From positions 2,836,501 to 2,900,500 of the forward strand of contig NC_015167.1 of assembly GCF_000190595.1 (NCBI RefSeq): a stretch of DNA of 64,000 nucleotides, read 5' to 3'. Below are positions 1 to 64,000 of the stretch, piece by piece. Both the position numbers and the translations under genes were made by a program. Positions within the stretch are counted from its first letter, which is position 1. Each line of letters begins with the position of its first letter. Origin of the DNA: Cellulophaga lytica DSM 7489 (GTDB lineage Bacteria; Bacteroidota; Bacteroidia; Flavobacteriales; Flavobacteriaceae). The notes under the pieces are model-generated. The model was not told where the DNA came from. It saw only the letters and a list, made by a program, of their open reading frames with translations, and ran no database searches.

Positions 1-649
1 TTTAGCATCTGGTAAGTACTTAAACATTAAAGCAAAAAGTATAGAAATAATACCAACAGATAATGAAAAGTCTAAAATATAAGCCAGATATAGTAAAACT
101 TCTGGTAGCACCTCACGGATGTAATTATTTAGAGCACTAATAGCGGTAGTAACAATAAAACTAACCAACAATAAAAAGCCTATAACCAAAATAAAAGCAA
201 AGCTTATGGCACGGTCTGTAACTATTTTCCAAATTTTAGCTTTAGGATTAGGTTTAATTTTCCAAATTTCATTTAAAGATATTTTTAACTGGTAAAACAC
301 ACCTGTAGCACCAAAAAGTAATGTGCCAATACCAATAATTGTAGAGGTTAGGTTTTTATTAGAGTTTTGTGTTTCTCCAATAATATTTTCAATAGCTTTG
401 GCAGCATCACTACCCAAGGCAGATGAAATTTCGTTTGTTAAATTTCCTTGTACAATGTCTATTCCCCAAATAGAGCCTACAACGTTAATAATTATGACTA
501 ACAAGGCTGGTAAGGCTAAAACGGTGTAATATGCTACAATAGCACTTAACCTAAAGGGATCGTCTGCCATCCAAGAGGTGTACGTTTCTTTTAATAAAGA
601 CGGTAAGTCTTTGCTTGTAAATGTATCTGAGTTTTTATTCTGTTTCATT
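1..649 (-). CDS. BrkB/YihY family inner-membrane protein, partial at left edge
   Basis: Reading the minus strand from ATG at 649 gives an open frame of 216 codons running off the window edge. It begins MKQNKNSDTFTSKDLPSLLK and continues with the family's typical stretch AIVAYYTVLALPALLVIII, then GTLLFGATGVFYQLKISLN. These hydrophobic segments and the FYQL..SLNEIW pattern match the YihY/BrkB family, six-helix inner-membrane proteins once wrongly called ribonuclease BN; their substrate is unknown. Only the N-terminal part with about four membrane segments is present. It lies downstream of the AraC gene on the same strand, separated by a hairpin, so it probably has its own promoter. Confidence 0.85.
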
Positions 650-693
650 GGTAATTTGCTTTAAAAGTCAAGCATATATAGCTTGGCTTGCTA

Positions 694-725
694 TAAAACC
701 ACTTTTGTACTCAAAATTGGTTTTA
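694..725 (-). terminator. Hairpin terminator downstream of the AraC gene
   Basis: An 8-bp stem (694-701 with 718-725) is extended by a 5-bp inner stem around a TACT loop, with one mismatch. On the minus strand the hairpin ends in TTTTA, a short U-tract. It lies between the stop of the AraC gene and the start of the BrkB gene. Confidence 0.5.
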
Positions 726-784
726 TTTTATTAAAGCAATTAATCCAAATGCATTTATTGTTAATGCAATTCCGTTTGGCTTTA

Positions 785-1621
785 CTATTTACTGTAATTT
801 TTTCTGTATTGAGCAGGAGAGGAGTGGTGAAATTCTTTAAACTTTTTAAAGAAGAAAGGGAGCGACTCATAACCACAGGCATAACCAATTTCTGATACAG
901 ATTTGTTGGTGTGTAGTAACATTCTAATAGCTATATTAACACGATATTCATTTAAAAAAACAAAAAATGTTCTTCCCATAATTTTTAAAAAAAATCTGGA
1001 AAATGATTGTTCTGACATATTAACCTCTTTGCTTACTTCTTTTAAGTAAATTTTACGATTGTAATTTTTGGCTATATACAAGTGTATTTTAGATATTTTA
1101 CTTGTATAATCATCAGATATATTTTTTGTAAAACTACTGTTAGATAGTGTTTTGTAATCTGTATTAGTAAGTTTTAGTAACAAACTTAGTAGACTTATGT
1201 ATAGCTTGCTGCCCTCTTTATGCGTCATTTTTTTAAGTTCAGGAATAAGGATTTTACTTTGTTCTTTATTAAAAATTATTCCTTTAGAAGCAGCTATAAA
1301 TAAATTGTGTAATGATTTTAACTCAGGTATGTTAGTATAAATACCTTTGTTCCATTGCACTACAAATGAGTTAGATTTTACCGTGTCACTCTTATTATTT
1401 GTCCAGCAATGTGGTACATTAGACTGTATTAAAACTAGCTCTCCGGGCTCATAAGCACCAACATAGTCGCCAATAAATTTGGTGCCGTAACTTTCTTCAA
1501 TATACGTAAGCTCTAATTGTGGATGAAAATGCCACGGAGTTTCAAAATCTCTGCTAACATAATTAAAAGCTACTATGCTTTTTTCTATTCCTAACGGAAT
1601 TGTTTCTAAAATAGGCTTCAT
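785..1621 (-). CDS. AraC family transcriptional regulator
   Basis: This 278-residue protein has an N-terminal cupin-like sensor with the HFHPQLEL motif near residues 31-38. Residues about 170-278 form the double helix-turn-helix of AraC proteins (NMSEQSFSRFFLKIMG, then SVSEIGYACGYESLPFFFKK). The N-terminal domain usually binds a sugar or related small molecule. The gene is divergent from the P450-ferredoxin-reductase operon across 183 bp, so it is the likely regulator of that operon. The effector is unknown; a sugar released from algal polysaccharide would fit the neighbours. Start: ATG at 1621, just before the cupin begins. Confidence 0.9.
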   Translation of the reverse strand: MKPILETIPLGIEKSIVAFNYVSRDFETPWHFHPQLELTYIEESYGTKFIGDYVGAYEPGELVLIQSNVPHCWTNNKSDTVKSNSFVVQWNKGIYTNIPELKSLHNLFIAASKGIIFNKEQSKILIPELKKMTHKEGSKLYISLLSLLLKLTNTDYKTLSNSSFTKNISDDYTSKISKIHLYIAKNYNRKIYLKEVSKEVNMSEQSFSRFFLKIMGRTFFVFLNEYRVNIAIRMLLHTNKSVSEIGYACGYESLPFFFKKFKEFHHSSPAQYRKNYSK

Positions 1622-1644
1622 TTTAGGCTAAATGTTGGTTATAG

Positions 1645-1665
1645 TATACATATCAATATACATAT
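1645..1665. promoter_or_regulatory. Direct repeat near the AraC start, candidate operator
   Basis: TATACATAT occurs at 1645-1653 and again at 1657-1665, a 12-bp period, in the AraC/P450 divergent region close to the AraC start. A perfect palindrome ATGAATTCAT lies at 1747-1756 on the P450 side. Either could be a regulator site, but the DNA is very AT-rich and chance repeats are expected. Confidence 0.3.
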
Positions 1666-1804
1666 AAATATAGCTTATTTAATTGATTTTTTATTTATTT
1701 AAAATTTATAATGATAAAATAGTTTATTTTTTTGATGAAATAGAGAATGAATTCATCTAACTAAAAACAGATATTTGTTTAGCTTAATAACTAAAACATT
1801 ACGT

Positions 1805-2962
1805 ATGGCTAAATGTAAATTTGCAGATGCTTTTAAAGAAGAAAGAGAAAAGTCTGGAATTGGTAAAATGGATGACCAAGGAGATCCGGTAGTAATGTTA
1901 TTAAATCATAAAGATGTACGTAAGGCTGCTCATAATTACAAAGCATTTTCATCTGAAGCAGTTCCTGGGCGTATTGTTGTGCCGTCTGAGGTAAATATAC
2001 GTACCACGCGCCAAATACCTTTTGAGGTAGACCCGCCAATGCATAAAGAATACAGATCCTTATTAGAAGCTTGGTTTAAAAGGCCTTTGCAAGATACTTA
2101 TAAAGAGAAATTAACTACTATAATTGGTACTGTTTTAGATGATGTTTTGTCTAAAGATAAAGTAGATGTGGTGTCAGATTTAGCACTAGTAATACAGTCT
2201 AGAGCGTTAACTCTTTTATTAAATGTTCCGTTTGATAAATCTGTAAAATGGATTTCATGGGGAACTCACGTATTTAGGAGTGAAGGTGAAGCCTTAGACG
2301 GTGATAAAGCAGCTATTCTTTACAATTATATAGATGAAGAAATAGATAATGCCATTGCTAACCCAACAGACAATTTGTACAGTACATTGCTAGCTGCTGA
2401 AGTTAATGGTAAAAAGCTAACAAAAGAGGAAGTTAAAGGAGTACTAATATTAACTTTTGCAGGCGGTAGAGATACTGTAATTAACGCTTTAACTAATATG
2501 ATGAGCTACTTTTCAGCAAATAAAAAGGCTTTAGATTACATACGTTCTAAGCCAGAGATTATTAAAACTGCTGTAGAGGAGTTTATAAGATATTTTTCTC
2601 CACTAACACATATGGGTCGTGTAGTAACAGAAGACACTACTGTTTGTGAACATGCTGTTAAAGCAGATAGTAGAATATCTTTATGTTGGGCATCTGCCAA
2701 TAGAGATGAAAAGGTTTTTGAAAATCCAGATGAGGTTATTTTGGAGCGTAAAGTAAATCCGCATGTGGGCTTTGGTTTTAGTCATCACAATTGTTTAGGA
2801 GCAACGCATGCCAGACAAATTATGAGAATTACATTAAAATTATTAGCAGAAAAAGTAAGTGATATTACTGTTTTAGAAGCAGAAGAAAATATAGAAAATT
2901 TAGGAGAGTTTACCCGTAAAGTTGGTTACAACTCTTTAAAAGCAACATTTAAGAAAAGATAA
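1805..2962 (+). CDS. Cytochrome P450, probable 6-O-methyl-D-galactose demethylase
   Basis: The protein has 385 residues from ATG at 1805. A longer reading from a TTG at 1775 adds ten residues that do not look like a P450 N-terminus. P450 hallmarks are present: AGGRDT in the I helix (219-224), the ExxR motif in EEFIRY (E259, R262) and the heme-ligand loop FGFSHHNCLG with Cys330. It has no membrane anchor, as in soluble class I P450s. A ferredoxin follows after 1 base and a reductase after that, forming a full electron chain. From memory, the sequence and gene set resemble the CYP236A enzymes of Zobellia and Formosa, which oxidatively demethylate 6-O-methyl-D-galactose from porphyran and release formaldehyde. 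P450 identity is certain; the substrate is inferred. Confidence 0.9.
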   Translation: MAKCKFADAFKEEREKSGIGKMDDQGDPVVMLLNHKDVRKAAHNYKAFSSEAVPGRIVVPSEVNIRTTRQIPFEVDPPMHKEYRSLLEAWFKRPLQDTYKEKLTTIIGTVLDDVLSKDKVDVVSDLALVIQSRALTLLLNVPFDKSVKWISWGTHVFRSEGEALDGDKAAILYNYIDEEIDNAIANPTDNLYSTLLAAEVNGKKLTKEEVKGVLILTFAGGRDTVINALTNMMSYFSANKKALDYIRSKPEIIKTAVEEFIRYFSPLTHMGRVVTEDTTVCEHAVKADSRISLCWASANRDEKVFENPDEVILERKVNPHVGFGFSHHNCLGATHARQIMRITLKLLAEKVSDITVLEAEENIENLGEFTRKVGYNSLKATFKKR

Positions 2963-2963
2963 G

Positions 2964-3272
2964 ATGGCAAAAATTACATTTATAACAAGTAGTAATGAAA
3001 AAATAACTGTAGCGGCAACAGAGGGCTCTGTAATGGAGTTAGCTGTAAATAACAATGTACAAGGTATAGATGGCGATTGTGGTGGTGTTTGTTCTTGTGC
3101 TACATGTCACGTATTTGTTGCTCCAGAAGATGTAGATAAGGTGGGTGTAGCTAGTGAAATTGAAACAGATATGTTAGAGTTAGCAGATGATGCAAATGAA
3201 TACAGTAGACTTTGTTGTCAAATTCCTGTAACAGATGCTATAGATAATGTTGTTTTTACTGTAGCTAAATAA
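2964..3272 (+). CDS. 2Fe-2S ferredoxin (adrenodoxin/putidaredoxin type)
   Basis: A 102-residue ferredoxin that passes electrons from the downstream reductase to the upstream P450. The cluster ligands follow the putidaredoxin pattern: C39-x5-C45-x2-C48 in GDCGGVCSCATC and C85 in SRLCCQI. The start is one base past the P450 stop, so the genes are co-transcribed and probably translationally coupled. The extra cysteines C43 and C84 also occur in this group. Role assignment as P450 redox partner rests on family and context. Confidence 0.95.
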   Translation: MAKITFITSSNEKITVAATEGSVMELAVNNNVQGIDGDCGGVCSCATCHVFVAPEDVDKVGVASEIETDMLELADDANEYSRLCCQIPVTDAIDNVVFTVAK

Positions 3273-3277
3273 ATAGG

Positions 3278-4534
3278 ATGTGTACTTCTAAAGATATTTG
3301 TGTAATTATAGGTGCAAGTCACGCTGGGGTAAACACAGCATTTAATTTGCGAAAAGAAAAATGGTTAGGAAAAATTATTTTAATTGATGCAGACCCAGAA
3401 TTGCCATATCACAGGCCACCTTTGTCTAAAACATACTTAACAGCAAACACGTCTACCACAAACTTATTAAAACCTATAGAAAGTTATAAAAAAGACAATA
3501 TAACCTTGTTGTTGGGTAAAAAAGTTACCCGTTTAGATGCTGTAAACAGATGTTTGTTTTTAGATAATGAAACCAAAATAGATTATACAAAATTAGTACT
3601 TGCTACAGGAGCAAAACCTATTATACCTACTATAGAGGGCTTAAAAGAAACTGCCTCTTATTTTTGCTTGCGAACAGCAGCAGATATTGTTGCTATAAAA
3701 GAGAGCTACAACGCAAGCAAAACAAAAAAAGTAGTAATTATTGGTGGCGGTTATATTGGGTTAGAAACTGCTGCATCTTTAAAAAAGATAGGAGCAGAGG
3801 TAGTGGTTTTAGAGCGTGAGTCTAGAATTTTAAAGCGTGTAGCTACAGCAGTAATATCAGATTTTTTTAGAGATTTACACACTCAAAATGGAGTTCAGAT
3901 ATTAGAAAATAAAGAGGTAAGTAAAGTTGAAAATACTCTAGAAAATGGTGTTAAGGTAACTAAAGTTCACTGTACAGATGCATCATATTTTACAGCAGAA
4001 GTTCTTATTGTAGGAGTAGGTGTAATACCAAATACAGAACTTGCCAAGCAAGCTGGTTTAAAATTAAAAAATGGTATATCTGTAGCCAATACAGGAGAAA
4101 CTAGCAATCTAAATATATATGCTGTTGGTGATTGTGCTTATCATTATAATTTGCATTATAAAACATATGTAAGATTAGAGTCTGTACAAAATGCTGTAGA
4201 CCAGTCTAAAATTATAGCAGCTAATATTTGTGGTAATCCTTTAATATACAATACTATTCCTTGGTTTTGGTCTGACCAATACAATGTAAAACTCCAAATA
4301 GTTGGCTTAGCAGAAAACTACACAGATTATATTGTTAGAGAAGAGCAAGATAAAGAAAATGTAATTTCTGTATGGTATTTTAATAATGATGAGTTGCTAG
4401 CTGTAAATGCTATAAACCATACAAAGGCATATGTTTTTGGAACAAAATTTATAAAAGAAAGCAAAAAAATAGCCAAAGAAAAATTAGCAGATACTAGTAT
4501 TCCTTTATCAAAAGATATTGCTGTAGTTAACTAA
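3278..4534 (+). CDS. FAD-dependent ferredoxin reductase (putidaredoxin reductase type)
   Basis: A 418-residue NAD(P)H:ferredoxin oxidoreductase. It has an N-terminal FAD-binding glycine motif (IIGASHAGVNTA, near residue 11), a central NAD(P)H-binding motif (VVIIGGGYIGLETA, near residue 150) and the second FAD motif VGDCA near residue 285. The RPPLSK segment after the first strand is typical of this reductase family. It starts 5 bases after the ferredoxin stop and is the last gene of the operon. It converges with the sugar isomerase gene, with only 10 bp between stops. It most likely reduces the adjacent ferredoxin for the P450. Confidence 0.93.
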   Translation: MCTSKDICVIIGASHAGVNTAFNLRKEKWLGKIILIDADPELPYHRPPLSKTYLTANTSTTNLLKPIESYKKDNITLLLGKKVTRLDAVNRCLFLDNETKIDYTKLVLATGAKPIIPTIEGLKETASYFCLRTAADIVAIKESYNASKTKKVVIIGGGYIGLETAASLKKIGAEVVVLERESRILKRVATAVISDFFRDLHTQNGVQILENKEVSKVENTLENGVKVTKVHCTDASYFTAEVLIVGVGVIPNTELAKQAGLKLKNGISVANTGETSNLNIYAVGDCAYHYNLHYKTYVRLESVQNAVDQSKIIAANICGNPLIYNTIPWFWSDQYNVKLQIVGLAENYTDYIVREEQDKENVISVWYFNNDELLAVNAINHTKAYVFGTKFIKESKKIAKEKLADTSIPLSKDIAVVN

Positions 4535-4544
4535 GTTAAAAAGG

Positions 4545-5369
4545 TTATTTAACCACAAGGTTTTGCTGTTTTAAGTATTGCATCATTTTTACATTTAAAT
4601 CCCACTGATTTACCAAATGTTTTGTAGTGTTAGGCTGATAAGGCATATATGGATAAGGGCCAAACTCCGGACAAATGTAAAAAGTATCTTTGCCAAGCGT
4701 TTGTGCATTGGTAATAACTTGTTGCCACCAGTTGGTAAAGGTTTTTAAAAATATATGGTTTTCTTTAGAAAACGGATAATTTACTTGAGACCTTTGTGTA
4801 TCTGCAACTCTAGCGTGCAAATACTGGGTGTTATTTATTGTTTTTTTTAAAGATTGCATTTGGTCTTCTAGCAAGCTTTCAGATACTACAGTCCAATGAG
4901 AAAAATCTGCAGTAAGCTTTAAATTAGGAAATTTATCTATAAAATTTTCAGTTGTTTGTGCGCTGTAATTAAACCTACCTCTGTGCGTTTCATGGTAAAC
5001 ATTAATACCTGTTTTTTCTTCAAACTTAAAAACAGTTTCTAATACACGACAATTTTCTTCAAACTTAAAAAAATCCCTACCTGTATGCGAGTTAATAAAA
5101 ATTGGGTTAAACTCTGCTAACTTATACAAACGCTCTTCTAATCGTTTACTGTATTCAGTTACAGATTCTTTTAAAGGTTGTAACCATTGCTGACCAATAA
5201 GGTCTAGTTTAGAGTTGTTTAAAATAGATTTTAATTCGGTTTCAAAATTATTTTCTACAGGAATATTAACTTCTACAGCATTGTAACCAGCATTTGTAAC
5301 TTTATGTATAAAATCCTTAGCTGTTATACCCTCTTGGCCCCAAAATGGGCACACATATTTTAGTTTCAT
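4545..5369 (-). CDS. Sugar phosphate isomerase/epimerase-like TIM-barrel protein
   Basis: This 274-residue protein begins MKLKYVCPFWGQEG at 5369; an upstream ATG at 5399 would add ten residues rich in Tyr and Phe and overlap a terminator hairpin. The sequence fits the xylose-isomerase-like TIM-barrel superfamily: INSHTGRDFF, VYHETHRGRF, LTADFSHWTVV and YICPEFGPYPY carry the conserved His, Glu and Asp expected to bind a divalent metal. Such enzymes interconvert keto and aldo sugars or epimerise them. It lies downstream of the sus operon but behind a strong hairpin, so it may be read at a lower level or from its own promoter. The substrate is unknown. Confidence 0.8.
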   Translation of the reverse strand: MKLKYVCPFWGQEGITAKDFIHKVTNAGYNAVEVNIPVENNFETELKSILNNSKLDLIGQQWLQPLKESVTEYSKRLEERLYKLAEFNPIFINSHTGRDFFKFEENCRVLETVFKFEEKTGINVYHETHRGRFNYSAQTTENFIDKFPNLKLTADFSHWTVVSESLLEDQMQSLKKTINNTQYLHARVADTQRSQVNYPFSKENHIFLKTFTNWWQQVITNAQTLGKDTFYICPEFGPYPYMPYQPNTTKHLVNQWDLNVKMMQYLKQQNLVVK

Positions 5370-5397
5370 TTTAAAAAAGTATGAGTTATAAAAATAC

Positions 5398-5439
5398 AAA
5401 ACTTGCTCTTGTTTAACGTAATAAACAAGAGCAAGTTTT
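5398..5439 (-). terminator. Strong hairpin after the sus operon
   Basis: A perfect 18-bp stem (5398-5415 with 5422-5439) closes a 6-base loop. On the minus strand it is followed by TTTTGTATTTTT. It lies 22 bases past the stop of the surface lipoprotein gene and 29 bases before the isomerase ATG. Confidence 0.85.
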
Positions 5440-5460
5440 TAAAAAAACTGACAGTATTTT

Positions 5461-7026
5461 TTATGGTCTAAGAGAAGCTTCAGAAACGCTTAAATTATCC
5501 ATATAAAAACTTATAATTTCTGCATTGTCTTGGTTATAACCTCTTATTTGAAAAGTTTTGTCTCCTGTATTACTAAACTCAACAAAAGTAGAACTATAGA
5601 CCCATTTACCAACAGAAAAGTCACTACCAAAGGTTGGGTTACCAGCAACAGCCCAATCAGTATCAGGAAACCAAAAGAAACGTAAATCTGGGTCAAAACC
5701 AGCAGCATTATTATTACCTAAACTAGTTACGTACACCCAAACACCAATTTCATATGTTTTACCAGCTTCTACAGGAAAAGTTATTTCGTCTCCAGAAGTT
5801 GTTTTATGACCAATAATCATTCCGCCAGCAGCATCCATTTCTATGTAAGCACTTTTAGTACCGTCTTGTGCTTGGTCACTAGAAATTTCTAAGTTGTAAG
5901 CATCCCAAGGGGCACCCCAATTCATATATGGCCAGTTAGATGCGGTAGAGTTTTCAAAACTATAATCATAATCTGATGCTTCTTTTAAAATATTTACCTT
6001 GTTAAAAATAAGCTGACTATCTGCAAAGCTTTCAGCCTCTACACCATCTAATGTTTTTAAACTTCCTTTGGTATAACTAACAGTAACAATATCATCATTA
6101 TAAATAGTAGTGCCCTCTAATGAAATTAGTAAAATATTACCTTCATCACTATCTATAGAAACAGAGCCAATAGTAGTTGGTATAGCTACTTCATTGTTAG
6201 TTATTGTTACGCTAAAATCTGTAGCATTTATAGATGATGCATCCATTTCTCTGCTAAATTCAAGAGCAATAGCACCATTTTTATCTGCAACTTTTTCTAA
6301 GTCTACAGGGTCTGTAGAAGGTATTACTTTTATTAAGTTTTTAAAAGAAATTGTATCACCACCAAAAGGTCTTTGTCTTGTAGCAGCAAAGCTTAAATTG
6401 TATATACCTTGTCTTTTATATTTAACATTAACTTCTGCATCTGTACCATCAAAAGTTTCTGGGTCACCACCATCTATATTCCACATAAAGTTTTCTGGTT
6501 CACCATCTACTACATAAGAAAATTGCACAGATCTACTAGCAATAACCTCATTTTCTGCGTTTTCACTAATGTCTAATGCTGCACCTAAAGTACCATCAGG
6601 GTTTATATGATTTGCTTTTATAGAGGCCTTTACGGGGTTTAAAACAGTTACAACAATAGTAGTATCTAATTCTTTACCTTTTAATGTTGTACCAACGTAA
6701 GCATTATCTTTAAATATTTGATTAAGGGTAACGTTGTGTATACCTGCTTTTTTAAAAACAGCTTTTACGTTTTGATCTTTAGATGTAGAAACATTAGCAA
6801 CGCCTTCAGGAAAATTCCATTCTCTAGATACTACTCCTGGTGATGCATCACCAAATGTAATACTGCCATTAATTTCTACTTTATTTTCAAAGTCCATTTC
6901 GGAAGTTAATACTATCCTATGATTTGGCTCTGTTAAGTTTTCAGTATCGTCTTCACTACAAGAAGCAATAAAGATAAAAGACATAAAAGCCAACCCTATT
7001 AATTTAGGTTTTAATATATGTTTCAT
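5461..7026 (-). CDS. PKD/Ig-like surface glycan-binding lipoprotein with C-terminal CBM-like domain
   Basis: A 521-residue lipoprotein with a signal peptide and lipid-attachment Cys23 (FIFIASC) followed by SEDD, a pattern favouring surface export in Bacteroidota. It reads as two PKD-like domains (about 35-135 and 140-240), a Big_5-type Ig domain (about 245-345, with FSREMDASSINATDF) and a C-terminal jelly-roll region (about 360-515, DYDYSFENSTASNW to IISFYMDNLSV) that looks like a CenC-type carbohydrate-binding module. It is third in the SusC-SusD operon, the usual place of a SusE/F-like surface glycan-binding protein. No catalytic signature is visible. The bound glycan is unknown. Confidence 0.85.
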   Translation of the reverse strand: MKHILKPKLIGLAFMSFIFIASCSEDDTENLTEPNHRIVLTSEMDFENKVEINGSITFGDASPGVVSREWNFPEGVANVSTSKDQNVKAVFKKAGIHNVTLNQIFKDNAYVGTTLKGKELDTTIVVTVLNPVKASIKANHINPDGTLGAALDISENAENEVIASRSVQFSYVVDGEPENFMWNIDGGDPETFDGTDAEVNVKYKRQGIYNLSFAATRQRPFGGDTISFKNLIKVIPSTDPVDLEKVADKNGAIALEFSREMDASSINATDFSVTITNNEVAIPTTIGSVSIDSDEGNILLISLEGTTIYNDDIVTVSYTKGSLKTLDGVEAESFADSQLIFNKVNILKEASDYDYSFENSTASNWPYMNWGAPWDAYNLEISSDQAQDGTKSAYIEMDAAGGMIIGHKTTSGDEITFPVEAGKTYEIGVWVYVTSLGNNNAAGFDPDLRFFWFPDTDWAVAGNPTFGSDFSVGKWVYSSTFVEFSNTGDKTFQIRGYNQDNAEIISFYMDNLSVSEASLRP

Positions 7027-7036
7027 GTTGTGTTAT

Positions 7037-8767
7037 TTAGTCGTTAAAATTATCGTTAGTTTGTAATTCTTGCGCAGGAATAGGCAAGTAATCATGTGTA
7101 GCAGAATCATAGTTATCTGTTGCTAAAAAGAAATCTGGTCTTACACGTTCTTTTATAAATAAAGGAGCAATACCGTCATCTTCTATTTCTAATTCTGCTA
7201 AGTGCTCTGTTCTCCATATTTCATCTGCTCTAAGCTCTGTAAATACTTCTTTAACAATACCCCACCTAACTAAATCTTTCCAACGGTGACCTTCATAACA
7301 CAGCTCCAATGGTCTTTCTACTCTTTGTATGTGTGTCATTACTGTGTTAGCAGAGGCGGCAACCATTGGCTGTGAGCCATGTACTTGTTTGCTAATGTGT
7401 AATTGCGGAAACATACCTCCGTTTTCATCCATATATTGTTGTAGTGTTTTTACACCAGCTCTACTTCTAACAAGGTCTATGTAGGTAATAGCAGTGCTAA
7501 AATCGTTACTATTGTTAATTACAGCCTCTGCATACATTAAATATACATCTGCAAGTCTAATGTGTCTAAAGTTAATACCAGATCTACTTCTGCTATCTTC
7601 AGCTTTTAGACTATACCAATTGGTAAACTTTTTTATGTATGCACTTTGGCCAAAGGCCCAACCACCTTTTTCTCCTATTTCTAATCCGTAATACAAGCCT
7701 TCTCCATTAATAGGAACAATGCTAGAATTCATTCTTTTAGACCAAGTATTACCATCATTTATAGGGTTTGTAGGGTCTACTTCATCATTTGTAAAAAGTT
7801 CATGCAAATAATAAGTAGGTAATAAAGTATTGTATGCTCCAAAGCTTAATTGCCCTAATGCTGTAGCCATTGTAGATGCTTCTGCACCTGTAGTTGCCGG
7901 TGTATCATCTACATTACCTCCTGGAACACCTGGGTTAAGATCTGCAGAGTAAGCAACTTCAAAAATAGATTCACTATTAAATTCATTTTCATCTGTATAA
8001 TTATCCATTATGTTAGGAGTTAATTGGTACAAATCAGAATCAATTACGTTTTTAAATTGTGTAACTGCATTTGGCCAATCTTCTGCAAATAAATAAACTT
8101 TACCTAGTAATGCTGTTGCTGCGCCCCAAGTTGCTCTACCTGTATCATCTGGACCCCAAGTGGTAGGTAAATTATTTTGTGCGTATATTAAATCTGGAAT
8201 TATTACTGTAGTGTTTACGTCAGTAATAGAAGATAAAGGTTTGTTTAATTCTTCATCTGTTTTAGGAATACCAGTATGTAAAATTGCACCACCATATGTA
8301 TTAGCAACCTGAAAATAGAAAAATGCTCTTAAAAATCGTGCTTGTGCTTCAATTTCTGCTTTGCCGTTTCCTATAAAGTTTGCATCATCAGCTTGTGCTA
8401 AAAATTCTATTATTTGGTTGGTTCTAAATATACCAATGTAAAGTTCGTTCCACTTATCTGTTACGTAGTATGTAGCGTCTGTATACGTTAAATTTCTAAA
8501 CGCAGTTGGTCTGTACCAAGATTCTGAACCCGCAATGTCTCCCAATGCCATTTCATATTGTAATTCTCCGCCACTAATACTCTGAAACTGAAGCGTACCG
8601 TAAGCAGCAGTTAAACCACTATTAAATTGCTGTTGTGTTTTCCAAAAAGTTTCTGATGTAATAGCGTTTGGGTTTTCTTGATCAAAAAACCTGTCTTCAT
8701 TACAGCTTGTAAATATAAATATAGAAACTAGTGTTGCTATAGTTAAATGTATTTTTGATATTTTCAT
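7037..8767 (-). CDS. SusD/RagB family outer-membrane glycan-binding lipoprotein
   Basis: A 576-residue SusD homologue with lipid-attachment Cys22 (IFTSCNEDRFFDQ). The N-terminal NPNAITSETFWKTQQQ, the TPR-like region with ARFLRAFFYFQVANTYGGA and the C-terminal ERPLELCYEGHRWKDLVRWG are diagnostic of the family. SusD proteins sit on the outer face of the SusC channel as a lid that captures oligosaccharides. The gene follows SusC by 20 bp and precedes the PKD lipoprotein by 10 bp, forming one operon. Length matches the family. Confidence 0.95.
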   Translation of the reverse strand: MKISKIHLTIATLVSIFIFTSCNEDRFFDQENPNAITSETFWKTQQQFNSGLTAAYGTLQFQSISGGELQYEMALGDIAGSESWYRPTAFRNLTYTDATYYVTDKWNELYIGIFRTNQIIEFLAQADDANFIGNGKAEIEAQARFLRAFFYFQVANTYGGAILHTGIPKTDEELNKPLSSITDVNTTVIIPDLIYAQNNLPTTWGPDDTGRATWGAATALLGKVYLFAEDWPNAVTQFKNVIDSDLYQLTPNIMDNYTDENEFNSESIFEVAYSADLNPGVPGGNVDDTPATTGAEASTMATALGQLSFGAYNTLLPTYYLHELFTNDEVDPTNPINDGNTWSKRMNSSIVPINGEGLYYGLEIGEKGGWAFGQSAYIKKFTNWYSLKAEDSRSRSGINFRHIRLADVYLMYAEAVINNSNDFSTAITYIDLVRSRAGVKTLQQYMDENGGMFPQLHISKQVHGSQPMVAASANTVMTHIQRVERPLELCYEGHRWKDLVRWGIVKEVFTELRADEIWRTEHLAELEIEDDGIAPLFIKERVRPDFFLATDNYDSATHDYLPIPAQELQTNDNFND

Positions 8768-8787
8768 AATTGTAAATTAATCAGTTA

Positions 8788-11700
8788 TTAAAAGTGCAAT
8801 TGCACTCCAAGTAAAAATTGTCTTGCAACTGGGTAGTTACCTTTATCAATTCCTCTAGTAAATATGCCATCACCACCAACCTCAGGATCATATCCTGTGT
8901 ACTCTGTAAACGTAAATGGGTTAGTTGCAGAAACGTAAATTCTTGCAGAATTTAGTCCAAATGCAGGTAGGTCTTTAAGTGTGTAGCCAAGGCTAATGTT
9001 TCTAATTCTAAAATAAGTACCATCTTCTAAAAAATAGTCAGACCTAGATCTAACATTGTTGTGTATAGCGTTTTGCCTGTCTGTTGGAATATCAGAATCT
9101 GGGTTTTGCGGACTCCACATATAAAATTGCTCTAAATGTCTGCCCTGAGTATACGCGTAGTATTTAGCTCCGTTATAAATTTCTGCTCCTTTAGAGAAAT
9201 AAGATTGAATATAGAAGTCAAAGTTTTTATAATCTAAATTTAAGCTTAAACCAGCTTCAAAATCTGCTTGTCCAGATCCAGAATACACACGGTCATTGTC
9301 ATCTATAACATTATTGCCATCTATATCTTTGTACATCATATCTCCTAACTGTGCACTTTTATCAATTACTTTGTAAGCATCTAACTGCTCTTGTGTTTTA
9401 ATAACACCATCATGTTGTACTAAGAAAAAGGCACCGGCCTCATAACCTTCTGCTAAAAAAGTAGTATAATCTATATCATTAGCTAAAACAGTAGAAGGAG
9501 CTCCGTTACCATAGCCTCTTGTTGTGCCATTAAGGCTAGTTACCTCATTATCGTTTTTAGTAAACGTAGCGCTAATAGTATAGCCAAAATCTCCTTTTTT
9601 AGATCTGTTTTTAAAACTAGCAGCTAACTCTATACCCTTATTAACCATATTACCAGCATTTATAACTTTAGTATCGTACAAATTAGTGTTAGGATGGTAA
9701 GTACCTGCAGATGCTGGTAAACGCTCTTCTAAAAGCATATCTTTTTTGTCGTTTTGATAGACGTCTGCAGTAATATTAAGCTTATTATCTAATAAAGTAA
9801 GGTCTACACCAATGTTTTTAGATATAGTAGTTTCCCATTTAATATTAGGATCTACAAACCTTCTTTGTGTTAGTCCAAAACTTAAAGACTCATTACTACC
9901 AAAAGGGTAATTAACACCACTTTCTATAGATGGTATGTATGAGTATGAAGGTATGTTTTGATTGCCTAACTCAGCATAACTAAGCCTAAGTTTAAACTGG
10001 TTTACAAAAGATACATTTTGAAAAAAGTTTTCTTCATGAATGTTCCAGCCGGTAGAAAAACCAAAAAAGTCTCCATACCTATTTTTTTCAGAAAAACGAG
10101 AAGACCCATCTCTTCTGTAACTAGCAGAAAACAAGTATTTTTCATCAAAATTATATTGTACTCTTCCTAATTTACCAGCTAATTTTCTTTCGTCTATGTA
10201 TGATGTAGGAGCAATTGGATCACTACCAGCACCTAAAGTTTTAGAGCTATTACCAGATTCCTCACTAAAGTTAACACCTAAACCTAATGTTTTAGATTTA
10301 AAATCTTCATAAGACAAAACTGCTAAAAAGTTTAAGTTATGTTTTCCAAAAGATTTTTTATAGGTAAACATATTTTCAATAACGTTTCTTTCTGTAGAAA
10401 TATAGTTTTCTTCTAATTTTGCATTTTCTCTAGATGCGGTAGGGTTTAAACCATCTTTATCATACACTAAATATTGTGGTTGAAAAAAAGATCGACTATA
10501 ATCATACGTATTTCTACCTAGGTTTATTTTATAGGTAAACCCATCAAAAAACTCATACTGTAAATTGGTAGCAATATTTACACTTGTAGTTTTACGGTCG
10601 TCTTCATTATTAAGTTGCTGAGACAAGTAACTGTATAATATGGCGTTACGCACAGGTATTTCTACACCATTACCGCCAACGCTGTTTAAACCAGTTAAAG
10701 GCGGTTGCCAGGGTTTTTGAGCAATAGAATATTCATATAATCCCCAAGGCTCTTGTTCTCTGTTTTCATTAGTGTAACCAATGGTAGCAAATGCTTTAAA
10801 TTTATTTTTTCTAAATTCTCCGGTAAAACGAGTTGTTAATCTATCAAAACCAGAATTAACTAAAATACCTTCTTGGTTAAAGTAATTTGTGTTAAAACTT
10901 AACGTTAAATTTTCACTACCACCAGAAACACCTAAGCTGTAGTTTCTTATTGGTGCACCATCATTTTGAACATCACCAACAAAGTCTGAGTCATAATCTA
11001 AAGCATCTGGATTAAAAAAGAATATTAACGGATCACGACCCAATGCTTTTAGCATAACATTTTCTGCATAAATTTGTTGTTGGGTATTCATTAAAGGTGT
11101 ACCAGATGTAATATCTTGTATACTTGTATAGGTATTAAAATCTACTTTTATACTACCAGATTTTCCCTTTTTTGTAGTAATTAAAATAACCCCATTAGAT
11201 GCTCTAGTACCATATATTGATGCTGCTGCACCATCTTTTAAAATATCTACAGAGGAAATAAGTTCTGGAGATATATTTGGGTTATCTTCATAAGGAATAC
11301 CATCTACAACATATAAAGGACCTAGTGCATTTGGGCTTACAGAGCCTAAACCCCTAATTTGTACGTTTGCTGCCTCACCAGGTCTACCGCTGCTGGCTTG
11401 TATATTAACACCTGCTACTTGCCCTTGCAAAGCAGTACCAAGATCAGATGTTGCTGTTTTATCTATTACATCATTACTAATATTTACTACAGCACCAGTA
11501 ACTTCTTTTTTCTTTTGAGTACCGTAACCAATAACTATAACTTCTTGTAAAGCAGCAGCATCTGGCTCTAAAGTTACATTAATGTTATTTTGGTCTGCTA
11601 TTAAAATTTCTTTGGTTTTGTAACCAACATAGCTGTAAACCAGTGTATTTCCTTTTTCTACTTTAATTGTATAATTACCATCAAAATCTGTATAAGTACC

Positions 11701-11871
11701 ATTAATTGTGCCTTTAATTATTACATTTACGCCTCCAATAGGGAAACCTTCTGCAATAACGGTACCTTTTATTTCAGTAGTTTGTGCATACCCAAAGGTA
11801 AAACTGAAGAACAATGCCCAAACGAGTAACTTGGGTTTTTGCCTTCTTGTTAAATTAAGTTTAATTTTCAT
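8788..11871 (-). CDS. SusC/RagA family TonB-dependent outer-membrane transporter
   Basis: A 1027-residue outer-membrane transporter. After a signal peptide ending near FTFGYAQ it has a carboxypeptidase-regulatory-like domain (about 30-110, VIAEGFPIGGVNVIIKGT), a TonB plug (about 115-235, with PLYVVDGIPYEDNPN and SIYGTRASNGVILITTKKGK) and a beta-barrel ending with an aromatic-rich strand (FLLGVQLHF). It imports oligosaccharides with the SusD lid encoded next. It is the first gene of the operon. GTCTAGTTAAAA sites on its upstream side suggest control by the neighbouring LuxR-type regulator. Confidence 0.95.
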   Translation of the reverse strand: MKIKLNLTRRQKPKLLVWALFFSFTFGYAQTTEIKGTVIAEGFPIGGVNVIIKGTINGTYTDFDGNYTIKVEKGNTLVYSYVGYKTKEILIADQNNINVTLEPDAAALQEVIVIGYGTQKKKEVTGAVVNISNDVIDKTATSDLGTALQGQVAGVNIQASSGRPGEAANVQIRGLGSVSPNALGPLYVVDGIPYEDNPNISPELISSVDILKDGAAASIYGTRASNGVILITTKKGKSGSIKVDFNTYTSIQDITSGTPLMNTQQQIYAENVMLKALGRDPLIFFFNPDALDYDSDFVGDVQNDGAPIRNYSLGVSGGSENLTLSFNTNYFNQEGILVNSGFDRLTTRFTGEFRKNKFKAFATIGYTNENREQEPWGLYEYSIAQKPWQPPLTGLNSVGGNGVEIPVRNAILYSYLSQQLNNEDDRKTTSVNIATNLQYEFFDGFTYKINLGRNTYDYSRSFFQPQYLVYDKDGLNPTASRENAKLEENYISTERNVIENMFTYKKSFGKHNLNFLAVLSYEDFKSKTLGLGVNFSEESGNSSKTLGAGSDPIAPTSYIDERKLAGKLGRVQYNFDEKYLFSASYRRDGSSRFSEKNRYGDFFGFSTGWNIHEENFFQNVSFVNQFKLRLSYAELGNQNIPSYSYIPSIESGVNYPFGSNESLSFGLTQRRFVDPNIKWETTISKNIGVDLTLLDNKLNITADVYQNDKKDMLLEERLPASAGTYHPNTNLYDTKVINAGNMVNKGIELAASFKNRSKKGDFGYTISATFTKNDNEVTSLNGTTRGYGNGAPSTVLANDIDYTTFLAEGYEAGAFFLVQHDGVIKTQEQLDAYKVIDKSAQLGDMMYKDIDGNNVIDDNDRVYSGSGQADFEAGLSLNLDYKNFDFYIQSYFSKGAEIYNGAKYYAYTQGRHLEQFYMWSPQNPDSDIPTDRQNAIHNNVRSRSDYFLEDGTYFRIRNISLGYTLKDLPAFGLNSARIYVSATNPFTFTEYTGYDPEVGGDGIFTRGIDKGNYPVARQFLLGVQLHF

Positions 11872-11932
11872 AAATAGTTTGTTTAAGTTAATTAATTACA
11901 AATGTTGTTTATATTAACCTATGTATGTAGTA

Positions 11933-11986
11933 TTTTAACTAGACTAGAACTAAACAAAAGGTGTTAATAAGCAGTTTTAACTAGAC
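11933..11986 (-). promoter_or_regulatory. Repeated GTCTAGTTAAAA sites upstream of SusC, candidate operator
   Basis: On the minus strand GTCTAGTTAAAA occurs at 11986-11975 and again at 11944-11933, 42 bp apart (about four helical turns), both in the orientation of the sus operon. A partial copy (TTTAGTTCTAG) abuts the nearer site. They lie 60-115 bp upstream of the SusC ATG, where an activator would bind. The same core GTCTAGTT recurs upstream of the LuxR-type regulator gene. Operator function is inferred. Confidence 0.55.
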
Positions 11987-12114
11987 TTCTTATGAACAAT
12001 TTATTTTTATTTGTAATTATTAAGTGCTTAACATCAGTGACTTAAGTTTTATTAGTTTGTTGTGTATTCCCTAATTTTCTGAACTTACGCTAAGCGTTAA
12101 TATGGGTGCTGTTT

Positions 12115-13746
12115 TTAAAACCTGCTTATAAAATCTTCTAGATTGTCTTCTCTTTTTAAACCTAGTTTTTTGCGTAGTCTGTACCTAGATGTGTGCACAC
12201 TTTCTACAGAAATGCCTAATAGTTTAGACATATCTTTACTAGGGAAATTTAGCTTAACTAAAGCGCATATTTTCTGATCTGTTTGGCTTAGTTTAGGGTA
12301 TTTAATTCTGAGATTTTCGTAAAAACTCTGATTTATAGTTGTAAATCGTGCTTCAAACTCTGTCCAGTTTTTACTGGGTGTACCCTGAAAAGTTTTTAGT
12401 GCTCTTAGCACAACTTTTTTGTTTACATTTTCTCCGGCAGTTTCTATTTTCTTTTGTAGTCCGGCAATAAATTCATCTTTTTCAATTAAACGTAAGGCAG
12501 CTTGTGTAAGCTCTTTGTTTTTTAGCTCTAAAACCTCATTGGTCTTTTGGGTTTTTAACTTTTGTTTTTCAGCAATAATTTGTTTTTCGTTTTTATGCTT
12601 GTTTTTTATTTGTTTTACTAAGACTATACCGTAAAAAACTAATGATATTATAAGTATTATTAAGATGATAGATTTTAAAAGCCAAATTTTGTCTTCTTGT
12701 TCATAATTAGCAATTAACTGCTTTTGCATTGCATCTTTTTGTTTTTCTTTTTCTAACCTGTAATTATCTTTAATTTCTAAAAGATGCTTGCTATTTTCAC
12801 TAGTTGTGCCAAATATTTTATTATTTAAAGCAGTTTCTTTATCTAGATAGTAGTAAGCTTCTTTGTAATTTTTTAAATCAACATAAACATCTTTAAGTCC
12901 TTCGTAATCTTTTATTTTATAGTTTAAATGACTTTTATTGTTTTCGGAAAGATTTATAGAGGCTTTGTAGTTTAAAATACTTTTGTCATACTCTTTCATC
13001 ATTTTATAAACATCTGCAGTTAGGCTGTGTATAACGCTTAAGTATGTTTTATCTGTATGTTTAAAATGCTCTTTACATTTGTTTAACTTATTAATGGCAA
13101 GGTTATAATTGCCATTAACAGCATCTAAGTAGGCTTGTTCTGCAATAATATAGTAGCTAGTTATTTTTGGACTTAGTTTTGCTTGGTAATAAACACAGGA
13201 GTCTAAGTATTGTGCAGCTTTTTTATAGTTTTTATTTCCTCTGTATAGGTTTACAATAGAAAAATAGTCACTGGCAATAAAATGTGCATTAGATTCATTT
13301 TTTGCAAATTGTTTTTTTCTGAGTTTAATACTTTTATTAAAATATTCTAAAGCTTTCTCATCACGCTTATAAAAACTATATAACCAACCTATTTCTTGGT
13401 AGATATCTGCAGTTAGTTCATTGTGTTTAATTTTATCAGCAAGTAAAAGTGCTTTCCAGTAACCATCATAAGATTTACTATAATTTAAATTATGAGAATA
13501 TAATATAGATAATTCTTTTAACGTTTTTATGGCAGAAACAGTGTCTTTATTTTTTAGATCTAACTCTATTTCTTGATTAAAATAATAAGCAGAACTGTCA
13601 GGTTTTTTATGAGCTAGTTCTCTTGCTAATTTTAAAAAATCTTTATTTTGTCTATTGTCTTGGCAAAAAGCAGTTATGGTGTTTAGTGCAATTAACACTG
13701 TAATTGCTAGTTTAATCCCGGTTTTTAATTTAAGTATGGTAAACAT
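12115..13746 (-). CDS. Membrane-anchored TPR/LuxR-type transcriptional regulator of the sus locus
   Basis: A 543-residue protein: hydrophobic N-terminus (possible signal peptide to about residue 29), TPR repeats (about 30-315), one membrane helix (355-378, starting WLLKSIILIILIISL), a coiled coil (about 380-445) and a C-terminal LuxR-type helix-turn-helix (486-530, SQTDQKICALVKLN to SRYRLRKKLGL). The layout implies a periplasmic TPR sensor and a cytoplasmic DNA-binding end. Such regulators commonly flank SusC/SusD pairs in flavobacteria. It lies 243 bp upstream of SusC on the same strand. Shared GTCTAGTT repeats upstream of SusC and of this gene suggest it controls both. The ligand is unknown. 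Confidence 0.85.
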   Translation of the reverse strand: MFTILKLKTGIKLAITVLIALNTITAFCQDNRQNKDFLKLARELAHKKPDSSAYYFNQEIELDLKNKDTVSAIKTLKELSILYSHNLNYSKSYDGYWKALLLADKIKHNELTADIYQEIGWLYSFYKRDEKALEYFNKSIKLRKKQFAKNESNAHFIASDYFSIVNLYRGNKNYKKAAQYLDSCVYYQAKLSPKITSYYIIAEQAYLDAVNGNYNLAINKLNKCKEHFKHTDKTYLSVIHSLTADVYKMMKEYDKSILNYKASINLSENNKSHLNYKIKDYEGLKDVYVDLKNYKEAYYYLDKETALNNKIFGTTSENSKHLLEIKDNYRLEKEKQKDAMQKQLIANYEQEDKIWLLKSIILIILIISLVFYGIVLVKQIKNKHKNEKQIIAEKQKLKTQKTNEVLELKNKELTQAALRLIEKDEFIAGLQKKIETAGENVNKKVVLRALKTFQGTPSKNWTEFEARFTTINQSFYENLRIKYPKLSQTDQKICALVKLNFPSKDMSKLLGISVESVHTSRYRLRKKLGLKREDNLEDFISRF

Positions 13747-14160
13747 TGTAAAATATGAATTTGCTATTTTATGCAGCTAATTTTAAATTTTTACTATTTA
13801 TTGGTGTAATAAAATGTATAATTATAAAAGCGTATAGCGTATTTTTTTAGTTTTAGTTTGTTAATAAAAGTCTGGTTGGTTTGGTTATGTTTTAAAATAA
13901 CAGCAAATAAATGTAGTTAAAAAAAACACTAAGTCTAGTTGCATTTAGACTGTAAACTGTATTTGTCTAGTTTTTGTCTAGTTTAAAACAATGTTTTTTT
14001 AGGTTTGTATTTTTTGAGTTTAGTAATTCTATAAAAAATACACTAATAAACAGATTAGTTATTTTGTACTTAACTTACTTTAATAAAAATTAAGTGCTAC
14101 AAATCATTTATTAGCTTTTAATTTAATATGTTTATATTGGTATGTATAAATTTAAATTGT
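13747..14160. other. Long intergenic region between the LuxR-type regulator and the DUF6134-like gene
   Basis: A 414-bp, very AT-rich divergent region with no convincing gene. It holds the GTCTAGTT repeat cluster described separately. Promoters for both flanking genes must lie here, but I found no clean -33/-7 pair. Confidence 0.6.
13932..13988 (+). promoter_or_regulatory. GTCTAGTT repeat cluster, candidate operator
   Basis: AGTCTA at 13932-13937 and TAGACT at 13946-13951 form an inverted repeat. GTCTAGTTTT at 13965 and GTCTAGTTTAAAA at 13976 form a direct repeat with an 11-bp period, about one helical turn. The core matches the sites upstream of SusC. The cluster is 190-240 bp upstream of the regulator start and 170-230 bp upstream of the divergent DUF6134-like gene, so it could serve either. 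Confidence 0.5.
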
Positions 14161-14751
14161 ATGATTAAAAACATATTACTATTAGTGTTTTTAGGAGGAT
14201 TAATTGCAAAAAATAATACTGTAAATACGGTTTTACATTTTGATATACTTCATAAAAATAAAGTAGTAGGTAATTTACAGGCAACAAAAACTATTGAAGA
14301 TGGTTTAACCACATACCATAGTTTTACCCATATACAAGCTAAAATTTTAACAACAATAAATGTAAAATATACCTATAATGTGGTTTTTAACAATAAGGAA
14401 CTTAACAAAGCAGATGTAAGTATTATGCTAAACAATAAAGTTTATGCAGAAACCAGTACAGAACGTAGTAATAAAGAGTATAAAATAACCAAAAACAAAA
14501 AGGTTAGTACATTTAAGGAGCCTATAACATTTACTACTGTGCAATTATATTTTACAGAACCTTTGCATATAACAGCGTGTTACTCTGAGCAAGATGCAGC
14601 TATGAATACTTTAGTTTATTTAGGAAATCATAAATACAAAAAAGTAAACGCCAAAGGCAATGAGAATATTTATACCTATAAAAATGGTGTTTTATATGAG
14701 GCTAGTATAGATGGTGGGCTAATTAATTTTACAATGAAAATTAAAGATTAA
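14161..14751 (+). CDS. DUF6134-like secreted protein of unknown function
   Basis: The likely start is ATG at 14161, giving 196 residues beginning MIKNILLLVFLGG, a signal peptide; an ATG at 14128 would add eleven residues before it. The body (VLHFDILHKNKVVGNLQATK, then FTEPLHITACYSEQDAAMN) resembles small secreted beta-rich proteins annotated DUF6134 in flavobacteria; this match is from memory. No catalytic motif is visible. A bidirectional terminator follows. It is divergent from the LuxR-type regulator. Confidence 0.65.
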   Translation: MIKNILLLVFLGGLIAKNNTVNTVLHFDILHKNKVVGNLQATKTIEDGLTTYHSFTHIQAKILTTINVKYTYNVVFNNKELNKADVSIMLNNKVYAETSTERSNKEYKITKNKKVSTFKEPITFTTVQLYFTEPLHITACYSEQDAAMNTLVYLGNHKYKKVNAKGNENIYTYKNGVLYEASIDGGLINFTMKIKD

Positions 14752-14762
14752 TATTTAAGCAT

Positions 14763-14796
14763 AAAAAAAGCTTCTCTGAAAAGAGAAGCTTTTTTT
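14763..14796. terminator. Bidirectional terminator
   Basis: A perfect 15-bp stem (14763-14777 with 14782-14796) with a GAAA loop and A7/T7 flanks. It serves the DUF6134-like gene on the plus strand and the MFS gene on the minus strand. Confidence 0.9.
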
Positions 14797-14817
14797 ATCT
14801 TTTAAGCTAAAGCAACA

Positions 14818-16173
14818 TTATGCATTAGTTATTTCTTTGTTAGAATCTTTTGTGCTTTTCATCCAAAAATATAATATGGTGAATAATACAATTAATATGG
14901 CAGGAAAAAGTACCATAGTACCTAAAGTTTCTTGCCCAGACTCTAAAATTACGTTGTTTATTGATGATTCTAAATTGCTTTCGCTAACATTAATTAATGA
15001 AGCTGCTTCACTTAGGTTTTCTTTACTTTCAAAAATATTTTTAGCCTCACTAAATGTTTTTCCAGATACATTAAGTGAAGAATTGGCTATTTTATCAACA
15101 TCAGAATCAATCCAACCACCAATAATTGGTTGAAAAATAGAAGATGAAAACATACCTATTGCTCCAATAATAGACATTCCTAAAGCACCGGTTTTTGGGG
15201 TTTTGGTAGCGGTTAATCCAATCATATTAGGCCAAAAATAAGCAACACCAAGAGCAAAGAATATAGCGGCTACGTAAGCCATTGTTCCTGTTTGTGTGCT
15301 AAATAAATAAATACCTAAAGTTGCAAGTACAGCAGAACCTAAAAGCACACCTGTTTGGTTAAACTTGGCTACCATACTACCTCCAAAGTATCTTGCAACT
15401 GCCATCAAACCGGCAGTCAATGCTAAAATAAGTGTTGGCTCTGCACCACTTTTAGAAAGTATTAAACCAACCCACTGGTTTGGACCAAATTCTGATATGG
15501 CGGTCAATGCCATACATATCCCTATAAATAAAAATAAGGGAGTAAACATACCTTTTAAGTTGCCGCTAATAGTTGCTGCTTCTTCAATTTTAGCTTTTGG
15601 CCAAGTTTGACCATAAAATAAATAGGCATAAATTATAGCCGGTATTAATAATAACCATACTTGGCTTTGTCCTGTAATATCAAAATCTGTCATAAAACCA
15701 GAAAGCAAACTACCAATAGCTATACCTCCAGGGAACCACATATGAAAGCGGTTAAGCATTGTGCTCATTCTATTTCCTTTGTATGCATCTGCAATCATAG
15801 GGTTGCAAGCTGCTTCGGTACAACCATTACCAAGGCCTATAAGCAAGTTGGCTATTAAAAGACCTATGTAATTGCCAGAAAATATTAAAAGCAAAATACC
15901 AATTGCATGGGCAAAAAAAGCAAATTGCATTATAATTTTTCCGCCTACTTTGTGGTAAATTAAACCACCAATAACCATAGAAATAGGGAAACCTAAAAAC
16001 CACATAGAGGTAATTAAGCCAGCTTGACTTGCACTTAATGCTAGCTCTGTTTTTAGTTGATCTAAAATACCTGCCGCTATAGCAAACGAGAATGCCGTTG
16101 TAATTAAAGCAAAGCAGCTACCGTAAAATAGTCTTTTAGCATTAGTTCCTGTTCCCGAATTTGTGTTTTCCAT
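14818..16173 (-). CDS. MFS transporter, sugar permease type
   Basis: A 451-residue, 12-helix major facilitator. The first half carries MWFLGFPISMVIGGLIYHKVGG (residues about 57-78), the conserved loop between helices 2 and 3, and LIGLGNGCTEAACNPMIADAY, a pattern seen in FHS/fucose-permease-like and related sugar transporters. A hydrophilic loop of about 60 residues (375-435) precedes the last helix. It sits between a polysaccharide utilization locus and a sulfatase-maturation gene, so import of a monosaccharide from algal glycan is a fair guess. The cargo cannot be read from sequence. Confidence 0.85.
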   Translation of the reverse strand: MENTNSGTGTNAKRLFYGSCFALITTAFSFAIAAGILDQLKTELALSASQAGLITSMWFLGFPISMVIGGLIYHKVGGKIIMQFAFFAHAIGILLLIFSGNYIGLLIANLLIGLGNGCTEAACNPMIADAYKGNRMSTMLNRFHMWFPGGIAIGSLLSGFMTDFDITGQSQVWLLLIPAIIYAYLFYGQTWPKAKIEEAATISGNLKGMFTPLFLFIGICMALTAISEFGPNQWVGLILSKSGAEPTLILALTAGLMAVARYFGGSMVAKFNQTGVLLGSAVLATLGIYLFSTQTGTMAYVAAIFFALGVAYFWPNMIGLTATKTPKTGALGMSIIGAIGMFSSSIFQPIIGGWIDSDVDKIANSSLNVSGKTFSEAKNIFESKENLSEAASLINVSESNLESSINNVILESGQETLGTMVLFPAILIVLFTILYFWMKSTKDSNKEITNA

Positions 16174-16526
16174 AAGTTAGTTTGTTTTGTTTGGTAAAAT
16201 TGAGTTCTAGTTAATTTGTTGTACGTATACTTTAAAATACACTTTATTATTAGTGCTAAAGTTAACTTTAAATGTAATAAAGTTTTACCACCAAATACAA
16301 ATTTATCAGTAATGTATGGGCTAAATTTTTGTTATATGTTTTTTAACGGGGTGTTTTTTATCAATTTGATAATTTTTAAATCATTTTTAACTCCTGCTTT
16401 ATCTAAGTATTTAAGGGGTATTAATTTTTTTTAGCAAACAAAGACGTTAATATTACGCAGAAGTACACGCAATTTTTTTAAGATCTATATATTTGTTAGC
16501 ATATTTACTGCTTATCAAATTAAATT
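16174..16526. other. Divergent intergenic region, MFS / formylglycine-generating enzyme
   Basis: 353 bp without a convincing gene; a 72-codon plus-strand reading at 16216-16434 is low-complexity and unlike the neighbours. A -7-like element is noted separately. Nothing else is recognisable. Confidence 0.5.
16488..16495 (+). promoter_or_regulatory. Candidate -7 element TATATTTG
   Basis: TATATTTG matches the Bacteroidota -7 consensus TAnnTTTG and lies 31 bases before the ATG of the formylglycine-generating enzyme gene. No TTG is visible at -33. Confidence 0.35.
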
Positions 16527-17669
16527 ATGAAACTCAAAAAACGAATTCCAAATTACCTTATTTTGTGCGTAATAGTACTACTGTGTATACAGTGTAAAGA
16601 TGCGGCAAAGGAAAATAAAACTACACAAGAAAGCCCAGAAGTTACTGTAGATACCAAGACTAAAAAAGATACAACATATACCTTGTTAGTTAAAAAACCT
16701 AAAGATGTAAAAGTACCTGATGGTATGGTGTGGATTCCTGGAGGAGAGTTTATACAGGGTGCAGTGCCACAAGATAAAATGGCTATGCAACATGAGAAAC
16801 CTGCACACAAGGTTGCTGTAGATGGTTTTTTTATGGATATCACAGAAGTTACAAATGCTCAATTTGCTAAATTTGTTAACCAAACGGGTTACACTACTGT
16901 AGCAGAAAGAGCAATAGACTGGGAAGAGATGAAAAAGCAAGTTCCTGAAGGTACTCCAAAACCGCACGACTCTATATTACAGCCAGGTTCTTTAACATTT
17001 AAAAAAACAAAAACATCTGTACCTAATTTATTTGATTTTTCTCAATGGTGGCATTGGACAATAGGGGCAAACTGGAAACATCCAAATGGGCCTGGTAGTT
17101 CTATAAAAGGATTAGATAACCACCCTGTAGTACAAATTTGTTATGAAGATGCAATGGCCTACTGTAATTGGGCTAACAGAAGGTTGCCAACAGAAGCAGA
17201 ATGGGAGTATGCCGCTAATGGAGGCAAATCTGGCACTATATTTTTTTGGGGAGATGATAGATCTGTTTTGTCTAAAAATGCAAATAGCTGGGAGGGTGAG
17301 TTTCCTGTAGAAAATAGCAAAAAAGATGGGTTTGAAAAAAGGGCTCCGGTTAAAAGTTACCAACCTAACGGATATGGATTGTATGATATGGCAGGTAATG
17401 TTTGGGAGTGGACCAGTGATTGGTACAATGTTAATTACTATAAAGAGTTAGCTGCAACTACTACCAAAAAAAATCCGCTTGGTGCAACTGATGCATACAA
17501 TCCTCAAAACCTTTATATTAAAGAAAAAGTTATAAAAGGAGGTTCATTTTTGTGTAGTGATAGTTATTGTGCTAGTTATAGAATTTCAGCTCGTATGGGA
17601 TCTAGCGTAGACTCTTCTGCAGAACACACTGGTTTTAGAACAGTTGCTACGGTAAAAATGTTAAAATAA
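16527..17669 (+). CDS. Formylglycine-generating enzyme (sulfatase-modifying factor), lipoprotein
   Basis: A 380-residue member of the FGE/SUMF1 family. Both catalytic cysteines are in place: C343 and C348 in GGSFLCSDSYC, the same spacing as human FGE Cys336/Cys341. Family motifs VWIPGGEF (69-76), RLPTEAEWEYAANGG and LYDMAGNVWEWTSDWYN are present. Many SUMF1-domain proteins lack the cysteines and are not enzymes; this one has them. It should convert the Cys or Ser of sulfatases to formylglycine. The N-terminus has a lipobox-like CIQC with Cys23, so it is probably periplasmic and lipid-anchored. No sulfatase gene lies within this window, so its clients are elsewhere. Confidence 0.93.
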   Translation: MKLKKRIPNYLILCVIVLLCIQCKDAAKENKTTQESPEVTVDTKTKKDTTYTLLVKKPKDVKVPDGMVWIPGGEFIQGAVPQDKMAMQHEKPAHKVAVDGFFMDITEVTNAQFAKFVNQTGYTTVAERAIDWEEMKKQVPEGTPKPHDSILQPGSLTFKKTKTSVPNLFDFSQWWHWTIGANWKHPNGPGSSIKGLDNHPVVQICYEDAMAYCNWANRRLPTEAEWEYAANGGKSGTIFFWGDDRSVLSKNANSWEGEFPVENSKKDGFEKRAPVKSYQPNGYGLYDMAGNVWEWTSDWYNVNYYKELAATTTKKNPLGATDAYNPQNLYIKEKVIKGGSFLCSDSYCASYRISARMGSSVDSSAEHTGFRTVATVKMLK

Positions 17670-17780
17670 AGTCAAATTATATATGACTATGACTCTATTG
17701 TAACAATTTATGATAATAAGCTTTTCAGTTTGTATAAAAAAATTACATTTGTGTTCTAAACTAAACTTTGAACTAATATT

Positions 17781-18740
17781 ATGTCAGATACAATAGAAAG
17801 AATTAAATGTCTTATTATAGGCTCTGGACCAGCAGGATATACAGCAGCAATTTATGCTTCTAGAGCAGATCTAAAGCCAGTAATGTACACAGGTATGGAG
17901 CCGGGCGGACAATTAACAACTACTACAGAAGTAGATAATTTTCCAGGGTATCCAGAAGGTATAGATGGGCCAACAATGATGACGCAATTGCAAGCGCAAG
18001 CAGAACGTTTTGGTACAGAAGTAAGAATAGGTATGGTTACAGCGGTAGAGTTTAATGAAACTGTTGGTGGTATACATAAAGTAACTGTAGATAACTCTAA
18101 AACTATAGAGGCAGAAACAGTTATTATTTCTACAGGTGCAACAGCAAAATATTTAGGATTAGAGAGTGAGCAACGTTTACGTGGAGGTGGTGTATCTGCA
18201 TGTGCTGTTTGTGATGGCTTCTTTTACAAAGGGCAAGATGTAGCTATTGTTGGGGCAGGAGATACGGCTGCAGAGGAGGCATCATACTTAGCTAACATTT
18301 GTAACAATGTTACTATGCTTGTTCGTAGAGATGAGATGCGTGCTTCTAAAGCTATGCAACATAGAGTTAATAGTATTTCTAATATTACTGTAAAATATAA
18401 CACAGAGGTAGATGAAGTATTGGGAGAACAAGTGGTAGAAGGTTTACGTATGGTAAACAACCAAACTCAAGAAAAAGAAGATATAGCTATTACAGGTCTT
18501 TTTATTGCCATTGGTCACAAACCAAATACAGACATATTTAAAGGACAATTAGATATGGATGAAACAGGCTATTTAATTACAGAAGGTAAGTCTACAAAAA
18601 CAAATATACCCGGTGTATTTGCAAGTGGAGATGTACAAGATAAAGAATATAGACAAGCGGTTACTGCTGCGGGTACAGGTTGTATGGCGGCATTAGATGC
18701 AGAACGCTATTTAGCTAGCTTAGAGGAGATAGCCCAATAG
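17781..18740 (+). CDS. trxB: Thioredoxin reductase (NADPH)
   Basis: A 319-residue flavoprotein that reduces thioredoxin with NADPH in the cytoplasm. It has the FAD motif IIGSGPAGYTAAIYASRA (12-29), the redox-active pair C141-A-V-C144 in SACAVCDGF, the NADPH motif VAIVGAGDTAAEEA and the C-terminal GVFASGDVQD. Length is typical. TACATTTG at 17744-17751 could be its -7 element. It is monocistronic, ending in a strong terminator. Confidence 0.97.
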   Translation: MSDTIERIKCLIIGSGPAGYTAAIYASRADLKPVMYTGMEPGGQLTTTTEVDNFPGYPEGIDGPTMMTQLQAQAERFGTEVRIGMVTAVEFNETVGGIHKVTVDNSKTIEAETVIISTGATAKYLGLESEQRLRGGGVSACAVCDGFFYKGQDVAIVGAGDTAAEEASYLANICNNVTMLVRRDEMRASKAMQHRVNSISNITVKYNTEVDEVLGEQVVEGLRMVNNQTQEKEDIAITGLFIAIGHKPNTDIFKGQLDMDETGYLITEGKSTKTNIPGVFASGDVQDKEYRQAVTAAGTGCMAALDAERYLASLEEIAQ

Positions 18741-18750
18741 TCATAATTTT

Positions 18751-18791
18751 ACAAAAAAAAGAGCTGCAGTAATGCAGCTCTTTTTTTTTGT
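18751..18791 (+). terminator. Terminator after trxB
   Basis: A GC-containing stem GAGCTGCA/TGCAGCTC with a GTAA loop, extended by A8 and T9 runs, 10 bases past the trxB stop. Confidence 0.9.
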
Positions 18792-19029
18792 AAAATTAAC
18801 ACATGTTTATACCTGTATTGTTAAATGTTTATATTGTCATAAACACAATAATTTAGTATATTTTATGATAATTGTTTTGATTATTGGGTTTTTTTATAGT
18901 GTTTTTGTACGAAAAAACCTGTTTAATTAAGAATTGTTTAATATTAAGGAGTTTATTAATTTGATTTATTGATTTTTTTATTGACTTTAGTTTATCCTAA
19001 CTAATTTATTAATCAAAAACTCAATTTTT

Positions 19030-22000
19030 ATGAAAAACACATTAGTATTACTCTTTAGTGTGCTTTTTACAACCATTGCTTATTCTCAACAAATTTCAGG
19101 TACTGTTACAGACAGTGAGGGAATTCCGTTATTAGGGGTTACAATAGTTGTAAAAGGTACACAAAATGGAACCACAACAGATTTTGATGGCAAATATATA
19201 ATTGATGCCAAACAGTCAGATGTATTGAAGTTTTCCTATATAGGAATGTTACCGAAAGAAATAACGGTAGAGGCAACATCTGTAATTAATGTTACTTTAG
19301 AAGAAGATGCAAGTCTACTAGATGAAGTTGTTGTAACAGCTTTTGGTGTAGAGAAAAAAGAAAAATCTTTAGGATACTCTGTAACGCAAGTTAAATCTGA
19401 AGATTTAAACTTATCCGGACAAGCAAATGCCTTAGAAGCACTGCAAGGTAGGGTGGCAGGTGTACAAATTAATAGAACATCTGGTTCATCTGGTGGTGGT
19501 GTAGATATCCTTATTAGAGGGGTTACATCTGTAAATCCAGATCGTAGTAACCAGCCTTTAATTATTGTAGATGGTATCGCGTTAAATAATGATACTTTCT
19601 CTGGAAACGTGTCACCTAGTGCAGGGTCTAATTCACCTAGCAGCTCAGAGCAATTTAGTTTTTCTAATAGAGCAGGGGATATTAACCCAGAAGATATAGA
19701 AAGTTACAATGTATTAAAAGGAGCTGCCGCAACAGCACTTTATGGTGTAAGGGCTGCAAACGGAGCAATTGTAATTACTACAAAAAAAGGAAAAAAAGGA
19801 AAAGCAAAAATTAACTTTACAGCTTCTACAACCTTTAGAAATTTAGAAAAAACTCCAAATTTGCAAGAAACCTATAGAGAAGGATTTAGCGGAGCGCCTA
19901 GAACTTTATATGATCCAGATTCAGATACTGGTTTTAATAGAGTTCAAAACGCAACTTCGTTTTATTCTTGGGGACCTAAGTATACAGAAGACTCATATAC
20001 ACTAGAGTCAGGTGAAATAGTAGATTTATCTAACGATCAGTTTTACAGTCCGTATGATTTATTTAAAACAGGGGTAAATACTCAGGTTAATTTAAATATT
20101 AGTGGAGCAACAGATAAAATGGATTATTTCTTTTCTGTAGGTAACAACAGTGAAGAAGGTATATTACCAGGAACCTATTATGATAAAACAAATTTTAGAC
20201 TTAAAAGTGGGTATCAAGTTACAGACAATTTTAGTATAAATACATCTATATCTTACTCTAAATCTGGCGGTAACAGAGGAAACTCAGGAGATAAGTCTGT
20301 TATGAGTTCTTTATCCTATTACTCTGGTACATTTCCTATAAATGATTATCAAAATCCAGATGGTACGCAACGTAACTATACATTTGGAATCATAGATAAT
20401 CCAAGGTATTTTATAGAAAAAAGTAGCTTATATGATGATGTAAATCGTTGGGTTGGTAATGCAATATTTAAGTATTCACCTAAAGATTGGTTAAATATTA
20501 CGTATTCTGCGCAGGTAGATAATTATTCAGATCAGAGAAACCGTTTTGTTCCAGCAGATTTAGATGTTGGTACACAAGTAGGTGGTTTTATTGTAAATCA
20601 GAATATAAATTTTACAGCACTAGAATCTAACTTTTTAGTTGCAATGAACAAAGATTGGTCTGATGATTTTAGAACAGATCTTACTTTAGGTCATCAAGTA
20701 TCAGATACTAAAAGAGATTATGCAGATGTAAGAGGAGAAACATTAAATGTACCAGGCATAAATGAACTTGGTAATACTATAAATACTTTTGCTAATGAGA
20801 GTGTTACTCAGTTACGTAATGTTGGTGTATTTGGAGAACTTAAACTGAGTTATTTAGATAAGTTATTTTTAACAGTTACAGGTCGTAATGATTGGGTTTC
20901 TACCTTGCCAAAAGATAATAGATCTTTCTTTTATCCTTCAGTAAGTTTAGCTTATGATATTTCTGATGTTTTTGGAGATAATGATGTGTTTACTTTTGGT
21001 AAACTTAGAGCATCATGGGCTGAAGTAGGTAAAGGACCATTATTTGGTCAAGTGGGTCATTATTTTGTGGTAGACGGAGACTTCCCTTTTGGAGGAGCGG
21101 GTGGTTACAGATCTAGTACAGCTTTAGGAGATTTAGATATTGTCCCAGAAAGAAATCAATCTACAGAAATAGGAGCAGATTTAAGGTTTTTGAAAAACCG
21201 TATACGCTTAGACTATGCATATTATAAAACCAGAGTTAAGGATCAAATTTTTGGCGTAGGAACAGCGTATTCTTCAGGTATATCTAGAATTGTTAGAAAC
21301 GCAGGTGATTTTGAAGTGTTTGGACACGAATTTTTATTAAGTGCAGATATTATAAAATCTAAAGATTTTAACTGGGAAGTAGTTTTAAATTGGTCTACTA
21401 GTGAAGGAAAAGTATTAGATATACCAGATGATATAGAAAGCATAATTTTTGCAGATTCTGGTTTTGCAGGTGTAACATCAGAAATTAGAGAAGGTGATAA
21501 AATGGGTTCTTTATACGGATGGAAATGGCGTTATGAAAACGGTGAGCGTTATATTGATGCTAATGGTAAACCAGAAATAGACTTCACAGAACGCCAAAAA
21601 GTAGGTAATGCTTTTCCAGACTATATTACATCTTTAGCTAATAGTTTTAAATGGAAAAATTTAGGGTTTAACTTTTTGTTAGAATATAAAAAAGGAGGAG
21701 ATATTTATGACGCAGGAAGAAGAAACTCTATTAGAAATGGTATACTTGAAGTTACAGAATTTAGAGACGAAACCACTGTTCTAAGTGGAGTTATGGATGA
21801 TGGAAATGGTGGTTTTATACCAAACACAACAGAGGTTTTAATAGATCAAAACTACTATCGTAGTTCTACAGATTACAACAGAGCTTCAGAAATTTTAGTA
21901 CAAGATGCATCTTGGGTAAAGCTCAGAAATATTGGGGTAACATATGATTTGCCATTAAAATTTATAGAAAAAATACATTTAGATAGATTTTCTGTGACTG

Positions 22001-22152
22001 CTAGTGCCCAAAATATTTTAGTATGGACACCTTATGATGGGTATGACCCAGAAGGAAACCAATACAGTGCAGGTAGTAATGTATATGGTTTCACAGGTCT
22101 AAATATTCCTTTGTCTCAAAGTTATAGTTTTGGTATTAATGTAGGATTTTAA
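19030..22152 (+). CDS. SusC/RagA family TonB-dependent outer-membrane transporter (second locus)
   Basis: A 1040-residue TonB-linked transporter with a signal peptide (cut near TIAYSQQ), a carboxypeptidase-regulatory-like domain (about 22-100), a TonB plug (about 105-255, with QPLIIVDGIALNNDTF and ALYGVRAANGAIVITTKKGK) and a beta-barrel ending FGINVGF. It is distinct from the first SusC. The partner SusD starts 8 bp after its stop. Neighbouring genes handle peptides rather than sugars, so it may import peptides as RagA does, but this is inference. Confidence 0.95.
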   Translation: MKNTLVLLFSVLFTTIAYSQQISGTVTDSEGIPLLGVTIVVKGTQNGTTTDFDGKYIIDAKQSDVLKFSYIGMLPKEITVEATSVINVTLEEDASLLDEVVVTAFGVEKKEKSLGYSVTQVKSEDLNLSGQANALEALQGRVAGVQINRTSGSSGGGVDILIRGVTSVNPDRSNQPLIIVDGIALNNDTFSGNVSPSAGSNSPSSSEQFSFSNRAGDINPEDIESYNVLKGAAATALYGVRAANGAIVITTKKGKKGKAKINFTASTTFRNLEKTPNLQETYREGFSGAPRTLYDPDSDTGFNRVQNATSFYSWGPKYTEDSYTLESGEIVDLSNDQFYSPYDLFKTGVNTQVNLNISGATDKMDYFFSVGNNSEEGILPGTYYDKTNFRLKSGYQVTDNFSINTSISYSKSGGNRGNSGDKSVMSSLSYYSGTFPINDYQNPDGTQRNYTFGIIDNPRYFIEKSSLYDDVNRWVGNAIFKYSPKDWLNITYSAQVDNYSDQRNRFVPADLDVGTQVGGFIVNQNINFTALESNFLVAMNKDWSDDFRTDLTLGHQVSDTKRDYADVRGETLNVPGINELGNTINTFANESVTQLRNVGVFGELKLSYLDKLFLTVTGRNDWVSTLPKDNRSFFYPSVSLAYDISDVFGDNDVFTFGKLRASWAEVGKGPLFGQVGHYFVVDGDFPFGGAGGYRSSTALGDLDIVPERNQSTEIGADLRFLKNRIRLDYAYYKTRVKDQIFGVGTAYSSGISRIVRNAGDFEVFGHEFLLSADIIKSKDFNWEVVLNWSTSEGKVLDIPDDIESIIFADSGFAGVTSEIREGDKMGSLYGWKWRYENGERYIDANGKPEIDFTERQKVGNAFPDYITSLANSFKWKNLGFNFLLEYKKGGDIYDAGRRNSIRNGILEVTEFRDETTVLSGVMDDGNGGFIPNTTEVLIDQNYYRSSTDYNRASEILVQDASWVKLRNIGVTYDLPLKFIEKIHLDRFSVTASAQNILVWTPYDGYDPEGNQYSAGSNVYGFTGLNIPLSQSYSFGINVGF

Positions 22153-22160
22153 AAATAGAT

Positions 22161-23645
22161 ATGATGAGAAAATATATATATAAAATAATAATATTATCGC
22201 TATTTATAACTGTATTTACAGCTTGTAGTGATGATTATTTTGATGTGAATACGCCTTCTAATACAGCTAAATTAGATCAGTTGCGTATGCAAGACTTGTT
22301 AGCGCCAGTTATACATAGTACAATGGAAGGGCAACGCTCTGCCGAATTATCTTTTGGAAATTATGTGCAAAACTTTGTTTTTCAGGGTGGAGGTGCAGCA
22401 GGACAAACAACAGCTAGTGGTTTATGGACACAAGTATACTTGTATATTTTGCCAAACATAGACGCTATTAATGAAAAAGCAGTAGAAAATGGTGCAGTAC
22501 ATTATAAAGCTGTTGCAGATATATTAACTGCTATAAATTTAGGTATTGCTACAGATACTTGGGATAATATTCCGTATTCTGATGCTACAGATGGTCCTGA
22601 TAATAATTTTCCTGCTTTTGATACACAAGAGCAAATTTATGCAAGTATATTTTCATTATTAGATAACGCAATTAATGCTTTAGAAGGTCCAGATGATTCT
22701 GGTTTTACATTAGGTAGTGAAGATTTAATATATGGAGGTGATACCGATAAGTGGTTAAGAGCGGCATATACAATTAAGGCTCGTTATCAATTACATTTGG
22801 TACAAAAAGGAGAAACAACAGCTGCAGATGTTTTAACAACCATTGCTAATGGCTTTACTTCTTCAGAAGATGATTTTTTAATGTATTATGATGATAAAAA
22901 TATAAACCCATGGTATTCTGCAGAGGTTTTAGCTAAAAATACAGGAAATGCTCATAATGATATTGCCAGTCAGTTGGTTAGTTCTATGAATGGAGATTAC
23001 TTTCCTTTTGAGAGTGGTACAGTTAGTATTGACCCAAGATTGCCAATTTTTGCAGATAATGGAGGAGAAGTAGAATGGAAAGGTTATGTTAGTGGTAGTG
23101 TAGGCTTAGCTCCAGATGGTACAGATGCAAATACAGGTTTTGCTGTAGATGGCTTTTACACTAGTATAGATGCTCCTTTAATGCTTATAAGCTACGCAGA
23201 GGCTATGTTTATAAAAGCTGAAGCTGCTTTTTTAGCTAATGGAGGTAATGCTACAAGTATTGGTACAACAACAGATGCCTATAACGCATATTTAGATGGT
23301 ATAACTGCTAGTATGCAAATGTATGGTGTAGATGGTACAGATTATTTGGCAGATACAGCTATTAATGTTGGCGAAAGCAATTTAATGTTACAACATATAA
23401 TGAAAGAGAAGTATATACATAATTTTTTAAACCCAGAAACTTTTGTAGATTTTAGACGCTATAATTTTTCTGATGAGGTTTTTAAAGGGTTAACTATTAG
23501 AGAAGAAGAAGCTAGTGATGATAACGAATATTTTGGCCAATGGTTTAGAAGGGCAGAATACCCATCTTCTGAAGTTAATAGAAATGAAGAAAACGTATTG
23601 TTAAACCAACAAACACCGGTTACTCCTGTTTGGTGGGATAACTAA
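22161..23645 (+). CDS. SusD/RagB family nutrient-binding lipoprotein (second locus)
   Basis: A 494-residue lipoprotein with Cys22 (TVFTACSDDYFDVN). It lacks the classic SusD C-terminal pattern and instead reads like the SusD-like group 2 family: RMQDLLAPVIHSTMEGQ, TAINLGIATDTWDNIPYSDA, MLISYAEAMFIKAEAAF and EKYIHNFLNPETFVDFRRY. It pairs with the upstream SusC. Such lids can bind peptides as well as glycans. ATGATG at the start leaves the exact first Met open. Confidence 0.92.
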   Translation: MMRKYIYKIIILSLFITVFTACSDDYFDVNTPSNTAKLDQLRMQDLLAPVIHSTMEGQRSAELSFGNYVQNFVFQGGGAAGQTTASGLWTQVYLYILPNIDAINEKAVENGAVHYKAVADILTAINLGIATDTWDNIPYSDATDGPDNNFPAFDTQEQIYASIFSLLDNAINALEGPDDSGFTLGSEDLIYGGDTDKWLRAAYTIKARYQLHLVQKGETTAADVLTTIANGFTSSEDDFLMYYDDKNINPWYSAEVLAKNTGNAHNDIASQLVSSMNGDYFPFESGTVSIDPRLPIFADNGGEVEWKGYVSGSVGLAPDGTDANTGFAVDGFYTSIDAPLMLISYAEAMFIKAEAAFLANGGNATSIGTTTDAYNAYLDGITASMQMYGVDGTDYLADTAINVGESNLMLQHIMKEKYIHNFLNPETFVDFRRYNFSDEVFKGLTIREEEASDDNEYFGQWFRRAEYPSSEVNRNEENVLLNQQTPVTPVWWDN

Positions 23646-23655
23646 ATAACTAAAC

Positions 23656-24702
23656 TTAATTAGTAAAAAGGGTATTAATAAGTGTAACAATCTTATTAAT
23701 ATCCTTTTTTTTATGATGTGCACTTAGTACAATTCGGCTCATTGTTGGCGAGTCTTTTTCTGGGTAATTAAAGCTTGTAACTATAATATTATGTTTTTTT
23801 AAATAGGCTGTTATTTTTTGATCAGTATACGTAAAAGCTGCATGGTTTGGCATATAACTAAACAAGTTTTTGTTATTTAAACCGTTTAAAAAAAGCTGTA
23901 TATTATTCTGTAATTTTTGTTGTCTTTTTTTATAAATAGTTTGTGCGGATAATAGCGTGGCAATATTTGCAGGTGTAGCAGGACTAGCACCTCCAAAAAA
24001 AGCAGTGGTTTTTAGTTCTTTTATTCTTTTTGCTGTGCTAAAAATAGCTCCTGCTTGCACAGCAAAACCTTTACCAAGTGAACTACATACTATAAGTTCT
24101 TTTACACCTAAATTATTTAGTTGTGCATAACAACCTTTGCCATTATTTAAAGGTAGACCAAGTGTGTGTGAGTCATCTGCAACAACAATTATATTTTGCA
24201 ATGGTAATTGCTGCAACCCTTTAAAATATGGGTAGTTTAAGCCATAAAAATCCAAACTATCTAAAAAAACTACGGGAGTAGTATTAGATTTTTTAATATG
24301 ATTTTCTACTGCAGTAACTAAATCACTATAACTTGCATAATTGCTAGAGTTGTTTTGATGTAGAGCGGTGTGAGAATTTGGCGCATAAAATAAACTATGT
24401 CCTTTTGCTTTAAGGTAATTGCAAACTAACTGCCCTGCTAAATAGCCAGAAGAAACAGTTACACAAGATTCACTTTGTACAAGTTTAGCAAGGTAATTTT
24501 CTGTTTTTTTATAGATATCAATTTTAATATTAGATTTTCTAGACGCTCCATAATTGGTACCATACTTTTTAATGTTTTTTAAGTATGTTTTTAAAAATTT
24601 TTTATGCTTTTGAAGCCCTAAATAAGCAGTTCCGCCAAAATATAATTTTTTAGAACCATCTACATTAATTTTTCTACCAGGAAATGTAGTAACGTATGTC
24701 AT
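23656..24702 (-). CDS. PLP-dependent aminotransferase class I/II-fold enzyme, AONS/KBL-like
   Basis: A 348-residue fold-type I PLP enzyme of the alpha-oxoamine synthase group (8-amino-7-oxononanoate synthase, Gly C-acetyltransferase). The PLP-anchoring Asp is D176 in VVADDSHTLG and the Schiff-base Lys is K211 in CSSLGKGFAVQAG. It is shorter than BioF (about 385-390 residues), mostly at the N-terminus, so a true biotin role is doubtful. Its ATG overlaps the stop of the dipeptide epimerase by 1 base (TAATG), so the two are coupled. A terminator hairpin lies inside its last codons. The reaction is unknown; a step in peptide or amino-acid metabolism fits. Confidence 0.75.
   Translation of the reverse strand: MTYVTTFPGRKINVDGSKKLYFGGTAYLGLQKHKKFLKTYLKNIKKYGTNYGASRKSNIKIDIYKKTENYLAKLVQSESCVTVSSGYLAGQLVCNYLKAKGHSLFYAPNSHTALHQNNSSNYASYSDLVTAVENHIKKSNTTPVVFLDSLDFYGLNYPYFKGLQQLPLQNIIVVADDSHTLGLPLNNGKGCYAQLNNLGVKELIVCSSLGKGFAVQAGAIFSTAKRIKELKTTAFFGGASPATPANIATLLSAQTIYKKRQQKLQNNIQLFLNGLNNKNLFSYMPNHAAFTYTDQKITAYLKKHNIIVTSFNYPEKDSPTMSRIVLSAHHKKKDINKIVTLINTLFTN
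23665..23709 (+). terminator. Terminator for the second SusC/SusD operon, embedded in the convergent PLP-enzyme gene
   Basis: An 18-bp stem (23665-23682 with 23692-23709, one G-T pair) with a 9-base loop, followed on the plus strand by more T. It lies just past the SusD stop at 23645 but inside the last codons of the PLP-enzyme gene, whose stop is at 23656-23658. Confidence 0.8.
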
Positions 24703-25712
24703 TATAATAATGTAATACCAGAACCTCCTGTATTAGGAAAAATTAAGTTTCCGTTTGGTTCTATTTTTATCCCTTTTGCAATGTCTTTACTCAAAAGCAT
24801 AGCACCATCCATATCTACATAATCTAATTGTGGTGTTAGTTGTGCTATTGCAGAAATACCAACAGATGACTCTGTCATACAACCAACCATAACTTTTAAC
24901 CCAAGTTCTTTTCCTTTTTTTATCATTCTAAGTGCAGGGGTTAGTCCGCCACATTTGGTTAGTTTTATGTTTATACCATTAAAATGGTAACCACATTGCT
25001 CTACGTCAGATTCTACAATACAGCTTTCATCAGCAATAACGGGCAATACACTAGCGTGCATTACTTGTTCCATACCCGTCCAATCATCAGCTTTTAAGGG
25101 TTGCTCCAAAAACTCTACACCTAATTTTTTAAGTTCTGGTGCGTAACTTATGGTTTCTTCTGCAGTCCATGCGCAATTAGCATCTATCCTAAAAATGGCA
25201 TCAGAATATTTTCTTAGCTCTTTTACAATGGCAACATCTTGGTCTGTGCCTAGTTTTATTTTGTAAATAGGCCAAGGCTGTTCTTTCATTTTTGCAACCA
25301 TATTATCTATACTATCTATACCAATAGTAAAATTTGTAATAGGGTAGGAGCTATTATCTGTATTCCATATTTTATACAAAGGCTTGTTTAAAATTTTACC
25401 ATACAAATCGTGTGCAGCTAAATCTAGTGCACAAATAGCAAAGTTGCTTAAGTGTTTTTTATTTAAAAATTGATTAAAATCTTCAGGCGTGGTAAAAGTA
25501 TAGTTCTCAATTTCTGTTCGTATGCTTTCAATTTCTTGTTGCATACTCTCAAAAGTAATTTTGTAGTACGGGTTTGCTGTAGCTTCACCATAACCAACTT
25601 TATCATTTAAACCAAGACTTACCACCATACTGTCTTGAAAATTATGAGACTCTCTAGAAATACTAAATGTATGTTTTAGGGGAAGAACATACTTTGTTAA
25701 GGTTAAATTCAT
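24702..25712 (-). CDS. Dipeptide epimerase (L-Ala-D/L-Glu epimerase type, enolase superfamily)
   Basis: A 336-residue enolase-superfamily enzyme. Catalytic K-x-K is K151/K153 (YKIKLGT); metal ligands are D177 (RIDAN), E203 (LEQP) and D228 (ADES); the second acid/base lysine is in INIKLTKCGG (K250, K253). The D-x-D pair D300/D302 (VDMDGAM) is the element that binds the free amino group of dipeptides in L-Ala-D/L-Glu epimerases. It probably epimerises dipeptides from peptidoglycan or imported peptides. It is first in a two-gene operon with the PLP enzyme, convergent with the second SusC/SusD pair. Confidence 0.88.
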   Translation of the reverse strand: MNLTLTKYVLPLKHTFSISRESHNFQDSMVVSLGLNDKVGYGEATANPYYKITFESMQQEIESIRTEIENYTFTTPEDFNQFLNKKHLSNFAICALDLAAHDLYGKILNKPLYKIWNTDNSSYPITNFTIGIDSIDNMVAKMKEQPWPIYKIKLGTDQDVAIVKELRKYSDAIFRIDANCAWTAEETISYAPELKKLGVEFLEQPLKADDWTGMEQVMHASVLPVIADESCIVESDVEQCGYHFNGINIKLTKCGGLTPALRMIKKGKELGLKVMVGCMTESSVGISAIAQLTPQLDYVDMDGAMLLSKDIAKGIKIEPNGNLIFPNTGGSGITLL

Positions 25713-25804
25713 ATCAATATTTAAATTTATACTAATATAACAAGGTCAACCTTGTAAACAAAACAAGATTGACCTTAATAAAACGCTTTTAACATTTAAT
25801 TTTT

Positions 25805-26521
25805 TTATCTCTTTTTTACGCTGCCAGATGAAGATTTATTCTTTTTAACTGTAGCAGTACCACTGTACTTAATATCTGCACCACTACTTGCATCAGCTAT
25901 TAAAGAGTCAGACACATCTACACTAATATCTGCGCCGCTACTAGCATCTGCATCACAGGTTTTTGTTTTTAGTTCATAAGCATCAATATCAGACCCGCTA
26001 CTAGCATTTACAGTTAGGTTGTTTGTTTTACCACTTAACTTAATATCTGCTCCACTGCTACAATCAGCATTTACAGAGTTAGCAACTAAAGCTATTTGTA
26101 TATCTGCACCGCTACTGGCATTTAAATCTATTTCATTAGTCTCTATCTGAGATTCTGAAATTAATTCTGCTCCACTAGAGCTGTATAGTGCAGTAACTAC
26201 AGGTAATGTAACGTGTACGTTTTTTGTAGCTCTGCCAATATTTTCTATAGCGTGTATTTTAAGTTTACCGTCTTTAATATCTGTACCAATAAGGTCTATA
26301 ACATTTTCATCTGCCTCTACACGTATACTAAATTCTTTAGCTTGTGTAACATATACATTAATACCTTCTGATGCAGAAATACGCTCAAAACTTGTTGCTA
26401 CATCTCTGCTTTGCTCTGTTAATACTCCGTTTCCTTTTTTGCCGCTTCCTATGTTAAACGAACAAGAAGTAAATAGTAAACTTAATACTACTGCAATTGT
26501 AATTTTAGATAGTGTTGCCAT
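25805..26521 (-). CDS. GIN-domain (DUF2807) lipoprotein
   Basis: A 238-residue lipoprotein (Cys20 in LLFTSCSFNIGSG) of the head-GIN/DUF2807 family, which folds as a right-handed beta-solenoid. SSGADI and variants (SSGADIQIAL, SSGADIKLSG, SSGSDIDAYE, SSGADISVDV, SSGADIKYSG) recur at about 20-residue intervals between residues 115 and 230, one per solenoid turn. Function is unknown; an adhesin-like role has been proposed for the family. It is about 100 bp downstream of the PspC gene on the same strand and may be co-transcribed with it. Confidence 0.88.
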   Translation of the reverse strand: MATLSKITIAVVLSLLFTSCSFNIGSGKKGNGVLTEQSRDVATSFERISASEGINVYVTQAKEFSIRVEADENVIDLIGTDIKDGKLKIHAIENIGRATKNVHVTLPVVTALYSSSGAELISESQIETNEIDLNASSGADIQIALVANSVNADCSSGADIKLSGKTNNLTVNASSGSDIDAYELKTKTCDADASSGADISVDVSDSLIADASSGADIKYSGTATVKKNKSSSGSVKKR

Positions 26522-26624
26522 AATTGTTGTTTTTTGTTGATTGTGATGTAAAAGTCTATAAATGTTTGTGGTAAAACTAAATTTAAAGACTGAATTGTTG
26601 TTTTTTAGAACTGAATTGTAAGTT

Positions 26625-28367
26625 TTAATTGTTTGAAGATTCTATACGTGCACCGTTTTCATCTATTTTAATATTTAAAGAGTTTTCGTTTGCATTAATT
26701 TTAATGTTTACACCTTCTTCATCTAATATTAACTCTGAATTTTTATTGCTGTTTTCGTCATCATCATCATTATTATCTTCATCAATTTCGTCATTAATAC
26801 AGTCTAGGCACTCTAAAACACCTTGCTTGTTCATACGCCAAGTATAATTTTTAACATCAGACCTGTATATTTCTTCTTTGTATGATGTATGCCATCCTAT
26901 TCTGTTTGTATCTGTATTAAAATCAAACTTAACAATAACATTTTTAGGAATGTAAAGGGTAATGTTTACCTCCTGATCTCTAAATTTACCATTAGGATCT
27001 AGTGATAAAAAGTTATCTAGAATTACTCTATTTTCTAAAACTTGATAATTATACTCTATAGTTTTTGCTCTTTCTCTTGCTTCATCAAAAGAACTACCTT
27101 GAGATACTTTTTGTATTTTAATTTTTGCAATGTCAGTATCAGACCTTACAATGTCAAACCTAAAATCATTATCTAATAAAAGCTTTTTACCATTTTCATC
27201 TGTAGTAAATGTCATTCCGTTAATTCTAAAATTCTCTGGTCTGTCATAATTTTTACTACTTCTGGTGCCAATGTAAATAGTGTCTAGAGGCTTTGTAAAA
27301 TTTAATTGCTCTGTTTTATTAATACTACCTTTATACATATTTGCGGTAGCTTGTTTTATGGTAATAATTGTTAAGCCAATAATAGCGGCAAGCCAAACAC
27401 CAAGTAACGTTAATTTGGCAATTGTACCAATAGATTTAAGGTTAGATACTACAATTTTTAATCCTAAATAAAGTAAAAAGAAAAATGGAATTGCTATAGC
27501 AAAAAATACAAGCATAGAAATTAACCAAATTGGCGAATTAGAGGTGTTTATTAGGTTATAAAGAGGTGTGTTGTTAACTACAAAAGCATCTGAAAAACCT
27601 GCTATAAAAAGCCCAATAAATGTACCTATAACTACAGATCCGCCAACTAAAATTAAAAACAACCCTATGACTTTACCTATGCTTTTAAAAATAAAGCTAA
27701 AAAACGTGCCAATGGCATCAAAAAAAGTTTGTATGCCAGACTTAATTTTATGATTGGCCTTGTTGTAATCTGCATTTTTTACTTTATTAGTTACGGTATC
27801 AAAACTTTCTTTAACGGTACGTTCTATATTACTAATATTTATAGACTCGCCACGCATATCTAATTTTTGCGAGGTTGTTTTAGCTTCTGGAATTAAAAAT
27901 AATAGTAATATATATATTACAATAAAACCACTAAAAGTAGCTAAAGTAAGCACTACCCACAGTAGACGAACCCACCAAGGGTTAATACCTAAATAATGTG
28001 CCATACCGGCAGATATACCACCAATATACTTATTGTCTGTATCTCTGTAAAGCTTTTTGGTTCTAGATTTTGATGTAGGCTCTTCGTCTTCAAAAATTTC
28101 TTCATCTACACGGTAATCTTCAGGTTGCCCCATAACAGCAATAACATCTTCTACATCTGTTTTAGTAATTACTTGCTGTTCGTTTTTAATTTTTTCCTGA
28201 AAAAGTTCTGCTATTCTTGCTTCTATGTCAGAAATAATTTCATCACTACCAGGGCCATTGTTTAAAGATTGTTTTATAGCTTTTAAATAGGTGTCTAGTT
28301 TACGATAAGCATCTTCGTCTATATGAAAGAATAAGTTAGCCAAGTTTATATTTATAGTCTTATTCAT
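26625..28367 (-). CDS. PspC domain-containing membrane protein
   Basis: A 580-residue protein. The N-terminal 100 residues are cytoplasmic-looking (ISDIEARIAELFQEK, VEDVIAVMGQPEDY). A PspC domain follows at about 105-165 (KLYRDTDNKYIGGISAGMAHYLGINPWW in two parts). Four to five membrane helices lie between about 135 and 345, then a C-terminal beta-rich region (about 360-580) similar to GIN-type solenoids, with an acidic run of Asp/Glu/Asn near residue 535. PspC proteins respond to envelope stress. Its ATG overlaps the PadR gene by 8 bp, so PadR probably controls it. Confidence 0.9.
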   Translation of the reverse strand: MNKTININLANLFFHIDEDAYRKLDTYLKAIKQSLNNGPGSDEIISDIEARIAELFQEKIKNEQQVITKTDVEDVIAVMGQPEDYRVDEEIFEDEEPTSKSRTKKLYRDTDNKYIGGISAGMAHYLGINPWWVRLLWVVLTLATFSGFIVIYILLLFLIPEAKTTSQKLDMRGESINISNIERTVKESFDTVTNKVKNADYNKANHKIKSGIQTFFDAIGTFFSFIFKSIGKVIGLFLILVGGSVVIGTFIGLFIAGFSDAFVVNNTPLYNLINTSNSPIWLISMLVFFAIAIPFFFLLYLGLKIVVSNLKSIGTIAKLTLLGVWLAAIIGLTIITIKQATANMYKGSINKTEQLNFTKPLDTIYIGTRSSKNYDRPENFRINGMTFTTDENGKKLLLDNDFRFDIVRSDTDIAKIKIQKVSQGSSFDEARERAKTIEYNYQVLENRVILDNFLSLDPNGKFRDQEVNITLYIPKNVIVKFDFNTDTNRIGWHTSYKEEIYRSDVKNYTWRMNKQGVLECLDCINDEIDEDNNDDDDENSNKNSELILDEEGVNIKINANENSLNIKIDENGARIESSNN

Positions 28368-28704
28368 TGTTCGTTTTTTTTGAGTTGGTAACTAGGTTTA
28401 CGGCATTTCTGAGCTCGTCCCAGGTGGTGTTTAATTCGGTTAAAAATTCTTCTCCTGTTTTTGTAAGGGCGTAGTATTTTCTTGGTGGTCCAGAGGTAGA
28501 CTCTTCCCAACGATACGTAAGTAAACCAGCGTTTTTTAGTCTTGTTAATAATGGGTAAATAGTGCCTTCTACAACTAGCATTTTGGCATCTTTTAACGTA
28601 GAAAGAATTTCAGAGGTATATTTGTCTTCTCCCTTTAATATAGAAAGAATGCAATACTCTAAAACACCTTTGCGCATTTGTGCCTTTGTGTTTTCTATCT
28701 TCAT
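28360..28704 (-). CDS. PadR family transcriptional regulator
   Basis: A 114-residue winged-helix repressor of the PadR family. The diagnostic features are RKGVLEYCILSILKGEDKYTSEIL, VVEGTIYPLLTRLKNAGLL and TSGPPRKYYALTKTGEEFL. It is the first gene of an operon with the PspC protein (8-bp overlap), a pairing common in Bacteroidota. An inverted repeat at the predicted transcription start suggests autorepression. The inducer is unknown. Confidence 0.93.
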   Translation of the reverse strand: MKIENTKAQMRKGVLEYCILSILKGEDKYTSEILSTLKDAKMLVVEGTIYPLLTRLKNAGLLTYRWEESTSGPPRKYYALTKTGEEFLTELNTTWDELRNAVNLVTNSKKTNNE

Positions 28705-28722
28705 AGTTTAGATATTCTTTTA

Positions 28723-28744
28723 AAACCCGAATAAGAAACGGGTT
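28723..28744 (-). promoter_or_regulatory. GC-rich hairpin in the padR leader
   Basis: AACCCG (28724-28729) pairs with CGGGTT (28739-28744) over a 9-base loop. On the minus strand it is followed by TTTAAAAG, so it looks like a weak terminator placed 20 bases before the PadR ATG. It may attenuate the operon. Confidence 0.35.
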
Positions 28745-28809
28745 GTTTTTGATTTGATGAACAAACTCCGTTGAATTATTTTTTACAGAATTGATTAGGT
28801 TCTATAACT

Positions 28810-28821
28810 CTAACTTGTTAG
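28810..28821. promoter_or_regulatory. Inverted repeat at the predicted padR transcription start, candidate operator
   Basis: CTAAC-TT-GTTAG is a 5+5 bp inverted repeat about 10 bases downstream of the -7 element of the padR operon, where a repressor would block transcription. Confidence 0.4.
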
Positions 28822-28830
28822 TTTCTTATG

Positions 28831-28862
28831 CAAATATATATCTTTAAAAAGGTATTGTGCAA
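28831..28862 (-). promoter_or_regulatory. Promoter of the padR-pspC operon
   Basis: On the minus strand TTG (28862-28860) and TATATTTG (28838-28831) are 21 bases apart, matching the flavobacterial -33 TTG / -7 TAnnTTTG consensus. Confidence 0.6.
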
Positions 28863-28945
28863 AACATAGTACTAAAAATTAACTTTAATTTAACATTTAC
28901 AAATTCAACTATTTTCAATACTTTTATAAAAATTATAAAAATAGA

Positions 28946-29401
28946 ATGGCAAAAAGCACATTAAAATACAACGTATTTAATTTTTTTAAGTTACCATCTG
29001 CTTGGTGGTGCGGAGTACGTTTAAAGCATATTGATGAAAAAAAAGCAGTAGTTACTGTAAAGCATAGATGGTTTAACCAAAACCCATTTAACTCTATGTT
29101 TTGGGCAGTACAAGGTATGGCGGCAGAGTATGCAACAGGAATAATGGTTATAGACCAAATTGAAAAAAGTGGTAGAAAAATATCTATGCTTGTAGCAAGC
29201 AATAATGCAACTTTTACAAAAAAAGCTACAGGTAGAATTACTTTTACTTGTGAAGATGGCCACTTAATTGAAGATGCAATTAAAAAAACTATTGCAACAG
29301 GAGAAGGGCAAATATTTACAATGAAATCTGTTGGTGTTAATACAGATGGAGTGGTGGTTTCTACTTTTAATTTTGACTGGACAGTGCGTTTAAAGAAATA
29401 A
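28946..29401 (+). CDS. DUF4442 hotdog-fold protein
   Basis: A 151-residue protein of the DUF4442 family, a hotdog-fold group related to thioesterases. Family-like features are LPSAWWCGVRLKHIDEKKAV, HRWFNQNPFNSMFWAVQG and the conserved AAEYATGIMV. An acyl-CoA or similar thioester substrate is likely from the fold, not shown by sequence. It is divergent from the padR operon and followed after 72 bp by the AIM24-like gene, with which it may be co-transcribed. Confidence 0.82.
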   Translation: MAKSTLKYNVFNFFKLPSAWWCGVRLKHIDEKKAVVTVKHRWFNQNPFNSMFWAVQGMAAEYATGIMVIDQIEKSGRKISMLVASNNATFTKKATGRITFTCEDGHLIEDAIKKTIATGEGQIFTMKSVGVNTDGVVVSTFNFDWTVRLKK

Positions 29402-29473
29402 TTTTTTTTAAAATATGTAACATTCTCTATTTTGTTGCTACCTATTAGTGTCAATCAAAATCAAAATATAAAA

Positions 29474-30271
29474 ATGAATGCACACGAAATAGATTACCAT
29501 GTTTATGGAGAAGAAATGCAGTATGTAGAAATAGAATTAGACCCGCAAGAAGCTGTTGTAGCAGAAGCTGGTAGTTTTATGATGATGGATACTGATATAA
29601 AAATGGATACCATTTTTGGAGATGGCTCTAACCAAGATACTAGTGTTTTGGGTAAAATTTTTTCAGCAGGAAAGCGAATGTTAACTGGTGAAAGTTTATT
29701 TATGACAGCCTTTTTAAATATTGGAGCAAATAAAAGAAAAGTAAGTTTTGCTTCTCCTTATCCCGGAAAAATATTACCAATAGATTTATCTGAAAAAAAT
29801 GGAAAATTTATTTGTCAAAAAGATGCTTTCTTGTGCGCAGCTAAGGGAGTGTCTGTTGGTATAGAATTTTCTAGAAAACTTGGTCGTGGTCTTTTTGGCG
29901 GCGAAGGTTTTATAATGCAAAAGTTAGAAGGAGACGGAATGGCATTTGTACACGCAGGCGGCACTATGGCTAAAAAAGTATTGGCTGCAGGTGAAGTTTT
30001 AAAGGTAGATACAGGTTGTATTGTAGGCTTTTCACAAACCATTAATTATGATGTTGAGTTTGTAGGCGGAATTAAGAATACTGTTTTTGGCGGCGAAGGG
30101 TTATTTTTTGCAACACTACGTGGGCCAGGTACTGTTTATATACAATCTTTACCATTTAGCAGACTAGCTGGCCGTGTATTAGCTTCGGTTCCTAAAGGCG
30201 GAAAAGATAGGGGAGAAGGTAGTTTGTTAGGAGGTTTAGGAGATCTTTTAGATGGTGATAATAGGTTTTAG
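29474..30271 (+). CDS. AIM24/TIGR00266 family protein
   Basis: The protein starts at ATG 29474 (265 residues, MNAHEIDYHVYGEEMQYVEI). A TTG at 29432 would give a longer product with a non-conserved N-terminus. Family features are VVAEAGSFMMMD, GGEGFIMQKLEGDGMAFVHAGG, VDTGCIVGFSQTINYDVEFVGG and LRGPGTVYIQSLPFSRLAGR. The fold is a beta-helix-like barrel related to mitochondrial AIM24; the bacterial function is unknown. A Gly-rich tail ends the protein. Confidence 0.88.
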   Translation: MNAHEIDYHVYGEEMQYVEIELDPQEAVVAEAGSFMMMDTDIKMDTIFGDGSNQDTSVLGKIFSAGKRMLTGESLFMTAFLNIGANKRKVSFASPYPGKILPIDLSEKNGKFICQKDAFLCAAKGVSVGIEFSRKLGRGLFGGEGFIMQKLEGDGMAFVHAGGTMAKKVLAAGEVLKVDTGCIVGFSQTINYDVEFVGGIKNTVFGGEGLFFATLRGPGTVYIQSLPFSRLAGRVLASVPKGGKDRGEGSLLGGLGDLLDGDNRF

Positions 30272-30308
30272 AACTGGTAATAATCTAAAATAATTACTGA
30301 TTTATAAA

Positions 30309-30524
30309 TTATAAGAGTTCTAACCAAATAAAGGACACAATTGTAAAAAGAAAAGAACCAATTATTAGTTTTTTGTTTACGCTAGGTGTGTTAATTGCAG
30401 ATAAGAAGAAACCTAAAATACAACCCGTAATAACACCTGCTGCACCTAGCCATATGTATAATAGCTCGGGCATACTATGAGGGTGAGATGGTCCGTTTTT
30501 ATAAATTAAAAAAAATAGTATCAC
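30309..30524 (-). CDS. Possible small membrane protein, start unclear
   Basis: From GTG at 30524 the minus strand encodes 71 residues with two or three hydrophobic segments (LLYIWLGAAGVITGCILGFF and KLIIGSFLFTIVSFIWLELL). The same frame stays open upstream to about 30737 with protein-like sequence (SKLEADNSIFLFICKSTLKG, then GFILYYTIAGCLLASVILFF) but without ATG, GTG or TTG. In another frame ATG at 30697 begins MIIIVTISIAYLLTIFYLIK and stops at 30617. The two may be one gene of about 125 codons with a frameshift. The 455-bp gap 30272-30726 otherwise holds nothing recognisable. Confidence 0.4.
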   Translation of the reverse strand: MILFFLIYKNGPSHPHSMPELLYIWLGAAGVITGCILGFFLSAINTPSVNKKLIIGSFLFTIVSFIWLELL

Positions 30525-30726
30525 AGAAGCTAATAAGCAACCTGCAATAGTATAATAAAGGATAAACCCTTTAAGTGTAGATTTACAGATAAATAAAAAA
30601 ATACTGTTGTCTGCTTCTAGTTTGCTTGTGTTGTTTGTTTTATCAAGTAAAATATTGTAAGTAGGTAGGCAATACTTATTGTTACTATAATAATCATTAT
30701 TTAGTTTTTTGCTTGTGAATACGTAA

Positions 30727-32022
30727 TTAATACGTATCTCTTATTAATTCTAAAACAGTTTGCATTTCTTTTTTTACATCAGAAGTTTTTGTCTTAAAAT
30801 GGTTGTTCATAAAGCTAAAAATTAATGTTTTACCAGATTTGGTAATTAGGTAGCCACTTAAACTATAGTTGTTACCTAAACTACCAGATTTTGCATAAAT
30901 GTATGGTGTTGGGTTGCCTTTATACCAGTTTTTTAGGGTTCCAGATTCGCCACCAACAGGAAATAAAGATAACAATCTATTTCTAGGAACCTCATGATAC
31001 ATTTTATTTAATACGTGCACAAAAGATGTTGGTGTAAATAAATTGTATCTAGAGAGTCCAGAGCCATCTACCCAACGTGGTTGCTGTTGCAAATCTGCTA
31101 AATCTGTTGTTAAAATATGTTTTATTGCCTTGTTTACATTTAAGGTGTCAGACAAAGTACTAGATGCCATAACTAATAATTGTTCAGCTAAAAAATTATC
31201 GCTTACATACATCATACGCTGTGCAATACTATCTGTAGCTATACCGTAAAGTGTAGTTTTATCTGCAGTTATTGGGATATTGCTAATGTTTATTTTTTTA
31301 GTAGTTACTTTTTCTAATAACGCTTTTGTAAGTGTATTACCAGTTTTAAACGGAATTTCTAAAGTATCATTTAAATTGGGGTTTACATAAAATGTATTTT
31401 TTACTAAATCTCTTTTAAAATTAAAAGGTGTAACCTGTATACTATCATTAAAATACTTAGGGTATGTAGTTAAATATCCTTTTTTATATATACTTAGTAC
31501 ATTACCGTATAAAGGAAAAGCACTACGTTCTGGAGAAAAATAGGTATCAAAATCTTCCCAAGCCCATCCGCCACCAAACTTGTCTGATGTAAAATTGTTT
31601 AGGTGTAAAGCAATGTTTTTCTGTTTTTTTAAAAAACGTATAGCTGTGCTATCCTTAAAATAAGGATGTAATGTTATAGGGTTTCCGGTACCTTGTATGT
31701 ATGTGATATTGTCTTTTATACTATATTTTAATAAAGGGCTATACTCTGGCAGTAATTTTAAGGCAGTATAAAGCGTAAATATTTTTGTATTACTGGCAGG
31801 TGTAAAATATTTGGTGCTATTTTTTTCAAAAATAGTTTTGTTGCTCACTGGGTCATAAACTTTTATACCTATAAAGTGATTTTTTAAAAGACTGTTACTA
31901 ATTATAGTATTAGTGTTTTTTGAAATTTTTTGTTTACTACTAGCACAACCAACCAAAAACATCAAAATTATACAATAAAGAAAACTTCTGTAGTTCTTGT
32001 AAAATATGGTATTGTAGGTCAT
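30727..32022 (-). CDS. dacB: D-alanyl-D-alanine carboxypeptidase/endopeptidase (PBP4 family, peptidase S13)
   Basis: A 431-residue lipoprotein (Cys26 in FLVGCASSK) of the S13 penicillin-binding family. The three active-site motifs are S77-N-T-K80 (TPASNTKIF), SRYN in DGSGLSRYNLFT, and KSG in IYAKSGSLGNN. The enzyme trims or cleaves cross-linked peptidoglycan stem peptides in the periplasm. It is near the short end for the family. It is transcribed alone, divergent from the small conserved gene at 32128. Confidence 0.9.
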   Translation of the reverse strand: MTYNTIFYKNYRSFLYCIILMFLVGCASSKQKISKNTNTIISNSLLKNHFIGIKVYDPVSNKTIFEKNSTKYFTPASNTKIFTLYTALKLLPEYSPLLKYSIKDNITYIQGTGNPITLHPYFKDSTAIRFLKKQKNIALHLNNFTSDKFGGGWAWEDFDTYFSPERSAFPLYGNVLSIYKKGYLTTYPKYFNDSIQVTPFNFKRDLVKNTFYVNPNLNDTLEIPFKTGNTLTKALLEKVTTKKINISNIPITADKTTLYGIATDSIAQRMMYVSDNFLAEQLLVMASSTLSDTLNVNKAIKHILTTDLADLQQQPRWVDGSGLSRYNLFTPTSFVHVLNKMYHEVPRNRLLSLFPVGGESGTLKNWYKGNPTPYIYAKSGSLGNNYSLSGYLITKSGKTLIFSFMNNHFKTKTSDVKKEMQTVLELIRDTY

Positions 32023-32127
32023 TACGTATTATTTTTTTGGATAACTATGATATTTAACACTTTATTTAGATACTTTTTTCAAGTTTTATCGTTAAATTTA
32101 TGGAATAATAATTTAATAATTATAAAT

Positions 32128-32325
32128 ATGGCAAGAGCAATGTTTGATTACACTAAAACTGTTTTGCAAAAAGTAAGTTTTGATTCTAAGTTGTTTTGCA
32201 AAGAGCTAGAAAAAGCAATTTCAAGATTACTGCCTTATGAGGTAGATGAGCTTAAAGTCTGGTTAAATTCTTTTACTACAGATAAACCAGAACTAAGGCA
32301 GTGTATGATTTACATCAAAAAATAG
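32128..32325 (+). CDS. Conserved 65-residue protein of unknown function
   Basis: The start is ATG at 32128 (MARAMFDYTKTVLQKVSFDS); a longer reading from 31930 overlaps the start of the dacB gene and is low-complexity. The 65-residue product is soluble, ends with PELRQCMIYIKK, and from memory matches a small family widely annotated as hypothetical in Flavobacteriaceae. A strong terminator follows the stop, supporting a real monocistronic gene. No function is known to me. Confidence 0.75.
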   Translation: MARAMFDYTKTVLQKVSFDSKLFCKELEKAISRLLPYEVDELKVWLNSFTTDKPELRQCMIYIKK

Positions 32326-32334
32326 TAAATACTT

Positions 32335-32361
32335 AAAAAGCCACCATTAAGGTGGCTTTTT
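32335..32361. terminator. Bidirectional terminator
   Basis: An 11-bp stem AAAAAGCCACC/GGTGGCTTTTT with an ATTAA loop between the 65-residue gene and the convergent oxyR. Confidence 0.92.
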
Positions 32362-32381
32362 TTATTTGTTAACCTATGGTT

Positions 32382-33323
32382 TTATTTGTTATTAACTGGA
32401 CTAATAATTTTTACATCCTGAAAAGCAATTGCACCACGTACCACACTTGTAATAACATCATGAAGTGCATTGGTAATTTGTATTTTAAGTTCTTTTTTAT
32501 GGTAAATTAAACTAACTTCTCTTGCAGGAGACGGAGCTTCAAAATGCTTTAAATTTTCTTTCTTTTTGCTATCTAATTCAAGAGTGTTTAAAAAAGGTAA
32601 TAAAGTCATTCCTAAACCTTCATTAGATAAGTTTATTAAGGTTTCAAAACTTCCACTTTGTAATCTAAAATGATCTACAACATTATTTTTAGGCGACTTA
32701 CAAAGGTTTATAACACCGTCTCTAAAGCAATGGCCATCTTGCAATAATAAAACATCATCAATATCTAAATCTTGTGGTGTTAGCTTTTCTATATTAGCTA
32801 GCCTGTGTTGTTTAGGTATGTACCCAACAAATGGCTCATAGTACAGCGGTTTTTCTTTTATAAACTCTATTTCTAAAGGAGTAGCAGCTATTGCAGCATC
32901 TATTTGCCCGTCTTGTAAATTTCTAATAAGAGTGTCTGTATTTTGTTCTTTAATTACTAAGTTTACCTTAGGAAACTTAGAAATAAATGCCTTTAAAAAC
33001 ATTGGTAGTAGTGTAGGCATAATGGTAGGTATAATACCTAAAACATATTCACCACCTATAAATCCTTTTTCTTGGTCTACAATATCTTTAATACGGTCTG
33101 CTTCGTTTACAATATTTTTTGCTTGTTCTACTATTTTTTTTCCAACTTCTGTTATAGAAATTGGTTTTTTACTTCTGTCAAAAATCTGAATGTCTAGCTC
33201 ATCTTCTAACTTTTGTACCTGCATACTTAAAGTAGGTTGTGTAACAAAGCTTTTTTCTGCGGCAAGCGTAAAGTTTTGGTATTTGGCAACTGCCAATACA
33301 TACTGTAGTTGAGTTATTGTCAT
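32382..33323 (-). CDS. oxyR: OxyR, hydrogen-peroxide-sensing LysR regulator
   Basis: A 313-residue LysR-type regulator with an N-terminal winged helix (FTLAAEKSFVTQPTLSMQVQ, about 18-37) and a C-terminal sensor domain. The redox pair C199 and C208 (QDGHCFRDGVINLC) matches the numbering and spacing of E. coli OxyR, as does FETLINLSNEGLGMTLLP. Peroxide should form a C199-C208 disulfide and switch the protein to an activator. It is divergent from dps, a classic OxyR target, across 106 bp. Autoregulation is likely. Confidence 0.95.
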   Translation of the reverse strand: MTITQLQYVLAVAKYQNFTLAAEKSFVTQPTLSMQVQKLEDELDIQIFDRSKKPISITEVGKKIVEQAKNIVNEADRIKDIVDQEKGFIGGEYVLGIIPTIMPTLLPMFLKAFISKFPKVNLVIKEQNTDTLIRNLQDGQIDAAIAATPLEIEFIKEKPLYYEPFVGYIPKQHRLANIEKLTPQDLDIDDVLLLQDGHCFRDGVINLCKSPKNNVVDHFRLQSGSFETLINLSNEGLGMTLLPFLNTLELDSKKKENLKHFEAPSPAREVSLIYHKKELKIQITNALHDVITSVVRGAIAFQDVKIISPVNNK

Positions 33324-33359
33324 TCTTAATAGGTTAAAGCTATAAAATTATAAAAACAA

Positions 33360-33373
33360 ATGATTTTAATCAT
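33360..33373. promoter_or_regulatory. Inverted repeat in the oxyR-dps region, candidate OxyR site
   Basis: ATGATT-TT-AATCAT lies 24 bases upstream of the -7-like TAACTTTG of dps and 37 bases from the oxyR start. Its T-N11-A-like symmetry suits a LysR-type regulator, though it does not match the E. coli OxyR consensus. Confidence 0.4.
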
Positions 33374-33396
33374 CACCAAAAATACTAAATACTTAC

Positions 33397-33404
33397 TAAC
33401 TTTG
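33397..33404 (+). promoter_or_regulatory. Candidate -7 element of dps
   Basis: TAACTTTG matches TAnnTTTG, 25 bases before the dps ATG. No TTG is seen at -33, which would suit an activator-dependent promoter. Confidence 0.4.
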
Positions 33405-33429
33405 TTGTATCACAAAAAGGATAAATATT

Positions 33430-33903
33430 ATGGAATTAAACAGTATAGGATTAGAAGTAGAAAAAGCTAAAGAGCTAAACAGTAAATTAAATGTTTTATT
33501 ATCTAGTTTTCAGGTTTATTACCAAAATTTAAGAGGTGTTCACTGGAATATTAGAGGTAGACGTTTTTTTGATTTACATATGAAATTTGAGGAGTTATAT
33601 ACAGATGCAAATGAAAAAGTAGATATGATTGCAGAGCGTATTTTAACCCTAGGAGGTAAGCCCTTGCATACATTTGAAGATTATATGTCTATATCTAAAT
33701 TGCCTGTTGGTAAAAATATATCTGTAGATGTAGAAGCTATAAAATTAATTGTAAACTCTTTAAAAGAGTTATTAGTTATTGAGCGCGATTTATTAGAGCT
33801 TTCTGATGATGCTAATGATGAAGGAACAAACTCTTTAATGAGCGATTTTATTGCTGAACAAGAAAAAACAATTTGGATGATGAATGCTTGGTTAGAAGAA
33901 TAG
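33430..33903 (+). CDS. dps: Dps, DNA-protecting ferritin-like protein
   Basis: A 157-residue ferritin-like protein of the Dps family. The ferroxidase-site signature is split over the dimer interface: His in GVHWNIRGRRFFDLH and Asp/Glu in FEELYTDANEKVDMIAER. Dps assembles as a 12-mer cage, oxidises Fe(II) with peroxide and shields DNA. It is divergent from oxyR and has its own terminator, so it is a single-gene unit under likely OxyR control. Confidence 0.95.
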   Translation: MELNSIGLEVEKAKELNSKLNVLLSSFQVYYQNLRGVHWNIRGRRFFDLHMKFEELYTDANEKVDMIAERILTLGGKPLHTFEDYMSISKLPVGKNISVDVEAIKLIVNSLKELLVIERDLLELSDDANDEGTNSLMSDFIAEQEKTIWMMNAWLEE

Positions 33904-33926
33904 ATGGTTGTAACCAAATTGTACGT

Positions 33927-33960
33927 AAAAAAGGAGATAAATAATTTTATCTCCTTTTTT
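33927..33960. terminator. Bidirectional terminator after dps
   Basis: AAAAAAGGAGATAA pairs with TTATCTCCTTTTTT (14-bp stem, 6-base loop) between dps and the convergent DUF2141 gene. Confidence 0.92.
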
Positions 33961-33981
33961 TTATTCTTTTTTTTATAAATA

Positions 33982-34404
33982 CTAGAACCTAAGTGCAAAC
34001 TCTAAATCTGTATCTACTACATTAAATTTGGCTTCAGAAAATGTTGGTGGACCGTATGGAGTTGGTGATCCAGAAATGCAATAGCTTTCTTTAGGCATAC
34101 CATTGGCCTCTCTGTCCATTTTTTTGTTATTGTTTTCATCATGCATTGCTAAAATAGCATACTCACCAGGTTTAACATCTTTAAAAACTATTGTTACCTT
34201 GCCATCTTTTATAGTGGTAATTTTATCTTGCAGTCCTCGTCCTCTCATAAAAGTTTCTGAAGAGTGTAAACCAGCCATAACTGTGCCGTCATCATTTAAA
34301 ACGTTGTCTATTGTAACGGTAATTGTAAATGTTTCTGTTTTGGCTTGAGCTGTTGCTATAATGCTTGTAAAAAATAATGCTAAAAGTAATCCTAAAGTTC
34401 TCAT
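33982..34404 (-). CDS. DUF2141 secreted protein
   Basis: From ATG at 34404 the product has 140 residues with a signal peptide cut near ATAQA; an ATG at 34449 would add 15 residues with no signal character. Family features are the beta-sandwich with VMAGLHSSETFM, VKPGEYAILAMHDENNNKKMD and PKESYCISG. DUF2141 proteins are small periplasmic or secreted proteins of unknown function. An EF-hand-like DENNNKKMD loop may bind calcium. It converges with dps. Confidence 0.87.
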   Translation of the reverse strand: MRTLGLLLALFFTSIIATAQAKTETFTITVTIDNVLNDDGTVMAGLHSSETFMRGRGLQDKITTIKDGKVTIVFKDVKPGEYAILAMHDENNNKKMDREANGMPKESYCISGSPTPYGPPTFSEAKFNVVDTDLEFALRF

Positions 34405-34537
34405 AATGTTTGTGTTTTTATTGTTGATTATGACACAAAGATGCAGCACTACTTCAGTTTTTTAAAATGTAATAAACCCAATTGTAATTTTTTTATACTG
34501 AATTGTAGATTGTTTGTTTTAATTGACCAAATATGAA

Positions 34538-34606
34538 GAATAGAATGTAGAATATAGAGAATAGAATATAGAGAATAGAATTTAGAGGATAGAATATAGA
34601 GAATAA
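34538..34606. repeat. 14-bp tandem repeat AATAGAATATAGAG
   Basis: AATAGAATATAGAG at 34560-34573 is followed by AATAGAATTTAGAG, GATAGAATATAGAG and a partial copy, and preceded by degraded copies from about 34538. The array lies between the phosphoesterase and DUF2141 genes, near the 3' end of the phosphoesterase gene. A related AGAGAATAGAA stretch occurs at 53831-53841. Confidence 0.8.
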
Positions 34607-34690
34607 CTTAAAAGTAGAAAGTCTAAAAAGTTTTGTGTAATGCTATGAAATAAAAAAAACAGGTGTTGTGGGGGAAATGAAAACCTATTT

Positions 34691-35590
34691 TTAATCTAAA
34701 AAAGAACGGTTGTAGCTAAACGGATTGCTTTTGTTTGGATCTACGGTTACTTCTACAGCTCTGTGTCCGCCATCTATTTGTACGCGTGTAATATTTTTTT
34801 CTGGCCAAGGTTTGTTGGTAAACCAAACGTGTCCGTCTCCTTGCAAATAAAGTATAGGTTTGTTAAACTCAGCTGCACTGCTTCTAAATACATTAGTAAA
34901 AGTATTAAACTTTGTTGCGTCTCCTTCAGTAATATTTGCGTGTCCAAAAACAACAACAGCATTTACATTGTCTTTTTCTGCTTGCAGGTGTTGTTGCACC
35001 CAATTGGCATCATCTGTTAACCTTGTTTCCCATTCGGTTTGGTTGTGCACATTACTACCTACTATATTAATACCTAAAAAAAGAACTTTATTCTGTATCC
35101 AACTAAAATTTTCTGGGCGTTTTTGTTGGTAGGTAATAGTAGGGCTAAAGCTCCAGTTTGTATTAAATTTTAAAAAGTGTTTGTTCCAATAGGCTAAACC
35201 TTGTTCTGGGTTTGTACAGTCGTTATATTCATTATCACCTAAAACAATAAAAGTAGGGGCCGTAAATTGCTTTAAAAGGTTGCTTACATCTACATACACA
35301 TCTTCTGTACAAGCCTCTGCGCCTGGCTTTATATCTCCAACGTGAATTACAAAACTAGATTTAGCTTTTGCATTATGTGCTGCAATTACTTTGGGTAAAG
35401 AATCTCTTTGAAAATCATTATAAGGCACATCACCAATAGCAGTAAAAATAACTGGTTCTATAGTTTTTGGGTCTTCATTTGGTTCACTACTATCATTGTT
35501 AGAGTCACTAGCGCAAGACATAGTTTGTGTTGCTAAAAATACAAATACTACGAGTTTAAATAATAAAGGTTGGCGGTTAATGATTATCAT
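34691..35590 (-). CDS. Metallophosphoesterase lipoprotein
   Basis: A 299-residue lipoprotein (Cys26 in QTMSCASDSN) of the calcineurin-like phosphoesterase superfamily. Metal-binding motifs appear in order: IGDVPYND, VIHVGDIKPG, VLGDNEYNDC, VVFGHANI and QGDGHVW. It should hydrolyse phosphomonoesters or diesters outside the cytoplasm; the substrate is unknown. It is followed by the tandem repeat region rather than a clear terminator. Confidence 0.87.
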   Translation of the reverse strand: MIIINRQPLLFKLVVFVFLATQTMSCASDSNNDSSEPNEDPKTIEPVIFTAIGDVPYNDFQRDSLPKVIAAHNAKAKSSFVIHVGDIKPGAEACTEDVYVDVSNLLKQFTAPTFIVLGDNEYNDCTNPEQGLAYWNKHFLKFNTNWSFSPTITYQQKRPENFSWIQNKVLFLGINIVGSNVHNQTEWETRLTDDANWVQQHLQAEKDNVNAVVVFGHANITEGDATKFNTFTNVFRSSAAEFNKPILYLQGDGHVWFTNKPWPEKNITRVQIDGGHRAVEVTVDPNKSNPFSYNRSFLD

Positions 35591-35644
35591 ACTTAAAAAT
35601 ACAAAATAAAATGGTAGTTGCTTGACTTACAGTAAGAACCCGTG

Positions 35645-36241
35645 TTATTTTTTCATATGTTTAGCAATTTCCTTGGCACTTGGATCTCTTTTTTCTAACT
35701 CTTCAATTATTTTTGGTTTGTCTTCTTCTCGTGTTTGTGATAGTTTGTACGTTGCTTGTATGTCTGTAATTTCAATCTCAAAAGCAACAATACCATTTAC
35801 TTGTGCTAATGTACCTTTAGATAGGTTGTTTAAATGTAACGGGCATTCTGATGCTTGCTCGTACTTATCAACCAAATTATGCAATCCTTCCATAGCTGTA
35901 TCTTTGTCTACAATGGTAATTTTGCCATAAATGTGTACAGCAATGTAGTTCCAGGTAGGTACTTCCTCGTTTTTGTACCATGATGATGATACATAACTAT
36001 GTGGTCCATTAAAAATACATAGTACTTCTGGTGTTTCTTTAAAATTATGCCATTGCGGATTAGCTTTAGCAATATGCCCTACAAGTATATCCTTGCCGTT
36101 TTTTGTATGTAACTCTAAAGGTATATGTGTAGCCCAAGGCTTACCATTAGTTTGGTTTACTAAAATGCCAAAACTATTATTTTTAATAAAGTTTTTTACT
36201 TCTTCTGTATTATTGTTTTGGTAGCTTGGTGGTATGTACAT
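35645..36241 (-). CDS. FMN-binding PaiB-like protein
   Basis: A 198-residue split-barrel flavin-binding protein of the PaiB family. It begins MYIPPSYQNNNTEEVKNFIK and contains PWATHIPLEL, VGHIAKANPQW and WNYIAVHIYGK, the family's FMN-site regions. PaiB was described in Bacillus as a negative regulator of sporulation and protease genes; here it is more likely a flavoprotein of unknown role. Its ATG directly abuts the stop of the downstream EEP hydrolase region, suggesting co-transcription with that gene and rluF. Confidence 0.87.
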   Translation of the reverse strand: MYIPPSYQNNNTEEVKNFIKNNSFGILVNQTNGKPWATHIPLELHTKNGKDILVGHIAKANPQWHNFKETPEVLCIFNGPHSYVSSSWYKNEEVPTWNYIAVHIYGKITIVDKDTAMEGLHNLVDKYEQASECPLHLNNLSKGTLAQVNGIVAFEIEITDIQATYKLSQTREEDKPKIIEELEKRDPSAKEIAKHMKK

Positions 36242-37081
36242 TTATTCTTTTATTACTGTTGCTAATACGGGTAAATGGTCTGATATGTGTTTGTTGTTAT
36301 CTAGCCTGTCATCTATAACTTTTACAGATAAAACGTTTAGGTTTTTAGCAAAAACATAGTCTATTCTGTGGTCTAAAATACGGTTTGTAAACCCATTAAA
36401 AGTACCTTTTGGTCCGTAAGGAGTAGTTAAGCTATTTGTATAACTGTCTGGTATGTAGTTTGTAATTGTAGTAATAGCCTCTGTGGTAGGTGTTACATTA
36501 AAATCGCCCATTAAAATAACTGGGTAGTTTTTGGTGTTTAGGTTCTTTATTTTTTCTACAATTAATTTGGCAGAATTTTTACGAGCTTCTACACCAATAT
36601 GGTCAAAGTGAGCATTAAAAACCCAGTAATACTGTTTTGTTTTTTTATGTTGAAATAGCCCGTAAGTACAAATACGTTCCATTGCAGCATCCCAACCAAC
36701 AGAAATTTTGTTAGGTGTTGTAGATAGCCAAAATGTATTAGATTTTATAACCTTAAAATTATTTTTATTGTAGTAAATGGCACTGTATTCTCCTTTTTGT
36801 TTACCATCATCTCTACCAACGCCTATGTAATTATAGTTAGGTAAATTAGAGTCTAAATAACTAACCTGGTTATGTAAACCTTCTTGTATGCCTAAAAAAG
36901 ACGGACTATAATGTTGTATTAGAGCTGCCATTTTAGCTTTACGAAAATTCCAGTTGTTTATGGTATCACTAGTATTGTCATACTTAATATTGTATGTCAT
37001 TGCTTTTACAGACTGGCACAGAGCTTTTGTAGTAGTAAAAGAAAATATAAGTACTAGTACAATAATAATTCTTTTATTCAT
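36242..37081 (-). CDS. Secreted endonuclease/exonuclease/phosphatase family protein
   Basis: A 279-residue EEP-fold hydrolase with a signal peptide (about 1-22, IIIVLVLIFSFTTTKALCQS). Motifs are FLGIQEGLHNQ (metal-binding Glu), FNAHFDH, LMGDFNVTP and the C-terminal SDHLPVLA (catalytic His). The family cleaves phosphodiesters in nucleic acids, lipids or sugars; being exported, it probably acts on extracellular substrates. Its ATG overlaps the upstream rluF-type gene by 8 bp and its stop abuts the PaiB-like gene. Confidence 0.9.
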   Translation of the reverse strand: MNKRIIIVLVLIFSFTTTKALCQSVKAMTYNIKYDNTSDTINNWNFRKAKMAALIQHYSPSFLGIQEGLHNQVSYLDSNLPNYNYIGVGRDDGKQKGEYSAIYYNKNNFKVIKSNTFWLSTTPNKISVGWDAAMERICTYGLFQHKKTKQYYWVFNAHFDHIGVEARKNSAKLIVEKIKNLNTKNYPVILMGDFNVTPTTEAITTITNYIPDSYTNSLTTPYGPKGTFNGFTNRILDHRIDYVFAKNLNVLSVKVIDDRLDNNKHISDHLPVLATVIKE

Positions 37082-37811
37082 CTTTGTAGGTTTTAGCAGA
37101 AGTTGATACTAATCTATTAATTTCTTTTAATTCTTCTTTAGTAAACTCACGGTATGTACCAACAGGCATATCTAAAGAAATGTTCATTATACGCACACGT
37201 TTTAGTTTTACAACATTGTATCCTAAATACTCTGTCATTCTCCTAATTTGTCTGTTTAAACCTTGAGTAAGTATAATTCTAAACTCGTATTTACTTAATT
37301 TTTCTACTTTACATTTTCTGGTAATAGTATCTAAAATAGGAATACCGTTACTCATTTGGTGTACAAAATCATCTGTAATAATATTGTCTACTTTAACAAT
37401 GTATTCTTTCTCGTGATGATTTCTAGCGCGTAGAATTTTGTTTACTATGTCACCATCATTAGTTAAAAAAATTAAACCTTCACTAGGTTTATCTAATCTA
37501 CCAATAGGAAAAATACGCTTAGGGTAATTTATATAGTCTATAATATTATCTTTTTCTACACGTGTATCTGTAGTACAAACAATGCCAACGGGTTTGTTAA
37601 ATGCTAGGTACACAAAATCTTCTTTAGACTCAGATATTAGCTCTCCATCTACACGTACTTCATCTGTAGGAATAATTTTGGTGCCCATTTCTGGTATTTT
37701 TCCGTTAATGGTTACACGCCCTTGGTCTATAAGCTTGTCTGCCGCCCGGCGAGAGCAATAACCAACTTCACTTAGGTATTTGTTAATTCTGGTAGCCTGT
37801 ATTTCTTTCAT
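37074..37811 (-). CDS. rluF: RluF-type 23S rRNA pseudouridine synthase
   Basis: A 245-residue pseudouridine synthase with an N-terminal S4 RNA-binding domain (ATRINKYLSEVGYCSRRAAD) and the RsuA/RluF catalytic signature GRLDKPSEGLIFLTNDGD, whose Asp is the nucleophile. The C-terminal GLNRQIRRMTEYLGYNVVKL is typical. RluF in E. coli modifies U2604 of 23S rRNA; the exact target here is inferred. It heads a run with the EEP hydrolase (8-bp overlap) and the PaiB-like gene. Confidence 0.88.
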   Translation of the reverse strand: MKEIQATRINKYLSEVGYCSRRAADKLIDQGRVTINGKIPEMGTKIIPTDEVRVDGELISESKEDFVYLAFNKPVGIVCTTDTRVEKDNIIDYINYPKRIFPIGRLDKPSEGLIFLTNDGDIVNKILRARNHHEKEYIVKVDNIITDDFVHQMSNGIPILDTITRKCKVEKLSKYEFRIILTQGLNRQIRRMTEYLGYNVVKLKRVRIMNISLDMPVGTYREFTKEELKEINRLVSTSAKTYKDE

Positions 37812-37953
37812 TATAATAACTTCTATGGTAGCAAAGATAGTAGATTGTTTTACTTATTACCTCTAAAAGTTATGGGTTTTGTTGCTTACAAAGGGGTACT
37901 GCGTTAGTTTTTTACAACTCATCTGCAAATATTTACAATTGGGTTTTAAATTA

Positions 37954-37984
37954 TTTGTGTTAAGGAACTAATACCCCAACTTTG
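37954..37984 (+). promoter_or_regulatory. Candidate promoter of the 2TM kinase operon
   Basis: TTTG (37954-37957) and CAACTTTG (37977-37984) are 19 bases apart, close to the -33/-7 consensus, 54 bases before the kinase ATG. The -7 differs from TAnnTTTG at its first base. Confidence 0.4.
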
Positions 37985-38038
37985 TAGCAGATAAGAACAG
38001 TAAATATTTACTAAATTAGAGCCAAATCAGATTTTAAA

Positions 38039-39361
38039 ATGTTCAATATAAAAAAGATATTAAAAATAAGTATTTACATAACAGTTGTAATATCTGTTAT
38101 AAATGTACTTGGTAGTATAGGTGATGGCTTTTCATTAATAAAAACATTGCGTGGTATAGCAATTACCTTTCTTTATTCTTTTGTTTTAAGCGTGGTAAAT
38201 TCATACTACTTTCAATATATATCTAACATTTATAGCTGGGAAGAGCAACCTAAAAAGAGATTGTGGCTTGGTGCATTAGGGTCTGTAGTACTAACAGTTA
38301 TTGCTTTTGCAATTGTAAAATTTATAATTGCTATTGTGCTTTTTGGTACTAGCGTAGAGTACTATGTAAACAACCAAACGTTGTCTCCTTATATGATAGC
38401 TATACTAATATCTATAGTGGTTTCATTAGCATTGCATGCTTATTACTTTTACAAGTACATACAAGACTCTAAAATAAAAGAACAAAAAATAATAGCAGGT
38501 ACAGCATCTGCAAAGTTTGATGCTTTAAAAAATCAGTTAGATCCACATTTTTTATTTAATAGTTTAAATGTGTTAACTAGTTTAATAGAGGAAGATCCTT
38601 TTCAGGCTCAAAAGTTTACCACATCATTATCTAAAGTATACAGGTATGTATTAGAACAAAAAAATAAAGATTTGGTAACTGTAGATGAAGAGTTGCAATT
38701 TGCTAAAACGTACATACGCTTATTAAAAATGAGATTTGAAGATAGTATTGTTTTTGAAGTACCTGAAAAAAGTAGCAATCCAGATGCCAAAATAATACCG
38801 CTATCACTGCAATTATTGTTAGAAAATGCAGTAAAACACAATATAGTATCATCTAACAAGCCTTTACATTTAAAGGTAGAAGAGATAGACAATATGCTAA
38901 TTGTAAGTAACAATTTGCAAGAGAAAAAAGTAGTTAAAAAAAGTAGTGGTGTTGGACTAAAAAACATACACCAACGCTACCAAATGTTAACAGACAGAAC
39001 AGTAATTATTAATAAAGGCGAAACAGAATTTAGTGTTCATTTGCCAATTTTAACCAAACAAGTATCAACTATGGAAACGCAAAAAGTACATTTAGACGAA
39101 AAACGCTATCAAAGAGCAAAAGAAAGAGTAGAAAAAATTAAAGGATTTACATATAACCTAGTAGCATATTGTTTTGTTATCCCTTTTTTAATATGGTTAA
39201 ACTACCAAACAACAGATTTTCCTTGGTCGGTTTTTCCTGCCTTTGGCTGGGGATTAGGGCTTACAGCACACGGTATGGAAGCCTTTGGCTACAACCCATT
39301 ATTTGGTAAAAATTGGGAAAACCGTAAGATTAAAGAATATATGGAGGACGATAAATTTTAA
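38039..39361 (+). CDS. LytS-type sensor histidine kinase with C-terminal 2TM domain
   Basis: A 440-residue kinase. Residues 1-140 hold four membrane helices, the His_kinase domain has H170 in NQLDPHFLFNSLNVLTSL, and the ATPase domain shows LQLLLENAVKHN and SGVGLKNIHQRY. Residues about 355-440 form a 2TM domain: YQRAKERVEKIKGFTYNLVA, FPAFGWGLGLTAHGMEAFGY, then NWENRKIKEYM. LytS-type kinases phosphorylate LytTR-type regulators; one is encoded 1.1 kb downstream after three stand-alone 2TM proteins. This is a fusion of kinase and accessory domain. The signal is unknown. Confidence 0.92.
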   Translation: MFNIKKILKISIYITVVISVINVLGSIGDGFSLIKTLRGIAITFLYSFVLSVVNSYYFQYISNIYSWEEQPKKRLWLGALGSVVLTVIAFAIVKFIIAIVLFGTSVEYYVNNQTLSPYMIAILISIVVSLALHAYYFYKYIQDSKIKEQKIIAGTASAKFDALKNQLDPHFLFNSLNVLTSLIEEDPFQAQKFTTSLSKVYRYVLEQKNKDLVTVDEELQFAKTYIRLLKMRFEDSIVFEVPEKSSNPDAKIIPLSLQLLLENAVKHNIVSSNKPLHLKVEEIDNMLIVSNNLQEKKVVKKSSGVGLKNIHQRYQMLTDRTVIINKGETEFSVHLPILTKQVSTMETQKVHLDEKRYQRAKERVEKIKGFTYNLVAYCFVIPFLIWLNYQTTDFPWSVFPAFGWGLGLTAHGMEAFGYNPLFGKNWENRKIKEYMEDDKF

Positions 39362-39394
39362 AAAAGAAATAATTAACCAACTAAAAATACAACT

Positions 39395-39700
39395 ATGGAG
39401 ATTAATACTAACCAAGATAAATACACAAGAGCTAAAGAGCGTGTAAAAGATGAAAAAGAGTTTTATAACAAAGTAATTTCGTCTGTATTTACAATAGCTA
39501 TAGTAGCATCAATTAATTATTACCTAAACGAGTTTAGCAACCCTTGGTTTTTGTGGGTAGTATTAGGCTTAAGCATTAGTCTTATTTTTAAAGCAATAAA
39601 AGTATTTAGCTTTTTTCCGTTTATGGGTAGAGACTGGGAACAAAAGAAAATTAACCAGTTAATGAAAGAGGAAGAAGAAACAAGTAAAAAATGGAGGTAA
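39395..39700 (+). CDS. 2TM domain protein
   Basis: A 101-residue protein of the 2TM family: amphipathic start KYTRAKERVKDEKEFYNKVI, two membrane helices (SVFTIAIVASINYYL and WFLWVVLGLSISLIFKAI) and the end RDWEQKKINQLM. It is the most divergent of the four 2TM domains here, with the second-helix HG motif replaced. It lies 33 bp after the kinase stop. It may assist or restrain the kinase by membrane contact; no direct evidence. Confidence 0.88.
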   Translation: MEINTNQDKYTRAKERVKDEKEFYNKVISSVFTIAIVASINYYLNEFSNPWFLWVVLGLSISLIFKAIKVFSFFPFMGRDWEQKKINQLMKEEEETSKKWR

Positions 39701-40032
39701 TGGAAAACTATAATGAGCAATACAGAAACGAAAAGCTAGAGAGGGCTAAAGAAAAAATAAAAGAATTAAAAGGCTTTTACATACATTTTACGGTTTATGT
39801 TATTGTAAACCTATTTATTTTAGGATCTATTGTTGTTAACTCTGGATGGGATGCCTTTTTTAATATAGGAACATATTTTACTCCGTTCTTTTGGGGATTA
39901 GGTATAGTAGGACACTATTCTAAAGTAAGCGGCTCATTACCATTTTTTAGTAAAGATTGGGAAAACCGTCAGATTGAAAAGTATATGGAAAAAGAAAAAA
40001 GAGAGTCAGAAGACTTTTTAAAAAAGAAATAA
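39700..40032 (+). CDS. 2TM domain protein
   Basis: A 110-residue 2TM protein: LERAKEKIKELKGFYIHFTV, two helices (YVIVNLFILGSIVV and FTPFFWGLGIVGHY) and SKDWENRQIEKYM. Its ATG at 39700 overlaps the previous stop as TAATG; an in-frame ATG at 39691 would add three residues. Translational coupling with the neighbour is likely. Confidence 0.9.
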   Translation: MENYNEQYRNEKLERAKEKIKELKGFYIHFTVYVIVNLFILGSIVVNSGWDAFFNIGTYFTPFFWGLGIVGHYSKVSGSLPFFSKDWENRQIEKYMEKEKRESEDFLKKK

Positions 40033-40033
40033 G

Positions 40034-40375
40034 ATGAAAAAAGCACCATTAAGTAAGTTAGAAAGAGCAGAGAAAAAAGTAAAAGAAATTAAAGATTTTT
40101 ACAACCATTTGGGATGGTTTTTGGTAGTAAATATTGTAGTGCTAATTGTTAGGTTTAGACTGTTTGATATTTTTCCTGTAGAATCTATTTCTGTAGGAAA
40201 AAACATCTCTACTTGGATAGATGTTAATATGACGGTAATGCCATTACTTTGGTTATTTGGATTAACCTGCCACGGACTATATGTTTTTAAAGATAAGTTC
40301 CGTTTTTTTAAAGATTGGGAACAACGACAAATTGAAAAGTATATGGAAGAAGATGAGCAAACAAAATACTTGTAG
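40034..40375 (+). CDS. 2TM domain protein
   Basis: A 113-residue 2TM protein: KLERAEKKVKEIKDFYNHLG, helices WFLVVNIVVLIVRF and MPLLWLFGLTCHGLYVF, then KDWEQRQIEKYMEED. It starts one base after the previous stop. With a longer inter-helix loop than its neighbours, it completes a run of three stand-alone 2TM genes between the kinase and regulator. Confidence 0.9.
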   Translation: MKKAPLSKLERAEKKVKEIKDFYNHLGWFLVVNIVVLIVRFRLFDIFPVESISVGKNISTWIDVNMTVMPLLWLFGLTCHGLYVFKDKFRFFKDWEQRQIEKYMEEDEQTKYL

Positions 40376-40466
40376 TAAGTAAATAAAATTAATTTTTAAA
40401 AAGTAGAATTGGCATCATTAATATAATTTTTTTCTATTTTGCCATCACCATAAAATAACCAAACCA

Positions 40467-41222
40467 ATGAATGTAATAATTATTGAAGATGAAAAACCAG
40501 CAGCAAGAAGACTAAGTAGGTTGCTTGCAGAATTAAATGTAACAGTCTCTACAATGTTACACTCGGTTGAAGAATCTATAATTTGGTTTAATGAGAATGA
40601 TCATCCAGATTTAATTTTTTTAGACATACAATTATCTGATGGTTTGTCTTTTGAAATTTTTGATCAGGTAAATGTAAAAAGTGCTATTATTTTTACTACT
40701 GCTTATGATGAATATGCACTACAAGCTTTTAAGTTAAATAGTATAGATTATTTACTAAAACCTATAGATGATGAAGAGCTAGAAGTTGCCGTAAATAAGT
40801 ATAAAAATATGACTGCTTCTAAAACTAAAATAGCTGTAGATTTTGAAGACATAAAAAAGCTACTTGTAAACCCAATTGAACGTGAGTATAAAAAACGATT
40901 TACAGTTAAAGTTGGGCAGCACATAAAAATTATTAATGCAGACGAAATAGAATGTTTTTTTAGTGAAAACAAAGGAACCTATGCTGCTACAGCAGACGGT
41001 AGAAATTACTTGTTAGATGTTACCTTAGAAAATTTAGAGTCTGAGCTAGAACCTAAAAATTTCTTTAGAGTAAGTCGTAAATTTTACGTTAATGTAAACT
41101 ATATAAAAGATATTGTATCTTACACAAATTCTAGGCTAAAAATTGTATTAAATAAGTATAACGACTCAGAAATTATAGTAAGCAGAGAAAAGGTAAAGGA
41201 CTTTAAGTTATGGTTAGAATAA
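40467..41222 (+). CDS. LytTR response regulator
   Basis: A 251-residue response regulator: receiver domain with acidic IIIEDEKPAARR, phospho-acceptor D53 (LIFLDIQLSDG) and K (SIDYLLKPIDDEE), then a LytTR DNA-binding domain (about 140-250, RFTVKVGQHIKIINADEIECF). It is the cognate partner of the kinase at the start of this cluster. The 91-bp gap after the last 2TM gene leaves room for a separate promoter. Target promoters are unknown. Confidence 0.94.
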   Translation: MNVIIIEDEKPAARRLSRLLAELNVTVSTMLHSVEESIIWFNENDHPDLIFLDIQLSDGLSFEIFDQVNVKSAIIFTTAYDEYALQAFKLNSIDYLLKPIDDEELEVAVNKYKNMTASKTKIAVDFEDIKKLLVNPIEREYKKRFTVKVGQHIKIINADEIECFFSENKGTYAATADGRNYLLDVTLENLESELEPKNFFRVSRKFYVNVNYIKDIVSYTNSRLKIVLNKYNDSEIIVSREKVKDFKLWLE

Positions 41223-41314
41223 GGTAGTTTAAATTACTGGAATTAAATTACTTGTTGTATTTAAATAACTAAGCATAAGTTTTATCTATATTAGCTTTTT
41301 TGTATAATTATAGC

Positions 41315-42499
41315 TTATTCTTCAATTCGGTTTTCATCAAAAGAAGAAGGTAGCAATTTAGGAATTAATTTAATAAAAATAGGTAGTAATATAGCACCTC
41401 CTGGTAACATAAATATTGCTAAAGAAGGTATACTTTTAAAAATATCTAATAGTTGGTTTTGTACTTTTCTCTTTTCTTCTACACTTAAATTTGTAGTAGT
41501 AGATTTAGATATTAATGCAACCAACTCTTTACTTTCTGCTAATTCTTTTTGTAACCTTTTGCTGTTTCTTAATATTAATTTGTTAGCAAATTTTGATGTG
41601 TTTTCATAAAATTTTTCAGCTAAATTATGGTCTTTTAAATGCGGAATTTTCTTTGCATTTTCCTTAAAAAAAACAGCAACTTTTTCAATAGATTTTTTAA
41701 CCTTATTTTCTTCTAAATTTAGATCTTTTGCAATACCAAAAACAAACTCAGATTCTTTGTAGTCTAATGTTAAATCTTCCCAAGCTGTCACGCAAATTAT
41801 ATCCATCAAATATTGGTATACTTCAGCCGAAAATTTATTAACCAAACGTTCTCTGTAATGCGCATCAAAATGATGATAATCGTCTGGTAAAAATGATAAT
41901 GAAGCAATAAATAAATAGCTTAAACGCTCATCATATTTTTGCTGTTGCTTAGAGTTTAAAGTGTGGTGAACTAAATTTATTAGAATATACTCTAGCTCTT
42001 CTGCATACTTTTTTAGATTCTTTTCTTCTTTTAAAAAACGTTTAAAAAGTAATACATCAACAAAAAGCAAGGTGTTTGTAACAGAACTTCCAAAGGTTTT
42101 GTTTATTAAATTATCCTCTAAAAAAACTCTAGATTTTAGTATAGCCTCTAATTTATTACTCGCTTTTGAACCTGTAAAAACTTTATCAAAAAAGCTAGAA
42201 TTTATGTCTAAAGCTTCATAAAAACGAATAGTTAAATCTATAAAATTGGCATAATTATAATCCTTTTTTTCTAATAAATATGTGAAATATAATGCGGAAA
42301 TTAGGTTGGCTTTTGCATTTTCATCTTCTGTTGGTGTATGGGTAATTGGTATAAAATGTAGCCATTTTACGTGAATTCCATATATAAAACCTGTAGTACA
42401 AAGACTACGGTATAAGTCATTAAAATTAGAGTAGACAACAGTACTATTGGTTACTATTTGTCCAAACTTATCTATCCAACCAGAAGCAGACGGGTTCAT
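41315..42499 (-). CDS. LETM1-related protein
   Basis: A 394-residue protein whose end (about 345-390, VQNQLLDIFKSIPSLAIFML, then ILLPIFIKLIPKLLPSSFDE) closely follows the LETM1 signature (FKDI..LIPF..LLP..LKLFP..LPSTF) of the mitochondrial inner-membrane ion-exchange protein. The rest is helical with no recognised domain. Similar flavobacterial proteins are annotated LETM1-related biofilm-associated. It has one hydrophobic segment near the C-terminus (IFMLPGGAILLPIFIKLI). It is monocistronic, convergent with the LytTR gene and divergent from the DUF4331 operon. Function is unknown. Confidence 0.8.
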   Translation of the reverse strand: MNPSASGWIDKFGQIVTNSTVVYSNFNDLYRSLCTTGFIYGIHVKWLHFIPITHTPTEDENAKANLISALYFTYLLEKKDYNYANFIDLTIRFYEALDINSSFFDKVFTGSKASNKLEAILKSRVFLEDNLINKTFGSSVTNTLLFVDVLLFKRFLKEEKNLKKYAEELEYILINLVHHTLNSKQQQKYDERLSYLFIASLSFLPDDYHHFDAHYRERLVNKFSAEVYQYLMDIICVTAWEDLTLDYKESEFVFGIAKDLNLEENKVKKSIEKVAVFFKENAKKIPHLKDHNLAEKFYENTSKFANKLILRNSKRLQKELAESKELVALISKSTTTNLSVEEKRKVQNQLLDIFKSIPSLAIFMLPGGAILLPIFIKLIPKLLPSSFDENRIEE

Positions 42500-42584
42500 A
42501 ACTTATTTTTTTGCTAAACTATATATTGTTTAGTTGCAATTTAGGGTTTATTTCTGTTTAACAAAATTTTAACAATTAAAAACC

Positions 42585-42609
42585 AAACCCTACTTTTTAA
42601 AGCTCCGTA
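42585..42609 (+). promoter_or_regulatory. ECF-type promoter of the DUF4331 operon
   Basis: AAACC (42585-42589), 16 bases, then CGTA (42606-42609) within CTCCGTAAGTAG, 33 bases before the ATG. The same AAACC-N16-CGTA and CTCCGTA-T/A-GTAG arrangement precedes the 47-residue gene at 45620. -35 AACC and -10 CGTA are typical of ECF sigma promoters. An 8-bp inverted repeat CCCTACTT/AAGTAGGG also spans it. Confidence 0.6.
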
Positions 42610-42642
42610 AGTAGGGGTGAATTATAATTAAAACATACTACA

Positions 42643-43320
42643 ATGAGAAAAAACAGAAATTTATTAGTTATATGCTTACTAGCAATAGTAGGTGTAGTAT
42701 TGGTAGCGGCAGATCATATAGATGCACCGTCTACTACAGGACAAACTGCAGATATTGCAGATTTTTATGCTTTTGAGCCTACAGAGGGATCTGACAATAC
42801 CGTATTTGTAGTAGACTTACAAACCAATGTTTTACCAGATTTAGCTTACGGTACTTTTGATGAAGGTGTACTAACAGAAATTAATATAGATAAAGATGGT
42901 GATTTAGTTGAAGATTTAGTAATACAAGCTATACCAAGAGACGGTGTTATGTACTTTTTTGGACCTATAGCACCATCTGCTACTGGTTTAAGTGGTGAGG
43001 TTATGGTAGACGCTCCATTAGGTTCAGTTGCTATATCTGGTGCTACTGCTACGGTAGAAGAACTATCTAATGGGGTAAAACTATTTGCAGGCCCAAGGCA
43101 AGATGCTTTCTTTTTTGACTTTACACAGTTTAATGCAGTTATAGGCGGTATGGCTCCAGAAGGTTTTAAGGCTGTAGGTGAGTCTACAGATACTTTTAAT
43201 GGTGCAAATACAATGTCTATTGCAATAGAAATTCCTAACACTATGTTGGGTACAACCACAGCTACTAATGCTTTAGGTTTAGAAGTGTACAAAACTTGGG
43301 TAACTACAAACAAAAAATAA
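42643..43320 (+). CDS. DUF4331 family protein, N-terminal half
   Basis: A 225-residue exported protein (hydrophobic start LLVICLLAIVGVVLVAADHI). It carries the N-terminal half of DUF4331: DHIDAPSTTGQTADIADFYA, then FVVDLQTNVLP, FFFDFTQFNAVIGG and MSIAIEIPNTML. It stops where whole DUF4331 proteins continue with Q-V-x-R-M-G; that segment opens the next gene. DUF4331 proteins are periplasmic or surface, of unknown role. It is preceded by an ECF-type promoter. Confidence 0.87.
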   Translation: MRKNRNLLVICLLAIVGVVLVAADHIDAPSTTGQTADIADFYAFEPTEGSDNTVFVVDLQTNVLPDLAYGTFDEGVLTEINIDKDGDLVEDLVIQAIPRDGVMYFFGPIAPSATGLSGEVMVDAPLGSVAISGATATVEELSNGVKLFAGPRQDAFFFDFTQFNAVIGGMAPEGFKAVGESTDTFNGANTMSIAIEIPNTMLGTTTATNALGLEVYKTWVTTNKK

Positions 43321-43341
43321 TAATACTAAAAACTTACAATT

Positions 43342-44037
43342 ATGAAATTATATAATATAAAACACCTGGCCTTAGCTTTTGGAGCTGCATTAACTATAGC
43401 ATCTTGTTCTGATGATGATAATGGAGATATGCAAATGGAACCAGAAATGACCGATTTTTCTGGAACATACACACAGGTAGACCATATGGGTAGACCTGGT
43501 ATTAACACAGTTTTGTCTTATGATGTAGAAGGGCAAGCAAGTGTTAAAGATGCTCAAAATGTTACAGTACCTTCAGAAATGGGTGCAATGTTTCAGGCTG
43601 GTTTTGAAGCTAGGCTAGAGCAATACCATGATGTTTATGCAAATTTATTAGGAGCAGATCCTGCAGATGTAAACTACGAGAACAATATTTTAGGTTTAGA
43701 CGCTGCAACATTAACGGGTTATTTAGCAGCAGATGTATTAGAAGTTGCTCCTAATTTACCAACTACATATTTTAATCCAGGTACAGATAATGATGGTGAT
43801 GGTAGAGTTCTTGTGCCAGATGGGGATGAAGTTGCTTTAACCGGAAGATTAATAACAGATGACGTTATTGATGTTTCTTTAATACTACTTTTTGGAGGAG
43901 AAGAAGGAGACCGTTTTAGTGGTCAAGACACAGATGGTGATGGTACAGCAGATTTACCTCGTTTAACATCAGATGGTGTTAGCTTAACAGCAACAGTTTC
44001 TACTGATTTTCCTTTTTTAGGAACTCCAGAAAACTAA
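43342..44037 (+). CDS. DUF4331-related lipoprotein, C-terminal half
   Basis: A 231-residue lipoprotein (Cys22 in LTIASCSDDDN). After the signal it begins with FSGTYTQVDHMGRPGINTVL, matching the second half of DUF4331 proteins, then LEVAPNLPTTYFNPGTDNDG and LTSDGVSLTATV. Calcium-like loops DNDGDGRV and DTDGDGTAD are present. It starts 21 bp after the first DUF4331 gene. The pair may form one functional unit split over two polypeptides. Function is unknown. Confidence 0.82.
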   Translation: MKLYNIKHLALAFGAALTIASCSDDDNGDMQMEPEMTDFSGTYTQVDHMGRPGINTVLSYDVEGQASVKDAQNVTVPSEMGAMFQAGFEARLEQYHDVYANLLGADPADVNYENNILGLDAATLTGYLAADVLEVAPNLPTTYFNPGTDNDGDGRVLVPDGDEVALTGRLITDDVIDVSLILLFGGEEGDRFSGQDTDGDGTADLPRLTSDGVSLTATVSTDFPFLGTPEN

Positions 44038-44052
44038 ACACGTACTAATTGC

Positions 44053-44073
44053 AAGGGAGGTTTAACCTCCCTT
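44053..44073 (+). terminator. Terminator after the DUF4331 pair
   Basis: AAGGGAGGT/ACCTCCCTT, a 9-bp stem with a 3-base loop and TTTT tail, 15 bases after the stop; a partial block before the TPR gene. Confidence 0.8.
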
Positions 44074-44111
44074 TTACTCAACTTATTTTTAACTCTACAA
44101 AATTTTAAAAA

Positions 44112-45389
44112 ATGAAAAATTTAGCCTTATATATACTCTTAATTACTTTTGCTTCTTGTAATTTAGATGGTAATACAACAGTTACAAACGCAGAAGATTA
44201 TAATGCATTTTTAAAGGTTGATGCAGAAAAAACAACATCAAGACAATATGAGTTGTGGAACTCAAAAATAAAACCAGATAGTATGCAAATTGCCAGTTTT
44301 GGTATGGTTGCACAAGAATATAATAGGTATTTTAAAAACACTGGTAAAATAGAATATCTTAAAAAGGCAGAACAATGTTTAGCAAGAGCTGTAGATGTTG
44401 CAGCAGTTAATAAAGCAGATTTTTATAGATCATTAGGGCGTAATTATATTTCTCAGCATAGGTTTAAAGAAGCATTGCAAATGGCACTGGAAGCCCAAAA
44501 AATGGGCAGTGGAGTAACGCAAACGCAAAGTCTTTTGTTTGATGTATATATGGAGTTAGGCGATTATGATAAAGCAGAGGAAACTTTATCTCTCTTAAAA
44601 GATAAAAATAGCTTTGGTTATTTAATTAGGATAGCAAAATGGAAAGACTATAAAGGAGATTTAGATGCTACTATAGCTTATATGGAAAAAGCTAAACAGC
44701 TAGCAGAAATGTCTAACAATACCAATTTAAAAATATGGTCTTATACTAATATTGCAGATTATTACGGTCACGCCGGAAGAATTAAAGACTCTTACAATTA
44801 CTATTTAAAATCTTTAGAATTAGAACCTCATAATGCATATGCTAAAAAGGGAATTGCATGGATTGTTTTTTCATACGAACGAAACCCAACAGAAGCACTA
44901 CGCATTTTAAACGCAATTACAAAAAGTTATAATGCTCCAGATTATTATTTACTAAAGGCAGAAATTGCAGAATTTCAAGAAAATAAAGTAGAGAAACTTA
45001 AAAATATGGATAGGTATGTAAAGGCTGTGGCTAACCCTTCATATGGTGCTATGTACAATGCATACAATGTTAACTTTTATTTAGATTATACAGATTTGTA
45101 TAGTAAAGCTTTAGATATCGCTAAAAAAGAAGTGAATAGTAGAAAAACTCCAGAGTCTTATATGTTGCTAGCTCATAGCTTATATAAAAAAGGAGATGTA
45201 GCTAATGCTGTTGCTATTATAGAAAAGCATATAGAAGGCAAAACTTTTGAGCCTCATATTTTATACAGTTCTGCAGAAATTTATAAGGCAGCAGGAAAAA
45301 CAAAAAAAGTAAAAGAATTAAAAGAAGAATTAATAGATGCAATTTATGAATTAGGTCCTAATATGGAGAAAAAAATTGCTCAATTATAA
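44112..45389 (+). CDS. TPR-repeat lipoprotein
   Basis: A 425-residue lipoprotein (Cys16 in ITFASCNLDGN) made largely of tetratricopeptide repeats (for example LKKAEQCLARAVDVAAVNKA, SLGRNYISQHRFKEALQMAL, WSYTNIADYYGHAGRIKDSY). TPR stacks bind protein partners. It follows the DUF4331 pair after a terminator, so it may be expressed at lower level in the same unit. No catalytic motif. The role is unknown; a periplasmic scaffold is one possibility. Confidence 0.87.
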   Translation: MKNLALYILLITFASCNLDGNTTVTNAEDYNAFLKVDAEKTTSRQYELWNSKIKPDSMQIASFGMVAQEYNRYFKNTGKIEYLKKAEQCLARAVDVAAVNKADFYRSLGRNYISQHRFKEALQMALEAQKMGSGVTQTQSLLFDVYMELGDYDKAEETLSLLKDKNSFGYLIRIAKWKDYKGDLDATIAYMEKAKQLAEMSNNTNLKIWSYTNIADYYGHAGRIKDSYNYYLKSLELEPHNAYAKKGIAWIVFSYERNPTEALRILNAITKSYNAPDYYLLKAEIAEFQENKVEKLKNMDRYVKAVANPSYGAMYNAYNVNFYLDYTDLYSKALDIAKKEVNSRKTPESYMLLAHSLYKKGDVANAVAIIEKHIEGKTFEPHILYSSAEIYKAAGKTKKVKELKEELIDAIYELGPNMEKKIAQL

Positions 45390-45440
45390 TTTATTACAAG
45401 TACAACTTTTGTAGAGTTTAGTTGTAGGTTGTTGCTAAAG

Positions 45441-45473
45441 AGTACCAAGGCACTTGTGTTTTGGTGCTTTTTT
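45441..45473 (+). terminator. Terminator after the TPR gene
   Basis: AGTACCAA/TTGGTGCT, an 8-bp stem (one G-T pair) with a 12-base loop and a T6 tail. Confidence 0.75.
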
Positions 45474-45537
45474 ATTTATAAAATTTTAAGATTTTTTTAT
45501 GTTAATATACTAAAACAACAAAATTACAGTTTTAATA

Positions 45538-45562
45538 AAACCACTTAACCTAAAACTCCGTA
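45538..45562 (+). promoter_or_regulatory. ECF-type promoter of the 47-residue membrane protein gene
   Basis: AAACC (45538-45542), 16 bases, CGTA (45559-45562) within ACTCCGTATGTAG. Same spacing and -10 as the DUF4331 promoter, so both are probably read by the ECF sigma factor encoded 1.2 kb downstream on the other strand. Confidence 0.6.
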
Positions 45563-45619
45563 TGTAGTGAAAATAGGTGCAGCATTATAAATGCAACAAC
45601 TATTAAAAACATATTTGTT

Positions 45620-45763
45620 ATGGAATATTATTTTTTTACACTTTGGATTGCCGTAATGGCGTTTTATTGCTACAAGTTGTTTGCAGCACACAAATCTTTA
45701 AAAAAAGTAGAGTATAATAATGCTCATAAATTAAAAGAAAAACAGATTAAAATACATAAATAG
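45620..45763 (+). CDS. Small membrane protein, 47 residues
   Basis: ATG at 45620 to TAG at 45761-45763 encodes 47 residues: a hydrophobic helix (EYYFFTLWIAVMAFYCYKLF) followed by a basic tail (HKLKEKQIKIHK). It sits between an ECF-type promoter and a strong terminator, so it is a complete transcription unit. Topology prediction is one membrane helix with a basic cytoplasmic end. I do not recognise a family; an envelope-stress role is possible from its promoter. Confidence 0.6.
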   Translation: MEYYFFTLWIAVMAFYCYKLFAAHKSLKKVEYNNAHKLKEKQIKIHK

Positions 45764-45823
45764 TGTATTCTTTAAACTGATTAAAATATGTTTGTTTAAC
45801 ATTTATTGGTTTTGTTAAATATT

Positions 45824-45847
45824 AAAGCTCTGTGTTTACAGAGCTTT
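45824..45847 (+). terminator. Terminator after the 47-residue gene
   Basis: AAAGCTCTGT/ACAGAGCTTT, a 10-bp stem with a GTTT loop and T7 tail. Confidence 0.9.
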
Positions 45848-45869
45848 TTTTGTACCCAATATTATGTAA

Positions 45870-45903
45870 TTAAAAAATCCTCTAGAAATAGAGAATTTTT
45901 TAA
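45870..45903 (-). terminator. Terminator after the anti-sigma gene
   Basis: CTCTA/TAGAG with a GAAA loop, extended by A/T runs over one mismatch, 18 bases past the anti-sigma stop; it can also act on the plus strand. Confidence 0.75.
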
Positions 45904-45920
45904 TGTATGATAAATAATTT

Positions 45921-46721
45921 TTATGAGCTAGCGGCTACACCCAATGTGTATAATTGCTCTAGAGTAGGAGACTCGCTACCACCTGCAGGCTCTAAGGTAA
46001 TACCAAAGGCTTCAGAGTTGTTAGCATTTGCTAAAGCAAATATTTTATTTTCATCTCCTTTAAAGTCTTCAAGTAGTCCTAAGCTAGTTGGAGTTAAAGG
46101 ATTAAGTTTTAAAGACCATACTTGATACACAAAACCATCTGGTGGCTCTGGTAATCCTTTGGCATCTATAAATACTTTTTGTTCTTTTTTGTTCCAGTAT
46201 GCTTTTGCATAAGACTCTGGCGAAACTGCTTGTCCGCCTAAAGCAACAACATCTATATTTTTGTCTCTAATTGTATTTAGTAAATCTTGTGTTTCAATTA
46301 AAGAATTATTTGCATTATCTATTTTAGATTCTAAGTCAATTTTTTCTTGTGAAACTACTTCTATTTTAGATTCCAAATCTTTATTTTGGTTGTACATCCA
46401 AAGCATACCGGCAGATAAAACCACTGCAGCAGCCCAGCCTGTATACGTGGCCCAACCAGATTTTTGTTTTGGTAACTGTACAACTTTAGTATTATCTTCC
46501 AAATTTAGCCTACGTTTAATAGCAGTAAACATATTACTATCTAATTTAGGAGAAGCAGATTTGCTAAGTGCTAATATAGAGGCTTCTATGGCTTCTATTT
46601 CTTTTTTAAGTTCCGGATGCTGTTCAGCATCATTATGTATTTGCAAGTTTTCTTCTTTAGAAAGCACACCTGCAACATAAAGTTCTAGTTTTCCGGACGC
46701 TATGTATTCTTCAATGTTCAT
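45921..46721 (-). CDS. Anti-sigma factor, RskA-type
   Basis: A 266-residue membrane anti-sigma factor. Residues 1-90 are an N-terminal cytoplasmic sigma-binding zone (MNIEEYIASGKLELYVAGVL, about 1-20), residues about 92-110 a membrane helix (WAAAVVLSAGMLWMY), then a coiled coil (EKIDLESKIDNANNSLIETQ) and the C-terminal RskA-like domain (FVYQVWSLKLNPLTPTSLGL, ALANANNSEAFGITLEPAGG). It should hold the adjacent ECF sigma factor inactive until an envelope signal. Its ATG is 5 bases after the sigma stop. Confidence 0.9.
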   Translation of the reverse strand: MNIEEYIASGKLELYVAGVLSKEENLQIHNDAEQHPELKKEIEAIEASILALSKSASPKLDSNMFTAIKRRLNLEDNTKVVQLPKQKSGWATYTGWAAAVVLSAGMLWMYNQNKDLESKIEVVSQEKIDLESKIDNANNSLIETQDLLNTIRDKNIDVVALGGQAVSPESYAKAYWNKKEQKVFIDAKGLPEPPDGFVYQVWSLKLNPLTPTSLGLLEDFKGDENKIFALANANNSEAFGITLEPAGGSESPTLEQLYTLGVAASS

Positions 46722-46725
46722 ATCC

Positions 46726-47256
46726 CTATCCTAATACATTTTTTCTTAATTGCGATATGCAACTTCTGTTTCTTGTTTTAATAGTACCTAAAGGAATATT
46801 TAATTCCTCTGATGCTTCTTTTTGGGTATAGCCTTTAAAGTATAACATTTCTATTATTTGTACACACTTGTCTTTTAAGTTAACTAAAAACTTTTTAACT
46901 CCAATGGCATCCATTTTATCATCTAGGTTATTTTTATCTTCTAAGATACTTACGAAGTAATCTGCAGATAGGTTTTGTTTGCTGTTTTTGTGGGATTTAG
47001 AACGCACTTCATCTATAGCAGCATTGCGAGCAATGTTTAAAATCCAAGTAAAAAACCTCCCTTTAGACGCATTGTATTTGTCTGCATTATTCCAGATTTT
47101 TACAAAAACATCCTGACATATTTCTTGAGATATATCTGAGTTTTTTACAATTGTATTTATTACACCACAAATGTTTTCAGAATACATATCATATAATTTT
47201 TCAAAAGCTTTTGGGTCTTTATTCTGAAATTGTATAACTAGGGTCTCTAATTGCAT
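46726..47256 (-). CDS. ECF sigma factor
   Basis: A 176-residue RNA polymerase sigma-70 family ECF factor: sigma-2 region (FEKLYDMYSENICGVINTIV, DISQEICQDVFVKIW, about 17-75) and sigma-4 helix-turn-helix (about 125-175, IIEMLYFKGYTQKEASEELN, LGTIKTRNRSCISQLR). It forms an operon with the RskA-type anti-sigma factor. Two promoters with AAACC-N16-CGTA on the other strand are its likely targets. Confidence 0.93.
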   Translation of the reverse strand: MQLETLVIQFQNKDPKAFEKLYDMYSENICGVINTIVKNSDISQEICQDVFVKIWNNADKYNASKGRFFTWILNIARNAAIDEVRSKSHKNSKQNLSADYFVSILEDKNNLDDKMDAIGVKKFLVNLKDKCVQIIEMLYFKGYTQKEASEELNIPLGTIKTRNRSCISQLRKNVLG

Positions 47257-47282
47257 ATATTGTATTTACAGTTGTAAGATAA

Positions 47283-47316
47283 TATAAAAAAGCTACATTT
47301 TAGTAGCTTTTTTATA
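47283..47316 (-). terminator. Terminator after the superoxide dismutase gene
   Basis: TATAAAAAAGCTAC/GTAGCTTTTTTATA, a perfect 14-bp stem with a 6-base loop between the SOD stop and the sigma factor start. Confidence 0.9.
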
Positions 47317-47336
47317 AAGTAATATGTTTGTTTTAT

Positions 47337-47915
47337 TTATTCAATAATTCCTGCGCAACTTACTCTTGCACCAGCATTACCACTAGGTTGAGATGTAAAA
47401 TCGTCTACACCTTCATGAACTATTATTCCTTTTCCTAGAATATTTTTTTTAGGATCTTCACAACCTAAACACCATTCATTGGTGCTAAATTTAATTTCAG
47501 AATTACCGTTATTGTCAGCAATAAAATTTCCAATATCTCCTTTATGGTATCCGTCTTTATCTCCCCATTTTCCGTGTTTTTCAAAAGTTGGGTTCCAGTG
47601 TCCGCCTGCAGATTTACCATCATCAGAAGAGCAATCTGCTTTTTCGTGAATATGTATGGCGTGTTCACCTTCTTTTAAACCTGTAAGGTTGGCAACCATT
47701 GCCACTTTGTTGTTATTTTGGGTAAAGGTAATTTTACCAGTAACATTACTGTTACTTTTAGGCTCCAATGTAATTGTTAGTGTTTTTGATTTCTCATTAT
47801 CAGGAATTACAGTGGCTTTTGTTGTAGAAGTTTCCTCTGTTTTTTTATTTTGATTTTTACAACTGTATGTAAAACTTATAAAAAGAATTGATAGCGTTAC
47901 TATTATTTTATTCAT
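47337..47915 (-). CDS. sodC: Cu/Zn superoxide dismutase lipoprotein
   Basis: A 192-residue Cu/Zn superoxide dismutase with lipid-attachment Cys19 (FISFTYSCKNQ). Metal ligands and signatures are HAIHIHEKADC, SAGGHWNP, HGKWGDKDGYHKGD and the C-terminal GNAGARVSCAG; the first and last cysteines form the usual disulfide. It dismutates superoxide in the periplasm. It ends in a strong terminator and stands alone. With OxyR/Dps it adds to oxidative-stress defence in this window. Confidence 0.95.
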   Translation of the reverse strand: MNKIIVTLSILFISFTYSCKNQNKKTEETSTTKATVIPDNEKSKTLTITLEPKSNSNVTGKITFTQNNNKVAMVANLTGLKEGEHAIHIHEKADCSSDDGKSAGGHWNPTFEKHGKWGDKDGYHKGDIGNFIADNNGNSEIKFSTNEWCLGCEDPKKNILGKGIIVHEGVDDFTSQPSGNAGARVSCAGIIE

Positions 47916-48021
47916 CTTGTTATGGTTTTCAATTAATACAAAATTTTTGCACTAAACTAAGAGTAATACCCTTAAACCGTTAACTCATAAAAAGTAAATG
48001 GTAACGCTATCAATAAAAAAA

Positions 48022-48669
48022 TTACTTTTTAGCTAAAAATACTTTACCTTTAATTTCAACCTCGCTCCAAGTTTTGCTTACACCATCTGCTCCAGTATGT
48101 AAAGCTTCACAAGCTTTGTTTATAGATGCAACTGCGTCTAAAGCATTCCAATCTTCTAAGTTCATTATACCAGTAAAAGTATATTTATTATCTGCTAATT
48201 TTTCTGTTGTTAATGGTACAGTGGCAGTTTCTCCGTTTAAGGTAACTTCTAAACTACTTTTATCACCATCTGTTTTTAAAGTTCCAGAAATTAACTCGGT
48301 GTTTTTCATTACTCCAAAAAAGAATTCTAAAATTTTTGGATCTCTTGTTCCTGTACCATCATTGGTAAATAAACTGCTCACAGGTATACTAAATTCTGTA
48401 CCGTTTAATGCTTCTAAAGCAGTAGCGCCAGTATTAGATTTAGTAATGTTAACAGTTTTAAATGTACCACCTACACCAATTTTATCTGTAGTTTTATATG
48501 CCGTAAAACTTGCCTTTGTAGAGTCTGCAACTAATGAGTATTGAGACTCAGTTTCTGCGTGAGAATGATCTGCATTTTCACCCTCATGAGAATGGTCTTT
48601 TTTAGCATCTTTACAGCTAAAAGTGGTAACAGCTATTAAGCCTAAACATATTAATTTTATCTTTTTCAT
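48022..48669 (-). CDS. YceI family lipoprotein
   Basis: A 215-residue lipoprotein (Cys19 in AVTTFSCKDAKK) with a His-rich linker (KDHSHEGENADHSHAETESQ) that could bind metal, then a YceI lipocalin-like barrel (SLVADSTKASFTAYKTTDKI, VGGTFKTVNI, PVSSLFTNDGTGTRDPKI). YceI proteins bind polyisoprenoids or similar lipids. It is adjacent to sodC on the same strand, 106 bp apart, and may be co-regulated. Confidence 0.92.
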   Translation of the reverse strand: MKKIKLICLGLIAVTTFSCKDAKKDHSHEGENADHSHAETESQYSLVADSTKASFTAYKTTDKIGVGGTFKTVNITKSNTGATALEALNGTEFSIPVSSLFTNDGTGTRDPKILEFFFGVMKNTELISGTLKTDGDKSSLEVTLNGETATVPLTTEKLADNKYTFTGIMNLEDWNALDAVASINKACEALHTGADGVSKTWSEVEIKGKVFLAKK

Positions 48670-48722
48670 AATACTATAATTTAATAAAGTATAAAGGTAA
48701 AAAATCTATTACTCTTATCCTT

Positions 48723-51700
48723 TTAATTAATTGTAAAGGTTTTAATTTCTTTAAAAGAATTGGTTTCTAAATTGCTAATTTTTGCTTTATAAGGATTCCA
48801 TTTTTCTGTAAAAAATGTATTTGTTTTTTCTAAAGCAGTTTCTAACTCTTTTTGTGCAAATTGCATTAGGTTTTTTTCTGTAACTGTAATTCCGGTTTTT
48901 CTACTACGTACATAACTACCAGCACTCCCAATTCTTTGCATAACTGTAATTTCTGGATTTCTGGTTATACCTTGTCTTTTGTCTACTTTACCAATATAAA
49001 GAGCTATAACAGCATCAATTTCTTTAACTATAGTCTTAGAAGCTTTTATTTCTTCTTTATATTTTTCTTTGTTTAAAGTACTTAGGTCTGCTTTATATTT
49101 ATTGGCCGTATTTTTACTTTCTACCAATTGTTTTACTGCATCTGCTGCAGTTTGGGTATATTTTGCAAGTATTTTATTGGCAGCGTACACTTCTTTAATT
49201 GCTGTATTAGAAACGTTTAACCTTGGGTCTGACTTTACAGTTAGCATTGTTTCCTCTGTAGTAGTTCCGTAAGTTAATTGTACTTTGTATGTGCCAGGCA
49301 ATACACGTTGCCCGCTTGGTTCTCTTTTAGATTTGCGTATGCTACGCGATGGTCTTTCTGGCCCTTTTTCAGACATATTCCAATAAAAACGATGTAAACC
49401 TGTTTTTTTAGGAGCTTTTACTTTTATAGTACGTATTAACTCATTACCATTAAAAAATTGAAACTGTAATGAATCTTTAGAAACTACACCATCTTTTTTA
49501 GCAGGAGTATTTTCTTTTTCTTCCTTTTTGTCATCAGTCTCTGGTTTTTCTGCTTTTTCTTTTTTCTTATAAAAATAGGTTAGCATTGCACCACCTTTTT
49601 TATTTTCTCCGTTAAATAACGCGTCTGCACCAAATCTGCTACCTGTAGGTTGTTGGTAAGCTGCTTGGTAGGCAACAGGAGGAGTAAATAAAGCTACATC
49701 TTTAGTAAGTACAGTTTTGTTTTTAGCAATAGCTCTTAGAGGTCTAATGTCATCTAAAACCCACGCGGCTCTACCAAAAGTACCAATAACAAGGTCATGC
49801 TCTCTTGGATGTATTACTAAATCTTTAGTAGATACGGTTGGGTAACCTTCTGTCCATTTTTGCCATTTGTTACCAGCATCAAAAGAAATGTACAAACCAT
49901 CATCTGTACCTAAGAATAATAGGTTTGGTGTTTCTGGATCTTCAATAATAGATAACGCATAACTTTTTACATCATTTTCATCTACAATTCTTGTCCAAGT
50001 TTTACCATAATTAACGGTTTTGTATACGTAAGGTGTGTAGTTAAACCTGCGGTAATCATTAGCAACCAATAAAGCTTCTCCTTTATTTTTGTTTGATGCT
50101 TTAATTTGTGGTATCCAACTACCTTCTGGTAATCCTTTTATGTTTTTGGTTACATCTGTCCAGTTGGCACCGCCATTCTGTGTTACATGTACGCGGCCAT
50201 CATCTGTACCAACCCATAACATATCTTTTTCTACAGAAGAAGGTTCTATTACTAAAATAGTACAGTGGTTTTCTGCACCGGTAGCATCCATAGTTAAACC
50301 TCCACTTTCGCTTTGTTTTTGTTTTTCTGGATCATTAGTGGTTAAATCCGGAGAAATAACCGTCCATGTTAAGCCTTTGTCTGTTGTTTTATGTACAAAT
50401 TGGCTGCCAAAGTATGCAGTAGAATTATTAAAAGGATCTTGCCCAATTGCAGAATTCCAGTTAAACCTTAATTTAGTTTCAGCATCTGGTGGAGTAGGCT
50501 TTACAGAATAATTGTTCCCTGTTTTCCAATCATATCTAGATACACTTCCTTGCTGACTCATGGTATAACCAAATTGAGAATCATCTAAGTCTGGTACAAC
50601 ATCAAAACCATCACCAAAAGAAATTTCTTGCCAGTAGCTATTTCGTATACCTTGTGCTCTCCATACAAAAGCAGGTCCGCGCCAAGAGCCATTATCTTGC
50701 ATACCACCATAAACGTTGTAAGGGTACTCATTATCTACGTTAATATGGTAAAACTGTGCAACAGGTAAATTGCCAATAAATCGCCAAGATTTACCGCCGT
50801 CTTTGGTAATATTTAGTCCGCCATCATTACCATCCATCATAAACTGTCCGTTTTCTGGGTGTATCCACCACGCGTGATGATCTGGATGTACGCCATTATC
50901 TGCACCATAAGCTGGCATTAATTGGCTAAAGTTTTTTCCGCCATCTTCAGATACATTTATATAAGTAAAAACAGAATATACTCTGTTTTCATTCTGTGGA
51001 TCTACATAAATTTCTGAGTAATAAAAAGGTCTATTTCCTATATCAGACTTATCATTAATTTTTTTCCATTTAAAACCACCGTCAGTAGATTTGTATAATG
51101 CATTTTTTTTAGCTTCTACCAATGCATAAACTACATTAGGTTTGTTGCGTGCAATAGCAATACCTATTCGACCAAGTTCACCTTTTGGTAGTCCGTCTTC
51201 TTCAGTAATTTTTTTCCAATTTTTACCACCATCATGTGTCATATATAAACCACTACCAACACCACCAGATTTAAAAAACCAAGGATCTCTTTTGTGTTCC
51301 CACATTGCAGCAATAAGCTTGTTTGGGTTTGTAGGATCCATAACCAAATCTGCAACACCAGATTTGTTATTGGTAAATAGTATTTTTTTCCAAGTAATAC
51401 CACCATCTGTTGTTTTAAAAACACCACGTTCCGGGTGCTCTCCCCAAGGAGAACCAATTGCACCAGCGTAAACAATGTTTGGGTTTGTTGGGTCTATTAC
51501 AATTCTATGTATATGTCTGGTTTTTTCTAAGCCCATTGGCAACCAGCTTTTACCGCCATCTAAAGACTTGTAAATGCCATAACCACCATTTAAACTGTTT
51601 CTAGGGTTACCTTCTCCTGTACCTACCCAAATTACAGAAGGGTTGCTTTGTTGTATGGCAACAGCACCAACAGAAGCGGTAACTTCTTTATCAAAAATAG

Positions 51701-51929
51701 GATCCCATTTTATACCTCCAGAGGTAGATTTCCATAATCCACCAGAGGCTGTACCTGCATAAATAATATCAGGATTACTGTGCACAGCATCTATAGCAGT
51801 TACACGGCCGCTCATACCTCCAGGGCCAATGTTTCGTGGTTTTAAATCCTGTACATAGTCCATTTTAAAGTCTTGTGCAGACAAGCACAAAACAGCAAAA
51901 AAGAATAAAAGTGAGTGTAGTTTTTTCAT
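48723..51929 (-). CDS. Large Asp-box (VPS10/sortilin-like) repeat protein
   Basis: A 1068-residue exported protein (signal cut near AVLCLSAQ). Its first 700 residues contain about eleven Asp-box repeats S/T-x-D-x-G-x-x-W (KSLDGGKSWLP, KTTDGGITWKK, MTHDGGKNWKK, KSTDGGFKWKK and others), forming a ten-bladed sortilin-like propeller. The C-terminal part has an Ig-like region (VPGTYKVQLTYG-like, about 880-920) and helices. Such proteins are common in flavobacteria with unknown activity, sometimes named glycosyl hydrolase without proof. A Lys/Glu-rich linker lies near residue 790. It is monocistronic. Confidence 0.85.
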   Translation of the reverse strand: MKKLHSLLFFFAVLCLSAQDFKMDYVQDLKPRNIGPGGMSGRVTAIDAVHSNPDIIYAGTASGGLWKSTSGGIKWDPIFDKEVTASVGAVAIQQSNPSVIWVGTGEGNPRNSLNGGYGIYKSLDGGKSWLPMGLEKTRHIHRIVIDPTNPNIVYAGAIGSPWGEHPERGVFKTTDGGITWKKILFTNNKSGVADLVMDPTNPNKLIAAMWEHKRDPWFFKSGGVGSGLYMTHDGGKNWKKITEEDGLPKGELGRIGIAIARNKPNVVYALVEAKKNALYKSTDGGFKWKKINDKSDIGNRPFYYSEIYVDPQNENRVYSVFTYINVSEDGGKNFSQLMPAYGADNGVHPDHHAWWIHPENGQFMMDGNDGGLNITKDGGKSWRFIGNLPVAQFYHINVDNEYPYNVYGGMQDNGSWRGPAFVWRAQGIRNSYWQEISFGDGFDVVPDLDDSQFGYTMSQQGSVSRYDWKTGNNYSVKPTPPDAETKLRFNWNSAIGQDPFNNSTAYFGSQFVHKTTDKGLTWTVISPDLTTNDPEKQKQSESGGLTMDATGAENHCTILVIEPSSVEKDMLWVGTDDGRVHVTQNGGANWTDVTKNIKGLPEGSWIPQIKASNKNKGEALLVANDYRRFNYTPYVYKTVNYGKTWTRIVDENDVKSYALSIIEDPETPNLLFLGTDDGLYISFDAGNKWQKWTEGYPTVSTKDLVIHPREHDLVIGTFGRAAWVLDDIRPLRAIAKNKTVLTKDVALFTPPVAYQAAYQQPTGSRFGADALFNGENKKGGAMLTYFYKKKEKAEKPETDDKKEEKENTPAKKDGVVSKDSLQFQFFNGNELIRTIKVKAPKKTGLHRFYWNMSEKGPERPSRSIRKSKREPSGQRVLPGTYKVQLTYGTTTEETMLTVKSDPRLNVSNTAIKEVYAANKILAKYTQTAADAVKQLVESKNTANKYKADLSTLNKEKYKEEIKASKTIVKEIDAVIALYIGKVDKRQGITRNPEITVMQRIGSAGSYVRSRKTGITVTEKNLMQFAQKELETALEKTNTFFTEKWNPYKAKISNLETNSFKEIKTFTIN

Positions 51930-51977
51930 TTTTTAGAGTTGTTAGTTGATTTTAAAAATAAGTAATATTGATTTAAG

Positions 51978-52631
51978 TTATTGATTATTAGTGGTCTTTA
52001 TTTTTTTTATCTTCTTAGGGTTTATCCATAATATAATGCCACTTATACTAATAAATATGAGCCCTAAAGCAAGTATGGTAGAATATAAAAGCTTAAATAT
52101 TGATGCATCATTTTTTATAAAATAATCTACAATAGATCCATCGTGTATCATTTCTATAATAGTATCTGTACGTTGCTTTACAGATACAACTTTGCCTGTA
52201 TAGCAGTTAATTTGTAACTCTGTAAAATGCTCATCAAACCTAATTTTAGCTATACCTTTTTTTGGTCTGTAATCTATACGGTCTATTAGTGTAGATAATT
52301 GTAAAGAATCTACATACGCTATGGCATTTTTTTCAATGGTTTCTAAAGAAACAAGGGTATGGTTTTTTGTAGTTATTTTATGGGTAGCAGGTTTTAAGTA
52401 AAGTTCGCTTTTCCAGGCAAGCAAAGCTCCTGTAGCACTTATAATTAATATAAAAGCAACCAAAATTATAGCTACAGTTTTATGTAGATTTCTGTATAAA
52501 CGAGTGCTTTTTGCGAGTTTGTTAATCTTAATTTTCAATAGGAACTTATTTAAAGTTTCCGAAAATAACGAAAACCGCACTAAAATTTCATAATAATATG
52601 TTAACAAAGCAAGCTTACATTTAGCAAACAT
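51978..52631 (-). CDS. PepSY-associated membrane protein
   Basis: A 217-residue protein with a membrane helix (about 50-75, NLHKTVAIILVAFILIISAT), a PepSY-like periplasmic domain (IEKNAIAYVDSLQLSTLIDR, IRFDEHFTELQINCYTGKVV) and a second helix near the end (ILALGLIFISISGIILWINP). The family often accompanies iron reductases or TonB receptors. The first 35 residues are unlike the family; ATG at 52631 is the only ATG available, and a later non-ATG start is possible. Confidence 0.78.
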   Translation of the reverse strand: MFAKCKLALLTYYYEILVRFSLFSETLNKFLLKIKINKLAKSTRLYRNLHKTVAIILVAFILIISATGALLAWKSELYLKPATHKITTKNHTLVSLETIEKNAIAYVDSLQLSTLIDRIDYRPKKGIAKIRFDEHFTELQINCYTGKVVSVKQRTDTIIEMIHDGSIVDYFIKNDASIFKLLYSTILALGLIFISISGIILWINPKKIKKIKTTNNQ

Positions 52632-52693
52632 TTAATACAAATAGGTTTTTTGAAAACAGAAGTTTATTGAAAAAGCCGTATTTTTATACTTGT

Positions 52694-53821
52694 ATGAAGA
52701 ATGATAAAATAAACAGAAAAGGTTTTGTATTTAAGCAATACAAAGCCCCTTCACAAACTCCGTTTGAAAAGCTTTTTGAGATTTTTAAAGAGCTAATTAC
52801 ACATACATCTGGAGATTTTGATGAAGCTATAGATTGGTTGCGGGAGTTAGATAAAGAATATAAGCTTACCACAGAAGATTATACTATTGATGATTTTATA
52901 GAAGATCTAAAAGCTAAAGGCTACATTAGAGAAGAAATAAAGCCAGATGGTAGTAATGGTACAGCAATTACAGCTAAAACTGAAAGAGCAATAAGGCAGG
53001 CTGCATTAGATCAAATCTTTGGAAAAATAAAACGTAGCGGTTCTGGTAACCATAAAAGCAAAGGTGTTGGAGCTGGTGATGAGCATACTGGAGACTTTAG
53101 AAATTACCAATTTGGAGATGCCTTAGATAAAGTGTCTATGACAGAAAGTCTACGTAACGCACAAGTAAATAACGGTATTGGTGACTTTAGGTTAACGGAA
53201 GATGATTTAGTGGTTGAAGAAACTATGCATAAATCGCAAATGAGTACCGTACTTATGATAGATATTAGCCATAGTATGATTCTCTATGGCGAAGACCGTA
53301 TTACCCCTGCTAAAAAAGTTGCAATGGCCTTGGCAGAATTAATTACCACGCGTTACCCAAAAGATACATTAGATATTCTTGTTTTTGGTAATGATGCTTG
53401 GCCTATAAAAATTGCAGATTTACCATATTTACAAGTTGGTCCTTACCATACAAATACTGTTGCTGGTTTGCAATTGGCAATGGATTTACTCCGAAGAAAA
53501 CGTAACACCAACAAACAAATTTTTATGATAACAGATGGTAAGCCTAGTTGTTTGCAAATGCCAGATGGTACATATTATAAAAATAGTGTTGGTTTAGATG
53601 AGAACATTATAAATAAATGCTACGGTATGGCGCAACAAGCAAGAAAGTTACATATACCTATAACAACGTTTATGATAGCCCAAGATCCTTATTTAATGCA
53701 ATTTGTAAGGGAGTTTACACAAGCAAACCAAGGAAAAGCATTTTATACAGGTTTAAAAGGACTTGGAGAAATGATTTTTGAAGATTACGAAACCAATAGA
53801 AAAAAACGAATTAAAGGATAA
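52694..53821 (+). CDS. VWA domain protein (partner of AAA+ ATPase)
   Basis: From ATG 52694 the product has 375 residues; a TTG at 52667 would add nine. A helical N-terminal part with a Ser/Gly/Lys-rich linker (IKRSGSGNHKSKGVGAGD) precedes a VWA domain (about 185-370) with the MIDAS motif MIDISHSMILYGE and later Thr/Asp MITDGKPSC. VWA proteins paired with MoxR/ChlI-type ATPases act as metal-dependent assembly or chelatase modules. The AAA+ gene follows after 75 bp. Confidence 0.88.
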   Translation: MKNDKINRKGFVFKQYKAPSQTPFEKLFEIFKELITHTSGDFDEAIDWLRELDKEYKLTTEDYTIDDFIEDLKAKGYIREEIKPDGSNGTAITAKTERAIRQAALDQIFGKIKRSGSGNHKSKGVGAGDEHTGDFRNYQFGDALDKVSMTESLRNAQVNNGIGDFRLTEDDLVVEETMHKSQMSTVLMIDISHSMILYGEDRITPAKKVAMALAELITTRYPKDTLDILVFGNDAWPIKIADLPYLQVGPYHTNTVAGLQLAMDLLRRKRNTNKQIFMITDGKPSCLQMPDGTYYKNSVGLDENIINKCYGMAQQARKLHIPITTFMIAQDPYLMQFVREFTQANQGKAFYTGLKGLGEMIFEDYETNRKKRIKG

Positions 53822-53896
53822 AAAGAATAAAGAGAATAGAAATAAGATAATTACAATTAAGTCAATTTTCTATAATCTCTTTTCTAAAAATAGAAT

Positions 53897-55363
53897 ATGA
53901 AAATAGATACAATTAAAACACTAGGCGATTTAAAAAAAGCTGGATACCAAAGTAAATCTATAAAAGATGAGTTACGAGATAATTTAATAGAAAAAGTTAA
54001 AAATAAAGAAGCAACATTTACAGGTATTCACGGGTATCAAAATACTGTTATACCAGAATTAGAGCGTGCTATACTTTCTAGACATAACATAAACTTATTG
54101 GGTTTACGTGGGCAAGCAAAAACTCGTTTGGCTAGGTTAATGCTTAATTTACTAGATGAATATATACCAGTGGTAAAAGGATCTGAAATTAATGACGATC
54201 CCTTACAACCAATTTCTAGATATGCTGTAGAACTTATTAAAGAAGAGGGAGACAATACACCCATTACTTGGCTACACAGAAGTGAACGTTTTGCAGAAAA
54301 ATTAGCAACACCAGATGTTACTGTTGCAGATATTATTGGAGATGTAGACCCTATAAAAGCAGCCAATTTAAAACTTAGTTATGCTGATGATAGAGTAATA
54401 CATTACGGAATGATACCACGTGCTAACCGTTGTATTTTTGTTATTAATGAGCTACCAGATTTACAAGCAAGAATACAAGTTGCACTATTTAATATTTTAC
54501 AAGAAGGAGATATACAAATTAGAGGTTTTAAATTACGTTTGCCTTTAGATATGCAATTTGTTTTTACAGCAAATCCAGAAGATTATACAAATCGTGGTAG
54601 TATTGTTACGCCGTTAAAAGACAGAATAGGCTCACAGATTTTAACTCATTATCCAGAAGACATAGAAACTGCTAAAATTATTACAGCACAAGAAGCTAAG
54701 TTAGATAGTAGACAGTCTGAGGCTGTTATGGTTCCAGAACTAGCAAAAGAACTGTTAGAACAAATTGTTTTTGAAGCTCGTAAAAGCGAATATATAGATG
54801 CTAAAAGTGGTGTAAGTGCAAGGTTAAGCATTACTGCTTTTGAAAACTTATTAAGTACAGCAGAGCTTAGAGCTTTAAAAACTGGTGATGATAAAACAAC
54901 AGTTAGACTTAGTGATTTTATAGGCATTATACCAGCAATAACTGGTAAGGTAGAGTTGGTTTATGAAGGTGAGCAAGAAGGTGCAGCAAGTGTGGCTTAT
55001 AACCTAATTGGTGATGCGGTACAAACATTGTTTCCAGAGTATTTTCCTAAAATTGAAAAACTTAAAAAACAAGAAGATGTTAGTCCGTATGACAGTGTAG
55101 TGTCTTGGTTTTTTAATAACGAAGCTGGTTTTGAGCTTTTAGATGATTTAAGAGATAAAGAGTATAAAAATATGTTAGATGCCGTTTCTCCTTTAGATGA
55201 TTTGTTAGGGGAGCACCAGCCTAAGTTAAAAAAAGAAGAAAGTTATTTTGTAAAAGAGTTTATACTTTGGGGCTTGGTACAGTTTAAGCAATTAAGCAAA
55301 TACAGATTTACAGAAGGTATACAGTTTAAAGATCCTTATAGTAGTTATATAAGCGGTTTGTAA
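53897..55363 (+). CDS. AAA+ ATPase, magnesium-chelatase ChlI-like
   Basis: A 488-residue AAA+ ATPase. Walker A is GLRGQAKTR (about 73-81); the Walker B strand reads CIFVINELPDL, with Asn in place of the usual Asp before Glu; sensor 1 is FVFTANPEDYTNRG and the arginine finger lies in PLKDRIGSQI. Like ChlI it has a long insertion and a helical lid. With the upstream VWA gene it resembles the ChlI/ChlD pair of metal insertion or MoxR/VWA chaperones. No chelatase ChlH is present. The target is unknown. Confidence 0.87.
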   Translation: MKIDTIKTLGDLKKAGYQSKSIKDELRDNLIEKVKNKEATFTGIHGYQNTVIPELERAILSRHNINLLGLRGQAKTRLARLMLNLLDEYIPVVKGSEINDDPLQPISRYAVELIKEEGDNTPITWLHRSERFAEKLATPDVTVADIIGDVDPIKAANLKLSYADDRVIHYGMIPRANRCIFVINELPDLQARIQVALFNILQEGDIQIRGFKLRLPLDMQFVFTANPEDYTNRGSIVTPLKDRIGSQILTHYPEDIETAKIITAQEAKLDSRQSEAVMVPELAKELLEQIVFEARKSEYIDAKSGVSARLSITAFENLLSTAELRALKTGDDKTTVRLSDFIGIIPAITGKVELVYEGEQEGAASVAYNLIGDAVQTLFPEYFPKIEKLKKQEDVSPYDSVVSWFFNNEAGFELLDDLRDKEYKNMLDAVSPLDDLLGEHQPKLKKEESYFVKEFILWGLVQFKQLSKYRFTEGIQFKDPYSSYISGL

Positions 55364-55364
55364 T

Positions 55365-55940
55365 TTACCATGTATTTCTAGATTTTATATTAGCATCGCA
55401 GAGTTTAATTATCTCTGCGATTCTTTTTTGCTTTGTTTCTTCTCTTTTTGCTTGGTTTAAATAATACAAGTAGCCTTTTTTGTATGATGGTGCAAAACTA
55501 TTGTAATTATTAAAAGCATTAGGTTTTTTATCAAAAGCTTCTTGTAAATTAGTAGGTATAACTCCGTTTTCTACATCGTCTAAACTATTCCATGAACCAT
55601 TTTCTTTAGCTATTTCTATACTTTCTAAACCACTTTTATGCATTAAATTACTTGCAATTAGTGTGTTTATATGTGTTTTATTAACCTTACTCCACACGCT
55701 TTTAGGTTTTCTAGGACAAAAATATTGTCTTCTTTTACCCTCACCTAAGCTTTTAACAGTACTGTCTATCCAGCCAAAACAAAGTGCAACTTTTACAGCA
55801 TCTTCCCAACGCATACTTTGCTTTTTATGACCTACTTTATAAAGTATTAAATGTATACCAGTATTTGTATTGTGGTTTTCTAGTAGCCAAGCTCTCCATT
55901 CGGTTGTAGTTTTAAAATAGAACTCCTCTGTATTAGCCAT
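55365..55940 (-). CDS. YdeI/OmpD-associated family protein
   Basis: A 191-residue protein of the YdeI/OmpD-associated family: EFYFKTTTEWRAWLLENH, ILYKVGHKKQSMRWEDAVKV, CFGWIDSTVKSLGEGKRRQY and the C-terminal RIAEIIKLC. It was linked to bacteriocin resistance in enterics, but its activity is unclear. It converges with the AAA+ gene with a single base between stops. Confidence 0.88.
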   Translation of the reverse strand: MANTEEFYFKTTTEWRAWLLENHNTNTGIHLILYKVGHKKQSMRWEDAVKVALCFGWIDSTVKSLGEGKRRQYFCPRKPKSVWSKVNKTHINTLIASNLMHKSGLESIEIAKENGSWNSLDDVENGVIPTNLQEAFDKKPNAFNNYNSFAPSYKKGYLYYLNQAKREETKQKRIAEIIKLCDANIKSRNTW

Positions 55941-56006
55941 TTTTAGTTTGGTGATACTTTAGTATAAAGATTGATGTATATTTATATCCAAAAATAGCCA
56001 AAAAAT

Positions 56007-56585
56007 ATGCAACGTAATTACATCTCTATTATTTTAACCTTTGTATTTATAACCTTTATGAATGCACAGGAGCAGTCTAAAAAGGACTTACCCTATTACC
56101 AAATACCAGAGTCACCTAAAGAGTTTACAGCAGGCACAGTAGCAGCAAGGACTATAGATGCTTTGGGTTTTAGATATTATTGGGCAACAGAAGGGTTACG
56201 TTCTCAAGATTTAGCTTACAAACCCAATAAAGAGGGGAGAAGTACTGGTGAAACTGTAGATCATATTTATGGTTTATCTAAAATGATTTTAAAAACAACT
56301 AGTTTAAAGGTTAATGAAGATAAAAACCAAGAACTAACTTTTAAAGAAAAAAGAAAACGTACTCTAGAGAACTTTAAAAAAGTTAGTGACATATTAAAAA
56401 ATGCAACCAACTTAGAAGAACATGAGTTGGTGTTTAATAAAAATTTTAAGCTTCCGTTTTGGAATGCTATTAATGGGCCTATAACAGATGCAATATGGCA
56501 TAGCGGACAAATAGTTGTTATGAGAAGATCATCTGGAAACCCAATGCCAAAAGGCGTAAATGTATTACTGGGAACAAAAAAATAA
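56007..56585 (+). CDS. Secreted DinB-like protein
   Basis: A 192-residue protein with a signal peptide (cut near TFMNAQEQ). The body looks like a DinB/YfiT four-helix protein: TIDALGFRYYWATEGLRSQD, RSTGETVDHIYGLSKMILKT and ITDAIWHSGQIVVMRRSSGN, where His in VDHIYG and IWHSGQI fit the metal-binding triad. DinB-fold proteins are often metal-dependent thiol transferases, usually cytoplasmic, so export is unusual. It precedes the M16 peptidase gene by 33 bp and may be co-transcribed. Confidence 0.75.
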   Translation: MQRNYISIILTFVFITFMNAQEQSKKDLPYYQIPESPKEFTAGTVAARTIDALGFRYYWATEGLRSQDLAYKPNKEGRSTGETVDHIYGLSKMILKTTSLKVNEDKNQELTFKEKRKRTLENFKKVSDILKNATNLEEHELVFNKNFKLPFWNAINGPITDAIWHSGQIVVMRRSSGNPMPKGVNVLLGTKK

Positions 56586-56618
56586 TTACATAACTTAAAA
56601 CTAATTCATCAATAAAAA

Positions 56619-59471
56619 ATGAGAAAATTACAATCTTTTTTGGCAGCAGTAACCGTGTTGCTTGTATTCTCTTGCAAGGAGAAAACAGAAAAAACATCAG
56701 AAGAAATAGCAAAAACAGAATTTAAGGTAGATTTTGAAAAGTTTACACTGGATAATGGTTTACAAGTTATTTTTCATATTGATAGATCTGACCCTGTAGT
56801 TGCAGTAGCATTAACTAGCCACGTAGGTTCTGCACGTGAAAAAGTTGGTAGAACAGGATTTGCACATTTATTTGAACATTTACTTTTTTTAGAGTCAGAA
56901 AACCTTGGAAAAGGCGGTTTAGATAAAATGAGTGCACGTATTGGTGGCTCTGGCGCAAATGGATCTACAAGTAGAGACCGCACCAATTATTACCAAACGG
57001 TTCCTAAAGATGCTTTAGAAAAAATGATTTGGGCAGAAGCAGATAAGCTAGGATTTTTTATAAATACTGTTACTGAGCCTGTTTTGGCTAAAGAGAAAGA
57101 GGTTGTAAAAAATGAAAAAAGACAACGTGTAGATAATAATCCTTACGGACACGTTAATTATGTGCAAACAAAAGCATTGTACCCAGAAGGTCACCCGTAT
57201 AGTTGGACGGTTATTGGATCTTTAGAAGACTTACAAAATGCTACTTTGCAAGATGTAAAAGATTTTTACAACAAATGGTATGTTCCTAACAATGTTACAT
57301 TAACTATTGCTGGTGATTTTGATAAGAGCCAAGCAAAAGAATGGGTTAAAAAGTATTTTGATGAAATTAAAAAAGGGGATGATATACCAGCTTTAGAAAA
57401 ACAACCTGTTACTTTGGCAGAAACTAAAAAGTTGTATTATGAAGATAACTTTGCGCGCTTACCACAATTGTCTTTAACGTGGCCTTCTGTACCAGAGTTT
57501 CATAAAGATGCGTATGCTTTAGACGTGCTATCATCTTATTTAGCATATGGCAAAAAAGCACCTTTGTATAAGATTTTAGTAGAAGATAAAAAGTTAACAG
57601 ACGGTGTACGTATGTACAATTACTCATCTGAACTTGCAGGAGAGTTAACATTATCTGTTACTGCTTTTGATACTACAGAGCTTACAAGTGTAAATAGTGC
57701 TATACAAGATGCTTTTGCTTTATTTGAAAAAGAAGGAATTTCTGATGCAGATATTAGAAGAATAAAAGCAAAACAAGAAACAAGTTTTTACAATTCGCTT
57801 TCTAGTGTTTTAGGTAAAGGTTTTCAATTGGCTCAATATGAGATTTTTGCTGGAGACCCTGGCTATGTTACTGAAGATGTAAAAAATATTTTGGCTGTAA
57901 CTAAAGAAGATGTTATGCGTGTGTATAATACGTATATTAAAAATAAAAATTTGGTGGCAGTTAGTGCTGTACCTAAAGGGCAAGCTTCTTTAGTTTTAGA
58001 TGGTTCTACTAAAGCAGAGGTTGTAGAAGAAAAAATTGTTGAAGGTAAAGAAAGTACTTTTGACCCCAGTATTGTTGCTACTTACGAGAAAACACCTTCT
58101 AGCTTTGATCGTAGTGTGGAACCTCCTTATGGTGAGAGTCCAGATGTAATTGTACCAGAAGTATATAAAAAGGAGCTTTCATCTGGTATTAAAATATTTG
58201 GAATAGAAAATAATGAAGTGCCACTGGTAACGTTTAATTTTAGAATTAACGGTGGTATGCTGTTAGAAGACAAAAATAAAATAGGTGTTTCTAATTTATT
58301 AGCATCTATGTTAACCAAAGGAACAAAAAACAAAAATCCTGAAGAGTTAGAAAATGCTATACAAACATTAGGAGCAAGTATTAGCGCATCTGCTAGCGAC
58401 CAGTATATTACTATTTCTGGTAATTGTTTGGCTAAAAACTACACAAAAGTAATAGAGCTGGTAAATGAAATTATTTTAGAACCACGTTGGGACACTAAAG
58501 AGTTTGATTTGCTTAAACAGAGTACTATTAGTCAACTGCAAAGAGCACAAGCTAACCCTATTAGTATAGCTAGAGATCAGTTTTACAAAGTATTGTATGG
58601 TAATAATAATATTTTATCTAATAACAATGCAGGTACAACAACAACTGTAAAAGCAATTACGTTGCAAGACTTAAAAGAGTATTACAGTGCAAATATTTCC
58701 CCTAAAGTTACTAGTTTTCATATTGTAGGAGATATTACAACACCAAATGCAATAGCGTCTTTAAAAACCTTAAATACAAAATGGGAACAAAAAGATGTAA
58801 ATGTACCAACGGTAATTGCTGCTAAAACACCAGAAAATGCTAAAGTATATTTTTACAATGTGCCAAACGCTAAACAATCTGTTCTTTTATTTGGAGCACC
58901 TGCAATTGCAGCAACAGATAAAGACTTTTATTCGGCACAGGTAATGAATTATAGACTTGGAGGCGGTAGTTTTGCATCTCAATTAACACAGGAGCTTAGA
59001 GAAGGTAAAGGGTATACATACGGAGTACGATCTAGCTTTAGTGGTGGTAAAACATCTGGTTTATTTACTGTTTCTAGTGGTGTGCGTACTAACGTAACTT
59101 ATGAGGCTTCTCAGCTAGTTAAAGATATTATGAGTAATTATAGTGAGGGGTACAACCAAAACGATTTGGAAGTATCTAAAGGTTATATGATAAAAAGCAA
59201 TGCCAGAGCTTTTGAAACTATGGGGTCTAAATTAAATATGTTAGAAAACATTAGTATGTATAACTACCCAGTAGACTATGCTAAGCAAAGAGAAAATAGT
59301 GTAAAAAATATGTCTGTAGAAGATGTAAAAAAATTGGCAGACAAATATGTTAACCCAGATAAAATGATTTACTTAATTGTAGGTGATGCTAAAACACAGC
59401 TTAATAAACTTAATAAATTAGGATATGGTGAACCAGAATTGCTAAATCCTGATGAGGTTTTAAAAGACTAA
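56619..59471 (+). CDS. M16 family zinc metallopeptidase lipoprotein
   Basis: A 950-residue lipoprotein (Cys19 in LLVFSCKEK) of the pitrilysin family, with two M16 halves. The first half has the active HxxEH: H83, E86 and H87 in FAHLFEHLLF, and the distal Glu in KEKEVVKNEKRQR. The second half (about 500-950) lacks the motif, as normal for the pseudo-catalytic domain, and carries the family end region LTQELREGKGYTYGVRSSFS. It degrades peptides in the periplasm or at the surface. A strong terminator follows. Confidence 0.94.
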   Translation: MRKLQSFLAAVTVLLVFSCKEKTEKTSEEIAKTEFKVDFEKFTLDNGLQVIFHIDRSDPVVAVALTSHVGSAREKVGRTGFAHLFEHLLFLESENLGKGGLDKMSARIGGSGANGSTSRDRTNYYQTVPKDALEKMIWAEADKLGFFINTVTEPVLAKEKEVVKNEKRQRVDNNPYGHVNYVQTKALYPEGHPYSWTVIGSLEDLQNATLQDVKDFYNKWYVPNNVTLTIAGDFDKSQAKEWVKKYFDEIKKGDDIPALEKQPVTLAETKKLYYEDNFARLPQLSLTWPSVPEFHKDAYALDVLSSYLAYGKKAPLYKILVEDKKLTDGVRMYNYSSELAGELTLSVTAFDTTELTSVNSAIQDAFALFEKEGISDADIRRIKAKQETSFYNSLSSVLGKGFQLAQYEIFAGDPGYVTEDVKNILAVTKEDVMRVYNTYIKNKNLVAVSAVPKGQASLVLDGSTKAEVVEEKIVEGKESTFDPSIVATYEKTPSSFDRSVEPPYGESPDVIVPEVYKKELSSGIKIFGIENNEVPLVTFNFRINGGMLLEDKNKIGVSNLLASMLTKGTKNKNPEELENAIQTLGASISASASDQYITISGNCLAKNYTKVIELVNEIILEPRWDTKEFDLLKQSTISQLQRAQANPISIARDQFYKVLYGNNNILSNNNAGTTTTVKAITLQDLKEYYSANISPKVTSFHIVGDITTPNAIASLKTLNTKWEQKDVNVPTVIAAKTPENAKVYFYNVPNAKQSVLLFGAPAIAATDKDFYSAQVMNYRLGGGSFASQLTQELREGKGYTYGVRSSFSGGKTSGLFTVSSGVRTNVTYEASQLVKDIMSNYSEGYNQNDLEVSKGYMIKSNARAFETMGSKLNMLENISMYNYPVDYAKQRENSVKNMSVEDVKKLADKYVNPDKMIYLIVGDAKTQLNKLNKLGYGEPELLNPDEVLKD

Positions 59472-59493
59472 CTATTGGTTTATATACTATTTT

Positions 59494-59532
59494 AAAAAAA
59501 TCCGCTTTACAATGTGTAAAGCGGATTTTTTT
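59494..59532. terminator. Bidirectional terminator after the M16 gene
   Basis: An 18-bp stem with A7/T7 ends around TCCGCTTTACA/TGTAAAGCGGA and a 3-base loop, between the M16 and convergent M1 genes. Confidence 0.95.
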
Positions 59533-59559
59533 ATTTCTTAGTTTTAAAAATACTGTAGT

Positions 59560-61182
59560 TTATATTTTTTTTAGATTGATGTAAAAATTAGGATCAAAAA
59601 TAACACTAGCATTTTTAGAAGAAACTTTAGTTGTTTTCCAGTCTGCAGAAGGAAAAACCCATTGCTCTTTATCATCTATTTTTACTTTTAAAGGCATATC
59701 AAAATCAGCTACAATATTTGTATATCTATACTGTAAGCTATTACCTTTAATTTTATATTCTAAAGTTGGTATGCGTACATCTCTTAAATACTGATTAAAA
59801 AAAGTTGATAAATCTTTACCGGATTGGTGACTTAAGTAATCTTCAATTTGTTCTGTAGTTACAACAGAATGGTAAAAATCTTTATTTAATCCTCTTAAAA
59901 TACGTCTCCATTTTTCATCATTATCTACCAATTGTCTTAGTGTGTGTATCATATTAGCACCTTTAAAATACATATCGCCAGATCCTTCATCGTTTACATC
60001 ATAATTACCAATAATAGGAGAATCATTAGCAATATTTCTTCGTAAACCAATAATGTATTCATTAGCTGCTTGGGTACCATAATAATAGTCTAAAAAGATG
60101 CTTTCAGAATAGGTAGTGAAACTCTCGTGTATCCACATATCTGCTATATCTTTATTGGTAATGTTATTAGCAAACCACTCGTGACCAGATTCGTGAATAA
60201 TTAAATAATCAAACTTTATTCCCCAACCAGAACCAGAAAAGTCGTTTCCTTTATATCCTTTCATATAATTATTACCATAGGTAACAGAACTTTGGTGTTC
60301 CATTCCTAAATACGGAGCTTCAACCAATTTATAACCATCTTCATAAAAAGGATAAGGACCAAACCAATGCTCAAAAGCTTTCATCATTTTAGGAGCATCT
60401 TTAAAATGTACTTTAGCTTTTTCTAAGTTATCACGTAAAACATAATAATCCATTGTTAACGGACCTTTTTCACCATTGTAAACTTCAGAAAAATGTACAT
60501 AATCTCCTATGTTTACATTTACACCATAATTGTTAATTGGGTTTTTAACTACCCAATGAGATGTTACAGTATTAGCGTGTTCTTCAATTTTTTCTAGCCT
60601 TCCGTTAGATATGTTAGATAGTCCTTTTGGGTTAGTAACACTAATGCGCATACTGTCTACCTCGTCATACATATGATCTTTGTTTGGCCACCAAACACTG
60701 GCACCTAAACCTTGGCAAGATGTAGCTACAAATGGCTTGCCGTTTTTGTCTTTTGACCAAGAAAAACCACCATCCCAAGGTGCATTTACAGCTTCTTTAG
60801 GGTTACCCTCATAATACACCACAATTTGGTTAACAGCACCAATTTCTTGTTTTTGCTTTAGTTTTATAAAATGCGCATTAGTTGCTGAGGTAAACTTTAA
60901 CTTTTTACCTTTTTGTGTCACTTTGGTAATTTTTAACGGAGGTTGTAAGTCTACCTGCAGTACTTGGTTTTTATCTAAAACAGTATATTTAATGGTATTT
61001 TTACCAGAAATGTATTTTTTAGCAGGGTCTACTGTTACATCTAAATGGTAGTAATTTAAATCCCACCAAGCACGTTCTGGAGTTATACTACCACGTAAAG
61101 TATCAGTTTTTGTAAATGTTTTTTGAGCATACACACCATTAGATAGGAGTAGAGTAACACAAATTAATAAAGCTTTTTTCAT
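59560..61182 (-). CDS. M1 family aminopeptidase
   Basis: A 540-residue exported zinc aminopeptidase (signal cut near NGVYAQKTF). Zinc site H330-E-x-x-H334 (IIHESGHEWF) and E353 (WIHESFTTYSE) have the M1 spacing of 18 residues. The substrate-binding motif is GMEHQ rather than the common GAMEN. The long ARM/HEAT C-terminal domain of larger M1 enzymes is absent, as in the shorter bacterial subgroup. It trims peptides outside the cytoplasm and fits with the nearby M16 and M28 enzymes. Confidence 0.94.
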   Translation of the reverse strand: MKKALLICVTLLLSNGVYAQKTFTKTDTLRGSITPERAWWDLNYYHLDVTVDPAKKYISGKNTIKYTVLDKNQVLQVDLQPPLKITKVTQKGKKLKFTSATNAHFIKLKQKQEIGAVNQIVVYYEGNPKEAVNAPWDGGFSWSKDKNGKPFVATSCQGLGASVWWPNKDHMYDEVDSMRISVTNPKGLSNISNGRLEKIEEHANTVTSHWVVKNPINNYGVNVNIGDYVHFSEVYNGEKGPLTMDYYVLRDNLEKAKVHFKDAPKMMKAFEHWFGPYPFYEDGYKLVEAPYLGMEHQSSVTYGNNYMKGYKGNDFSGSGWGIKFDYLIIHESGHEWFANNITNKDIADMWIHESFTTYSESIFLDYYYGTQAANEYIIGLRRNIANDSPIIGNYDVNDEGSGDMYFKGANMIHTLRQLVDNDEKWRRILRGLNKDFYHSVVTTEQIEDYLSHQSGKDLSTFFNQYLRDVRIPTLEYKIKGNSLQYRYTNIVADFDMPLKVKIDDKEQWVFPSADWKTTKVSSKNASVIFDPNFYINLKKI

Positions 61183-61240
61183 AAAAGTAGTTTGTTAGTA
61201 GTACAAATATATATTTATCTATAAATGTAATAAAAAGAAA

Positions 61241-61272
61241 AAGCCATTAAATAGTTTCCTAATTAATGGCTT
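61241..61272 (-). terminator. Terminator after the FKBP gene
   Basis: AAGCCATTAA/TTAATGGCTT, a 10-bp stem with a 12-base loop, followed on the minus strand by TTTCTTTTTA. Confidence 0.8.
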
Positions 61273-61291
61273 CTGTGCTATTATTATAAGT

Positions 61292-61756
61292 TTAGTTTAC
61301 ACTTAAAAGATTAATATCAAAAATTAAAACCGAACCTCCTGGTATAGGACCATAATCATTACTGCCGTACCCCAATCTAGACGGTACTAATAAAATACCA
61401 CTACCACCTTCTTTAAAATAGGTAATACCTTCTGTCCAACCAGCAATTACTTGCTGTAGGTTAAAAGAAATTCCGTTAGCATCACTCTCATCAAAAGTAC
61501 TTCCGTCTGTAAAATATCCTTTATAAGCTACAGTAACATCAGATGTTGTGGTTGGTCTAATACCATTACCTTCATCATTAATTACGTAATACAAACCACT
61601 TTCACTTTTTAAGGCTGTTAGGTTATTTTTTTCTATGTAGTCTTTAATCTCTTCTTCATTTTGAGCTGTATAATCTACAGGCTCTTTAAAAGTGGTGTCA
61701 TCGTTTTTACAAGAAATAAATAAGGTAAAAACAACTATTAGAATTCCGTATTTCAT
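61292..61756 (-). CDS. FKBP-type peptidyl-prolyl isomerase lipoprotein
   Basis: A 154-residue lipoprotein (Cys16 in TLFISCKNDD) with an FKBP domain (about 55-154): SDVTVAYKGYFTDGSTFDES, QVIAGWTEGITYFKEGGSGI, LVPSRLGYGSNDYGPIPGGS and VLIFDINLLSV. The aromatic active-site residues are largely kept. It assists folding of exported proteins. It lies 69 bp after the M28 gene on the same strand and may share its transcript. Confidence 0.94.
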   Translation of the reverse strand: MKYGILIVVFTLFISCKNDDTTFKEPVDYTAQNEEEIKDYIEKNNLTALKSESGLYYVINDEGNGIRPTTTSDVTVAYKGYFTDGSTFDESDANGISFNLQQVIAGWTEGITYFKEGGSGILLVPSRLGYGSNDYGPIPGGSVLIFDINLLSVN

Positions 61757-61825
61757 TTATAATTTTTTTAAGCTGAGCAAATATAGGGGTTTAACTTTAC
61801 CTATAATTTTAAAAATAAGTTAATG

Positions 61826-63163
61826 TTATCTCATTATTTCATTAGGAAAAACAACAACACTCTCAAAGCCATCTTTACCAACAGCTGCAACGCCAAAAAA
61901 TGAATTGTCTATTACAATACCGTCTAAAGTTTGCTCTGTAACATTACCAACATATTTGCTATTATCCCAAGTAGGAGAGGTGGTGTCTCTCCAATATATT
62001 TTATACCCAACAGCACCGTCTACAGGAGACCATTTTAATTTAGCAGAAGCCTCTACAATACCACCAATTTTAACTGTTTTTGGAGAAGGTGGCGCCCATG
62101 CTAAATTTGCCATAGTTATGGCATTCACAGCTGTTAGTTTTTTAGCGTAACCAAAGTTAACGTGTTCTACAACATCACCATAAGCAATACCATTTTCTGT
62201 TCTAATGTCTTGGTGTTGTTGCGTATAGTTTTCATGAGCTTCCATTATACGTATACCAGGAAAACCAAGGTCGTTAAAAGGCCTGTGATGACCACCTCTA
62301 CCAAACCTATCTAACCTGTAAATCATCATTGGGTTCATTTCTGGCATATATGTTTTTACATTTTTATGAATGTAACGTGCCAATTGACGTGATATACCAT
62401 CTACTTCACCACCATAAAAACGTCTTGCCTTGCGTTGTCTTTCTGTTTCGTTAGCAGGAACTGGTTCAGAAAAAATTCTAAAATCTCTATTACTAATTAC
62501 ACCGTCTACACCTTTAATATTCCCAATCATATCATTGTTAAGAATACCAATAATTTCCCAATTTTTATCTTTAGCATATTTAGCTAATCCTGCACCACCA
62601 AACAAGCCTTGTTCTTCACCGGAAAGACCTACGTAAATAATACTGTTTTCAAATTTATATTTTGATAAAACACGTGCAGCTTCCATTGTGCCAGCCATAC
62701 CGCTAGCATTGTCATTTGCACCAGGGGCATCTGTAGTAAAATCCATAGTATCGCTAGCACGTGAGTCTATATCACCACTCATAATTATATACCTGTTGGG
62801 GTATTTTGTGCCTTTTTGTATGGCAACAACATTAACAACCCACGCATCATGTGGTACTCTACTGTTTCCTTTTTTTGTCACAAAATCTTTCTGATAAAAT
62901 ACATTTAAACAATTGTTGCATTCGGTAGACATTTTGTCAAATTCAGATTTTATCCACCTTCTTGCTGCTCCAATACCTCTGGTATTAGAAACCGTATCAC
63001 TAAAGGTGTTACGTGTGCCAAAGTTTGCTAGTGTAGTAATATCATTTTTAATACGTTCTTTAGATACTGCATTAATAATATCATAAATTTTAGAATTTGT
63101 TTGTGCGCTAATTGCCATTGCGCTAAATATACAAAGGAGTAGTAGTAATTTTTTTAAAGCCAT
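61826..63163 (-). CDS. M28 family zinc peptidase with fibronectin type III domain
   Basis: A 445-residue exported peptidase (signal cut near MAISAQTN). Zinc-site regions in order: SGDIDSR (131-135, where most M28 enzymes have His, here D131), GANDNASG (D151), LSGEEQGLFG (E183/E184), LNNDMIGN (D211) and a late His in HHRPFNDLG. A fibronectin type III domain follows (about 355-440, VEASAKLKWSPVDGAVGYKI). The GDIDSR form recurs in this group, as I recall, so it is probably still active. It starts 5 bases after the MFS gene's stop region, so it is in one operon with it. Confidence 0.9.
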   Translation of the reverse strand: MALKKLLLLLCIFSAMAISAQTNSKIYDIINAVSKERIKNDITTLANFGTRNTFSDTVSNTRGIGAARRWIKSEFDKMSTECNNCLNVFYQKDFVTKKGNSRVPHDAWVVNVVAIQKGTKYPNRYIIMSGDIDSRASDTMDFTTDAPGANDNASGMAGTMEAARVLSKYKFENSIIYVGLSGEEQGLFGGAGLAKYAKDKNWEIIGILNNDMIGNIKGVDGVISNRDFRIFSEPVPANETERQRKARRFYGGEVDGISRQLARYIHKNVKTYMPEMNPMMIYRLDRFGRGGHHRPFNDLGFPGIRIMEAHENYTQQHQDIRTENGIAYGDVVEHVNFGYAKKLTAVNAITMANLAWAPPSPKTVKIGGIVEASAKLKWSPVDGAVGYKIYWRDTTSPTWDNSKYVGNVTEQTLDGIVIDNSFFGVAAVGKDGFESVVVFPNEIMR

Positions 63164-63168
63164 TTTAG

Positions 63169-64000
63169 TTAGTTATTATGAGTGTTAGTTTTTATTTTTT
63201 TTGATAAAAGAGTATACAAACCAATTGCAGGTCCAATTCCTAAAAATAAGAAAATTAGTGATACATTAATTTTAGTGCTTAGGTATGATAAAAGCTGAAT
63301 ACTTAAAATACTAATTGCAAAACCTATAGAGTTTACAACTGTTAATGCTGTACCTTTTAGTTCTGCTGGCGCAGATTGTGCTACCAGGCTAGAAAACTGA
63401 GGAGAATCTGCTGTAACTGCCATTCCCCAAACACACCAACCAACAAAAAAGAATAGTATAGGTAGGTTGAATAACAAAGGGGATAAAAAGCAAAACAAAC
63501 CAGAGATTAATAATGCTGTAATTGCAATTTTAGAACTGCCATATTTTTTAGATAATGTACCGCCAATAGCACAGGATACAGCTCCTAAAGTTATAACCAC
63601 AAAAGTAAATATAGGAACGGAATAGGTGGTGTTTTGTATATTATTAATTGTTTTTAATGCTAAAGGCGTAAAAGCCCAAAAGGCATACAATTCCCACATA
63701 TGACCAAAGTAACCAACTGCAGATTTATAAAAAGCAGTGTTTTTAAATAAACCTAAGCCTGCTTTAATTTGTAGTTTGGCACTACGTTTTCTATAAGGGC
63801 CATTAGGTACCAACAAAACAACTATTGTCCCTCCTAATAGTGCTAAAATAGATGTTGCTGAAAGTATGGTTTGGTAATTGCCTCCCCAATTTAATCCGCT
63901 AATTAAAAAAGGAAAAGCAGTACCAAGTACTAAGGCACCAACTAAGAAGCCTAAAGCTTTACCTAGTCCGTTTTTATAATAGTCTGCAGCTATTTTCATA
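63169..64000 (-). CDS. MFS transporter, partial at right edge
   Basis: The minus strand is open from the window edge to a stop at 63169, giving at least 276 residues. About eight membrane helices are visible, with ADYYKNGLGKALGFLVGALV near the edge and a cytoplasmic loop with YRKRSAKLQ, then KYGSSKIAITALLISGLFCF. These are helices about 4-12 of a major facilitator; the N-terminal part lies outside. The Met at 63999 is probably internal. The M28 gene follows within 6 bases, so the transporter may move peptides or their products. Confidence 0.85.
   Translation of the reverse strand, partial: MKIAADYYKNGLGKALGFLVGALVLGTAFPFLISGLNWGGNYQTILSATSILALLGGTIVVLLVPNGPYRKRSAKLQIKAGLGLFKNTAFYKSAVGYFGHMWELYAFWAFTPLALKTINNIQNTTYSVPIFTFVVITLGAVSCAIGGTLSKKYGSSKIAITALLISGLFCFLSPLLFNLPILFFFVGWCVWGMAVTADSPQFSSLVAQSAPAELKGTALTVVNSIGFAISILSIQLLSYLSTKINVSLIFLFLGIGPAIGLYTLLSKKIKTNTHNN

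Follow-up and report, generated by a model that had tools for sequence, protein, structure and literature searches.

The closest described counterparts of the gene cluster analyzed here are the SigK-RskA pair of Mycobacterium, the SigH-RshA pair of Corynebacterium glutamicum, and the RpoE-ChrR photooxidative response of Rhodobacter, all summarized here from the covered parts of the cited papers. Mycobacterium SigK-RskA controls mpt70 and mpt83 (PMC7509140; PMC9861118), SigK carries two cysteines, 133 and 183, and in M. tuberculosis the genomic sigK gene is subject to autoregulation via Rv0449cp (PMC7509140). In C. glutamicum, a SigH-dependent promoter inside sigH, PrshA, transcribes only the anti-sigma gene and has been proposed to shut the response down (PMC3489674). 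The fasciclin gene RSP_1409 of R. sphaeroides is raised under stress, and RpoE-ChrR of R. capsulatus is described as closer to SigK-RskA (PMC7074977). According to the covered parts of PMC7406223, a class I anti-sigma factor lies near just 6% of the ECF sigma factors of Bacteroidetes, and the literature that we searched with Bacteroidetes ECF promoter terms yielded no paper.

The window, a 64,000-nucleotide stretch of the 3.77 Mb genome of Cellulophaga lytica DSM 7489 (G000:C1:2836501-2900500), contains what appears to be a Bacteroidota version of the SigK-RskA (ECF18/ECF19) stress switch. The original prediction had proposed a regulon in a system that it could not name; family, NCBIfam, and PDB matches now allow that system to be called SigK/RskA-like. 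The sigma factor has ECF regions 2 and 4, among NCBIfam models it matches SigK PRK09646 best (E 8e-37), though with a score of 126.7 bits that stays below the cut-off of 226, and its best PDB match is SigK 4nqw. It stands next to a membrane anti-sigma factor with an RskA_C domain, a homolog of which follows the sigma gene in all 130 sigma genes that we compared. The features of the locus are as follows.

42585..42609, plus strand: predicted sigma-dependent promoter of the DUF4331 operon, AAACC-N16-CGTA (CTCCGTAAGTAG to 42614), conserved in relatives
42643..43320, plus strand: D4331a, probably secreted, N-terminal part of DUF4331 (PF14224, by Pfam)
43342..44037, plus strand: D4331b, lipoprotein (lipobox IASC), C-terminal part of DUF4331
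44112..45389, plus strand: TPR lipoprotein (lipobox FASC)
45538..45562, plus strand: predicted sigma-dependent promoter of the small membrane gene, AAACC-N16-CGTA (CTCCGTATGTAG to 45567)
45620..45763, plus strand: 47-aa membrane protein, with counterparts of 41-51 aa in other Cellulophaga
45921..46721, minus strand: RskA-type membrane anti-sigma factor (PF10099, 63.3 bits against a cut-off of 29.4)
46726..47256, minus strand: SigK-like ECF sigma factor (PF04542 and PF04545)
46951..46975, minus strand: predicted intragenic promoter on the sense strand of the sigma gene, from motif and conservation
47337-47915, minus strand: Cu/Zn-SOD gene beside the sigma gene, from family search

Like Mycobacterium SigK-RskA, this cluster pairs an adjacent ECF sigma factor and RskA-type anti-sigma factor with fasciclin targets (predicted here, MPT70/MPT83 in Mycobacterium), and 4nqw is the closest solved sigma factor; it differs in a predicted regulon that includes DUF4331, TPR, and small membrane proteins. 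Whereas sigK of M. tuberculosis is described as autoregulated in the covered parts of the source, in Cellulophaga we found only the intragenic site before the anti-sigma gene. For that site the closest precedent is sigH-rshA of C. glutamicum, where the cognate promoter motif likewise lies within the sigma gene and faces the anti-sigma gene. The sigma factor there is a different one, however, and in the covered parts of that study transcription starts 62 and 66 nt before rshA, as opposed to a site about 230 nt before the anti-sigma ATG here. Unlike PrshA, the Cellulophaga site sits between sigma regions 2 and 4, over codons 94-102, and is conserved at the codon level over many genera. The Rhodobacter response shares a stress-linked fasciclin gene but employs ChrR as the anti-sigma factor in R. 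sphaeroides, and the covered parts of PMC7074977 mention no DUF4331. The principle of an intragenic anti-sigma promoter is known, with a precedent in one species, and the lineage is new: among the titles and abstract openings listed in a literature search that covered few subscription journals, there was no report of one in Bacteroidota.

In our preferred reading, to which we assign a probability of roughly 0.8, an intragenic promoter of the sigma gene lets this sigma factor drive expression of its anti-sigma gene, as a negative feedback, together with an envelope regulon that would most likely answer to an oxidative signal. The RskA-type membrane protein would keep the ECF sigma factor bound and let it go on an envelope signal, most likely oxidative damage, whereupon the freed sigma factor would read promoters of the form RAACC-N15-17-CGTA-NN-T. 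Its predicted targets here are the split DUF4331-TPR operon, the gene for the 47-aa membrane protein, a fasciclin gene, and the promoter inside the sigma gene, which would yield mRNA for the anti-sigma factor but no additional full-length sigma mRNA, damping the response. The sites and their conservation are directly observed; that they are promoters, that this sigma factor reads them, and that feedback and an oxidative signal are involved is what we infer. If correct, this amounts to a proposed promoter code and regulon for one of the rare Bacteroidetes ECF/anti-sigma pairs.

The two sites first noticed, AAACC-N16-CGTA before the DUF4331 gene and before the small membrane gene, are indeed present, with the shared flank CTCCGTAWGTAG around both CGTAs (42603-42614 and 45556-45567), at distances of 33 nt from the DUF4331 ATG at 42643 and 57 nt from that of the 47-aa ORF at 45620, and the sigma and anti-sigma genes adjoin them as claimed. 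The window contains three matches to this motif against 0.32 expected, the third being the one inside the sigma gene, which had escaped earlier notice. A search of the genome for the bare motif found no enrichment (35 sites against 52 for a reversed control) and fails as proof of a regulon; 24 of the 30 sites examined among these 35, the sigma-internal one included, lie in open frames of at least 150 codons. Allowing up to one mismatch, CTCCGTAWGTAG is in excess at 30 sites against 5 in the control, but we rejected this excess as a regulon measure because 26 of the 30 fall in open frames of that length. Only the two window sites among them have AAACC 16 nt before the CGTA, and one more has it at spacing 15, inside a 680-codon frame. 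The extended pattern RAACC-N15/16-CGTANGTA occurs at six places in the genome and two in the control: before the DUF4331, small membrane, and fasciclin genes, inside the sigma gene, before a gene for a lipoprotein-like protein of at least 473 aa, and in one long ORF.

Statistics of a single genome would not establish a regulon, and it is the comparison with relatives that argues strongly for a real one beside its sigma factor. Matches to D4331a occur in 16 of 18 Cellulophaga and in 119 of 299 genomes of the family, and all but four of 104 distinct regions upstream of the first DUF4331 gene contain RAACC-N15-17-CGTA (100 observed, 0.20 expected from shuffles; the exceptions are L143, L188, L275, and L280), with a median of 39 nt from CGTA to the D4331a start. 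The window sites are credible because sites are kept in this way before the DUF4331 and fasciclin genes of relatives. The exact spacing of 16 claimed at the outset holds for the window pair but gives way in relatives to a DUF4331 spacing of 15 or 16 (43 and 36 regions), and the shared flank, real for the pair, is more broadly best described as CGTA-N-N-T. Across the 299 genomes, 110 have both the sigma factor and D4331a, 22 the sigma factor alone, 9 D4331a alone, and 158 neither, in a comparison with differing cut-offs (E 1e-3 and 1e-40) and two genome draws taken as identical. The earlier observation is confirmed, and its two sites look like further targets of the predicted switch; the bigger surprise is the intragenic site.

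The fasciclin gene (C1:1735590-1736165, PF02469) lies about 1.14 Mb from the cluster with AAACCCTGTTTTACTTTTTACCGTAGGTA upstream, and site and gene sequence together make it a predicted fasciclin-domain target of the kind associated with SigK-RskA. The site is found in 13 of 18 Cellulophaga, this genome included, at the 13 best-scoring loci, one per genome. The other 17 FAS1 loci retrieved all lack it, among them the top-scoring locus in each of the 5 Cellulophaga left over. In other genera, 10 of 29 loci have it and 19 lack it. Among 15 other Cellulophaga loci, 12 have a site before the small membrane ORF, with different spacers; of the rest, L109 and L110 are without it, and the contig of L105 ends before the position. 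In a scan of the genus, the 28 sites examined of 49 listed divide into D4331a (4), fasciclin (5), small membrane ORF (5), a 340-aa lipoprotein (3), sigma-internal (3), DUF547-like (2, one checked by Pfam), and other or inside ORFs (6), with 0 to 4 matches per genome and strand for the reversed pattern. Genomes of other genera have divergent sites flanked by a glycosyltransferase-like gene on one side and a DUF547-like gene on the other; the Cellulophaga examples that were typed are a GT2 (just under the TIGR04283 cut-off) and a DUF547.

This gene content also bears on what the regulon is for. The alternative that survives best holds that the regulon is real and serves general envelope or lipid homeostasis instead of oxidative stress, a possibility that we take seriously while thinking it the doubtful one. 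It would fit the MMPL transporter, DUF547, GT2 glycosyltransferase, and outer-membrane protein genes of the cluster in relatives, some of which carry the site. It sits less well with the Cu/Zn-SOD gene beside the sigma gene, with the SelR/MsrB genes beside the sigma gene that are preceded by the site in two relatives, L333 and L337, and with the links of fasciclin genes to light or photooxidation in the covered parts of PMC9861118 and PMC7074977. Such gene content, together with analogy, makes an oxidative signal probable, and DUF4331 is linked through the predicted regulon to fasciclin and SelR/MsrB proteins. In L333, a fasciclin gene beside the sigma gene is also preceded by the site.

Conservation of the intragenic site was followed in 130 distinct sigma genes, the window's own and orthologs at 48-97% identity to it. 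The exact RAACC-N16-CGTA is present in 120 of them, always at nucleotide offset 281 and nowhere else in the gene, and it persists at 34 of the 37 loci without a D4331a match. No motif lies within 150 nt upstream of any of the 130 sigma genes (for L112 and L130 the sequence there is limited to 116 and 11 nt), and the anti-sigma gene follows in every case; therefore, active sigma factor would be expected to raise the anti-sigma factor alone. If the element were instead a site of holoenzyme binding or pausing that tunes read-through of the sigma-anti-sigma mRNA, no new transcript would be made. Intragenic promoter-like sequences can indeed cause pausing, and many intragenic sigma sites are inactive (covered parts of PMC10771440). 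We nevertheless consider this explanation improbable, since the element matches the regulon sites in its -35, its -10, and the spacing between them, faces the anti-sigma gene, and has no counterpart upstream of the sigma gene. Feedback through internal transcripts would need translation of the anti-sigma factor to be independent of that of the sigma factor, and the two genes abut or nearly overlap. A product consisting of sigma region 4 alone is an unlikely outcome of the internal transcript because in 99 of the 130 genes an in-frame ATG is absent from the 32 codons checked past the motif. Counting against the feedback model, the exact motif is missing from 10 of the 130 near sigma genes and from 4 of 19 far ones, in each case by its -35 side; all ten of the near genes keep CGTA, as do the four far ones (L335, L336, L341, and L343).

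The codons under the site tell most clearly what is being conserved. N95 is AAC in 127 of 130 genes and V102 is GTA in all 130; codon 101 always ends in C (TTC 121, CTC 9), and the third base of codon 103 is always T, while the codon encodes G, D, S, N, H, Y, or R. Among 1500 random pairs of genes, those with the same residue share the codon in 98.7% of cases at codons 95 and 101-103, as opposed to 47.9% outside codons 93-103. With codons recoded synonymously at local usage, 3.96 motif-bearing genes would be expected where 120 are observed, an expectation that treats related sequences as independent when synonymous sites elsewhere in the gene agree at only that 47.9%. Six of 1508 codon columns in nine genes reach 95% for one codon with less than 50% expected, and four of the six are in the motif, the others being anti-sigma codon 7 and D4331a codon 224.

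We also chose 19 more distant sigma genes from a phylum search (40-57% identity), one from the same family, four from the same order, thirteen from the same class, and one from the phylum beyond the class. The motif is found in 15 of these, at spacing 16 or 17, against 0.96 expected. In some, the -35 falls in another codon register or the linker differs (KNQELENNV, SKTDSMDDYV, NQTVTFDV), so that the DNA is retained across changes in the protein. A rival view, in which conservation of the linker as protein produces the intragenic match as a side effect and there is no DNA signal, is already disfavoured and seems to us scarcely credible: N95, V102, and F101/L101 are conserved as protein, but the frozen synonymous choice, a codon 103 third-base T kept over seven amino acids, and distant relatives that keep the DNA with other residues all speak against it.

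The codon pattern shows selection at the DNA level on this predicted promoter, strong enough for conservation of the intragenic site to mark the protein. It is quite likely that the linker of Bacteroidota SigK-like sigma factors is a dual code in several families and orders, its amino acids largely dictated by a promoter that the sigma factor itself reads, and that an old feedback onto the anti-sigma gene alone has been kept while the surrounding regulon changes. A promoter may in this way shape a protein linker. These findings name the exact nucleotides concerned and carry a warning for codon recoding of such sigma genes.

The DUF4331 family appears to be split across two genes here: D4331a matches PF14224 best over profile positions 153-235, and D4331b over 243-421, where its score of 25.6 bits falls slightly short of the cut-off of 27. 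Structure models of the two proteins suggested no function: that of D4331a (mean pLDDT 78) has no PDB match better than E 0.16, and that of D4331b is poor (mean pLDDT 49). No paper with the term DUF4331 was found in the literature searched. Divergent from the operon, here and in many relatives, is a gene for a LETM1-related biofilm-associated protein (NF040639, 41315-42499, minus strand).

Several smaller observations concern neighboring elements. The genome encodes a paralog of the sigma factor (L348, G000:C1:644039-644527), SigK-like at 43% identity and followed by an anti-sigma relative, with no exact intragenic motif. The 340-aa lipoprotein that carries the site in several Cellulophaga (L309, L317, L318) has no Pfam or NCBIfam match, and a search without a positive control found no match to it in this genome. 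Anti-sigma codons 6-7 (TAC ATA; 46701-46706, minus strand) are nearly frozen, I7 being ATA in 122 of 126 and Y6 TAC in 106 of 118, possibly as a translation-start or RNA element. The lipoprotein-like gene of the extended pattern, cut by the locus end (L225, G000:C1:151731), is preceded by AAACC-N16-CGTATGTA and is divergent from genes resembling, by eye, another ECF sigma factor and a FecR-like partner. AAACC-N16-CGTACATA lies shortly 5' of a 121-aa ORF (L018, G000:C1:1806448), a possible further target.
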